Source of the DNA: Pseudomonadota bacterium
GTDB taxonomy: Bacteria; Pseudomonadota; Alphaproteobacteria; Rhodospirillales; Rhodospirillaceae
Direction: 5' to 3'
DNA length: 40,972 nucleotides
Assembly: GCA_020160875.1 (NCBI GenBank)
Contig: JAIUPE010000002.1
Span: 64,084 to 105,055 of the forward strand
Notes under the pieces: generated by a model
What the model was told of the DNA's origin: nothing
Database searches by the model: none
The model's input: only the letters and a program-made list of their open reading frames with translations
In this document: piece by piece, positions 1-40,972 of the stretch
Layout of the letters: every line of letters starts with the position of its first letter
Numbering within the stretch: the stretch's first letter is position 1
Position numbers and translations under genes: made by a program

Positions 1-140
1 AGGGTGGGATCCCTCGCGGCCCATATTCACGTTATTCTTGGGGGCCGATGCACCTGCGCGCGAATCGCGAGATGTTGCCTGCATTGGGCAGACGGGGGCT
101 CATATACGTGCTGCGGCGCACATTGTCAATGTAAGGGGCT

Positions 141-605
141 TTACCTACCGCGTTTCAAGGCCTGCACAAGGGCTTCTAAAGCATCAAGAAACCGGGATCT
201 GTCGCGCGGTGTGAAGGCGGCGGGCCCCCCTGTGATCTCGCCTGTTTCGCGCAAATGCGCGGACAGGTCGCGCATCGCCACCGCCATTCCGACCGACCCT
301 TTGTCGATGGGCTTGCCGTTCGGTCGCAGCACCCGCGCACCCTTGTCGATGCACCGCGCGGCCAGTGGAATATCGTTGGTGACGACGATGTCCATGGGCG
401 TTGCATCGTCCGCGATTCTATCATCGGCCGCGTCAGGTCCTGTGGCCACCAAGATCCGCTGCACCAGCGGATGATCGGGCCCGCGCATCCAGGCGTTGCT
501 CACCAGGATCACGGGCAGTTTGTGGCGCTCGGCCACGCGCACCACCTCGTCCTTCACCGGACAGGCGTCGGCGTCCACCAGGATGCGGATCGTTTTGTCG
601 GTCAA
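141..605 (-). CDS. DUF188 / UPF0178 (YaiI/YqxD) family protein
   Basis: A 154-residue protein of the YaiI/YqxD (UPF0178) family. Members have a PIN-like fold, but their biochemical role is not established. The family signature is visible: an N-terminal strand followed by DADACP at residues 11-16, and a TNDIPLA stretch around residues 76-82, where PIN-like folds carry acidic residues. The length is typical of the family. The start is a TTG codon (603-605 on the plus strand). It is preceded on the coding strand by a purine-rich GGAGGGGAG, and no ATG or GTG lies before the conserved block. The gene is transcribed away from the permease at 769. The family call is firm; the function is unknown. 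Confidence 0.9.
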   Translation of the reverse strand: MTDKTIRILVDADACPVKDEVVRVAERHKLPVILVSNAWMRGPDHPLVQRILVATGPDAADDRIADDATPMDIVVTNDIPLAARCIDKGARVLRPNGKPIDKGSVGMAVAMRDLSAHLRETGEITGGPAAFTPRDRSRFLDALEALVQALKRGR

Positions 606-730
606 GGCGTCTCCCCTCCGTCGGGCGGTGCGGCATCGTCCCGGGTGTTACAGAACGGTGTTTCCCTTGAGCCCGCTAACATGCTGTTGTATTGCGGAAA
701 AAGGGGTTTGTCCGCCAGGACTTAACAAAC

Positions 731-768
731 AGGGAGGCCACCGCGATTTTCTCCAATCGCGTCATCCC
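731..768 (+). promoter_or_regulatory. Distant ribosome binding site with spacer hairpin before the permease
   Basis: The only good Shine-Dalgarno match before the permease, AGGGAGG at 731-737, lies 31 bases from the ATG at 769. A perfect 7-bp hairpin (742-748 with 755-761) fills the gap. If it folds, the effective spacing falls to about 11 bases. This is an inference from sequence. The ATG is the only in-frame start fitting the conserved transporter N-terminus. Confidence 0.45.
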
Positions 769-2085
769 ATGAGCAATGCACCAAACAGAGTTCTCTCGCT
801 GACGGATTGCGTCGCGATCATCGTCGGCCTTGTCATCGGCACGGGCATCTTCAGCTTTCCGGCCTTCGTCGCCGGCACGCTGGGAGACGCGAACGCCATC
901 CTCATGGTCTGGTTGGCGGGGGGCGTGGTCTCGATCATCGGCGCGCTCTGTTACGCCGAACTCGCCACCGCCTATCCTTCTGCGGGCGGCGAATATCACT
1001 TCCTGCACCGTGCCTATGGGCCGAACATCAGCTTCATGTTCGCCTGGGCGCGCCTGACGGTCATTCAAAGCGGCTCCATTGCCCTCTTCGCTTACATCTT
1101 CGGAGACTATGCAACTCAGCTTTTGCCTCTGGGACCGTTCAGTTCCGCGCTTTACGCCGCGCTGATCATCGTCGTGCTGACCGGTCTCAACCTCACCGGC
1201 GTACGGCAGACCAAGACATTCCAGAATATTTTATTTGTGGCGACCCTTATCGGTCTCGGCGTGCTCATCCTTGCGGGCGTTACCAGCGGCGCCGCGCCAC
1301 CGCCGGCCGCCGAACCGCCGCCTCTGACTATGGCCAGCGTTGGCGGCGCGATGTTGCTCGTTCTTCTGACCTTCGGCGGCTGGAATGAAGCGGCATACAT
1401 CTCGGCGGAAGTCAAAGACCCCAACCGCAACATGGTGCGCGCGCTTCTGATCGGCATTGCACTCATCACGGCGCTCTATGTCGCGGTGAACATTGCTTAT
1501 CTTTCGGTGCTCGGTCCGGCGGGCATGGCGTCATCCAAAGCCATCGCGGCCGATGTGATGCGTGCGGCTTTCGGCGATGCGGGCGCGGTGGTCATCACCT
1601 TCGTTGTGCTGTTCCTTATCCTCGACAACACCAACATCACGCTGTTCACGGGCGCACGCAGCGCTTTTGCGCTCGGCCAGGATTTCCCGATGTTCCGGTT
1701 TCTTGCGCAGTGGGACTCGGTGCGCGGCGTGCCGACGCGCGGGGTGATTTTCCAAAGCGCGATCGCGCTTGTGATCGTGGCGGCCGGCGCCTTTGCGCGC
1801 TCCGGGGTCCAGACGGTGGTCGATTTTCTACAGCCGGTTTTCTGGGTTTTCTTCTTCCTGACAGGACTTTCCTTGTTCATCTTGCGTTTTAGGGACCCCA
1901 CCACGCCGCGCCCTTTCCGCGTTCCACTTTATCCCGTCGTTCCAGCGCTCTTCTGCCTAACGGGCGCCTACATGCTCTATAATAGTTTGGCGTTTACAGG
2001 CCGCGGCGCCCTTGCGGGTGTTGCGGTGCTTGTCATCGGCCTCCCGGTTCTTCTGCTTGCCCGCCGTTCGTCACGCACGGCCTGA
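769..2085 (+). CDS. APC-superfamily amino acid permease
   Basis: A 438-residue inner-membrane transporter of the amino acid-polyamine-organocation superfamily. The first transmembrane helix carries the family's helix-breaking substrate motif GTGIF at residues 24-28, preceded by a short cytoplasmic tail and DCVAIIVG. About twelve hydrophobic segments follow, with a conserved FGGWNEAAY block near the middle, as in LAT-like and basic or neutral amino acid exchangers. The substrate cannot be read from sequence. The ATG at 769 was chosen because everything upstream in frame is unlike the family. Its ribosome binding site is unusually distant. Fifteen bases separate its stop from the secreted methyltransferase-like gene, so the two are probably cotranscribed. 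Confidence 0.9.
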   Translation: MSNAPNRVLSLTDCVAIIVGLVIGTGIFSFPAFVAGTLGDANAILMVWLAGGVVSIIGALCYAELATAYPSAGGEYHFLHRAYGPNISFMFAWARLTVIQSGSIALFAYIFGDYATQLLPLGPFSSALYAALIIVVLTGLNLTGVRQTKTFQNILFVATLIGLGVLILAGVTSGAAPPPAAEPPPLTMASVGGAMLLVLLTFGGWNEAAYISAEVKDPNRNMVRALLIGIALITALYVAVNIAYLSVLGPAGMASSKAIAADVMRAAFGDAGAVVITFVVLFLILDNTNITLFTGARSAFALGQDFPMFRFLAQWDSVRGVPTRGVIFQSAIALVIVAAGAFARSGVQTVVDFLQPVFWVFFFLTGLSLFILRFRDPTTPRPFRVPLYPVVPALFCLTGAYMLYNSLAFTGRGALAGVAVLVIGLPVLLLARRSSRTA

Positions 2086-2100
2086 AAAAGGAATCGTTCC

Positions 2101-2937
2101 ATGAAGATGCACAAAAGTATCGCTCTCGCCGGCGTCGCCGCGGTGTTCATGACCTTCAGCGCCGTCGCAGCCACCAAGTACACCGGTGAAGGCGGCGTCG
2201 AACTCGATGTGCCGTATGTGCCGACGCCGCAGGAGCTCGTCGATAGGATGTTGAAGCTTGCCAATGTCGGCCCGGACGACATCCACTACGACCTGGGCTC
2301 GGGCGATGGACGTATCGTCGTTACTGCCGCGCGCGATATGAAAGTGAAGAAGGGCGTCGGCGTCGATCTCGATCCGGTGCGCATCGCGGAAGCCAACGAG
2401 AATGCCAAGAAGGCCGGCGTCACCGATCGCGTCACTTTCAAGCAGGCTGATCTCTTCCAGATGAATTTCAGCGAAGCGTCGGTCATGACCATGTACCTGC
2501 TTCCGGAAGTGAACCTGAAACTGCGCCCGAAGATCCTCGACGAGATGAAGCCGGGTTCACGCATCGTCACCCACGCTTTCACCATGGGCGATTGGCAGCC
2601 GGACAAGCATGAAGTCGTGGACTCGCGGAACATCTATCTCTTCATCGTTCCGGCGAAAGTCGCGGGCACCTGGACTTGGCAAGTCGGCAACGAAACCTAC
2701 AAGGCCGACCTCAAACAGCAGTATCAGATGGCTTCCGGTACCTTGACCCTGCCGAACGGCAAGCAGGTCCCGATTGAAACCCCGGTTTTGGCGGGGCCGA
2801 ACCTCACTTTCGCGGCCACCGTGCCCGGCACCACAGCGCCGCTCCGGTTCAGCGGGAAGGTGAATGGAAATGCCATCGACGCCGCCATGGACATGGCCGG
2901 CAAGTCGACCAAAGTCACGGCGAAAAAATCATCCTAG
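2101..2937 (+). CDS. Exported class I SAM-dependent methyltransferase-like protein
   Basis: A 278-residue protein with a clear Sec signal peptide (basic MKMHK, hydrophobic core, AVAA around residues 21-24) followed by a Rossmann methyltransferase domain. Motif I is DLGSGDGR at residues 64-71, and the acidic loop GVDLDP lies at 87-92. A QADLF strand lies near 115-119 and an LLPEVN stretch around 133-138, where catalytic or target-binding loops sit in such enzymes. Residues 190-278 form a separate beta-rich tail. Class I methyltransferases need SAM, normally a cytoplasmic cofactor, so the export signal is odd. The start ATG has AAAGGA a few bases upstream. The gene ends the two-gene unit begun by the permease and is followed by a strong terminator. 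The fold is confident; the substrate is unknown. Confidence 0.85.
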   Translation: MKMHKSIALAGVAAVFMTFSAVAATKYTGEGGVELDVPYVPTPQELVDRMLKLANVGPDDIHYDLGSGDGRIVVTAARDMKVKKGVGVDLDPVRIAEANENAKKAGVTDRVTFKQADLFQMNFSEASVMTMYLLPEVNLKLRPKILDEMKPGSRIVTHAFTMGDWQPDKHEVVDSRNIYLFIVPAKVAGTWTWQVGNETYKADLKQQYQMASGTLTLPNGKQVPIETPVLAGPNLTFAATVPGTTAPLRFSGKVNGNAIDAAMDMAGKSTKVTAKKSS

Positions 2938-2961
2938 TCTTCTGATCTTCCTCAGCTTTCG

Positions 2962-2994
2962 AAGGGAGGGCCGCAAAGCCCTCCCTTTTATTTT
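2962..2994 (+). terminator. Intrinsic terminator after the methyltransferase-like gene
   Basis: A 10-bp perfect stem (AAGGGAGGGC at 2962-2971 with GCCCTCCCTT at 2978-2987) with a six-base loop and a T-rich tail to 2994. It closes the permease-methyltransferase unit. Confidence 0.92.
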
Positions 2995-3084
2995 GCGGTG
3001 CAACAAGCGCAGTGCCGCTCGTCCCCACGACAATCCTGTTTCAAATCTGAAATATGAAGGGGGGATTAGAATGTTACACTCATC

Positions 3085-3112
3085 TATATAAGTACTGGTA
3101 TATAAGTACTGG
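3085..3112 (+). repeat. Perfect tandem 14-bp repeat in the putative promoter of the envelope cluster
   Basis: The unit TATATAAGTACTGG occurs twice head to tail (3085-3098 and 3099-3112). Each copy contains a TATATA/TATAAG element usable as a -10 box and the 6-bp palindrome AGTACT. The second copy is preceded by TGG, giving an extended -10 form. A TTACAC at 3074-3079 could be a weak -35. The repeat lies about 75 bases before the GTG of the first cluster gene, so it may be a duplicated promoter or a pair of operator sites. Confidence 0.6.
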
Positions 3113-3185
3113 CTTGCGGCTTCCCCGCGGGACACCCGTCATCGGACAGGGTGGCGAGGCTGGCTGTCGTGTGGAGGGCGTGATC

Positions 3186-4298
3186 GTGGAGGCGAGAACG
3201 TTGCGTTGGATTCTCGGCGCCGGCGTGGCCGGTGTCTCACTGTTCATTCAGGCGGCTTCTGCTAACGCGTTGGAATCGCGCAGCTATGTCGTCAGCTATT
3301 TTTCCCAGCAACTTAACTCGCGCGACGGCGACTGCCCGGGCGGTGTGAACCCCGACGATCAGGCCGGCCAATATGCCGTCATCCTTCAAGGGCTCGGCTA
3401 CAAACCCGATGAAGTGAAGGCGATGATGGCCGAGTGGGCCAAGGGCGGTGACGGCGAAGATCGCATCAACGCGATCGTCAACGCGCGCGCGATCATCGAC
3501 GGCCAGCAAGTCAATGCCTACACGCATCCGGAAGCCACGAAGGATCCTGGCCTCAAGTTTGTGACATCCAAGGTTGGCTACGGCTTCAATCTCGATGGTA
3601 AGGACGGCGAAGTCTCCTTCACCGATCCGCAGACCGGCGAGAAGGGCGTGGACAACATGCTCTCGCGCGCGATCGGGTGTAATCAGAACTTCCGCGGTAG
3701 TTGGGACGCGCCGTCCGCGTACGGCGAATGGATCTGGGTGCAGCTGAAAGATTCGCAGCCGGCGTGGTTGATCACGATCACGGGCGAAGACATCGACAAG
3801 GACGGCCCCGTCACGATCCGTCTCACGCGCGCGCTGGAGTATTTGAAATCCAACCTCGACGGTTCGCCGCGCCATTTCATGACTTACCGAATCGACCCGG
3901 ATCCGCGCTCGCACAACGAGTTCAAGGCCGAGATCAAGGACGGCGAGCTGAAGATCACAGAACACAAGCCGCTCAGCCTTCTGTGGAACGCGCTGAGTTC
4001 GCCGGTGCTCAATCTCAAGAACACGCACCTTCGTCTCAAGATGCTGAAGGGCGATACGCTCGATGGTCTCGTCGGCGGTTATCAACCGTGGACCGAGATC
4101 TACTTCGCCTTTTCGCATAATGGGATCGTGGGTGATCGCCCAGGCCTTTATTACGCGATGAAAAAAGCTGCGGACGCGGACCCGGATCCCAAGACCGGCA
4201 TGAATATGTCGATCTCGACGGCTTATCGCCTGACTGCGGTTCCGGCCTTCGTCGTTGAATCACCGCATCTGCGCTATCAAAGCGCCGAAGTGAAATAG
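3186..4298 (+). CDS. Exported protein of unknown function, first gene of the DUF1592/DUF1552 cluster
   Basis: A 370-residue protein whose family I do not recognise. Residues 1-28 form a signal peptide (basic start, hydrophobic stretch, AASANA end), so the mature protein is periplasmic or outer-membrane associated. The mature part is mixed alpha/beta with two conspicuous cysteines, one in DGDCPGG and one in AIGCNQNF, which could form a disulfide. It is rich in charged residues and has no further membrane segment. Start choice: GTG at 3186 lies 7 bases after GGAGGG (3173-3178). A GTG at 3180 is too close to that site, and the upstream in-frame extension runs through the tandem promoter repeat. 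It stands 25 bases before the DUF1592 lipoprotein gene, so a shared function in the envelope is likely. Confidence 0.8.
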   Translation: MEARTLRWILGAGVAGVSLFIQAASANALESRSYVVSYFSQQLNSRDGDCPGGVNPDDQAGQYAVILQGLGYKPDEVKAMMAEWAKGGDGEDRINAIVNARAIIDGQQVNAYTHPEATKDPGLKFVTSKVGYGFNLDGKDGEVSFTDPQTGEKGVDNMLSRAIGCNQNFRGSWDAPSAYGEWIWVQLKDSQPAWLITITGEDIDKDGPVTIRLTRALEYLKSNLDGSPRHFMTYRIDPDPRSHNEFKAEIKDGELKITEHKPLSLLWNALSSPVLNLKNTHLRLKMLKGDTLDGLVGGYQPWTEIYFAFSHNGIVGDRPGLYYAMKKAADADPDPKTGMNMSISTAYRLTAVPAFVVESPHLRYQSAEVK

Positions 4299-4323
4299 GC
4301 AGCGCCAGATGAAAAAGGTCTCA

Positions 4324-6012
4324 ATGCGCGTGAAGAAGCAGCCCCTTCTCAAAGCCGCATCGGTCGGCTGTGTCGTCGCGGCGCTCGCTGCGTGCTCGCC
4401 CGCGTCCGACGCGCCCGCCGCCGCGAAGCCCACCGCGCAAGCCGCCGCCGGTTTCGAACCCGCCCCCGCCGCCGTGCCGCGTCTCACGCCCGCGCAGTAT
4501 CGCGCTACCGTCGCCGACATCTTTGGTCCGACCATCGATCTCGGGGGACGCTTCGAGCCGGATATGCGGATCGACGGCTTGCTCGCCATTGGTTCGTCGG
4601 GTGTCGGCGTGACCAGCGCAGGCATGGAGCAATATGACGCGATGGCCGACGCGATCGCCGCGCAGGTCGTCGACAAGAAGAACCGCGCCATGCTGATCCC
4701 GTGCAAACCGGCAAGCGATAAGGCGCCGGACGATGCGTGCGCGAAAGCTTTCCTGTCCAACGTCGGACGCCTTCTTTTCCGCCGCCCCATGACGAATCCC
4801 GAAGTCACGGCTTATGTCGGCGCGGCCCACGCCGCCGGCACGAAGCTGAACAACTTTTACGACGGACTCGCCATGAGCCTCTCGGCGATGTTGTCCTCGC
4901 CGCAGTTCTTGTTCCGCGCGCCGCAGGTCACCAAGGTCGCGAACGGGCAGGGCGTGCTCGATGGCTATTCCAAGGCCAGTCAGCTCAGCTTTTTCTTGTG
5001 GAACGCAGGACCGGACGTGCAGCTCCTGAACGCTGCGCAGAAGGGCGAACTTGATACACCCAAAGGTCTGGAGCGTCAGGTCGAACGCATGATGGCCTCT
5101 CACCGCGTCGAAGCCGGTGTGCGCGCTTTCTTCTCGGATATGTTTCATTTCGAGGATTTCGAAGCCCTTCGCAAAGACAATCTGATCTATCCGATGTTCA
5201 GCCGCCGCGAGGCGATGGACGCGCAGGAGCAGACCCTGCGCACGCTGGTGGATCTGCTGATCACCAACCGCGCCGACTACCGGGATATCTTCACCACCAA
5301 GAAGACGTTTCTGACCTCCTCGCTTGGCGCCATCTACCGCGTTCCTGTGGTGAACGATCGTCCGAACGGCGCGATCGATCCGTGGCAGACGTTTGAGTTC
5401 GCGCCGGAAGATCCGCGCGGCGGGATCTTGAGTCACGCCAGCTTTAGCGCGTTGCACTCGCCCGCGAACCGCAGCTCAGCCACCATCCGCGGCAAGGCGA
5501 TCCGCGAGGTATTCCTGTGCCAGAAGGTTCCCGCGCCGCCGGGCAACGTGGATTTCACGTTGGTCAATGACACCACCGTGTACAAAACTGCCCGCGCGCG
5601 CCTCACCGCGCACTCGAAAGAGCCGATGTGCGCTGGCTGTCACAAGATCACCGATCCCATGGGTCTCGCGCTCGAGAACTTCGACGGGTCGGGCGCTTAC
5701 CGCACCGAAGAAAATGGCGAGCCTATCGACGCTAGCGGCACGCTCGACGGCAAGAAGTTCAACAACTCCTATGAACTCGGCCTTGCGCTGCACGACAACA
5801 CCTCGGCGACGGCGTGCCTCGTGGATCGCCTGAGCTCTTACGCGCTCGGACGCAAGCCGGCGAAGGGCGAAACGCCGTGGGTCGAGAAGTTGAAAGCCGA
5901 CTTCGCGGCGGGTGGGTATGTGGTGCCGGACCTGATGAAGCGCATCGCCACCAGCCCTGAGTTCTATCGCACTGTGCCGCCGGCGGCGACGCAGACGGCA
6001 TCCGCCGAATAG
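4324..6012 (+). CDS. DUF1592/DUF1588/DUF1585 lipoprotein with CxxCH heme-type motif
   Basis: A 562-residue protein with the multi-domain order known from planctomycetes and some proteobacteria: a DUF1587-like start (about 50-95), DUF1595 (about 140-200), DUF1592 (about 215-345), DUF1588 (about 360-460) and DUF1585 (about 470-550). The N-terminus is a lipoprotein signal ending LAAC, with C24 as the predicted lipidated residue. Within DUF1588, CAGCH at residues 436-440 followed by KITDPMG resembles a c-type heme attachment site, so the protein may be a membrane-anchored cytochrome-like electron carrier. No biochemical function is established for the family. The ATG at 4324 has AAGG five bases upstream; an ATG at 4309 in the same frame lacks a binding site but would add only five residues. 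It is followed by the DUF1552 gene, its usual partner. Confidence 0.9.
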   Translation: MRVKKQPLLKAASVGCVVAALAACSPASDAPAAAKPTAQAAAGFEPAPAAVPRLTPAQYRATVADIFGPTIDLGGRFEPDMRIDGLLAIGSSGVGVTSAGMEQYDAMADAIAAQVVDKKNRAMLIPCKPASDKAPDDACAKAFLSNVGRLLFRRPMTNPEVTAYVGAAHAAGTKLNNFYDGLAMSLSAMLSSPQFLFRAPQVTKVANGQGVLDGYSKASQLSFFLWNAGPDVQLLNAAQKGELDTPKGLERQVERMMASHRVEAGVRAFFSDMFHFEDFEALRKDNLIYPMFSRREAMDAQEQTLRTLVDLLITNRADYRDIFTTKKTFLTSSLGAIYRVPVVNDRPNGAIDPWQTFEFAPEDPRGGILSHASFSALHSPANRSSATIRGKAIREVFLCQKVPAPPGNVDFTLVNDTTVYKTARARLTAHSKEPMCAGCHKITDPMGLALENFDGSGAYRTEENGEPIDASGTLDGKKFNNSYELGLALHDNTSATACLVDRLSSYALGRKPAKGETPWVEKLKADFAAGGYVVPDLMKRIATSPEFYRTVPPAATQTASAE

Positions 6013-6028
6013 GCGAGGAGAGACATAT

Positions 6029-7354
6029 ATGACCAAATTGCAGAATCGCCGAAACATCCTGAAAGGCATGATCGGCGGCACGGCCGTAACGGTTGGCCTG
6101 CCGTTTCTCGACGTCTTCCTGAACGCGAATGGCACCGCGATCGCGCAGACAGGCGCGGCGCTGCCGACCGTCTTCGGCACATGGCTCCAATATCTCGGCT
6201 TCAATCCGGGCCGCTGGATTCCGGATCGCGCCGGTAAGGGCTACAACAACAATATCGAGCTGAAGGTGTTCGATCCGTTCAAGGAACGCATGAATATCGT
6301 CAGCGGCGCGAACTACTTCCTCGACGGCCGCCCGGTGGAAACGCACCGCACCGGCGCGCAGATCGCCACCCTTGGCGGTATTCCGACGGGGCGCGATAGC
6401 GGGCCGTCGGTGGATAGCATCATCGCGGATTCGATCGGCACGCGGACGCGCTTCCGTTCCATTGAAGTCTCGTTGATGGGGGATCGCCGCAGTTACAGCA
6501 AGCGCGCAGGTGCCGCCGTCAACCCGTCTGAGCCGTCGCCCGATGCTTTGTACAAGCGCATCTTCGGGCCCGAGTTCCAGGACCCGAACGCCGGCGAGTT
6601 CACGCCCGACGCCAAAGTTGTCGCGAAGCGCAGCGTGTTGTCGGCTGTCGCCGATCAGCGTCATGCGATCATGGGCCAACTGGGGGCGTCCGACCGCGCG
6701 CGGCTCGACGAATATTTCACCTCGGTGCGTCAGATCGAAAACCAGCTCGCGATGAAGCTCGAAAAGCCGGCGCCGCTGCCGGCCTGCCATGTGCCGGGCG
6801 CGAAGCAGGAGGCGCAGCCCGGCGAGGAAGTCGCCCAAGTCTCGACGAACACCAAGTTGTTCGCGGACCTTCTGGCCAACGCCGTGGCCTGCGGCCAGAC
6901 GCGTGTGTTCAATGTGTTCATGGATGCGCAAGGCGCGCGCAAACCCGGCTCCACCAACGGCTGGCACGGTTATACGCACGAAGAGCCGATCGACGAAAAG
7001 CTTGGCTACCAGAAGGAAGTGACCTGGTTCATCCTCTGGGCCAATCAAGTCTGTGCGGAATTCCTGACGACACTTCAGAACCAGAAGGAAGGCGCGGGGA
7101 GCGTTCTCGATCGTACGCTGATCCTGTGGCAGACCGATCACGGCTACGCACGCACGCACACCATGGACAATCTGCCGGTGATCACCATCGGCAACGCGGG
7201 CGGCCGTTTCAAGACGGGTATGCATATTCCATTCTCTGGTGATCCGGCCACGCGCATGGGTCTCACGGTGATGCAGGGCTTCGGCGTTTCGATGAGCACA
7301 TGGGGATCGCTCTCGAACCAGACGCAGAAGCCTGTGACTGAAATTTTGGCCTAA
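6029..7354 (+). CDS. DUF1552 family protein with a twin-arginine-type signal
   Basis: A 441-residue DUF1552 protein. The N-terminus, with RR at residues 7-8 in NRRNILK followed by a hydrophobic stretch, is a plausible Tat signal, suggesting folding (and perhaps cofactor loading) before export. Most of the chain matches the DUF1552 pattern: an early GTWLQYLGF segment, a SVDSIIAD block, and near the C-terminus a WQTDHGYARTH stretch resembling the metal-dependent hydrolase-like core of the sulfatase/DUF1501 type. Activity is unknown. GGAGAG precedes the ATG, and only 16 bases separate it from the DUF1592 gene. DUF1552 and DUF1592 genes are commonly adjacent in other genomes, so a joint complex or consecutive reaction is likely. 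The family call is firm; the enzymatic reading is inference. Confidence 0.9.
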   Translation: MTKLQNRRNILKGMIGGTAVTVGLPFLDVFLNANGTAIAQTGAALPTVFGTWLQYLGFNPGRWIPDRAGKGYNNNIELKVFDPFKERMNIVSGANYFLDGRPVETHRTGAQIATLGGIPTGRDSGPSVDSIIADSIGTRTRFRSIEVSLMGDRRSYSKRAGAAVNPSEPSPDALYKRIFGPEFQDPNAGEFTPDAKVVAKRSVLSAVADQRHAIMGQLGASDRARLDEYFTSVRQIENQLAMKLEKPAPLPACHVPGAKQEAQPGEEVAQVSTNTKLFADLLANAVACGQTRVFNVFMDAQGARKPGSTNGWHGYTHEEPIDEKLGYQKEVTWFILWANQVCAEFLTTLQNQKEGAGSVLDRTLILWQTDHGYARTHTMDNLPVITIGNAGGRFKTGMHIPFSGDPATRMGLTVMQGFGVSMSTWGSLSNQTQKPVTEILA

Positions 7355-7378
7355 CCGGTGACGCGAGGGAGAGCGGTT

Positions 7379-8758
7379 ATGAGTCAGTTCAAGATGGTGC
7401 TGAAGGTGGGCGTGGCGGTCGCGGCGCTTGTTGCCGCTGTCGGCGCGTCCGCCGCCGATAAAGGCGCGAAGCATCCGGTTTACACCACGCCGCAAGGTAT
7501 CACCCTGCAAGCGCTTGGCCGTGGGCAGGGATGGGATCTCGGCAAGGAAACCGCCTCGGTCGTTTTCCGCGACGAAGTCGCCTACACCGATGCGCGGGGC
7601 ATGACGCTGTATACTTACAAGCTCGATGCGCCGGGCAAATCCAATTGCACGGCCGAATGCACCGAGAAGTTCAAACCCGTGTCGCCCATAGCCGGCGCCG
7701 TTGCGTTTGGCGACTGGGCAATCATCACGCGCGACGACGGCGCCAAGCAGTGGGCGGTTCAAGGCCGTCCACTTTATACGTACACCGAAGATGTCGATCC
7801 GGGTTCGCTGGCCGGCAACAGCGCGGCGCGGTTTGGCGCGAAGCGTATGGATGGCTCGGGAAAGATGGTCGGCGGCGGCATCCGTGGTTCGGGCGGTCGC
7901 GCCGGCGGCAAGGACAAGCCGATGCCCGAGAATTGGCAACCTGCCCTGATGTATCCCGCCGGCGAGAAGTTCGGCGCGGTGCCGAATGGTGTGCAGATCG
8001 AAGAGATCCTGGAATCCTCCGCGCTTGGTCTCGTCGACCATCGCCGTCACACGCTCTATGTGTTTGACGGCAATGCAAAGGATGAGAAGAAGCTGACGAA
8101 CGTGGGGTGGACGCCGCTCGCGGCCCCGGCCATTGGTTTTCCTATCGGCGACTTCACGATCATCGCGCGTGATGATGGCACCTCGCAGTGGGCTTACAAG
8201 GGCCAAGGCCTCTACAGTTACGACGAAGACCAGAAGTTCGGCGATTCCTACGGCGTCGGCGCCGATGCGCGCTGGAAAGTCGCGACCGTGCAGAAACACT
8301 TCCTGCCGGACGGCGTGAAGCTGCAGCCGACGCTGGGTCAGGGTTACACCTGGGCCACGGAAGCCGGCATGACGCTTTATAAGCGCGATGGTCATATCTA
8401 TCAGTCCGGCGGCGGACACAGCCTACATCGTGGTCAGCCGCATCGTCCGGCTGTGGGCCGCGATATCGGCACTAAGTCGCGCTGCGGCGACGCCTGCGAT
8501 CAATGGAAGCCATTCCTCGCGCCGGCCAACGCGCAGCCGCAAGGGTATTGGACGGTCTACACGCGTGACGACGGACAGAAGCAGTGGGCCTACATGGGCT
8601 ATGCGCTCTACACTTTCGCCGGCGACAAGAAGCCCGGCGATATGCTCGGCCACGACACTTACAACATGGAGCTCTCGTTCGATCCGAAAAAGATTGTCGA
8701 CGTGGGCACGCCGATGGATGGCGTCGCGACGCTCGTGTGGGCGATCGCGCATCCGTAA
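7379..8758 (+). CDS. Exported protein with three COG4315-type (Lipoprotein_15-like) repeats
   Basis: A 459-residue secreted protein with a signal peptide ending ASA near residue 25. Three copies of a repeat follow, at roughly residues 45-130, 200-310 and 315-440. Each repeat has a GMTLYTY/TLYVF/GMTLYK strand, then a W-x-IITRDDG or YTRDDG turn, then KQWAYxGxxLYTY with a following D and P-G. This is the pattern of the secreted Y-X4-D repeat family (COG4315, pfam03640). Repeats 1 and 3 keep paired cysteines (CTAEC and CGDAC); repeat 2 has none. The family has no established biochemical role. ATG 7379 has GGGAGAG upstream; a GTG at 7358 would put charged residues before the signal. It lies 24 bases after the DUF1552 gene, presumably in the same transcript. 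Confidence 0.85.
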   Translation: MSQFKMVLKVGVAVAALVAAVGASAADKGAKHPVYTTPQGITLQALGRGQGWDLGKETASVVFRDEVAYTDARGMTLYTYKLDAPGKSNCTAECTEKFKPVSPIAGAVAFGDWAIITRDDGAKQWAVQGRPLYTYTEDVDPGSLAGNSAARFGAKRMDGSGKMVGGGIRGSGGRAGGKDKPMPENWQPALMYPAGEKFGAVPNGVQIEEILESSALGLVDHRRHTLYVFDGNAKDEKKLTNVGWTPLAAPAIGFPIGDFTIIARDDGTSQWAYKGQGLYSYDEDQKFGDSYGVGADARWKVATVQKHFLPDGVKLQPTLGQGYTWATEAGMTLYKRDGHIYQSGGGHSLHRGQPHRPAVGRDIGTKSRCGDACDQWKPFLAPANAQPQGYWTVYTRDDGQKQWAYMGYALYTFAGDKKPGDMLGHDTYNMELSFDPKKIVDVGTPMDGVATLVWAIAHP

Positions 8759-8766
8759 AAGTTCTA

Positions 8767-8817
8767 ACCGGCCGGAGCGATCCCGCATAATAGGGGCGCG
8801 GGGTTCCTCCGGCCGGT
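8767..8817 (+). other. Long inverted repeat between the repeat protein and TonB receptor genes
   Basis: A perfect 11-bp inverted repeat (8767-8777 and 8807-8817, both around CCGGCCGG) with a 29-base loop lies just after the stop codon. A second GCCGG/CCGGC pair sits near 8830-8850. No T tract follows, so it is not a standard terminator. It could be an mRNA stabiliser, a processing site or an operator for the receptor gene. Confidence 0.5.
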
Positions 8818-8881
8818 AAGGAAAAAGAGCCGGGTTCCACATCCGGCTTCGTTTCGCTTCATCGTCACATCTGGGGGGAAT

Positions 8882-11752
8882 ATGCTTAAAGTCTTCAAGA
8901 CGACCAATCGCCGTCGCGTGCTGGTATCGACCGCGAGCGTCACGGTGCTCGCCATGTCCGTAGCGACGCCGACCTTCGCGCAGGCGCAGCAAGCGCAAGC
9001 CGGGCCCGTCGACGAGATCGTCGTCACCGGCACGCGCGTCGTGCGCGATGGTTACCAGGCGCCAACGCCGCTGACGGTCGTCGGCATCGAGGAGCTCCTT
9101 CAGTCGCCGGCCGAAAACCTCGCCGATTTCGTGAACGATCTGCCGTCGGTCGCCAATTCGACGACCCCGCAGGGCTCCAGCACCTCGGCCTCGTCGGGCA
9201 CCGCGGGCGTGAACTCGATCAACTTGCGTTCGCTCGGTTCAAACCGCACGCTCGTCCTCATCGATGGCCAGCGTTCGGTGCCGTCGACCCTCAACAGCAT
9301 CGTCGACGTGAACAACTTCCCGCAGATGCTGGTGGAGCGCGTCGACGTCGTGACCGGCGGCGCGTCGGCGGCCTATGGATCAGATGCGGTGTCCGGTGTC
9401 GTCAACTTCATCCTCGACAAGGATTTCACCGGCTTTAAAGGCGCGGTTGAAGGCGGTCTTACGACATATGGTGACGGAGCAAATTGGAAAGTCTCGCTCG
9501 CGGGCGGAACGCCGTTCGCCAACGACCGCGGCCACATCATCTTCAGCGGTGAAATCGCCGACCGTCACGGGATCAATAAAGTGCCGGCCAACCGCGATTG
9601 GAACAATCAGGGTTGTTATCAAATCAATAACCCGGCCTATACAGCCACGAACGGCGCGCCGGAACGGCTGAATGTTTGTGGCGCGGCTCTCAGTCAGGCC
9701 ACGATCGGCGGCATCATCACGAATACGGCGCTCGCCGGCACCGCTTTTGGCCCCGGTGGCACGCCTTATCAGTTCAATTATGGCTCGACCCGCCAAGATC
9801 CTTGGATGGTCGGCGGCGATTGGAAGTCGAACCAGTTCAACAACGTTCAGGCGCTCGATCCTGCCGAACACCGTGAAGGCGTTTTCACGCGTGTCAGTTA
9901 CGACATCGCCGACAATATCGAGGTGTTCGGTCAAGCCTCCTGGAACTACACCGATTCCGACGGCGTGACGGGTTATCAGTTCAACCAGGCCAATATCATC
10001 ATCCGTTCCGACAACGCGTTCATTCCGGCGGCCGTCAAGACGCGTGTGGATGCCCTCGGTCTTTCGCAGTTCAACATGGGCAGCATGAACGGCGATCTAC
10101 CGCTGCGCCGCACGGACAATCGCCGTTATACAACGCGCTATGTCGTCGGCATCAACGGCGATACGGAAGCGATGGATACGACCTGGACCTGGGATGCCTA
10201 TTATCAGAAAGGCATCACGCGCACCCACGAATCCGTCGTCGACATCACCAACAACGTCCGTCTTGCCAACGCCGCCGATGCGATCCGAAATGCGGCGGGA
10301 GTCATCGTCTGTCGCATCAACGCCGATGCGGTTACGACCAATGACGATCCGGCCTGCGTGCCCTTCAATCGCATGGGAACCGGCGTGAACAGTCAGGCGG
10401 CGCTCAACTACCTGATTGACGATCCGTACCGCAATCAACGCTTCGCGCAGGATGTGGGTGCCTTCTCCGTCTCCGGCGAGCCGTTTGGCCTGTGGGCCGG
10501 CCCGGTATCGCTCGCGTTCGGGGCCGAACACCGTATCGAGAAGGTCGCCGGCAACGTCGATCCGGCTTACCGCTCCGGCTGGTTCGTGGGGAACTTCCTG
10601 CCCAGCTTCGGCAAGTACAACGTCACCGAAGGCTTCGTCGAAACGGTGGTCCCGCTGATCGAGCAGCAGCTCGACCTCAATGCCGCGGTTCGCTTCACCG
10701 ACTATTCCACGTCCGGTTTCGTGACGACCTACAAGGTCGGTTCGACCTGGTCGCCGCTGCCCGATATTCGGTTCCGCGGCACCTACTCGCGTGATATCCG
10801 TGCGCCGAACCTGCAGGAGCTGTTCGCCGCCGGCACCTCGAACACCAACACCGTCATCGATCCGTTCAACGGACGCCAATCGATCCAATACACCGGCTTC
10901 AACACGGGCAACCTCGCGTTGGATCCAGAAAGGGCCAAGACGCTTGGTCTCGGCGTCGTACTGCAGCCCAGCTTCATCCCAGGCCTCCAGGCGTCGGTTG
11001 ACTACTTCAATATCAAGATCAAGGGCGCCATCGGAACCGTGCAGGCGCAACAGATCGTCGACTTCTGCTTCGAAGGCATCCAGCAGTACTGCGCGGCGAT
11101 CACGCGCGGCACCAGCCCGGGCGGTGCGCCGATCATCACGCGTATCTCGATCTCGCCTTTCAATCTGGCCGTCAAGGAAGCGCGTGGTCTCGATTTCGAC
11201 GTCAGCTATCGCATGGCGCTTTCGGATCTCAGCGACGGGATGAACGGCAATCTCTCGCTGCGCCTCCTCGCGTCTCATTATATCAAGAACTATGAGAACG
11301 ACGGCATCGTCGCGCCAGTGGACACGGCGGGCCAGAACGACGGCACCAACCATGTGCCGAGCTGGATCTACCGCATCTCGGCGTCGTACTCGAACGAGCC
11401 GTTCACGTTCACCTTGACGGGTCGTGGTGTCAGCAGCGGCACGATCTTGAACTCGAATATCGAGTGCAAAACCGGTTGCCCGGCCTCCACCGCCAGCAAT
11501 CGCACCATCGACAACAACCACCTGGCGGGCGCGTTCTATTGGGACACCAACATCGCCTACAAGCTCAGCAGCTACAGCGATGACGGTCTGGACGTCGAAA
11601 CGTTCCTGAATGTGAAGAACCTCGCGAACAAGGATCCTGTGATCGTTCCCGGCGGCCCTGCCGGCAGCGCCTACGGCACGATCTCGACCAACCAGGCGGT
11701 CTATGACGCCCTTGGCCGCGTGTTCCGCGCCGGCATCCGCTTCCGGATGTAA
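8882..11752 (+). CDS. TonB-dependent outer-membrane receptor
   Basis: A 956-residue outer-membrane transporter. The signal peptide ends around TFA at residue 34. DEIVVTGTR at about 44-52 is the usual TonB-box-like start. The plug domain follows and contains NLRSLGSNRTLVLIDGQR, then VERVDVVTGGASAAYGSDAVSGVVNFI, the classic plug signature. The rest is a beta-barrel with many alternating strands, a conserved TFKxGxTWxP-type region with IRAPNLQELF, and a final strand ending FRAGIRFRM. Length and motifs fit the large receptors for plant or oligomeric compounds rather than short siderophore receptors, but the substrate cannot be named. GGGGGGA precedes the ATG. It follows the DUF1552 cluster and precedes the propeller gene, suggesting that it imports a substrate or product of those proteins. 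Confidence 0.93.
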   Translation: MLKVFKTTNRRRVLVSTASVTVLAMSVATPTFAQAQQAQAGPVDEIVVTGTRVVRDGYQAPTPLTVVGIEELLQSPAENLADFVNDLPSVANSTTPQGSSTSASSGTAGVNSINLRSLGSNRTLVLIDGQRSVPSTLNSIVDVNNFPQMLVERVDVVTGGASAAYGSDAVSGVVNFILDKDFTGFKGAVEGGLTTYGDGANWKVSLAGGTPFANDRGHIIFSGEIADRHGINKVPANRDWNNQGCYQINNPAYTATNGAPERLNVCGAALSQATIGGIITNTALAGTAFGPGGTPYQFNYGSTRQDPWMVGGDWKSNQFNNVQALDPAEHREGVFTRVSYDIADNIEVFGQASWNYTDSDGVTGYQFNQANIIIRSDNAFIPAAVKTRVDALGLSQFNMGSMNGDLPLRRTDNRRYTTRYVVGINGDTEAMDTTWTWDAYYQKGITRTHESVVDITNNVRLANAADAIRNAAGVIVCRINADAVTTNDDPACVPFNRMGTGVNSQAALNYLIDDPYRNQRFAQDVGAFSVSGEPFGLWAGPVSLAFGAEHRIEKVAGNVDPAYRSGWFVGNFLPSFGKYNVTEGFVETVVPLIEQQLDLNAAVRFTDYSTSGFVTTYKVGSTWSPLPDIRFRGTYSRDIRAPNLQELFAAGTSNTNTVIDPFNGRQSIQYTGFNTGNLALDPERAKTLGLGVVLQPSFIPGLQASVDYFNIKIKGAIGTVQAQQIVDFCFEGIQQYCAAITRGTSPGGAPIITRISISPFNLAVKEARGLDFDVSYRMALSDLSDGMNGNLSLRLLASHYIKNYENDGIVAPVDTAGQNDGTNHVPSWIYRISASYSNEPFTFTLTGRGVSSGTILNSNIECKTGCPASTASNRTIDNNHLAGAFYWDTNIAYKLSSYSDDGLDVETFLNVKNLANKDPVIVPGGPAGSAYGTISTNQAVYDALGRVFRAGIRFRM

Positions 11753-11770
11753 AAAGGCGGCCATCTACAA

Positions 11771-11802
11771 AAGGAGGGGCCAAAAGCCCCTCCTTTTTTT
11801 TC
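11771..11802 (+). terminator. Intrinsic terminator after the TonB receptor
   Basis: A perfect 10-bp stem (AAGGAGGGGC at 11771-11780 with GCCCCTCCTT at 11786-11795), a five-base loop, and an uninterrupted run of T to 11800 followed by TCT. Confidence 0.94.
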
Positions 11803-11808
11803 TATAAT
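11803..11808 (+). promoter_or_regulatory. Possible -10 box for the propeller gene
   Basis: An exact TATAAT directly follows the terminator T tract, about 90 bases before the propeller start codon. No convincing -35 is visible, because the position falls inside the terminator loop. The call is tentative. Confidence 0.3.
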
Positions 11809-11900
11809 GATAATTGAGATCAGGGCGTGTTCCGACGACGTGCAAGCGGGTTTCCGCCAAGAACATGCTCAGGATACAGAATCTGGGAGGGACACCGGCT

Positions 11901-13043
11901 ATGCGAATTCTTCACTCATTCCTCGCGCTTGCTCTGGCGTTCAGCGTAGCAGCGCCTACGCTCGCCGCCGATGCTGCGCCTGAATTCAAAGTCGATCCGT
12001 TCTGGCCGCAGACGCTGCCGAACAACTGGGTGCTCGGCGAAATCTCCGGTCTCGCGGTCGATGCCCAAGACAATGTGTGGGTGATTCATCGCCCGCGTAC
12101 GTTGACCGCGCGCGAAACCAAGGCCGGCCGCACGCCGCCGGCCGCGCCCTGTTGCGTTGCCGCGCCGCCGGTGATCGCGTTCAGCCCGGAAGGTAAGGTC
12201 GTCGCTGCATGGGGTGGGCCCGGCCAAGGTTATGACTGGCCGTCGAGCGAACACGGCGTGACCGTCGATCCGCAAGGCAATGTCTGGATCCTCGGCAACG
12301 GCGATGGTCCGCTCGGCGCCGATGGGAAACCTGATCGGTCGAAAGCCGATGGCCATGCGATCAAGTTCACGCGCGACGGCAAGTTCCTGTTCCAGCTGGG
12401 CAAGCCTGGGGCGACCAAGGGCAGCCTCGACAAGAACCAACTCGCCAAGGCGCCGAAGATCGTCTTCGACGCGAAGGGCGAGGAAGCCTATATCGCCGAT
12501 GGCTATGTGAACCATCGTATCATCGTCTATGACGCCAAGACCGGCGCCTTCAAACGCATGTGGGGCGCTTATGGCAACGCGCCGACGGATAAGGATCAGC
12601 CCGGCGTCAATCCGAAGACAAACCTTCCCGACCAAATGGAGACGGTGCACTGCGTCGTGCGCGCCAACGACGGCCTGGTTTATGCCTGCGACCGCCAGAA
12701 CCAACGCATCCAGGTGTTCGAAAGCAGCGGTAAGTTCGTGAAAGAGTTTCTCTACAACATGCCTAACCTCGACCAGCGCATTCCGGGCCGCGTCGCCGAC
12801 ATGGCAATCTGGCAGGACAAAGCCCAGAGCTATCTCGTCATCGCCGACGGCAATTTTGAAACAGTTCGCATCGTGAGTCGTGAGAATGGGCAGGAAGTAC
12901 GCACCTTCGGCCGTCAGGGCCCCTATGCCGGCGAATTCTCCCGCCTGCATGTGATCACGACGGACTCCAAGGGCAACGTGTTCACCGGCGAGGCGGGGGG
13001 GCACCGCGTTCAGAAGTTCGTGCCCAACACGCCGATTAAATAA
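11901..13043 (+). CDS. Exported six-bladed beta-propeller (NHL-type) protein
   Basis: A 380-residue secreted protein with a signal peptide (MRILHSFLALALAF, ending TLA near residue 22). NHL-type blades follow: ISGLAVDAQDNVWVIHRP, HGVTVDPQGNVWILG, IKFTRDGKFLFQLG, IVFDAKGEEAYIADG, VYACDRQNQRIQVF and HVITTDSKGNVFTGE. The spacing fits a six-bladed propeller like that of peptidyl-alpha-hydroxyglycine amidating lyase and related proteins. The lyase reaction should not be assumed. An unusual PPAAPCCVAAPP loop near residue 85 carries adjacent cysteines. ATG 11901 was chosen because GGGAGG lies at 11885-11890 and the signal peptide begins there. Terminators on both sides make it a single-gene transcript, but its position next to the receptor suggests a role in handling the same substrate. 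Confidence 0.85.
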   Translation: MRILHSFLALALAFSVAAPTLAADAAPEFKVDPFWPQTLPNNWVLGEISGLAVDAQDNVWVIHRPRTLTARETKAGRTPPAAPCCVAAPPVIAFSPEGKVVAAWGGPGQGYDWPSSEHGVTVDPQGNVWILGNGDGPLGADGKPDRSKADGHAIKFTRDGKFLFQLGKPGATKGSLDKNQLAKAPKIVFDAKGEEAYIADGYVNHRIIVYDAKTGAFKRMWGAYGNAPTDKDQPGVNPKTNLPDQMETVHCVVRANDGLVYACDRQNQRIQVFESSGKFVKEFLYNMPNLDQRIPGRVADMAIWQDKAQSYLVIADGNFETVRIVSRENGQEVRTFGRQGPYAGEFSRLHVITTDSKGNVFTGEAGGHRVQKFVPNTPIK

Positions 13044-13067
13044 CCCGTCAAAGCGGGGTAGAATAAG

Positions 13068-13095
13068 AAGGGAGGAGCATGGCTCCTCCCTTTTT
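13068..13095 (+). terminator. Intrinsic terminator overlapping the 5' end of the AlkC gene region
   Basis: A perfect 11-bp stem (AAGGGAGGAGC at 13068-13078 with GCTCCTCCCTT at 13082-13092), loop ATG, tail TTTTT. The loop is itself an in-frame ATG for the following gene, and the left arm contains its only adjacent Shine-Dalgarno-like sequence. Confidence 0.9.
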
Positions 13096-13111
13096 CTTTG
13101 GGGATTCCAAG

Positions 13112-14266
13112 TTGCCTGATTCTAAAGCACGCACCGAACCGGCGCCGTCGGCGTTCAAGGACTTCTTCAACAAGGCGCTTGTGGAGGATATGGCCCACCA
13201 CCTGCACCGGGTATGGCCCGATTTCGACAAGACGGGATTTTCGAAAACGGCGCTCGCCAATTTTTCAGCGCTGGAGCTTAAGCAGCGATCCCACCAGATC
13301 GCGAAAGCCCTTGCGGAGCATCTTCCCAAGGATGTGCCCAAGGCGCTGCGCACGCTGACGGCGTCACTTCGGCCCCTGGATAAGAATGGCGCGCTCGATG
13401 AGGATGCGAAGAAAGGCATCGCCGGTTGGGCGATCCTGCCGTTCGGCGAATATGTTGCGGCGAACGGGCTTGCCCATGTGAAGGAATCGCTCGCGGCTCT
13501 GCGGGAGCTTACGATCAGAAGCACATCCGAATTCGCCATCCGGCCGTTCCTTCTCGCGCACCCGAAAGAAACGCTACGGGTCCTTAAAGATTGGGCGAAG
13601 GATAAGAACGAGCATGTGCGCCGACTTGTCTCGGAAGGTACACGTCCACGTCTACCGTGGGGTATGCAGTTGAGGGCGTTCGTGCAGGATCCGGCGCCGA
13701 TCCTCCCGCTTCTGGAGTCCTTGCGCGATGACCCTTCGGAATATGTCCGCCGCTCCGTCGCCAACAGTCTGAATGACATCGCCAAGGATCATCCGGCCCT
13801 GGTCGCTGCGATCGCCGGGACGTGGTTGAAGGATGCCAGTCGCGATCGGGTGCGATTGATCCGGCACGCCTGCCGGACACTGATCAAGGCAGGCCACCGC
13901 GCCACGCTTAATGCGCTCGGCTACGCGCCATCAGCCAAAGTGGAACTCGCCGCATTCTCTCTGAGCCCGGCGAAACTCATATTCGGGAATGCGTTGACGC
14001 TGAAGGTGCAGCTCAAGAGCACGGCGAAGGTGCCGCAGAAGATCGTGTTCGACTACGTGCTGCATCACCGCAAGAAAAGCGGGACCTCCGCGAAGGTCTT
14101 CAAGTGGAAAGCCTTCACGCTCGAGGCGGGGCAAACGATCGAGCTGATCCGTAAACATGCTATCCGGCGCATCACCACCCGGGTCTATTACCCGGGCGCG
14201 CACAAGGTCGAGGTGATGGCGAACGGCAAGGTGCTCGGCGGAAAAAGCTTCACACTTATAATGTGA
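13112..14266 (+). CDS. alkC: AlkC-family DNA alkylation repair glycosylase with Ig-like C-terminal domain
   Basis: A 384-residue protein of the AlkC/AlkD HEAT-repeat glycosylase superfamily, which excises alkylated bases such as 3-methyladenine without flipping them out. The N-terminal FKDFFNKALVEDMAHHL, the LELKQRSHQIAKAL helix, the FAIRPFL segment, HVRRLVSEGTRPRLPW and YVRRSVANSLNDIAKDHP are AlkC-type signatures. From about residue 290 a beta-rich domain (VDFxL-like strands, VYYPGAHKVEVMANG) matches the Ig-like module of the long AlkC form. Start choice is uncertain. TTG 13112 has GGGGA seven bases upstream and excludes the terminator. An in-frame ATG at 13079 would add eleven residues encoded by the terminator stem. 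The gene converges with the histone-like gene, 20 bases away. Confidence 0.87.
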   Translation: MPDSKARTEPAPSAFKDFFNKALVEDMAHHLHRVWPDFDKTGFSKTALANFSALELKQRSHQIAKALAEHLPKDVPKALRTLTASLRPLDKNGALDEDAKKGIAGWAILPFGEYVAANGLAHVKESLAALRELTIRSTSEFAIRPFLLAHPKETLRVLKDWAKDKNEHVRRLVSEGTRPRLPWGMQLRAFVQDPAPILPLLESLRDDPSEYVRRSVANSLNDIAKDHPALVAAIAGTWLKDASRDRVRLIRHACRTLIKAGHRATLNALGYAPSAKVELAAFSLSPAKLIFGNALTLKVQLKSTAKVPQKIVFDYVLHHRKKSGTSAKVFKWKAFTLEAGQTIELIRKHAIRRITTRVYYPGAHKVEVMANGKVLGGKSFTLIM

Positions 14267-14286
14267 GCCTTCTCCGCGCCGAGGCT

Positions 14287-14667
14287 TTATGGCGTATTGT
14301 CGTCGTCCGGAACGGACAACTGCATGCGATCGTCGCTCGCATTGAGATTGCGGACCGTGCGCATGTGGTCTTCCCAATTGTCGGCGAACTCGGTCATGGC
14401 CTGGATCAAGACCTCTTCGAGGCTCAGGTCCATCTGGACGGCGAGATTGCGCAGGCGGGTGTCCAGCTCGATGGACACGCCCAGGCGCACGCCGTCGGCG
14501 GCCGGTTTCTTAACGGCGCGCTTCTTAGAAGCGCTCTTCTTCGCGGCGCTTTTCTTAACGCTGCTCTTCCCGCGCGCCTTCGCGGCGGGGGCTCGCTTTG
14601 CGCTTGTCTTCTTCTTGGTGGCTTTGCCGGTCTGTTTCTTCGCGGCTTTCTTCTTGGCCTTCGCCAT
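14287..14667 (-). CDS. Histone H1-like basic tail fused to a short ribbon-helix-helix-like domain
   Basis: A 126-residue protein in two parts. Residues 1-58 are almost only Lys, Ala, Ser and Pro (KKAAKK, KKSAAKKSASKK), like eukaryotic H1 tails and bacterial Hc1/AlgP-type proteins, and would bind DNA or RNA nonspecifically. Residues 59-110 are ordinary: VRLGVSIELDTRLRNLAVQ, then LSLEEVLIQAMTEFADNW, a strand-helix-helix pattern as in ribbon-helix-helix dimerisation domains. An acidic tail with DDD ends the protein. The start ATG has GAGGTG six bases upstream on the coding strand. It is divergent from the penicillin-binding protein gene, with 104 bases between. A nucleoid-associated or regulatory role is inferred, not shown. 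Confidence 0.8.
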   Translation of the reverse strand: MAKAKKKAAKKQTGKATKKKTSAKRAPAAKARGKSSVKKSAAKKSASKKRAVKKPAADGVRLGVSIELDTRLRNLAVQMDLSLEEVLIQAMTEFADNWEDHMRTVRNLNASDDRMQLSVPDDDNTP

Positions 14668-14771
14668 GGGAGCACCTCGGACGTGGGGTTTTATGATATG
14701 ATAGCCCTTAATCCGCCGTATTTAGCCGTCAAAACCGCGCCTGTCAGGGGTTCTTTTTTATATGCTCTATC

Positions 14772-16703
14772 ATGGCTAAGCGGCGTAAGTCCGAGGACGA
14801 CGGCGAGACCGGCGATGATGCGCCCGTCCGTAAGAAGTCCAGCAAGGGCGTGAAGTCACGGCGGGGCCTCGCGCTCGCCGGCCTGCTTTTCACCAATGCG
14901 CTCGCGGCCCTTATCCTGCTCGGCGCGGTCGGCGCCGGGGTTTTGGGTTTCTTTGCCCTCGATCTTCCCGCCGTCGACGAAGCGGTCCTGACCCGCCGCC
15001 CCAACATCAAAGTGGTCGACGCCAATTCGTGGGAAATCGCGAACTTCGGGGACATCTATGGTCCGGCCATCGACCTGCGCAAACTTCCCCCGCATGTGCC
15101 CGGCGCGGTGATCGCGGTCGAGGACCGGCGCTTCTATGAACATCATGGCGTTGATCCGCGTGGCTTGGCCCGCGCCATGTGGGTGAACCTGCAAGCCGGC
15201 GAAGTTGCGCAAGGCGGCTCCACCATCACCCAGCAGGTGGCAAAAAACCTGTTCCTGACGCCGGACCGCACTCTTTCGCGTAAGGTGAAGGAAGCGCTGC
15301 TGGCGCTGAAGCTGGAACAGCGCTTCACTAAAGATGAAATTCTCGCGCTCTATCTGAACCGTGTTTACTTCGGTTCTGGCACCTACGGCATCGAAGCCGC
15401 CGCCGACCGCTATTTCGGTAAAAAGGCGAAGGACCTCACGGTCTATCAGGCGGCCATGCTTGCGGGGCTTTTGAAAGCGCCGTCGCGCTATAATCCTGTG
15501 CGCGATCCCGATCTCGCCAAAACGCGCACCGAGGTCGTGCTCTCGACGATGGTCGACACGGGCGTGCTGACACCCGAGCAGGGCCAGGCCGCGTTGAAGA
15601 ACGCCAGCCGCGCATTGCAAAGCGTGATCAACCCCACGGTTTATGGCCGCTATTTCGCGGATTGGGTTGTCTCGCAGGCTGAAGACTATGTGGGCTCGGT
15701 CGACCGTGATCTCGTCATTTATACGACGCTTGACGGCCGTCTGCAGAACGCCTCGGAAAAGATCCTCGTTAAGCATCTCGATAAATCAGGCGAGAAGCTG
15801 AAGGTCGAGCAGGGCGCTATCGTCGTGCTGAACACCGACGGCGCCGTACGCGCGATGGTCGGCGGCAAGGATTACGGTGAGAGTCAGTTCAACCGCGCGA
15901 CCCAGGCCCTGCGTCAGCCGGGCTCGGCATTCAAACCCTTCGTTTATGTCGCGGCCGTCGAAGCGGGCTACCGCCCGGATGACATGGTCACCGACGCGCC
16001 CATCAAGATCGGTAAGTGGAAGCCGCAGAATTTCACCAAGACCTACGAAGGTCCTGTGACGGTGGAACACGCGCTGTTCAAATCGCTCAACACCGCTGCG
16101 GTTCGTCTCGCGCAGTTCGTCGGCCCGCGCGCGATTGTCGATACGGCTCATCGCTTGGGTATTTCGGAAGACCTGAAGCCAGAACTCTCGTTGGCTCTGG
16201 GTTCAGGCGAAGTCACGTTGCTTGAGCTCTCCGGCGCTTATGCGCCCTTTGCCAATGGTGGATTTGGCGCCACGCCCTACGCCATCACCATGATCACCGA
16301 CCGCGACGGGAAGATCCTTTATAAGCGCGGGGGCGGTGGTTTCGGCCGCGTCTTGGAACCGCAGGTCGTCGGTATCATGAATCATATGATGACTCAGGTG
16401 ATCACCCAGGGGACGGGCACGGCCGCGGCCTTTGGTTTCCCCGCCGCCGGCAAGACCGGTACCAGCTCGGACTTCCGCGATGCCTGGATGATGGGCTTCA
16501 CAGCCGACTTCGTGGCAGGGGTATGGGTTGGGAACGACGAAGGCGCTAGCATGAAGGGCGTAACGGGGGGCGGCCTCCCGGCGCTGATCTGGCGCGATGT
16601 GATGACCGAAGCTCATGTGGGTCATCAGCCGCACGTCCTGCCTGGCATGGAGCCGGAGAACGAGGACTTCATCGGCCGGTTCCTCTCGGTCTTCAAAAGC
16701 TAG
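14772..16703 (+). CDS. Class A penicillin-binding protein (PBP1A family)
   Basis: A 643-residue bifunctional peptidoglycan synthase. A basic cytoplasmic tail is followed by one transmembrane helix at about residues 33-62. The glycosyltransferase 51 domain carries the catalytic EDRRFYEHHG (E117) and GGSTITQQVAKNL at 148-160. The transpeptidase domain has the acylation motif SAFK (S385, K388), the SLN motif at 438-440 and KTG at 561-563. It polymerises lipid II and crosslinks stem peptides in the periplasm. The length is slightly short for classical PBP1A and fits the compact PBP1A-family form of many alphaproteobacteria. No strong ribosome binding site precedes ATG 14772, but no other start fits. 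It precedes, with a 626-base gap, a cell wall hydrolase. Confidence 0.95.
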   Translation: MAKRRKSEDDGETGDDAPVRKKSSKGVKSRRGLALAGLLFTNALAALILLGAVGAGVLGFFALDLPAVDEAVLTRRPNIKVVDANSWEIANFGDIYGPAIDLRKLPPHVPGAVIAVEDRRFYEHHGVDPRGLARAMWVNLQAGEVAQGGSTITQQVAKNLFLTPDRTLSRKVKEALLALKLEQRFTKDEILALYLNRVYFGSGTYGIEAAADRYFGKKAKDLTVYQAAMLAGLLKAPSRYNPVRDPDLAKTRTEVVLSTMVDTGVLTPEQGQAALKNASRALQSVINPTVYGRYFADWVVSQAEDYVGSVDRDLVIYTTLDGRLQNASEKILVKHLDKSGEKLKVEQGAIVVLNTDGAVRAMVGGKDYGESQFNRATQALRQPGSAFKPFVYVAAVEAGYRPDDMVTDAPIKIGKWKPQNFTKTYEGPVTVEHALFKSLNTAAVRLAQFVGPRAIVDTAHRLGISEDLKPELSLALGSGEVTLLELSGAYAPFANGGFGATPYAITMITDRDGKILYKRGGGGFGRVLEPQVVGIMNHMMTQVITQGTGTAAAFGFPAAGKTGTSSDFRDAWMMGFTADFVAGVWVGNDEGASMKGVTGGGLPALIWRDVMTEAHVGHQPHVLPGMEPENEDFIGRFLSVFKS

Positions 16704-17329
16704 CTCGGATTCTCCTTATATGAGACAGCGGCGCGGCGTTCCGGCGTCGAGCCCTATTTTATTGGGATTTTGCGCGGAAAAATGGTGCGACTCTCAATGA
16801 AATCACGCTTTCTCTGTGGGGATCGTCACAAAAAGGCCTGAAAAATCGATCTTTCTTTGAAATTTTCTTTCGAAATTTCGGAGGGCCGGCCATTTGGGCT
16901 GGCATAATGGTTAACGCTGGCCGGCGTCCCCCAAGGTACTGAAATACAGTCCGAAATCTCGTCCCCGTCGCGGCTCTTAGGCGACGTAAACGCGTAATTT
17001 AATTTCAATTTGGACAGATCGTGACGGGATCATGTCAAACAAAGCAATGATCCACCTCTGTTTAACCACATTCGCGCAAGAATATTTGGGTTGTCAGGAT
17101 ATTCGGTCGCTCCCAATTATCCGCCCCGACACAAAGGCACACCCGCAGAAGGGGGGCCGACCGCGGAGAGTGGGGAGAGACGCTCTAAACTTGCGGACCG
17201 GGAGTTTGAGCTACTAACGAGAGCCAGCACACAACCGGAGCTGGCCGCGATCACAGGGAACACGACGAAAAACCGGGCGTTCACATCCCGGCGGCGGTGC
17301 TCTGTCGATTTAGACAAGGAAGACGTGCT
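16704..17329 (+). other. Long intergenic region between the PBP and SleB-like genes
   Basis: No convincing gene is visible here. The stretch 16780-17060 is clearly richer in A+T than its neighbours. It holds a weak AT-rich hairpin (16859-16865 with 16873-16879) directly followed by a perfect 8-bp G+C-rich inverted repeat (GCCGGCCA at 16885-16892 with TGGCCGGC at 16918-16925). An open frame from TTG 17091 overlaps the SleB-like start by four bases, but it is low in complexity. The region could hold a small RNA or a regulated promoter. Confidence 0.5.
17091..17120 (+). promoter_or_regulatory. Possible promoter of the SleB-like hydrolase
   Basis: TTGTCA at 17091-17096 and AATTAT at 17115-17120, separated by 18 bases, resemble a sigma-70 type promoter. 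It would give a leader of about 200 bases. The match is modest and is offered only as a candidate. Confidence 0.3.
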
Positions 17330-18052
17330 GTGATCCGATCAAGCTTCCTCTCTCAGGCTGGCGCCGCCATGCGCGCGTGTGTGGCTGTGCTTGCGTTTGC
17401 GGCCGCCGGCGCAACGGCGGCCCGGGCTGCCGACATCCCGGCCGACCTCAACATCGACCTGTCCTCCGTCGTCGTCTCCAAGGACGAACTCGTCTGCCTG
17501 GCGCTCAATGACTATTGGGAAGCGCGTAGCGAGACCATGGCGGGGCGTATCGCCGTCGCCCAGGTCGTCATGAACCGCGCGATGGATTCCCGCTTCCCCT
17601 CGAACATCTGTGAAGTGGTGAAGCAGAACTTCTTCCAGGGCGCGCTCAACAAGTGTCAGTTCTCGTGGTTCTGCGACGATCGCGCCGACACGCCGTATGA
17701 AGCCGACGCTTGGCGAACCTCACTGAAGATCGCTGCGGCGATGCTGCAGAAAGACTCTTCGATCCCCGATCCTACCGGCGGCGCCCTCTGGTATCACGCC
17801 GATCACGTTCGCCCATCGTGGACCGGCAACTATGAAACCACCACCATGATCGGCAGCCATGTGTTTTACCGTGACGCCGACAGCCCGAATCGTCAGCAGG
17901 CGCGCAAGCCGTTCATCTACCGTCTGAACGCTTTCGCGGAATATGTGAGCAAGCATCAGGGCCGCCGTACGACGGCCGTGGCCTCGGCCGCGACCAGCTC
18001 AACCGTACCGATGCAACGCGGCGCCGCTCCGGTTCAGCCAATCGCGCGCTAA
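17330..18052 (+). CDS. SleB-type cell wall hydrolase (Hydrolase_2)
   Basis: A 240-residue exported protein with a signal segment ending around ARA at residue 33. A domain of the SleB/CwlJ hydrolase family follows (about 52-200). Family hallmarks are CLALNDYWEARSETMAGRIAVAQVVMNR-type sequence with the conserved acidic residues E64 and E68, then VVKQNFFQGA, CQFSWFCD, and GALWYHADHVRPSW near the end. Such enzymes cut peptidoglycan glycan strands. In non-sporulating alphaproteobacteria they are thought to remodel the wall, which fits the neighbouring PBP gene. GTG 17330 was chosen because AAGGA lies about nine bases upstream. The last 54 bases overlap the end of the convergent metallopeptidase gene; the C-terminal tail there is low complexity, rich in Ala, Thr and Ser. 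Confidence 0.88.
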   Translation: MIRSSFLSQAGAAMRACVAVLAFAAAGATAARAADIPADLNIDLSSVVVSKDELVCLALNDYWEARSETMAGRIAVAQVVMNRAMDSRFPSNICEVVKQNFFQGALNKCQFSWFCDDRADTPYEADAWRTSLKIAAAMLQKDSSIPDPTGGALWYHADHVRPSWTGNYETTTMIGSHVFYRDADSPNRQQARKPFIYRLNAFAEYVSKHQGRRTTAVASAATSSTVPMQRGAAPVQPIAR

Positions 18053-18751
18053 ACCGGCTTCGCGGCGCATTTCGGGATCACGAACGTAAGTGTCCAGCAC
18101 TTCGTCGACTGTGCGCCAGAACGCGTGCCCGTGATTGAGATGCCGCAGATGCGCGACTTCGTGCGCGGCCACGTAGGTTAAAACGGGCAGCGGCGCGAGG
18201 ATCAGCCGCCAGGAAAAGGACAGCCGCCCGTCTGGAGAACAGCTCCCCCAGCGGGAACAGGTGTCGCGCACGGTCACATGTTTGACCTTGCAGGCGATCT
18301 GTTCGGCCATGGCATGCACCATAGGCGTCAGAACACGGCGCGTTTCGTCCTTGAGCCAATCCGTCATACGCCGTGCCGCGAATTCGGGCCGGCCGGAGAT
18401 CATCACGGTCTCGCCGTCGCGCCACACCCCGCCGCGGCCTTCAGGCGCTAAGCGTAGGATGTGATCCTTGCCTGCGATGGGAATGCTGGCGCCGTCGGCG
18501 AAGCGGATCGGTGTGGGAAGCGCGGACAGATGCTGTCTGATCCAGTCCACGCGGCTGGCCAGGAATTTCAAGGTGACTGCGGCGCTCGCGCGTCTTGGCC
18601 GCACGAGGACGATCTGGCCCGCGGCCGGATCGAGGCGTACGCAGAGCCGGCGCGCACGCGGGTTATGAACGCACACCACGCGCGCGGCGAGATCGGCGGG
18701 CAGGGCCTGCGTGAGATCAAGCTCGACGTCGAAGCCGGCACTTACCCTCAT
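17999..18751 (-). CDS. YgjP-like (DUF45) zinc metallopeptidase
   Basis: A 250-residue protein of the YgjP/DUF45 family, related to M48-type peptidases. The zinc site HEVAH is at residues 197-201, with a third histidine in HLNHGHAFW just after. The conserved SRWGSCS (166-172) lies before it, as is typical. There is no signal peptide, so it is probably cytoplasmic. The physiological substrate is not established for the family. The start ATG overlaps the stop of the YcgN-type gene (ATGA), so it is translated from the end of the long ccm-SCO1 transcript. The 3' end runs 54 bases into the convergent SleB-like gene, an unusually deep antisense coding overlap. Confidence 0.88.
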   Translation of the reverse strand: MRVSAGFDVELDLTQALPADLAARVVCVHNPRARRLCVRLDPAAGQIVLVRPRRASAAVTLKFLASRVDWIRQHLSALPTPIRFADGASIPIAGKDHILRLAPEGRGGVWRDGETVMISGRPEFAARRMTDWLKDETRRVLTPMVHAMAEQIACKVKHVTVRDTCSRWGSCSPDGRLSFSWRLILAPLPVLTYVAAHEVAHLRHLNHGHAFWRTVDEVLDTYVRDPEMRREAGLARDWLNRSGAALHRYG

Positions 18752-19176
18752 GGAACGATGTGGTCCTCCAAGGGCCCCGCGTCGCGCTCCGAGATAACGC
18801 GTCCCCGCACGGAGATGCCCGCGGCGTGAACGCTCTCCGGGTCATGGGTGATGAGAGGATGCCATTGCGGCAGATCTTCGCCCGCCGCGACCAGACGGTA
18901 GGCGCAGGTGCTCGGCAGCCAGGCGAGATCCGCGACATTGTCCGGCGTCAGCACGACGCAGTCGCGCACCAGGCGCTTGCGGCGCGGATAGTTTTTACAT
19001 TTGCAGGTGTCGCCATCCAGAAGGCGGCAAGCCACGTTGGTTTTGAGGGCGGGCCCCTTGGGCTGAGCGATCTTATGCAGACAGCATTGCCCGCATCCAT
19101 CGCACAAACTTTCCCATTCTTCCGGTGTCATCTCCGCCAGCGTTTTGGTGCGCCAGAACGCGGCCCGCGTGGTCAC
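18748..19176 (-). CDS. YcgN / UPF0260 family cysteine-cluster protein
   Basis: A 142-residue protein of the YcgN (UPF0260) branch of the YkgJ-type CxxCxxCC family. CDGCGQCC lies at residues 25-32, and a further cysteine group follows in CRLLDGDTCKCKNYPRR, together suggesting a bound metal or Fe-S/zinc cluster. The function is unknown. The start is GTG, overlapping the stop of the SCO1-like gene (GTGA), and the stop overlaps the metallopeptidase ATG, so all three genes are translationally coupled. An upstream in-frame extension exists, but it would lie over the SCO1 coding region in a different frame and has no family similarity. Confidence 0.88.
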   Translation of the reverse strand: MTTRAAFWRTKTLAEMTPEEWESLCDGCGQCCLHKIAQPKGPALKTNVACRLLDGDTCKCKNYPRRKRLVRDCVVLTPDNVADLAWLPSTCAYRLVAAGEDLPQWHPLITHDPESVHAAGISVRGRVISERDAGPLEDHIVP

Positions 19177-19793
19177 TTCGCGACCTCGCGGCGGATATAG
19201 TCCGCGATGTCCTTGCCGGTCGCGCCCGTCGAGAAGTGGGTGAGATACTTCCCTTCGGGATCCATGAGGAAGATGAGCCCGCTGTGTTCGACGGTGTAGT
19301 CGCCCGTCTCCTTGCCCTCGGCGTCCTTCATGGGCGCCTTGCGGTAGAAGACGCGGAACGCTTTTGTTGCGGCCGTGACCTGATCGACGGTCCCGGTAAG
19401 TCCGACAAAGCGCGGGTGGAACGCGCTGACGTAAGCGCCCACCGCTTCGACCGTGTCGCGTTCGGGGTCGACGCTGATGAAGACCGGCGTCACGCGCTCG
19501 CCGGCAGGGCCAGCCTGTTCGATGCCGTCGGTCATGACTTGCAGCGTCAGCGGACAGATGTCCGGGCAATGTGTGAATCCGAAGAAGAGCAGGTGATAGC
19601 CGCCGAGGAGATTGGCTTCGGTGAAGGTGTTGCCCTTGCCGTCGACCAGCGTGAATGGGCCGCCGATCGCAACCGTGCCGCCGGTATCGCCGGACGGCGG
19701 CGCTTGCGGACGCAGGCCCGGATAGTAGAGCGCAAGCATCGCGAAGGTGCCGAGGAGGATGATCGAAGCGATAAGGAGCCGGCGGATGATCAT
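19173..19793 (-). CDS. SCO1/SenC-type copper chaperone
   Basis: A 206-residue membrane-anchored thioredoxin-fold protein. One N-terminal transmembrane helix (residues 5-23) is followed by the SCO copper site CPDIC, with C76 and C80. The third ligand is H170 in VEHSGLIFL. ISVDPERDT at about 106-114 is also typical. SCO proteins insert copper into the CuA centre of cytochrome c oxidase or keep its cysteines reduced. It follows ccmI by seven bases, so heme attachment and copper delivery genes share one transcript. The length is usual for the family. The assignment is firm; the specific oxidase served is not visible here. Confidence 0.92.
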   Translation of the reverse strand: MIIRRLLIASIILLGTFAMLALYYPGLRPQAPPSGDTGGTVAIGGPFTLVDGKGNTFTEANLLGGYHLLFFGFTHCPDICPLTLQVMTDGIEQAGPAGERVTPVFISVDPERDTVEAVGAYVSAFHPRFVGLTGTVDQVTAATKAFRVFYRKAPMKDAEGKETGDYTVEHSGLIFLMDPEGKYLTHFSTGATGKDIADYIRREVAK

Positions 19794-19800
19794 GCGCGCA

Positions 19801-21219
19801 TTACTTCAACAACTGCAGACGGCGGTCAATTTCATTGCGCAGGGCCGAACCTTCCTGCGTCGCCTTTTGCGCTTTTTGCCAGAAGCCGCGCGCGCCGGCC
19901 GTGTCGCCCGTCTTCGCGCGGCCAAGGCCGGCGAGGTAGAGCGCCTCGGGTTGCTCGGGCTGCAGCTTCAGGATTTCGGCGACGGTCGCGTTCAGTTCCG
20001 GCGGCAGCGGCGCTTGCGCATTCGGATCGACATCCATCATCAGGAGGCCAGCGTACTGCAGCCGCGGGGTAACGTCGGCGGGCTTGAGGGCGATGGCCTT
20101 CTTATAAGCCTCACCGGCCTTGTCCGGCTGACGCAGCACGGTGTAGGAGCGGCCCAGCATCATCCAGCCGTCGTAGTCGGCGGGGTTCTGCTCGAGACGT
20201 GCGGCAAGTCCGGCCACCATGCCCTCGATCATTTTGGTCTGTTCGGGATCGTCGCCGGGCCCGGCCGCGGGCGTAGCGGGGGCGGATGCCGGCGGGGCCT
20301 TCGTCGCCGCCATGGCTTGCGCGGTGGCTTTGGCGTCCTGAGGCAGAAGATCGAGGGGATGCTTGGGCTCAACCGACATGGGCGCGATGCTTGCATCCTG
20401 CGCGACGGCCGCCATTTGCTGGCGCACCATGTCCACCCACGGGGCATCGGCGGGCGCCGAGCCCGTAAGCTCGCGCCAAATCGCGATCGCGTTCTTCGGG
20501 TTGCCGTTACCGGCCTGTTCAAGACCGAGGTAGAAGCGCGCACGCGGATCGTTGCGGTCGAGGGTGAGCGCGCTCATGAGCGCGGCATGCGCCTCCTCGG
20601 TGACGCGTCCGTTCTGCATCGCCGACAAGGCTTCCCCAAGGCTTGAATAGGCTTCGGCATTGGGCTGAAGTTCCGTCAGACGTTTGAATGCCTGGGCGGC
20701 GTCTTCGAAACGGCCGAGCTCCCTGTAGGTACGGCCAAGGATCGCGTACCCTTCCGGATTGTTGGGTTCGCTGGCCACCCGGGCCGCAAGCCGGTCCACG
20801 AGGGCATCGATGTCCGTGGTCGGCATATCGCCGCTGCCGCGGGCTTCCAGCGCGGCGAGCTGCGCCTGCTCGGGGTCCGGCGTGCCAACCTTCAGGTAAA
20901 CGCTAATGGCAATGAGCGGAACGGCAACGGCCGTGATGCCGACGCCGATCAATCGCGAGCGATTGGTGCCGGTGGTGACCGTTTCCGCCGGCGCGCGCCC
21001 GACCGCGAGGATACGCCGCTGAATCTCAAGGCGCGCCGCGTCGGCCTCCGAGGCCGTGAGAACGCCGCGTGCGAGATCGCGATCGACTTCCTTCAGTTGG
21101 TCCTGAAAGACGGTGATGTCGTAGTCGGCGCGGGTCGCGACGGATTGTCCGCGGCGCAAGACCGGCCACGCGAGTACGCCGACAACAACAAGACTGATTC
21201 CAAGCGCGATCCAGATCAT
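19801..21219 (-). CDS. ccmI: Cytochrome c maturation protein CcmI
   Basis: A 472-residue apocytochrome c chaperone. The N-terminus has two transmembrane helices (about 1-20 and 95-113) with a cytoplasmic loop carrying DQLKEVDRDLARG between them, the CcmI-1 module. A long periplasmic TPR region follows, with tetratricopeptide units such as AYSSLGEAL, GWMMLGRSYTVL and ALYLAGLGRAKTG. CcmI binds the C-terminus of apocytochrome c and hands it to CcmF-CcmH. The linker around residues 290-320 is rich in Ala and Pro. Its ATG overlaps the ccmH stop (ATGA), showing tight coupling. The length is within the normal alphaproteobacterial range. Confidence 0.93.
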   Translation of the reverse strand: MIWIALGISLVVVGVLAWPVLRRGQSVATRADYDITVFQDQLKEVDRDLARGVLTASEADAARLEIQRRILAVGRAPAETVTTGTNRSRLIGVGITAVAVPLIAISVYLKVGTPDPEQAQLAALEARGSGDMPTTDIDALVDRLAARVASEPNNPEGYAILGRTYRELGRFEDAAQAFKRLTELQPNAEAYSSLGEALSAMQNGRVTEEAHAALMSALTLDRNDPRARFYLGLEQAGNGNPKNAIAIWRELTGSAPADAPWVDMVRQQMAAVAQDASIAPMSVEPKHPLDLLPQDAKATAQAMAATKAPPASAPATPAAGPGDDPEQTKMIEGMVAGLAARLEQNPADYDGWMMLGRSYTVLRQPDKAGEAYKKAIALKPADVTPRLQYAGLLMMDVDPNAQAPLPPELNATVAEILKLQPEQPEALYLAGLGRAKTGDTAGARGFWQKAQKATQEGSALRNEIDRRLQLLK

Positions 21220-21674
21220 GGTGTGCGCTCTCCGGGCGCGAGTTCTTCAAGCGTGGCTTTTTCCTCTGGACTCAGTGGCGCCGGACCTGCGACGGGCGTT
21301 CCGTGCAGACGGCGATAAACCACAACAGCGCCCAGAAGGAGCACGATGAAGGGACCGAACCACAGAAGATAGGTGCTCGCCATGAAACGGGGTTTCAGAA
21401 GGACGTAGTCGCCGTAACGGCTGACAAGGAACTGAATGACTTGTTCGTTGCTGTCGCCGGCCAAGATGCGCGTGCGCAGCAGAAGCCGCATGTCCTTGGC
21501 AATATCGGCGTTGGATTCGTCGATGGTCTCGTTCTGGCAGACCACGCAGCGCAAGTGCTTGCTGACCTCGCGGGCGCGGGCCTCGAGGGCGGGATCTTTC
21601 AGCATCTCGCTCGGTTCGACGGCATGAACCGCGCCGGCGAAGAAGAGGGCGAACAGAAGGACGAGGATTCTCAT
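21216..21674 (-). CDS. ccmH: Cytochrome c maturation protein CcmH (CycL type)
   Basis: A 152-residue thiol oxidoreductase of the heme lyase complex. It has a signal peptide (1-18), the LRCVVCQNETI motif with C43 and C46 that reduces the apocytochrome CxxCH disulfide, a three-helix domain, and a C-terminal membrane helix at about 105-122. It works with CcmF and CcmI. This is the short form without a fused CcmI part, as in most alphaproteobacteria. The start overlaps the ccmG stop (ATGA), and the stop overlaps the ccmI start. Confidence 0.95.
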   Translation of the reverse strand: MRILVLLFALFFAGAVHAVEPSEMLKDPALEARAREVSKHLRCVVCQNETIDESNADIAKDMRLLLRTRILAGDSNEQVIQFLVSRYGDYVLLKPRFMASTYLLWFGPFIVLLLGAVVVYRRLHGTPVAGPAPLSPEEKATLEELAPGERTP

Positions 21675-22252
21675 TTATTGAGCTGCGCGATGAGGGGCTG
21701 AATCGTGTCGCGCCAAACTTCACGGGTGATGATCCCGGTCACTTTGTAGCGGATGATGCCTTCCTTATCGATCAGGAAGGATTCCGGCGCGGCGGTCACG
21801 CCGAGATTGATGATGGTCTGACTGTGCGGGTCCTGGCCGATCTTGGTGAAAGGATTCCCGTACTTCTCCAGCCACGCGAGGCTGCGTTCAGGCGTGTCAC
21901 GCCAGGCGATCCCATAGATCGGGATTTCACCCGTCTTGGCGATCTCCATCAGGAACGGATGCTCGACGGTGCAGGCCACGCACCAGGAGCCCCAGATGTT
22001 GATGAGGCTCACCTTGCCCTTGAGGTCGTTGCTGGTGAACGCGTCACCCAGGCCCGGCAGCGGCGGAAGATTGAACTCCGGCGCCGGTGTGTTCAACAGA
22101 ACGGTCGGAATGACCTTCGGGTCATAGCCACCGGAAATGTCGGACAAGCGCTTGGCGAATACGCCGCCGAGGGCCAGGACGGCCGCGAGCGGAATAAGGT
22201 ACGGCCAGCGCTTGGCGCGCGGCTTGGTGTCGGGGGCGGTTGTGTCGGTCAT
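21671..22252 (-). CDS. ccmG: Thiol:disulfide interchange protein CcmG/DsbE
   Basis: A 193-residue membrane-anchored thioredoxin-like protein. One N-terminal helix (about 17-33) is followed by the thioredoxin fold with WCVAC at residues 90-94 and the family's GIAWRDTPE and GVTAAPESFLID (cis-proline) stretches. It keeps CcmH and apocytochrome thiols reduced in the periplasm. ATG 22252 overlaps the ccmF stop (ATGA). An upstream extension would lie over ccmF in another frame and is not real. Confidence 0.95.
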   Translation of the reverse strand: MTDTTAPDTKPRAKRWPYLIPLAAVLALGGVFAKRLSDISGGYDPKVIPTVLLNTPAPEFNLPPLPGLGDAFTSNDLKGKVSLINIWGSWCVACTVEHPFLMEIAKTGEIPIYGIAWRDTPERSLAWLEKYGNPFTKIGQDPHSQTIINLGVTAAPESFLIDKEGIIRYKVTGIITREVWRDTIQPLIAQLNK

Positions 22253-24237
22253 TCCGCGGCCACCGGAACGGGCATGGCTTGGGGTGCGGTGCGGCGCGGT
22301 GCGCCCACACGGTGGCGGCGGTCGGTCAACGAGACGAGGCCGCCAAAGCCCATGAGCAGGATGCCGTACCACAAGAACGGCACTAGCGGCTCATGATAGA
22401 AGCGCGTCACGTAGGAACCATCGTCCCCCTGTTTTTCGCCCAGCGTCGTGAGAAGGTCCGAGGCATAGGTGGTATGGATCGAGGAAAAGGTGGTCTGCTC
22501 CGGCGGCTGCACGAAGGCGCGCCGTTCGGGATGCAAGGTCGCCACCAGTTTATCCCCGCGCTTGACCTCGATGGTCGCGCGTTCGGCGGTGAAATTGGAG
22601 CCCGGCACTTCCGTCACGCCCTTGAAGGTGAGCGCATACCCCGCGAGTTGCACGGTTTCGCCCGGCGCTTGGATCTGGATGGTTTCGGTCTTCCACGCGG
22701 AAGCGCCTGAAACGCCGGCGATCAGGATCGCCATGCCGAGGTGCGCGATGGTCATGCCGTGCGCGGCGCGCGGCAGGTTCGCAATGCGCGCCCAGGAGCC
22801 GGTGCGGCCGAACTTCACGCGCTCGCTCCATTCGATGAGGCTGGAGGCGGCAAGCCACACGGCCATGCCGATGCCGAAGGCGCCGCCGATGTCCGTGACG
22901 CTGAACCCGGCGATGACCATGGTCACCACAATGGCGGCGACCGAGAGGCCCGCGGCGAGCTTGAGGCGGGACAGCGCTCCCGCGAGATCGCCGCGCTTCC
23001 AGGCAAGCAGCGGACCAATGCCCATCAGAAGAATGAGCGGGATCATCAGCGGGATGAACACCCCGTTGAAGTAGGGCGAGCCGACCGAGATGCGTCCGCC
23101 CGCGAGGGTCTCGGTGATGAGCGGATACAAGGTGCCGAGCAGCACCGTCGCGCAGGCGGTGGTGAGCAGGAGATTGTTGATGAGGAGGCCCCCTTCGCGC
23201 GAGATCGGCGCGAAGACACCGCCACCTTCCATCTGCGGCGCGCGAATGGCGTAGAGCGTCAACGAGCCGCCGATGGCAACCGCGAGCAGGATGAGGATGA
23301 ACACGCCGCGCGTCGGGTCGGAGGCGAAGGCATGCACGGACGTCAGCACGCCCGAGCGCACGAGGAAGGTGCCCAGCAACGACATGGAGAAGGTGAGGAT
23401 CGCGAGAAGGATGGTCCAGCTCTTGAGAGCTTCACGCTTCTCGACGACGATTGCCGAATGCAGAAGCGCTGTGCCGGTCAACCACGGGATGAATGAAGCA
23501 TTTTCGACCGGGTCCCACATCCACCAGCCGCCCCAGCCGAGCGTGTAATAGGCCCACCAGCTGCCGAGCCCGATGCCGAGGGTGAGCGAAGTCCAGGCCG
23601 CGAGCGTCCAGGGACGTACCCAACGCGCCCAGGTCGCGTCCACACGGCCTTCGATGAGCGCGGCGACCGCGAAGGAGAAGGCCATCGAAAAGCCGACGTA
23701 GCCGAAGTAGAGCATCGGCGGATGTACGGCGAGGCCGGGATCCTGAAGGATCGGATTAAGGCCGTTTCCTTCCGCCGGGGTTGGGAACAGGCGCAGGAAC
23801 GGGTTGGACGTGAAGAGGATGAAGGCGATGAAGCCCACGCTGATCATGCCTTGTACCGCAAGCGCCCGGGCGCGCAGCGCCGGCGGCAGATTGCGGCCGA
23901 GCACGGCGACGAGTGCGCCGAAGATGGAGAGGATCGTGACCCATAGGACCAGCGAACCCTCGTGGTTCCCCCACACGCCGCTGATCTTGTAGATGAGCGG
24001 CTTGGCGGAATGCGAGTTCTCGTAGACGCCGACGACTGAGAAGTCCGACGTCACATAAGCGTGAATCAGTGTGGCGAAGGCGAAGCCGACAAGGACGAAC
24101 TGCAGCACGGCGGACTGCCGCGCGACATTCATCCAGGCGACGTTGCCGCGCGCGGCGCCGATCAGCGGCACGCTCGATTGAATCAAGGCCACAGCCAGGG
24201 CCAGGGCGAGCGCGAAGTGTCCTAGCTCGATAATCAT
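22249..24237 (-). CDS. ccmF: Heme lyase subunit CcmF
   Basis: A 662-residue polytopic membrane protein of the heme handling family. The tryptophan-rich WWD signature (WGGWWMWDPVENASF) lies in the first half, flanked by conserved histidine-bearing helices. About fifteen hydrophobic helices and a C-terminal periplasmic beta-rich domain (about 555-630) are present. CcmF receives heme from CcmE and attaches it to apocytochrome c with CcmH and CcmI. The length is typical. The ATG at 24235-24237 lies 29 bases after the ccmE stop, the largest gap in this part of the operon. Confidence 0.96.
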   Translation of the reverse strand: MIIELGHFALALALAVALIQSSVPLIGAARGNVAWMNVARQSAVLQFVLVGFAFATLIHAYVTSDFSVVGVYENSHSAKPLIYKISGVWGNHEGSLVLWVTILSIFGALVAVLGRNLPPALRARALAVQGMISVGFIAFILFTSNPFLRLFPTPAEGNGLNPILQDPGLAVHPPMLYFGYVGFSMAFSFAVAALIEGRVDATWARWVRPWTLAAWTSLTLGIGLGSWWAYYTLGWGGWWMWDPVENASFIPWLTGTALLHSAIVVEKREALKSWTILLAILTFSMSLLGTFLVRSGVLTSVHAFASDPTRGVFILILLAVAIGGSLTLYAIRAPQMEGGGVFAPISREGGLLINNLLLTTACATVLLGTLYPLITETLAGGRISVGSPYFNGVFIPLMIPLILLMGIGPLLAWKRGDLAGALSRLKLAAGLSVAAIVVTMVIAGFSVTDIGGAFGIGMAVWLAASSLIEWSERVKFGRTGSWARIANLPRAAHGMTIAHLGMAILIAGVSGASAWKTETIQIQAPGETVQLAGYALTFKGVTEVPGSNFTAERATIEVKRGDKLVATLHPERRAFVQPPEQTTFSSIHTTYASDLLTTLGEKQGDDGSYVTRFYHEPLVPFLWYGILLMGFGGLVSLTDRRHRVGAPRRTAPQAMPVPVAAE

Positions 24238-24266
24238 CAGGTCGCCCCGTTTCTAAGATCGTTACG

Positions 24267-24722
24267 TCAGTTGTTGTTCATGCCGGCGGGCGGAGCCTCG
24301 CCTTCTTTCCAGTGGCCACTGTCCTTGAGGGCTTTGGCCACTTCGGGCGGCATGTAGTTCTCGTCGTGTTTGGCGAGCACGTTGCTGGCGATGAATGCGC
24401 CGTTGTTCATGCGCCCTTCCGCCACCACGCCCTGACCTTCGCGGAACAGGTCCGGAAGGATGCCGACGTATTTCACGCTTACGGTCGCGGCGGCGTCGGT
24501 GAGGTCGAAGGAGATGTTCTGGCCTTCCTTCACCAGGCTGCCGCCGGCAACAAGGCCGCCGATACGGCAGCGTTGTTCGCAAACCGGTTTCTCGGCGATG
24601 TCCTTCGGGCTGTAGAAGAAGACGATGTTGTCCTGAAAGGCGGTCAGCACCAGCGCGGCGCCCGCGCCGAGACCGAGCAGACCGAGAAGGACGAAATAAA
24701 GACGGCGGCGCTTGCGGGTCAT
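24267..24722 (-). CDS. ccmE: Heme chaperone CcmE
   Basis: A 151-residue periplasmic heme chaperone with one N-terminal membrane anchor (about 8-28) and an OB-fold domain. The heme-binding histidine is H119 in KHDENYMP, with Y123 following, as in the classical His-type CcmE. One oddity is a C-x3-C pair, C48 and C52, in PVCEQRCRIGG just before the first core strand. The usual family sequence there has no cysteines that I recall, so a disulfide or a redox role is possible. The ATG overlaps the ccmD stop (ATGA). An upstream in-frame extension runs through ccmD and was rejected. Confidence 0.95.
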   Translation of the reverse strand: MTRKRRRLYFVLLGLLGLGAGAALVLTAFQDNIVFFYSPKDIAEKPVCEQRCRIGGLVAGGSLVKEGQNISFDLTDAAATVSVKYVGILPDLFREGQGVVAEGRMNNGAFIASNVLAKHDENYMPPEVAKALKDSGHWKEGEAPPAGMNNN

Positions 24723-24895
24723 TTGCGGTTCGCTTTCATTTCCTCGAATTCGCGTGTGCGGGCTTTCAAGGTGCGGCGTGAGACCACCAGCATTCCCACC
24801 AGCGCGACGGTTGCGAGGCCATAGGCGGTCCATACCCAGGCGGCGTAACCGCCCATATCGATAAAAGCCGCGAAATTTTCAAAAGCCATGGACAT
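24719..24895 (-). CDS. ccmD: Heme exporter protein CcmD
   Basis: A 58-residue single-pass membrane protein, easily missed by size cut-offs. It begins MSMAFENFAAF, followed by MGGYAAWVWTAYGL, a hydrophobic helix to about residue 38, and a basic tail with SRRTLKARTREFEEMKANRK, all typical of CcmD. CcmD joins the CcmABC complex and helps release heme-loaded CcmE. Its ATG overlaps the ccmC stop in TAATG, and its TGA overlaps the ccmE ATG. A second ATG two codons downstream is possible. Confidence 0.93.
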   Translation of the reverse strand: MSMAFENFAAFIDMGGYAAWVWTAYGLATVALVGMLVVSRRTLKARTREFEEMKANRK

Positions 24896-25647
24896 TACTC
24901 CGCCGGTTGCGCGGCCGAGTGGCCGGCGATCTGCGAGAGACGCGCGTTGCGGATTTTCGCCGCCAGCAGCTCGCTGCGTAGCCGCAGGACCAGCAGGGCG
25001 AAATAGAACATCGTGAATGCGCCCATCATCAGGAACAGCGGCAGCAGGATCGAGCTATGCACGGAGCTGTCGACGCCTTCCTTGCTGGCTTTGATGATCG
25101 ATGGCTGATGGAGGGTGTTCCACCACTCGACGGAGAAATGAATGATGGGAACGTTCACCGAGCCGACCAGCGCGAGAATGGCGGCGGCTTTGTCACCGCG
25201 CTCGGAATCCTCGAAGGCGTCGGCGAGGGCGATGTAGCCGATATAAAGGAAGAAGAGGATGAGCGTGGACGTGAGGCGTGCGTCCCATACCCAGAAGGTG
25301 CCCCACATCGGCTGGCCCCAGAGCATGCCGGTGATGAGCGCGAGCGCACAGAACACGGCGCCCATGGGGGCGGAGGCGCGCGCGACGAGGTTGGCCATGG
25401 GATGGCGCCAGATGAGGAACATGGCACTGTTCGCGGCGATGATCCCGTAAATCATCATCATGAGCCATGCCGAGGAGACGTGGATGTACATGATGCGGAC
25501 GGTCTCGCCCTGCTGGTAGTCCGGGGGCGAGAACATCAGCGCGATCGGGATGGCGGCGGCGAACAGAAGCACGCAGATCCCCGCCACCCACGGATAGATG
25601 GCGTTGGCGATGCGCATGAACTGCGTCGGGTTGGCGAACTTATGCAC
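24895..25647 (-). CDS. ccmC: Heme transporter subunit CcmC
   Basis: A 250-residue membrane protein with six helices and the WWD-domain signature WGTFWVWDARLTS. It presents heme to CcmE in the periplasm. The start is GTG (25645-25647), supported by GAGGA six bases upstream on the coding strand. It is separated from ccmB by 140 bases, the only sizeable gap in the ccmA-ccmI series, so it may have its own promoter. Its TAA overlaps the ccmD start by one base. Confidence 0.95.
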   Translation of the reverse strand: MHKFANPTQFMRIANAIYPWVAGICVLLFAAAIPIALMFSPPDYQQGETVRIMYIHVSSAWLMMMIYGIIAANSAMFLIWRHPMANLVARASAPMGAVFCALALITGMLWGQPMWGTFWVWDARLTSTLILFFLYIGYIALADAFEDSERGDKAAAILALVGSVNVPIIHFSVEWWNTLHQPSIIKASKEGVDSSVHSSILLPLFLMMGAFTMFYFALLVLRLRSELLAAKIRNARLSQIAGHSAAQPAE

Positions 25648-25703
25648 GAACTGTCCTCAAGCTAGGCTGGTTTAGCGCGCGGAAAGGGCGCACCGCCAGC
25701 GCT

Positions 25704-25725
25704 AATAATATAGGGCTAAAGCCCT
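25704..25725 (-). promoter_or_regulatory. Palindrome and AT-rich box in the ccmB-ccmC gap
   Basis: The 140-base gap between ccmB and ccmC holds the perfect palindrome AGGGCTTTAGCCCT (25712-25725). On the coding strand it is directly followed by TATATTATT, which could act as a -10 box. It may be an operator with an internal promoter for ccmC onward, or an mRNA hairpin. No clear -35 is seen. Confidence 0.4.
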
Positions 25726-25787
25726 GAGAATCCGACATCTCTCGCGTGAAATCCCCGATAGGAAACACGTTGTTACCGCCCTGATAC

Positions 25788-26453
25788 CTACTCGGCGGCT
25801 TGCCGCAGCGCAGCAGCGGTCCCAAAGGGACAAAGCGTGACGGCAATCAGGGCAAAACCCCCGAGGATGGAAAGCATTGGAGCGCTGGGCATGCCGGTGA
25901 GAGCTGCTTCCACCGCCGCGGTCCCGAAGATCAGAACCGGGATGTACAGCGGCAGCACGAGCAGCGACAGCAAGACGCCGCCGCGCCGCGCGCCGAGCAC
26001 CAGCGCAGCTCCAAGTGCCCCGACAAGGCTCACGGTCGGCGTTCCAAGAAGCAGCGCCAGCACCAAAGTGCCATAGCCTTCCGCCGGAAGCTGCAAGGTA
26101 ACCGCCAAAACAGGCGACATGATGATCAAAGGAACACCGGTCGTGAGCCAGTGGGCGATGACTTTCGCCAGCACGACGAGAGTCATGGACTGGCCGTTGA
26201 GAAGAAGTTGGTCGAGAGTGCCGTCTTCGAAGTCGACCGTGAACACACGATCGAGTGAAAGCAGCGCCGCGAGCAGCGCCGCGACCCATACGACGCCCGC
26301 CGCGATGCGCGACAAGACTTCCGCTTCAGGGCCGACGCCGAAGGGAAAAAGCACGGTGGCGATGGCGAAAAACGCGATGACGGTAAGGCTATCGGCGCTT
26401 TGGCGCAGGGCCAGTTTCAGGTCGCGCGACAAAAGCGCCGTGAACACGCTCAT
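25788..26453 (-). CDS. ccmB: Heme exporter membrane subunit CcmB
   Basis: A 221-residue integral membrane protein with six hydrophobic helices and the CcmB-type N-terminus (LLSRDLKLALRQSADSL), then a DFEDGTLDQLLL block. It is the permease partner of CcmA in the ABC transporter that drives release of holo-CcmE. Its ATG overlaps the ccmA stop (ATGA). The length matches the family. Confidence 0.95.
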   Translation of the reverse strand: MSVFTALLSRDLKLALRQSADSLTVIAFFAIATVLFPFGVGPEAEVLSRIAAGVVWVAALLAALLSLDRVFTVDFEDGTLDQLLLNGQSMTLVVLAKVIAHWLTTGVPLIIMSPVLAVTLQLPAEGYGTLVLALLLGTPTVSLVGALGAALVLGARRGGVLLSLLVLPLYIPVLIFGTAAVEAALTGMPSAPMLSILGGFALIAVTLCPFGTAAALRQAAE

Positions 26454-27133
26454 GTTTCATCCCACTGCATGACTTCGGTGGGCGTGAATTTATCGAGCGC
26501 GAGGGTCGTGCCGCCGCTCACCAGATCGGCGCCGTGGCTGGCCAGAATGACCATGCCGCCTTTCGCGCGGTGATCGGCGATGGTCCGCGTGAGCGCGTTC
26601 AAGGAGCGGTCATCGAGCGCGTTGGCCGGTTCATCCAGCAGCCAGAGCGGCGCGGGGCTTGCGATCAGACGCGCGAGGGCCAGGCGGTGGCGCTGGCCTG
26701 CCGACAGAAGGCGGGCCGGAAAATCGGCGAGCGCGGCTAAACCAAACGCTTCCATCGCATCGACCACGCGTGAGGCGTCGCCCGTGTTCCAGAAGTCCCG
26801 CCAGAAGGTCAGGTTCTCGCGCACGGTGAAGGCGGGTTTGATCGCGTCCAGGTGGCCGATGAAGCGCAGGTGTTTTCCGTGCGCGTCGGAATCCTCGAGC
26901 GCCGCGCCGGACCACTTGAGCTGACCGGTGACGGGGCGGGCCAAGCCCGCCATCAGGCGCAGGAGGGTGGTCTTTCCGCTGCCGTTGGGACCGCGCAGCA
27001 CGATGGCGCCGCCGGCCGCCACGGAAAAATGGAGCTGAGTGAACACCATCCGCCCGCCGCGTCGGCAGGTGAGGTTTTCGCCCGAAAAGGTAGCTGTTTC
27101 AAAGGTGTCGCTGATGCTCACGGGCCGGACCAT
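26450..27133 (-). CDS. ccmA: Heme exporter ATP-binding subunit CcmA
   Basis: A 227-residue ABC ATPase. It has Walker A GPNGSGKTT at residues 48-56, the signature motif LSAGQRHRLALARL and Walker B LWLLDEP followed by ANALD. Its ATP hydrolysis powers release of heme-loaded CcmE from CcmCD. It is the first gene of the operon. The ATG at 27131-27133 lacks a good ribosome binding site; a GTG four codons later in the frame is an alternative. The upstream side faces aconitase divergently across an odd G-rich region. Confidence 0.94.
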   Translation of the reverse strand: MVRPVSISDTFETATFSGENLTCRRGGRMVFTQLHFSVAAGGAIVLRGPNGSGKTTLLRLMAGLARPVTGQLKWSGAALEDSDAHGKHLRFIGHLDAIKPAFTVRENLTFWRDFWNTGDASRVVDAMEAFGLAALADFPARLLSAGQRHRLALARLIASPAPLWLLDEPANALDDRSLNALTRTIADHRAKGGMVILASHGADLVSGGTTLALDKFTPTEVMQWDET

Positions 27134-27622
27134 ACCAGAGGATTTCCGGGGCGCCAGGACTTATGCGGGGAGAAAAAATGGCGGCCGGCGTGGGGTGGGG
27201 AGAGGGGGGGGGGGGAGGGCGGGCGGCCGGTGGGGGTTTTCGGGGAAAGGAAGGGGAAGCCACCTAACGGGCGAAAAGGCCGCCCGAAGGAGCGAAGGGC
27301 GTCTTTTCCCATGGCCCTTATCTAACGATTGGAATATGGCCCTTTTGGGGTACCACCAGAGGTGTGGGTAAGTTCGTCCGGACCTGAATACGGATTCAAA
27401 AAACCCCAATAGTCCCAAAGCGTTGGCGATGATTTTTGCACTGCGCAACCCCTGGACTTTGTGGCCGATATGTGGATGATGCCGACTTGGAGAAAACCGG
27501 GACGATAAGCCGGGGTGGGGACAGCACGCTGCGCGGGTACCGGCCAAGCCGCTACATCCAAGCGCGACCTTCCCGTTTCGGCTCATACCGTCCCTTTTGT
27601 ATGCGCGGTCAAGGAGCCCCAA
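27134..27622. other. Divergent ccmA-acnA intergenic region with a G12 run
   Basis: Both operons should start in these 489 bases, but I see no clear promoter. The part nearest ccmA, about 27160-27260, is extremely purine-biased on the plus strand. It has a run of twelve G at 27204-27215 flanked by further G3-G5 tracts, enough for a G-quadruplex. A 9-bp direct repeat ATGGCCCTT lies at 27311-27319 and 27336-27344. The composition differs so much from the rest that a sequencing or assembly fault at this spot is also possible. Confidence 0.5.
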
Positions 27623-30313
27623 ATGCGTCTTAGCGGTCACGACAGTCTGAAAACCCGTCGCACTCTTACGGTCGGGGGGAAGAGCTACGATTACTTCAGC
27701 CTTCCGGCGGCCGCGGAAAAGCTCGGCGACGTTTCGCGTCTGCCGTTCTCGATGAAGGTGCTCCTGGAGAATCTCTTGCGCTTCGAAGATGGCTCCTCGG
27801 TCACGCCCGATCATCTGAAAGCCCTCGTCGGTTGGCTGAAGGACAAGAAATCGGATCAGGAAATCGCGTACCGCCCGGCGCGCGTGCTGATGCAGGACTT
27901 CACCGGCGTGCCGGCGGTGGTCGACCTTGCCGCGATGCGCGAAGCGATCAAGGCGCTCGGCGGCGATCCGCAGAAGATCAATCCGCTCTCGCCCGTCGAT
28001 CTCGTCATCGATCACTCGGTGATGGTCGACGCCTACGCCAGTTCCACCTCGTTGCAGCAAAACATCGATCTCGAATTCGAGCGGAACGGCGAGCGTTATC
28101 AGTTCCTGCGTTGGGGCCAGATGGGCTTCAACAACTTCCGCGTCGTTCCGCCGGGCACGGGCATCTGTCACCAGGTGAACGTCGAATATCTCGCGCAGGT
28201 CGTCTGGACCGGCGAAGAGGGCGGAAAGACCCTCGCGTATCCCGACACGCTGGTCGGCACAGATTCCCACACCACGATGGTGAATGGCCTTGCCGTGTTG
28301 GGCTGGGGCGTGGGTGGCATCGAAGCCGAAGCGGCTATGCTCGGCCAGCCGACGCCGATGCTTATCCCGGAAGTGATCGGGTTCAAGCTCACCGGTAAGC
28401 TCAAGGAAGGCACCACGGCGACCGACCTGGTGCTCACCGTCACGCAGATGCTGCGCAAGAAAGGCGTGGTCGGCAAGTTCGTTGAATTCTACGGCCCCGG
28501 CCTCACCGATCTGTCGCTCACCGATCGCGCGACCATCGCCAACATGGCGCCCGAATACGGCGCGACTTGCGGCTTCTTCCCGATCGACGCGGAAACCTGC
28601 CGCTTCCTCGCTTTCTCGGGCCGTGATCCGCAACGCGTCGCGCTCGTCGAGGCTTATGCGAAGGCGCAAGGCATGTGGCGCGACGAAAGCACGCCGGATC
28701 CGGTGTTCACCGACACGCTCTCGCTCGACATGAGCACGGTCGAGCCCTCGCTCGCCGGTCCGAAGCGTCCGCAGGACCGCGTGACGCTGTCCAGCGCGTC
28801 CTCGGAGTTCGCCAAAGCGCTTAAAGACGGCTTCAATCATCCGGTGCCGGTATCGAGCGATATTGTCGGCCTTGCCGGACCCGGCGCAAAGACGAAGTTG
28901 GAAGACGGCGATGTCGTGATCGCCGCCATCACGTCCTGCACCAATACCTCAAACCCGTCGGTGCTGTTCGCCGCCGGTTTGCTCGCGCGTAAGGCCCGCG
29001 AGAAGGGTTTGACCCGCAAGCCGTGGGTGAAGAGCTCGCTCGCGCCCGGTTCGCAGGTCGTTACCGACTATCTGACGAAAGCCGGTCTGCAGGCCGATCT
29101 CGATGCGCTCGGCTTCAACACGGTGGGCTACGGCTGCACGACCTGCATCGGTAACTCGGGCCCGCTCGACGACAACGTTGCCAAGTCCATTGAAGGCGGC
29201 GATCTCGTCGTCACCGCTGTCCTGTCCGGCAACCGCAACTTCGAAGGCCGCATCAGCCCGCATGTGAAGGCGAACTACCTTGCCTCGCCGCCGCTGGTGG
29301 TCGCCTACGCATTGTTCGGCACCATGTTCAAGGACATCACCACGGAGGCGATCGGCACTGGCAAGGATGGCAAGCCGGTCTACCTCAAGGACATCTGGCC
29401 GACGTCGAAGGAAGTCTCGGAGTTCATCGAGCAGTTCCTCACCCGCGAGATGTTCGCCAGCCGCTACTCCGACGTCTTCAAGGGCCCGGCCCCATGGCAG
29501 GCCGTAAAAGCTTCGAAGAGCGAGACCTACACCTGGGATACGAAGTCGACCTACGTCGCCAACCCGCCGTATTTCGCCGGCATGGGTAAGACGCCGAAGG
29601 CGCTTTCGGACATCAAGGGCGCTCGCCCGATGGCGATCCTCGGGGATTCCGTGACCACCGATCACATCTCGCCCGCGGGCTCGATCAAGAAAGACAGCCC
29701 GGCCGGCAAGTACCTGATCGCGCACGGCGTCCAACCGAAGGACTTCAACTCCTACGGCGCGCGCCGCGGCCACCACGAAGTCATGATGCGCGGTACGTTC
29801 GCCAACATCCGCATCAAGAACGAGATGGTGCCGGGCGTCGAAGGCGGCATTACCAAGCACCAGCCGTCGGGCGAAGTCATGCCGATCTATGACGCCGCGA
29901 TGAAGTATCAGGCCGAAGGCACGCCGCTTGTCGTCGTTGCTGGCAAGGAATACGGCACTGGTTCGTCGCGCGATTGGGCCGCGAAGGGCACCAACCTCCT
30001 CGGTGTGAAGGCCGTGCTGGTCGAAAGCTTCGAGCGTATCCACCGTTCGAACCTGGTCGGCATGGGCGTGCTGCCCCTGCAGTTCAAGGGCGACATGACC
30101 CGCAAGAGCTTGAACCTCGACGGTACCGAAACCTTCGATGTCACCGGCATCAATTCCCTGAAGCCGCTCGGCGATGTCAGCGTCACGATCCACCGTGCGA
30201 ACGGCAAGAGCGAGACGGTCACGGTGCAGTGCCGCATCGATACGGCCGGCGAGCTCGACTACTACAAGAGCGGCGGCGTGCTGCACTACGTGCTGCGCAC
30301 GCTGGCGGCCTAG
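27623..30313 (+). CDS. acnA: Aconitate hydratase AcnA
   Basis: An 896-residue aconitase of the AcnA/IRP1 type, converting citrate to isocitrate in the TCA cycle. The 4Fe-4S ligands are C439 in SCTNTSNP and C505 and C508 in CTTCIGNSG. Active-site blocks such as [22 protein letters not shown] and [15 protein letters not shown] are intact. ATG 27623 was chosen because AAGGAG at 27611-27616 lies six bases upstream and [15 protein letters not shown] is the expected N-terminus. Aconitase divergent from ccmA is a frequent alphaproteobacterial arrangement. The TPR-glycosyltransferase gene follows after 26 bases. Confidence 0.97.
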
Positions 30314-30339
30314 GCGCGGGCGGCGCGGGTTTCCGCGCC

Positions 30340-31695
30340 GTGTCGCTGCTTAACGCCGACACACTTCTGGGGCAGGCGATCGCCGCGCAGAACGCGAATG
30401 ATTTCGCGCGCGCGGCGACGCTTTACCAGCAAGTGATCGCACTCGCGCCGAACCGGCCCGAGGCCTACGTCAATCTTGGCCTCATGCATCAGAATTCCGG
30501 CCGGCTCGATGTCGCGGAGAAATTTTACCGTGGCGCCATCAAGGTCGCGCCCAAACTGGCCATCGCGCATCTCAATCTTGGCGTCGTGCATGTGCAGCGC
30601 GGCGAGGAGGATGCGGCGGTGGCTTGCTTCCAGCAGGCCCTTAGGCTCGATCCTAATCGGAAAGACGCGCTGCTCAATCTGGCGGGCGCGTACGAGCGTA
30701 CCGGGGAAATCGAGAGCGCGGCGAAAGCGCTAGATCGTTTGATTGCGCTGGCGCCAGCCGACATCACCGCCAATATGGCGCGCGCCAACGCGATGTTCAT
30801 GTTGGGGCGCTGGCGGGACGCGTGGGCTTCCTATCACCGCCGTCACGCGATTTTCTGGGGTGAGGGCCGCGCGCTTCCGGGCCGCCCCTGGCGCGGCGAG
30901 GACATTGCCGGGAAAACGGTGCTGCTGTCCTTCGAGCAAGGCCTCGGCGAACAAATCATGTTTGCATCGATGGTGCCCGAGATTGCGCGCGTGGCCCAGC
31001 ATGTCGTCGTCGAATGCGAAGCGCGTCTCGTGGCGTTATTCCGCCGCTCCTTCCCCGATGTTGAAGCCGTGCCCTGGAGCGCGGACTGGCATCCGCGTGT
31101 GCGCGGCGCCGATATCGATTTTCACGCGGCGCTCGGCGACCCGGGCTTGTGGCTGCGGGACGGTTTCGAAAGCTTCGCTGCGCACGACGGCTACCTCGTC
31201 CCCGACGCCACGCGCGCAGCCGATCTTCGTCAGCGGTACGGCGCGCTGGCGAACGGCAAAAGAATCGTGGGGCTTGCGTGGCACAGCGCGGCTGTTCCCT
31301 TTGGGCCGCAGAAAAGCATTCCGCCGGCGGCTCTGGCGCCCTTGCTCGCGCGTGAGGATATTTTTTGGATCAATCTCCAGCACGGTCCGGCGCGCGGCGA
31401 AATCGGAGCGCCGCTGTGGGCCGATCCCACCATCGACCCCGCCGGCGATTTTGATCTGCTCGCCGCGCAAATCGCGGCCCTCGATATCGTCGTGAGCGCG
31501 AGCACCGCCACAGCCCATGTGGCGGGGAGCATTGGCAAGCCAACGCGGCTCATTCTTCCCAAGGTTCTTGGGCGTCATTGGTATTGGTTCCCAGAGCGCG
31601 ATGCGAACCCCTGGTACCCGTCTGTGAAAACATTCGTTCAAGACCGAGACGGCGTCTGGGACGACGCGATCGCACGCGCCGCGGCGGCGCTCTGA
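30340..31695 (+). CDS. TPR protein with a glycosyltransferase family 9-like domain
   Basis: A 451-residue protein. Residues 5-150 are tetratricopeptide repeats (for example AYVNLGLMHQNSGRLDVAEKFYRGAI, in units of 34). Residues 170-440 resemble the heptosyltransferase/GT9 fold: VLLSFEQGLGEQIMFASMVPEIA, then GLAWHSAAVPFGPQKSI, then LDIVVSASTATAHVAGSIGKPT, which is the nucleotide-sugar-binding region. Such fusions are common in alphaproteobacteria and are thought to glycosylate proteins or surface polymers; the acceptor is unknown. The start is GTG 30340, inferred from the end of the aconitase gene. A GGCGCGG/CCGCGCC hairpin occupies the place of the ribosome binding site. The stop codon abuts the -35 box of the thrS leader. 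Confidence 0.8.
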   Translation: MSLLNADTLLGQAIAAQNANDFARAATLYQQVIALAPNRPEAYVNLGLMHQNSGRLDVAEKFYRGAIKVAPKLAIAHLNLGVVHVQRGEEDAAVACFQQALRLDPNRKDALLNLAGAYERTGEIESAAKALDRLIALAPADITANMARANAMFMLGRWRDAWASYHRRHAIFWGEGRALPGRPWRGEDIAGKTVLLSFEQGLGEQIMFASMVPEIARVAQHVVVECEARLVALFRRSFPDVEAVPWSADWHPRVRGADIDFHAALGDPGLWLRDGFESFAAHDGYLVPDATRAADLRQRYGALANGKRIVGLAWHSAAVPFGPQKSIPPAALAPLLAREDIFWINLQHGPARGEIGAPLWADPTIDPAGDFDLLAAQIAALDIVVSASTATAHVAGSIGKPTRLILPKVLGRHWYWFPERDANPWYPSVKTFVQDRDGVWDDAIARAAAAL

Positions 31696-31724
31696 TTGAC
31701 AATCGCATATCTGAAGCGCTAGAT
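31696..31724 (+). promoter_or_regulatory. Promoter of the threonine leader and thrS
   Basis: An exact TTGACA (31696-31701) begins right after the stop codon of the preceding gene. CTAGAT (31719-31724) follows at 17 bases. With usual spacing, transcription would begin at about 31731, which is the A of the leader ATG. No Shine-Dalgarno sequence precedes that ATG, which agrees with a leaderless transcript. Confidence 0.65.
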
Positions 31725-31730
31725 GCGGCC

Positions 31731-31811
31731 ATGAGCAACGCGCGCCTTTTCTCGACTACGACCACCACCACGACCCACCTGGCTGGGCCGTTGGGATGGT
31801 GCGCGCGCTAA
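31731..31811 (+). CDS. Threonine-rich leader peptide of thrS
   Basis: A 26-codon reading frame, MSNARLFS, then seven consecutive Thr codons (31755-31775), then HLAGPLGWCAR and TAA. The Thr codons are ACT, ACG, ACC, ACC, ACC, ACG and ACC, so more than one Thr tRNA would be sampled. It lies between a strong promoter and an intrinsic terminator and precedes a threonyl-tRNA synthetase gene, the classical layout of a leader peptide that senses aminoacyl-tRNA supply by ribosome stalling. There is no ribosome binding site, and the predicted transcript starts on the AUG, so it is probably leaderless, as reported for trpL in Sinorhizobium. The peptide itself resembles no protein family I know. Confidence 0.88.
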   Translation: MSNARLFSTTTTTTTHLAGPLGWCAR

Positions 31812-31874
31812 AGCTCATACTTGCGTCACACCCCAAAAGGCCCCGCCGGCAACGGACGGGGCTTTTGGTTTTTT
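31771..31874 (+). promoter_or_regulatory. Transcription attenuator of thrS (pause hairpin, antiterminator, terminator)
   Basis: Three mutually exclusive structures can be drawn. The terminator pairs 31833-31845 with 31857-31868 (one bulged G) and is followed by six T to 31874. The antiterminator pairs 31785-31789 with 31839-31843 and 31791-31795 with 31832-31836, consuming the terminator's left arm. A 1:2 hairpin pairs 31771-31777 with 3184-type partner bases at 31784-31790 (one mismatch). A ribosome stalled on the Thr codons at 31755-31775 covers the first segment and frees 31785-31795 for the antiterminator; a ribosome reaching the stop at 31809 covers that segment and lets the terminator form. 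Hence thrS should be read through when charged Thr-tRNA is scarce. Confidence 0.82.
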
Positions 31875-31915
31875 AGCGCGCCCCGTCCGTCCTGGCTCAT
31901 TCAGGAGAAACGGAC

Positions 31916-33115
31916 ATGGATTCCATCGATCATCGCTTGCTCGGACGAAAACTCGGGCTCTTCCATCAACAAGAAGAAGGGCCGGGCATGGTGTTCTGGC
32001 ACCCGCGCGGCTTTGCGCTCTATCACCTTATCGAGGACTACATCCGCGCACACATGCGCAAAATCGGCTTCGCTGAGATCAGGACGCCGCAAGTTCTGTC
32101 ACGGTCGCTCTGGGAGAAAAGCGGGCACTGGGAAAAGTTTGGCGGCAACATGTTTTCTTTCCACCAGGACGGCGAGGACGGCCACCGCGACTACGCCCTG
32201 AAGCCCATGAGTTGTCCCGGTCATGTGCAGGTCTTCAATGCCGACCTGCGTTCGTTCCGCGATCTGCCGCTGCGTTACGCGGAATTCGGCGTATGTCATC
32301 GCAACGAACCCTCGGGGGCATTAGCGGGCCTGATGCGTACGCGCGCCTTCGTGCAGGACGATGCGCATATCTTCTGTCTTGAGGAGCATGTGGTGCCCGA
32401 GGTCGCGCGTTTTTGCGGGCTCCTGCGCACGGTCTATGCGGACTTCGGCTTCGAGGATGTGATCGTCGGCTTCTCGACGCGTCCGGCGGTGCGCGAGGGC
32501 GCTGACGATGTGTGGGATCGCGCGGAAGCCGCGTTGATGGCGGCTACCGATGCCGCCGGCCTGAAGTACCGGCTGCAGCCGGGAGAGGGCGCTTTCTATG
32601 GGCCGAAACTAGAGTTCGCGCTGAAGGATGCGCGGGGGCGCGAATGGCAATGCGGGACCATCCAACTCGACTTTGTCCTGCCAGAGAAACTCGATGCACG
32701 CTATGTCGACTCGCAGAACAACCGCCCGCGCCCGGTGATGATCCATCATGCGGTCCTTGGAAGTATCGAACGCTTCATCGCCATTCTCTTGGAGCATTAT
32801 GAAGGGCGGCTGCCGCTGTGGCTCGCACCCGATCAGATTGCGGTTGCCTCAGTGACAAGCGCGGCCGCCGACTATGCGCGCAAGGTCTATGAGGCCCTAG
32901 CCGCAGCCGGTTTGCGGGCCATGGTTGATACGCGCGAGGAGCGCATCGGGCGTAAGCTCGCCGAGGCGCGCCGGTCGTACATCCCGGCCTTCATCGCGGT
33001 CGGCGCAACGGAATCCACGAACGGTACGGTCGCGCTCCGCCGTCCCGACGGCGGTCAGGAGGTGATCGATCTCGATGTGGCTATTGAACGCCTCCGGGCG
33101 GAGGCGCGTAAATGA
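31916..33115 (+). CDS. thrS: Short threonyl-tRNA synthetase lacking TGS and editing domains
   Basis: A 399-residue class II synthetase against about 640 for the usual bacterial enzyme. It starts at DHRLLGRKLGLFHQQEEGPG, the first segment of the catalytic core, so the N-terminal TGS and the editing (N2) domains are absent. The zinc ligands for Thr recognition are all present: C100 in MSCPGH, H151 in QDDAHIF and H277 in MIHHA. Motif 2 (CHRNEPSG with R129) and motif 3 (GSIERF with R286) are intact. The anticodon-binding domain occupies about 300-399. AGGAG at 31902 supports ATG 31916, and the upstream bases are leader, terminator and promoter, so the truncation is genuine. It should charge tRNA-Thr but not clear Ser-tRNA-Thr itself. 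It is probably a second, starvation-induced ThrRS. It abuts convergent htpG by one base. Confidence 0.93.
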   Translation: MDSIDHRLLGRKLGLFHQQEEGPGMVFWHPRGFALYHLIEDYIRAHMRKIGFAEIRTPQVLSRSLWEKSGHWEKFGGNMFSFHQDGEDGHRDYALKPMSCPGHVQVFNADLRSFRDLPLRYAEFGVCHRNEPSGALAGLMRTRAFVQDDAHIFCLEEHVVPEVARFCGLLRTVYADFGFEDVIVGFSTRPAVREGADDVWDRAEAALMAATDAAGLKYRLQPGEGAFYGPKLEFALKDARGREWQCGTIQLDFVLPEKLDARYVDSQNNRPRPVMIHHAVLGSIERFIAILLEHYEGRLPLWLAPDQIAVASVTSAAADYARKVYEALAAAGLRAMVDTREERIGRKLAEARRSYIPAFIAVGATESTNGTVALRRPDGGQEVIDLDVAIERLRAEARK

Positions 33116-33116
33116 G

Positions 33117-34988
33117 CTACAAGCCTTTTTCCATGATGCGGGCGAGACGGCGCGCAAACGCAGCGGGATCTGGCACGGCCTCGCCCTCGACGATCCGCGC
33201 TTGGTCGAGCAGCAGAAGCGCCGCGTCGTTCAGCGGCTCGCCGTCCAGGGACTCGATCCGCTTGATCAGCGCGTGTTTGGGATTTACCTCGAGCACCTTG
33301 CGGATGCCGAGGTCTGCGCCTTCGCCGTGCTGCTTCAGCATGCGCGCGAGATGCAGGCTCATGCCGCCGGTGTCGGCCACCAGGCACACCGGGCTTTCGG
33401 TGAGGCGTACCGAGGCGCGAACGTCGGCGACGGTGTCGCCCAGCACCGTCTTTAGCTTCGCGATAGCGCCGGCCACGTCGGCGGCGGGTTCTTCGGGTTT
33501 CTCGTCCGGGCCCTTCACCTTGGACAAATCGGTGCCGGCTTCCGCCACCGATTTGAACGGCTTCTTGTCGTAGGCGTTCACCGAGGGCACCCAGAACTCG
33601 TCGATGGGGTCGGTCAGCAGAAGCACTTCAATGCCTTTGGCCGCGAAGCCTTCGAGCTGCGGGCTGGCTTTCAGCGCGTCGAGTTTCTCACCTGTGATGT
33701 AATAGATGGCCTCCTGACCGTCCTTCATACGGGCCGCATAGTCTTTCAGGCTCACCATGTCGCCGGCCGTGGTGGTGAAGCGCGCGAGATCGAGCAGGTC
33801 CTCGCGGCGCTCGAAGTCCTCATAGAGGCCTTCCTTGAACACCGGGCCGAAGGTTTTCCAGAACGCGCCGTAGGCTTCCGGATCGGCGGCGCGGTCCTTG
33901 AGATCTTTCAGAAGGCGCTTCACCAGGCCGCCCTGGATTTTGCGCAGCATCGGGTTGTCCTGGAGCATCTCGCGGCTGATGTTCAGCGGAAGGTCCGAGG
34001 AATCCACTACCCCGCGGACGAAACGCAGATAGCGGGGTAGCATCCCGTCCAACGAGTCGGAGATGAACACACGATTCACATAGAGCCGGACTTGGCCTTT
34101 GCGTTCCGGATGGAACAGGTCGAAGGGCTTCTGTGACGGGATGAACAGAAGCGCGGTGTACTCGATCGCGCCTTCTGCCCGGTAGTGCAACGTGTGCCAC
34201 GGCTCGTCGAAGCCATGCCCGATGCTATGATAGAATTCGGCGTACTGCTCCGGCGTGATTTCGTTCTTGGAACGCATCCACAGCGCTGACGCGCTATTGA
34301 GCGTTTCATCCTTCGCGTCGGCCTCGCCGGCCGGCGCGTCCAGAATCACTGGAAGTGCGATGTGATCGGAGTAGGTCTTCACCACATGACGGAGGCGATG
34401 GGCGTCGAGGAAATCCTCGGCGTCTGGTTTCATGTGCAGCACGATGCGGGTGCCGCGCGCGGCATCGGCGCGCTCGCCCACGCTGAATTCGCCTTTCCCA
34501 TCGCTGATCCATATCCAGCCGTGGGACTCGCCAGCCTTACGAGAGATCACCTCGACTTTGTCGGCGACCATGAAGGCCGAATAGAAGCCTACGCCGAACT
34601 GACCGATAAGGCTGACGTCCTTGGATTTGGCGTCCTTATCCTTCGCGAGCGCCTTGACGAATTCCGAGGTGCCGGACTTGGCGATGGTGCCGAGGTTGGC
34701 GATGAGTTCGTCGCGCGACATGCCGATGCCGTTGTCGGCGATGGTCAGCGTCTTCGCGGTTTTGTCGAACGCGATGTGGATCGCGAAGTCGGCGCCCCCG
34801 TCCTCAAGCAGCTTGGCTTCGGTCAGGGCCGCATAACGCAGCTTGTCGCACGCGTCCGACGCGTTCGAGATCAGTTCGCGCAGGAAAATCTCGCGATTCG
34901 AATAGAGCGAATGGACGACGATATCGAGAAGTTTGGCCACTTCGGCCTGGAACGCGCGCGTTTCCGGCGCTGAGGTTGTGCTGCTCAT
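33117..34988 (-). CDS. htpG: Chaperone HtpG (Hsp90)
   Basis: A 623-residue bacterial Hsp90. The ATPase domain shows FLRELISNASDA with E38 as the catalytic acid, DNGIGM at 85-90 and GQFGVGFYSAFMVA further on. The middle domain carries LYVNRVFISD and LPLNISREMLQ, and the C-terminal dimerisation domain is complete. It is an ATP-dependent cytoplasmic chaperone, normally part of the heat-shock response. ATG 34988 has AGGGA about nine bases upstream on the coding strand. A candidate sigma-32 promoter lies at 35059-35087. Confidence 0.97.
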   Translation of the reverse strand: MSSTTSAPETRAFQAEVAKLLDIVVHSLYSNREIFLRELISNASDACDKLRYAALTEAKLLEDGGADFAIHIAFDKTAKTLTIADNGIGMSRDELIANLGTIAKSGTSEFVKALAKDKDAKSKDVSLIGQFGVGFYSAFMVADKVEVISRKAGESHGWIWISDGKGEFSVGERADAARGTRIVLHMKPDAEDFLDAHRLRHVVKTYSDHIALPVILDAPAGEADAKDETLNSASALWMRSKNEITPEQYAEFYHSIGHGFDEPWHTLHYRAEGAIEYTALLFIPSQKPFDLFHPERKGQVRLYVNRVFISDSLDGMLPRYLRFVRGVVDSSDLPLNISREMLQDNPMLRKIQGGLVKRLLKDLKDRAADPEAYGAFWKTFGPVFKEGLYEDFERREDLLDLARFTTTAGDMVSLKDYAARMKDGQEAIYYITGEKLDALKASPQLEGFAAKGIEVLLLTDPIDEFWVPSVNAYDKKPFKSVAEAGTDLSKVKGPDEKPEEPAADVAGAIAKLKTVLGDTVADVRASVRLTESPVCLVADTGGMSLHLARMLKQHGEGADLGIRKVLEVNPKHALIKRIESLDGEPLNDAALLLLDQARIVEGEAVPDPAAFARRLARIMEKGL

Positions 34989-35058
34989 AGGCTTATTCCC
35001 TGCGAGGACGTGAAGATTCGTGTTTTGGCCCGGTTCGAGGAGACTCGGGCAGGCGCAG

Positions 35059-35087
35059 ATATGTGTCGCGCGATTATATCTGGCAAG
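35059..35087 (-). promoter_or_regulatory. Candidate heat-shock (sigma-32) promoter of htpG
   Basis: On the coding strand CTTGCCA (plus 35081-35087) is followed after 14 bases by ACACATAT (plus 35059-35066), close to the sigma-32 pattern of CTTGAAA and CCCCATNT. The start would give a leader of about 60 bases. A TATAAT lies between the two boxes and could serve a vegetative promoter. Confidence 0.5.
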
Positions 35088-35258
35088 AGGTTCCAGCCCT
35101 TGTTCGAATTGTCTTTTTTCGTCCCAAAAGGGACTTGGGGGAGTTGCCCTTGGCCGTCCGAAGTTCCATCATTAGAGCAGGGGTGTTCCCCTGGGAGGCT
35201 CGCTTTGGACCGCCAGGGACAAAGGAGCCGAGTTTGGATCAACAGCGCGGAGCCTGAA

Positions 35259-35648
35259 ATGCAAGTCCCAGTCCAGATTTCCTTCCACGGTCTCGACTCG
35301 TCTGAGGCGGTCGAAACCCGGATTCGGGAGAAGGTTGCGAAACTGGAGACGTACTTCGATCGGATAACTGGGTGCCGGATAGTTGTGGAACGGCATCATA
35401 GAAACCCGCATGCGAGCGCCAACGGGCAGCCCTATCATATTTCCATCGTGCTCGATGTGCCCGGCGACGAACTTGTCGTGAAGCGCGATCCGAAGCGCGA
35501 GGAGAGCCTCAAGGATCACGAAGACATTCAAGTTGCGTTGCGCGACGCCTTCGCCGCCATGGAACGCCAACTTAAGGACTATGTGCGCCGTCGCCGCGAA
35601 GGCCGCGGGGCAAAAGAAGCCGCGCGCGAACTCAACGAGGGACTCTAA
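35259..35648 (+). CDS. hpf: Ribosome hibernation factor, HPF/RaiA family (short form)
   Basis: A 129-residue protein of the HPF/RaiA (former sigma-54 modulation) family. The fold is seen in MQVPVQISFHGLDSSEAV, the IREKVAKLETYFDRITGCRIVVE helix-strand unit, HISIVLDVPGDELVV, and DIQVALRDAFAAMERQLKDYVRRRR, whose basic end contacts ribosomal RNA. It binds the 30S decoding centre and blocks translation in stressed cells. The long-form C-terminal dimerisation domain is absent. ATG 35259 has GGAG six bases upstream, and the in-frame extension to 35010 has no family similarity. It is divergent from htpG, so two stress proteins share this control region. It lies 31 bases before the helicase gene. Confidence 0.9.
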   Translation: MQVPVQISFHGLDSSEAVETRIREKVAKLETYFDRITGCRIVVERHHRNPHASANGQPYHISIVLDVPGDELVVKRDPKREESLKDHEDIQVALRDAFAAMERQLKDYVRRRREGRGAKEAARELNEGL

Positions 35649-35679
35649 ACCCCTCCCTTCCGGAGGCTAGACGCGGGCC

Positions 35680-38208
35680 GTGACCGCTGATTTCAGTTCC
35701 GGGCCGGCGCCGGTGCCCCGCATCGGCGCCGTCACGGCCGTGCTTGGGCCGACCAACACCGGTAAAACCTATCTCGCGATGGACCGCATGCTCGGTCATG
35801 CCAGCGGCATGATCGGCTTTCCGCTGCGGCTGCTCGCGCGCGAGAATTACGATCGTGTTGTTCGCGCGCGCGGCGCGGGCGTGGTCGCACTGATTACCGG
35901 CGAGGAGAAAATCGTCCCGCCGAACCCGCGTTATTATATTTGCACGGTCGAAAGCATGCCGTTGGACCGTGACGTCGCGTTCCTCTGCGTCGACGAAATC
36001 CAGCTCGCGGCCGATTCAGACCGGGGTCACGTCTTCACGCACCGGCTTTTGCATGCGCGCGGCACCGTGGAAACCATGTTTCTCGGGGCCGAGACCATCA
36101 AACCGCTGATCCGGCGCCTTGTGCCGGGGGTCGAGTTCGTTACGCGCCCAAGGTTCTCGAAGCTCACCTATACCGGCGCGAAGAAGCTCACGCGTCTGCC
36201 GCGGCGCTCGGCCGTTGTCGCGTTCTCGGTGTCCGAGGTCTACGGTATCGCCGAGCTTATCCGCCGCCATCGCGGCGGCGCCGCCGTGGTGATGGGCGCC
36301 CTGTCGCCGCGCACGCGCAACGCTCAGGTCGCGCTCTATCAAAGCGGCGACGTGGACTACATGGTCGCCACGGACGCGATCGGCATGGGGCTTAACATGG
36401 ACGTCGACCATGTGGCCTTCGCCTCCATGAGCAAATTCGACGGCCGCGCGCCGCGCGCGCTCAATGCCTCGGAGGTCGCCCAGATCGCCGGGCGCGCCGG
36501 CCGGCATATGAACGATGGCACCTTCGGCGTCACGGCGGAGGTGCCGGAGATCGATCCCGACATCACCGCGCGCGTGGAAGCGCACGAATTTCCGCCGTTG
36601 CAAAGTCTCTATTGGCGCAATAACGAGCTGCGCTTCACTTCGCTCGACGCCCTTCTCTCGTCGCTGAAGTATCCGCCGCCGTCGCCCTCCCTGGTGCGCC
36701 CGCCGCCGGCGGATGACCAATTGGTCCTCGAGGCGATGACAAAGGACGCTGTTGTGCGCGAGCGTGCCGTTTCACCCGCGCGCCTGCGGCTATTGTGGGA
36801 TGTCGCCCAGGTCCCCGATTTTCGCAAAGTAAAACCGGAGTTCCACAGCCGCCTCATGGCGCAAGTCTACGACCATCTCACGCACGGCGACGAGGTCATG
36901 CCCAACGACTGGATCTCCGGACATGTGGACCGCCTCAACCGGACCGACGGCGACATCCATGTGCTCATGGACCGGATCGCCGCCATCCGCACCTGGACCT
37001 ATCTATCCCACCGCGGCGATTGGATGCCCGACGCGCGCGAATGGCAGGGGAAAACCCGCGAAGTCGAAGACCGGCTGTCGGATGCTTTGCACGATAAACT
37101 CACAAAACAATTCGTCGACAGTCGTACCGCGCATCTGGTGAAGCGGCTGCGCGGGGATGATGTGATGGCGGCCGACATCGCCGATGACGGCGTGGTGAGC
37201 GTGGACGGTCATCGTCTCGGCCACCTTGAAGGTCTCCGTTTCCGTGCGGACCGGACCGGCTTGAAGACCGCCGACAAGGCGGTGCTCAATGCCGCCAACG
37301 CCGCGCTGAGGCCGCTGATCGCGGCCCGTATCGAGGCCATCATCGCGGCGGACGATAAAGATATCTCGCTCGATGACCAGGCGCGCATCGTTTGGCAGGA
37401 CGAGGCGGTCGCGGTTTTGACCGGAGGCAACGAACCCTTGCGGCCCCAAATCGAGTTTCCGTCGGATGAGCGTATCGCGCCGGCCGACCGCTTGAAGCTC
37501 GAAGCCCGCCTGCGCGCTTGGTTGAGCGTCCACATCGGCCATCTGCTCGAGCCCTTGGCAAAAGCGCGGCAGGATGCCGCGCCGCCCGCGGTGCGCGGCA
37601 TCCTCTTCCATCTCACGGAGACCCTAGGTGTCGTGCCGCGCGCGGTTGTCGAACAGCAGTTGCAAGCGCTCAGCGAAGGTGATCGGAAAGCGCTCGCGCG
37701 CTCCGGGGTGCGTTTCGGTTTGGAGCATGTCTTCATGCCGGCGCTTCTGAAGGCGGCCCCCGCGCGTTTGCGTGGCCAACTTTGGATCGCCGCGCACCGC
37801 GAAAATCCCCTCCCGCGTCTTCCGGCGCCGGGTCGCGTTTCGATACCGCTGGCGCCCGGTGTGCCCCACGATTTCTACCGCGCGTGCGGTTATCAGCCTC
37901 TGGGCGGCGCGGGCTATCGCATCGACATGCTTGAACGCTTCGCTGCGGCGGCACGCAAACTCGCACGCGAGAAAGTCGGTGTCTTGCCGCCGGAAACTCT
38001 TTCGTTATTGGGGATCAATGCGCCCACGGGCGCGGATGTCCTGCGCGCGCTCGGCTTCAAGGTGAAGATCGAAGAGTCCGGTCTTGTGTTCCGCTTGAAG
38101 CGCCGCCGGCCGCATCACCCGCCCGGCAAGCATAAACACAAGCCGCAGGCCGTGAAGGTGAACGAGGATTCTCCCTTCGCTAAACTCAAGCAATTGATGT
38201 CGCCGTGA
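35680..38208 (+). CDS. Suv3-like ATP-dependent RNA helicase
   Basis: An 842-residue superfamily 2 helicase related to the mitochondrial degradosome helicase Suv3, typical of alphaproteobacteria. Motif I is GPTNTGKT at residues 23-30, motif II is DEIQ at 105-108, and motif VI QIAGRAGRH is at 268-276, with the second RecA domain before it (AVVMGALSPRTR, ATDAIGMGLN). The C-terminal half is alpha-helical with a basic KRRRPHHPPGKHKHK tail that should bind RNA. The start is GTG 35680. The nearest binding site, GGAGG at 35662-35666, is 13 bases away and can pair with CCTCC at 35652-35656. Its stop overlaps the S4 gene start. The role in RNA turnover is inferred from homologs. Confidence 0.9.
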   Translation: MTADFSSGPAPVPRIGAVTAVLGPTNTGKTYLAMDRMLGHASGMIGFPLRLLARENYDRVVRARGAGVVALITGEEKIVPPNPRYYICTVESMPLDRDVAFLCVDEIQLAADSDRGHVFTHRLLHARGTVETMFLGAETIKPLIRRLVPGVEFVTRPRFSKLTYTGAKKLTRLPRRSAVVAFSVSEVYGIAELIRRHRGGAAVVMGALSPRTRNAQVALYQSGDVDYMVATDAIGMGLNMDVDHVAFASMSKFDGRAPRALNASEVAQIAGRAGRHMNDGTFGVTAEVPEIDPDITARVEAHEFPPLQSLYWRNNELRFTSLDALLSSLKYPPPSPSLVRPPPADDQLVLEAMTKDAVVRERAVSPARLRLLWDVAQVPDFRKVKPEFHSRLMAQVYDHLTHGDEVMPNDWISGHVDRLNRTDGDIHVLMDRIAAIRTWTYLSHRGDWMPDAREWQGKTREVEDRLSDALHDKLTKQFVDSRTAHLVKRLRGDDVMAADIADDGVVSVDGHRLGHLEGLRFRADRTGLKTADKAVLNAANAALRPLIAARIEAIIAADDKDISLDDQARIVWQDEAVAVLTGGNEPLRPQIEFPSDERIAPADRLKLEARLRAWLSVHIGHLLEPLAKARQDAAPPAVRGILFHLTETLGVVPRAVVEQQLQALSEGDRKALARSGVRFGLEHVFMPALLKAAPARLRGQLWIAAHRENPLPRLPAPGRVSIPLAPGVPHDFYRACGYQPLGGAGYRIDMLERFAAAARKLAREKVGVLPPETLSLLGINAPTGADVLRALGFKVKIEESGLVFRLKRRRPHHPPGKHKHKPQAVKVNEDSPFAKLKQLMSP

Positions 38209-38525
38209 GCGGCGGATCTTTGCGGTTGGACAAATGGCTGTGGTACGCGCGTTTCGCCAAGACACGCGCAATGGCACAGAAGCTCGTTGAACGCGGACAA
38301 GTGACCGTCGACGGTGTCCAGGTCCTCAAGACCAGCGCCCAGGTGCATGCCGGCGATACGGTTGCCGTGGTGCTGGGGCCGGTTCGGCGCACCGTCATCG
38401 TGCGCGACACCGGCGCGCGGCGGGGTCCGCCGACGGAGGCGCGGACTTTGTACGACGAGCCGGCGCCACCCGAACGCCTCTCATGGGAGGACGCGGGTTT
38501 GCCGCTTCACAGGTCAGGCGGATGA
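38205..38525 (+). CDS. S4 domain RNA-binding protein (Hsp15-like)
   Basis: A 106-residue protein with an S4 RNA-binding domain at about residues 6-53 (LRLDKWLWYARFAKTR, then LVERGQVTVDG and VHAGDTVAV), matching Hsp15/HslR-like proteins that bind free 50S subunits carrying nascent chains. The C-terminal part is basic, then acidic. The GTG start overlaps the helicase stop (GTGA), so the pair is translationally coupled, a frequent alphaproteobacterial pair. The last 12 bases overlap the end of the convergent glycosyltransferase-like gene. Confidence 0.88.
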   Translation: MSGGSLRLDKWLWYARFAKTRAMAQKLVERGQVTVDGVQVLKTSAQVHAGDTVAVVLGPVRRTVIVRDTGARRGPPTEARTLYDEPAPPERLSWEDAGLPLHRSGG

Positions 38526-40004
38526 TCCAGTGATGTACTTGTCCATTCCCGGTAGGAATTTTATGACGCCGCTGTCGCCGGTCCTCCAGTTCACCGCTGT
38601 GTCATCCAAGAACAGTGTGGATGGCTGGCGGTCCTCGGCACTCATATGCGCATAGCTGGAGAACAGCGCCACCTGATCGATCCCCCATCCCCAAGTGCCT
38701 TTGTTTTTCCAATAGGTGATGTAGGCGGCGACGCGGCGCGCGAACTCGAGCCCACGAGGCGTTGGGGCGAGCCCTACGCAAGCGGCGGTTATTTTAAGGC
38801 TCGGTGAGAATTCCGCGGGCCGGGTGTTGATCGCCAGATCGTAACGCGCGATCGAGGCGAGGAGCGCGCGCGGATCGCGCAATAGCCGGACATCTGCGTC
38901 GAGCACCCACAGCGGCCGCCGTGCGCGCTTGAGTTCCTCAAACACACGGACGTATCTCACGGCATGATAGTAAAGGCGTGCGTAGGCCCCGCCCTGCGAC
39001 ATTGCGCCCGAGGCTTCGGCGGCGAGCGTGACGCGCACGTTTTGCAGTTCGCCGACGGCCCGCGCAATTTCCGTCCATACAGCCGGGGTTCCATCAAGGA
39101 TATGAACGCTTATATCGAGCGGCAGGACGGCCGCATCCGCTTGTCGTAGAAGTGGGAGCGCGAAGCGCGTGAAATAGACCGGGTCGCAGCCGATGAAAAT
39201 ACTCGCGCCCGACTGAGGTGTGGGCGCAGTCAGGCGCTCAACAGGCGCGAGTCCCTTCACGATGTCGGCATCGCTCAGCACGTCCAGGCCGGCATGAAAT
39301 GCGTGGCCGAAAGCGTAGAAGTCGGCTGTAGAACGCTTGGGCCCATTGCGCAACTTCGCGAAACAGCCCTCGGCGCGTTCCCAGTTTCCCTCGGCGACGG
39401 CAACGCACGCCAGGTCCGCCCATACGCTTGCGCGGTTGCTGCCGGCCACAATCTCATTCGTCAGTGCATCTTTCAGTTCCGGCAACGCCTCATGGTCCGG
39501 CCATTGATATGTATCGGGCCAGGAGGCGCCGTGCGGTGGCAAGCCGCGCGCGGCGCGGCGGCCGGCGGCGCGCGTGGTTGAAATGCGCAAGAGCGTATAG
39601 GCTGCCCGCACCGGGTCTCCGCTGACGATGTGGAGATGCTTCTCCAAATCACGGATCGCTTCGTCGGGGGGAAGCATGTCCGCGTAGGCCGCGACGAATT
39701 CCGTGGCCGTCGGATTCTTTGCGGCGGCGCGCGCGATCACGGCGCGCGCATCGTCAGGGCGGCCATCGGCGGCTTTTGCCTTGGAGAGCCGTTGATGGAT
39801 CGCAAGTGGGGCGTCCGGCGTCAGGGCCAGGAGTCGTTCAAGCGTCCGTTCGCACGCGCGGAAGTCCCGCCGCTCGTATTGGATCAGCGAAAGCCGATCC
39901 AGCACGTCCCGGAGGGTGATGGGCCCCGCCGTGGCGAGAATCGCTTCCGCGGCGTCCCAATCGCCCGCGTCGATCGCGGCTTCATACGTCAGCCCGCCTG
40001 ACAT
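38514..40004 (-). CDS. TPR protein with a nucleotide-diphospho-sugar transferase-like domain
   Basis: A 496-residue protein. The first 240 residues are helical repeats of TPR type (for example DWDAAEAIL, ERRDFRACERTLERLLALTPDAP, ASVWADLACVAVAEGNWERAEGCF). Residues 265-490 look like a GT-A fold transferase: ASIFIGCDPVYFTRFALPLL at the start, PLWVLDADVRLLRDP as the metal-binding DxD-like region, and GWGIDQVALFSSY near the end. The acceptor is not known. It resembles the window's other TPR-transferase only in layout, not in fold. The ATG overlaps the stop of the DUF938 gene in TGATG, so the two are coupled. This pair interrupts the S4-fdxA neighbourhood. Confidence 0.7.
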   Translation of the reverse strand: MSGGLTYEAAIDAGDWDAAEAILATAGPITLRDVLDRLSLIQYERRDFRACERTLERLLALTPDAPLAIHQRLSKAKAADGRPDDARAVIARAAAKNPTATEFVAAYADMLPPDEAIRDLEKHLHIVSGDPVRAAYTLLRISTTRAAGRRAARGLPPHGASWPDTYQWPDHEALPELKDALTNEIVAGSNRASVWADLACVAVAEGNWERAEGCFAKLRNGPKRSTADFYAFGHAFHAGLDVLSDADIVKGLAPVERLTAPTPQSGASIFIGCDPVYFTRFALPLLRQADAAVLPLDISVHILDGTPAVWTEIARAVGELQNVRVTLAAEASGAMSQGGAYARLYYHAVRYVRVFEELKRARRPLWVLDADVRLLRDPRALLASIARYDLAINTRPAEFSPSLKITAACVGLAPTPRGLEFARRVAAYITYWKNKGTWGWGIDQVALFSSYAHMSAEDRQPSTLFLDDTAVNWRTGDSGVIKFLPGMDKYITGSSA

Positions 40005-40618
40005 CAGGTTTTTTCGAACACGAGCGTGTGGTTATTGGCGGGCATCGCGATCCGCTCGGCGAGCGAGAACCCGCGCGCGCGCGCCAGCGGTTCGATGTCC
40101 TTGAGATCGCGGATGCCCCAGGTGGGGTTGCGCGCGCGCAAGGATTGGTCGAACGTGACATTGCTCTCGGCCTGGAAGTCGCCATCGATCACATACGGTC
40201 CATAGGTCACGAGGGGGGCGCCGGACGCCAACGTGTGCTGCGCGCCGTCGAAGAGGGCGATGGTCGCTTCCCATGGCGAGATGTGGATCATGTTGATGCA
40301 CAGCATCGCGTCCGCGCGCGCGACCGGCCACGGCAGGCGGGTCACATCGAGCGCGATCGGCGCACGCAGATTGGCGAGACGGGCCTCGACGACATAGGCG
40401 GCTATGCTTGCGCGGGCGCCTTCGTCGGGGTCGCTGGGTTGCCAGTCGAGATGCGGCAGCGCCTTTGCAAACGCGGCGGCGTGATAGCCGGAGCCCGAGG
40501 CGATCTCGAGTACCAAGCCGGGTCCGAGGCGCCGGGGGGCGAAGACGCGTGTCAGCACCGCGAGGAGTGGTGGCGTGTTGCGCACACTTGCCGGGGGAAT
40601 CAATTTGATATCATTCAT
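40004..40618 (-). CDS. DUF938 family SAM-dependent methyltransferase-like protein
   Basis: A 204-residue DUF938 protein with a methyltransferase fold. EIASGSGYHAAAFAKALPHLDWQPSDPD contains motif I (ASGSGYH) and the acidic loop. NMIHISPWEAT, YGPYVIDG, FDQSLRARNPTWGIRDL and MPANNHTLVF are the family's conserved blocks. The substrate is unknown. ATG 40618 begins the conserved segment, with AGAG upstream; the in-frame extension to 40753 would cover the fdxA promoter region and was rejected. It is divergent from fdxA and coupled to the following TPR-transferase gene. Confidence 0.87.
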   Translation of the reverse strand: MNDIKLIPPASVRNTPPLLAVLTRVFAPRRLGPGLVLEIASGSGYHAAAFAKALPHLDWQPSDPDEGARASIAAYVVEARLANLRAPIALDVTRLPWPVARADAMLCINMIHISPWEATIALFDGAQHTLASGAPLVTYGPYVIDGDFQAESNVTFDQSLRARNPTWGIRDLKDIEPLARARGFSLAERIAMPANNHTLVFEKT

Positions 40619-40644
40619 GAACTGCTCTTTGCGGTTGTCATGAC

Positions 40645-40674
40645 TTGACGCCTCCGCGCGAAACGAAGTACCTG
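40645..40674 (+). promoter_or_regulatory. Possible fdxA promoter
   Basis: TTGACG (40645-40650) with TACCTG about 18 bases downstream (40669-40674) would give a leader of about 30 bases before the ferredoxin ATG. The -35 is good, the -10 weak. Confidence 0.35.
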
Positions 40675-40709
40675 AAGCCCAGTAACATATCAGGGCGGCG
40701 AGGGATTTA

Positions 40710-40972
40710 ATGGCGTACGTCGTCACGGAAAATTGCATCAAGTGCAAATACATGGATTGCGTCGAAGTGTGTCCGGTGGACTGCTTCTACGAAGGCGAGA
40801 ACATGCTCGTCATTCATCCGGATGAATGCATTGACTGCGGTGTGTGCGAGCCGGAATGCCCGGCGGAAGCCATCGTCCCCGATTCGGACGAAGCGGCAAC
40901 CGAATGGTCTGATATCAATAAAGAATATGCCGACAAGTGGCCGAACATCACGGCCAAGGGCGAAACGCCTTC
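40710..40972 (+). CDS. fdxA: Ferredoxin FdxA, 7Fe type (3' end beyond the window)
   Basis: The first 87 codons of a ferredoxin of the FdxA family, usually about 110 residues; the gene continues past the window edge. [26 protein letters not shown] provides the ligands typical of the 3Fe-4S/4Fe-4S site, and [12 protein letters not shown] the classical 4Fe-4S site. It is a small soluble electron carrier. GCGAGGGA lies just upstream of the ATG. In alphaproteobacteria fdxA usually follows the helicase-S4 pair directly; here two minus-strand genes separate them. Confidence 0.93.

Follow-up and report, generated by a model that had tools for sequence, protein, structure and literature searches.

A threonine-codon leader upstream of a short thrS gene

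The window, meaning the whole stretch of DNA analysed, comprises 40,972 nt of contig JAIUPE010000002.1 (GCA_020160875.1), positions 64,084–105,055 of the forward strand. It contains a short threonyl-tRNA synthetase (ThrRS) gene, thrS, preceded by a small open reading frame (ORF) that contains consecutive threonine codons and by RNA segments predicted to form competing hairpins. Downstream, htpG lies on the minus strand, convergent with thrS. The features are as follows, with the basis of each in brackets.

31696–31701, plus strand: −35 box TTGACA of the predicted leader promoter (6/6 match, starting 35 bases before the leader ATG)
31720–31725, plus strand: candidate −10 box TAGATG, weak (3/6 match, spacer 18, ending 5 bases before the leader ATG)
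31731–31811, plus strand: leader ORF, 26 codons and a stop, MSNARLFSTTTTTTTHLAGPLGWCAR (ORF reading; pattern kept in related loci)
31755–31775, plus strand: seven consecutive Thr codons, the putative sensor (sequence)
31759–31777, plus strand: arm 1 of a predicted protector hairpin, pairing with 31784–31803 (minimum-energy fold only)
31781–31795, plus strand: arm 2, the 5′ arm of the antiterminator, GGCTGGGCCGTTGGG (folding, partner-swap covariation)
31831–31847, plus strand: arm 3, the 3′ arm of the antiterminator, CCCCAAAAGGCCCCGCC, overlapping the 5′ arm of the terminator (folding, covariation)
31835–31874, plus strand: intrinsic terminator, AAAAGGCCCCGCCGGCAACGGACGGGGCTTTTGGTTTTTT, with the U tract at 31869–31874 (folding)
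31903–31907, plus strand: thrS ribosome binding site AGGAG, 8 bases before the ATG at 31916 (sequence)
31916–33115, plus strand: short (auxiliary) ThrRS gene, 399 aa (TIGR00418; Pfam; tree)

The Thr run reads ACT ACG ACC ACC ACC ACG ACC. A stretch of seven in-phase ACN codons is found at a single place in the 40,972-base window, and none appeared when the window was shuffled by dinucleotides (0/100). The terminator has a predicted folding energy of −25.3 kcal/mol; it was called by folding because a simple consensus terminator scan of the window did not list 31835–31874. A slightly wider version of the antiterminator duplex reaches −28.4 kcal/mol; when its 5′ arm was shuffled 200 times, 0.5% of the shuffled arms paired equally well. 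Taken together, the segment from 31732 to 31880 folds better than 200/200 shuffles (z −3.49). An earlier note, made from the sequence of this DNA, had described a 26-codon frame with seven consecutive Thr codons, a terminator at 31833–31874 and an antiterminator formed by 31785–31795 with 31832–31843. The frame is present at 31731–31811, folding places the terminator at 31835–31874 and the antiterminator pairs 31781–31795 with 31831–31847; the coordinates given for the leader elements were correct within a few bases.

No Rfam family, Thr_leader included, reached its gathering score in the window, and a scan of 31650–31960 at E up to 1 gave no Thr_leader match. Below threshold, that scan matched Leu_leader (29.2 bits, gathering 50, E 0.00028) and Yfr1 (21 bits, gathering 38). 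A T-box riboswitch was not among the Rfam matches of the window or of 31650–31960.

The gene behind the leader is a short ThrRS paralogue

The 399-aa protein matches TIGR00418 with 458.6 bits (cut-off 383.65) across profile positions 172–564 of 565. In three short ThrRS proteins scanned with Pfam, the only domains found were PF00587 (catalytic) and PF03129 (anticodon-binding), and the TGS and tRNA_SAD editing domains were absent. The genome of the window also carries a full-length thrS on another contig, a 644-aa open frame without a Thr-run ORF. One branch with 100/100 support splits the ThrRS tree into 28 short and 41 full-length proteins; this tree was rooted for drawing only, L121 (G039) forms a long branch and the G050 protein was left out. 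The reading of the gene as a ThrRS gene in the earlier note stands; domains and tree make it a short paralogue and not the housekeeping copy.

Thr-rich leaders accompany short thrS genes

We searched 73 genomes of the family, 317 of the order and samples of the class (385 genomes) and the phylum (398 genomes), together with 80 named loci and a plasmid collection in which 3/102 records were examined (two with short, one with full-length thrS); the plasmid records left out include Caballeronia SBC1 (H2). At least 30 short thrS genes were found in all, including that of the window. At least 13/385 alphaproteobacterial genomes of the class sample carry one; all numbers given for short thrS are minima, because the searches of order, class and phylum applied score limits. 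Within the class sample, the split falls between the lowest-scoring short gene (636.9 bits; frames of up to 514 aa) and the best full-length gene (631.5 bits; 679 aa). Carriers include Bradyrhizobium sp. STM 3809 (L010), an Azospirillaceae MAG (L024) and, in the Burkholderiales, Caballeronia sp. SBC2 (L164, on a megaplasmid) and Burkholderia arboris (L165, on a replicon filed as a plasmid). A full-length thrS is also present in 22/22 carrier genomes searched, although in G605 it is in two pieces on different contigs; the search left out six phylum-sample genomes, and two plasmid records were searched without chromosomes.

The earlier note had proposed looking for relatives that keep the terminator and lose the Thr codons. 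When this test was run, the Thr codons proved to be kept: a leader with at least four Thr in six codons precedes 27/29 short thrS genes with upstream DNA, a set that omits L122 (G009) because its contig ends inside the gene. The Thr-rich leaders span 20–30 codons and end 94–146 bases before the start codon of short thrS. Counted per leader, with G517 (see below) included, there are three to ten Thr codons, which vary among ACC, ACG, ACT and, once, ACA, and the peptide sequence outside the Thr run also varies. A terminator was found at 20/20 loci with a Thr-run ORF in a scan of 22 short loci; outside that scan, the terminator was judged by folding at L138 and by reading of the sequence only at L225–L230.

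There are two exceptions. The G517 leader (L140), MQSIILTVATIKVTAVGGALGRCA, has three Thr codons, dispersed between codons for Ile, Val and Leu, and keeps the terminator; it is possibly a changed sensor. G039 has two Thr codons, no Thr run and a hairpin without a U tract. Among the leaders counted is that of the closest relative, L088 (G050:C64; 86% identical), whose short thrS is interrupted near its end by an in-frame TAA; that gene may therefore be decaying or wrongly assembled.

Full-length thrS genes served as a control set. Among 146 distinct genes, a Thr-run ORF precedes 6, and a Thr-run ORF together with a terminator precedes 2 (L127 and L069). The proposed search for both elements upstream of short and long thrS bore out the association for the short genes; most long ones lack the element. 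Thr-rich ORFs before full-length thrS at L030, L097, L099 and L153 have no terminator and were rejected as chance occurrences.

Two other arrangements were seen before full-length thrS. At L127 and L246 (G088:C45), the gene has its own, unrelated Thr-rich leader, MFTLCTTTTSTTTRTPGREGP, with a different terminator sequence, and L127 looks like an independent Thr attenuator of full-length thrS. In Paraburkholderia (L069 and L071), similar Thr-rich mini-ORFs, MTPRTLTETTSERR and MTPRTFTEITSERR, lie between a tRNA-like gene and full-length thrS and precede a strong terminator ahead of that gene; L069 is doubtful as an attenuator.

Terminator and antiterminator pairings covary

RNAalifold on a MAFFT whole-leader alignment recovered the terminator only. 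Arms of different length misalign in such an alignment, and covariation was therefore tested by partner swap, in which each arm was paired with its own partner or with partners from other leaders (22 leaders; 20,000 permutations). For the antiterminator, own partners gave −29.1 kcal/mol and swapped partners −26.2 kcal/mol, and 0/20,000 permutations were as good. The terminator behaved similarly (own −27.2, swapped −25.2 kcal/mol; 0/20,000). With 18 representatives, 0/20,000 permutations were as good for the antiterminator and 1/20,000 for the terminator. Limiting the test to the 14 bases that precede the terminator core weakens it (528/20,000, or 164/20,000 with 18 representatives). A check for covariation had been part of the original proposal, and both pairings covary by this measure.

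Matching changes can be read by eye in individual leaders. The terminator stem of G224 has an additional A–U pair, and arm 2 carries the corresponding U; in the Azospirillaceae MAG, arm 3 has A in place of G and arm 2 has U in place of C. The predicted 5′ arm of the antiterminator begins 0–9 bases after the Thr run in the 22 leaders. Measured against its own shuffles, the antiterminator reaches p up to 0.05 in only 12/22 leaders, and for G608 58% of shuffles do as well.

The leader is probably translated from a leaderless RNA

The candidate −10 box of the window ends 5 bases before the leader ATG, and the predicted transcription start therefore lies at about the AUG. A stricter promoter scan of the window found no promoter. 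Across leaders, a −35 box with a match of at least 5/6, starting −42 to −32 from the leader ATG, is present in 26/28 (G039 left out), compared with a mean of 1.0 and a maximum of 5 in 1000 rounds of shuffling. The −10 boxes are weak throughout, with 1 to 5 of 6 positions matched. In 26/28 leaders no Shine–Dalgarno-like stretch was found before the ORF. This absence and the position of the −35 box make a leaderless RNA the probable template for translation of the leader. Leaderless RNAs are reported for trpL of Sinorhizobium meliloti, where the leader ATG is the 5′ end of the attenuator RNA (PMC7298713), and for several leaders of Streptomyces lividans (PMC8079986).

The S. meliloti layout, which resembles the one predicted here, is accompanied by a reported trans action of rnTrpL/peTrpL (PMC7298713), and the attenuated thrS RNA or its peptide might likewise also act in trans. 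The peptide varies outside the Thr run, which argues against such a role, and we consider it unlikely.

The promoter box directly 5′ of the leader also bears on whether the ORF could be a chance Thr-rich frame above the ordinary terminator of an upstream gene. Terminators of this form are common in the genomes searched. A leader model, R1, built from 22 leaders and with at most 8 candidates scored per genome, found matches at E up to 0.01 in at least 123/385 genomes, many of them to the terminator half only. A chance frame, however, would not account for the difference between short thrS (27/29) and full-length thrS (2/146), for the covariation of arms 2 and 3, or for the position of the promoter box, and we regard it as extremely improbable.

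A predicted attenuation switch

We consider it highly probable that the element is a ribosome-mediated transcription attenuator controlling the auxiliary short ThrRS. At the level of sequence, this is supported by the ORF and its codons, by both pairings with their covariation, by the promoter position and by the co-occurrence with one group of ThrRS. From this arrangement we infer leader translation, ribosome stalling, switching and the inducing signal, and with them a response to threonine or charged tRNA.

In the proposed mechanism, transcription would begin at or close to the leader AUG. When Thr-tRNA is plentiful, the ribosome would cross the Thr run, arm 2 would be covered or paired with arm 1, and the terminator would form and stop transcription before thrS. 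When Thr-tRNA is short, the ribosome would stall on the Thr codons, leaving arm 2 free to capture arm 3 once it has been made. Pairing of arms 2 and 3 would block the terminator, and the short ThrRS would be made. The inducing signal could be starvation for threonine, or a main ThrRS that fails or is inhibited.

Folding with a ribosome in place agrees with these states. With the ribosome on a Thr codon and the RNA made through arm 3, arm 3 pairs upstream in 22/22 leaders; when the ribosome is moved to the stop codon or left out, 22/22 leaders form the terminator (both without a shuffled control). Once the whole terminator is present, it beats the antiterminator at equilibrium in 19/22 even with a stalled ribosome. 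The switch must therefore be kinetic, set by which helix forms first.

The hairpin before thrS could instead limit ribosome access to the gene, with the leader translated in cis. The G039 hairpin without a U tract would fit such translational control, as would the S. lividans thrL region, for which one hairpin and no U-rich stretch are reported (PMC8079986). In the window, however, the hairpin ends in TTTTTT, 28 bases 5′ of the thrS Shine–Dalgarno, and all 20 Thr-run loci scanned have a terminator, which makes translational control very unlikely beside transcription attenuation.

Possible roles of the short ThrRS

Residues C100, H151, H277, R129 and R286 are kept in 28/28 short ThrRS proteins; we take the first three to be zinc ligands and the two arginines to be those of class II enzymes. 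Residue 99, which adjoins C100, is S in 28/28 short and N in 40/41 long proteins. Residue 278, which adjoins H277, is H in 27/28 short and R in 41/41 long proteins. Among the sequences compared, these two substitutions beside the presumed zinc ligands mark the short ThrRS clade. In the genome of the window (91% complete), there are just two tRNA_SAD matches, the full-length ThrRS and an 894-aa frame that is probably AlaRS; the short enzyme would therefore be either unedited or edited in trans.

The threonine attenuator could hold and the short ThrRS be a resistance copy, in which case an inhibitor of the main ThrRS would lower Thr-tRNA and thereby induce a resistant second enzyme. This concerns the purpose of the enzyme, not the switch. 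The scattered distribution of short thrS, its presence beside full-length thrS in all 22 genomes searched and the near-fixed S99 and H278 beside C100 and H277 are consistent with it. There is also a precedent in the auxiliary, antibiotic-resistant TrpRS of Streptomyces, which is attenuated and was reportedly described by Vecchione and Sello in 2010. However, the positions presumed to contact inhibitors hardly differ between short and long ThrRS. Among these presumed contacts of borrelidin or obafluorin, the equivalent of L489 is L in 28/28 short and 39/41 long proteins, that of L493 is L in 26/28 short and 40/41 long proteins, and the remaining contact positions compared are identical. We entertain a resistance function only tentatively.

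A broader proposal, which we put forward tentatively, is that one split gave rise to a silent ThrRS, free of editing domains and altered in its zinc pocket, that would be switched on only when Thr-tRNA is exhausted. It might serve as an emergency enzyme that evades inhibitors of the main ThrRS, or might loosen the choice between Thr and Ser under threonine starvation at a cost in mistranslation. If that choice is relaxed, the full-length ThrRS would perhaps edit in trans, by analogy with T1/T2 of Anabaena.

Similar leaders before other genes

Strong R1 matches were also found before genes other than thrS. Leaders rich in Lys and/or Thr codons and sharing the terminator form lie before asd (aspartate-semialdehyde dehydrogenase), both in the genome of the window (L231:733–873, or G000:C103:7632–7772; MRMTPKTTPTTKTTTSGGASRACA) and in other alphaproteobacteria (L207, L209, L210, L211, L213, L214, L218, L224, L232, L233, L240 and L244). 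The identity of asd was assigned by NCBIfam for L231, L207 and L224 and judged by sequence at the remaining loci. L247, L249 and L250 are weaker R1 matches before genes that we presume to belong to the dihydrodipicolinate synthase family, and the leaders read in L247 and L250 contain Arg and Lys codons. Strong R1 matches at L212, L215, L216, L217, L219 and L221 have other codon mixes (for example MIKSSRTFNRNHMTRFGWAVGGVAR) and stand before other genes. The thrS attenuator is therefore similar to a wider group of alphaproteobacterial leaders that have their terminator/antiterminator form in common.

Comparison with known systems

Leader-peptide attenuation of aminoacyl-tRNA synthetase genes is a known kind of control, to which the proteobacterial thrS element very probably belongs. 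If the attenuator is as proposed, it would firmly add threonine and ThrRS to the synthetases under a run of their own codons, the case being backed by genome comparison and by a complete terminator/antiterminator switch. It would also show that attenuator and short ThrRS are kept together across Alphaproteobacteria and Burkholderiales, and would give a handle on why bacteria keep a second, truncated ThrRS. What could lift the element beyond the known kind is its enzyme, which lacks editing domains and has an altered zinc pocket.

The leader of the gammaproteobacterial thr operon (Rfam Thr_leader) has Thr codons and a three-hairpin architecture. It controls biosynthesis, whereas the element of the window precedes a synthetase gene and has no Thr_leader match. 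The pheST leader of gammaproteobacteria is likewise an attenuator before a synthetase gene, but with Phe codons and a housekeeping enzyme. The E. coli thrS operator has, to our knowledge, no leader ORF. It too acts on thrS from the 5′ UTR and differs in that the synthetase binds a tRNA-like element there, as a translational operator (PMC8058203). The pheST leader is also named in PMC1262725.

Two alphaproteobacterial leaders reported from S. meliloti share features with the thrS element. The rnTrpL/trpL attenuator starts at the leader ATG, as predicted here, but has Trp codons and belongs to trpE(G) (PMC7298713). SEP5, which has six Thr and three Lys codons, is described from the 5′ UTR of an "aspartate dehydrogenase" gene (PMC10117765); it is likewise Thr-rich and differs in its biosynthetic gene and its mixed Lys/Thr codons. 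As described, SEP5 probably belongs with the asd leaders listed above, and its gene is probably asd. A leader coding sequence upstream of trpS is also reported in Caulobacter (PMC4117421).

Attenuators before auxiliary synthetase genes are reported in Streptomyces, where leader-peptide attenuators were described for trpS2 (S. avermitilis) and leuS (Seliverstov et al. 2005, PMC1262725). The attenuated TrpRS genes share with the present element a leader of cognate codons before a second, auxiliary synthetase gene; amino acid, enzyme and phylum differ, as does the short ThrRS in having neither editing nor TGS domains. In Anabaena, an inducible second ThrRS with impaired proofreading accompanies an accurate one (T1/T2) and is induced by zinc depletion (PMC4787780). 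The second ThrRS is the common element, and the word "leader" is absent from the text of that paper.

The earlier note had considered a Thr attenuator before a ThrRS gene not to be a standard described element. Such a leader is not wholly undescribed, because thrL/thrS of S. lividans TK24 is in print (PMC8079986). For Proteobacteria, no Thr leader before thrS, nor a link to a short ThrRS, was found among the matches listed from open-licence literature, the coverage of which is incomplete. As reported, S. lividans has a leaderless Thr leader, MKRVRPFLETTPGFVPAR, with two Thr codons before the threonine-tRNA ligase gene; an attenuator was proposed from RNA-seq starts, and termination is left unclear (PMC8079986). 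Compared with what is reported for this actinobacterium, the proteobacterial element has three to ten Thr codons, an intrinsic terminator, a covarying antiterminator and a short ThrRS.
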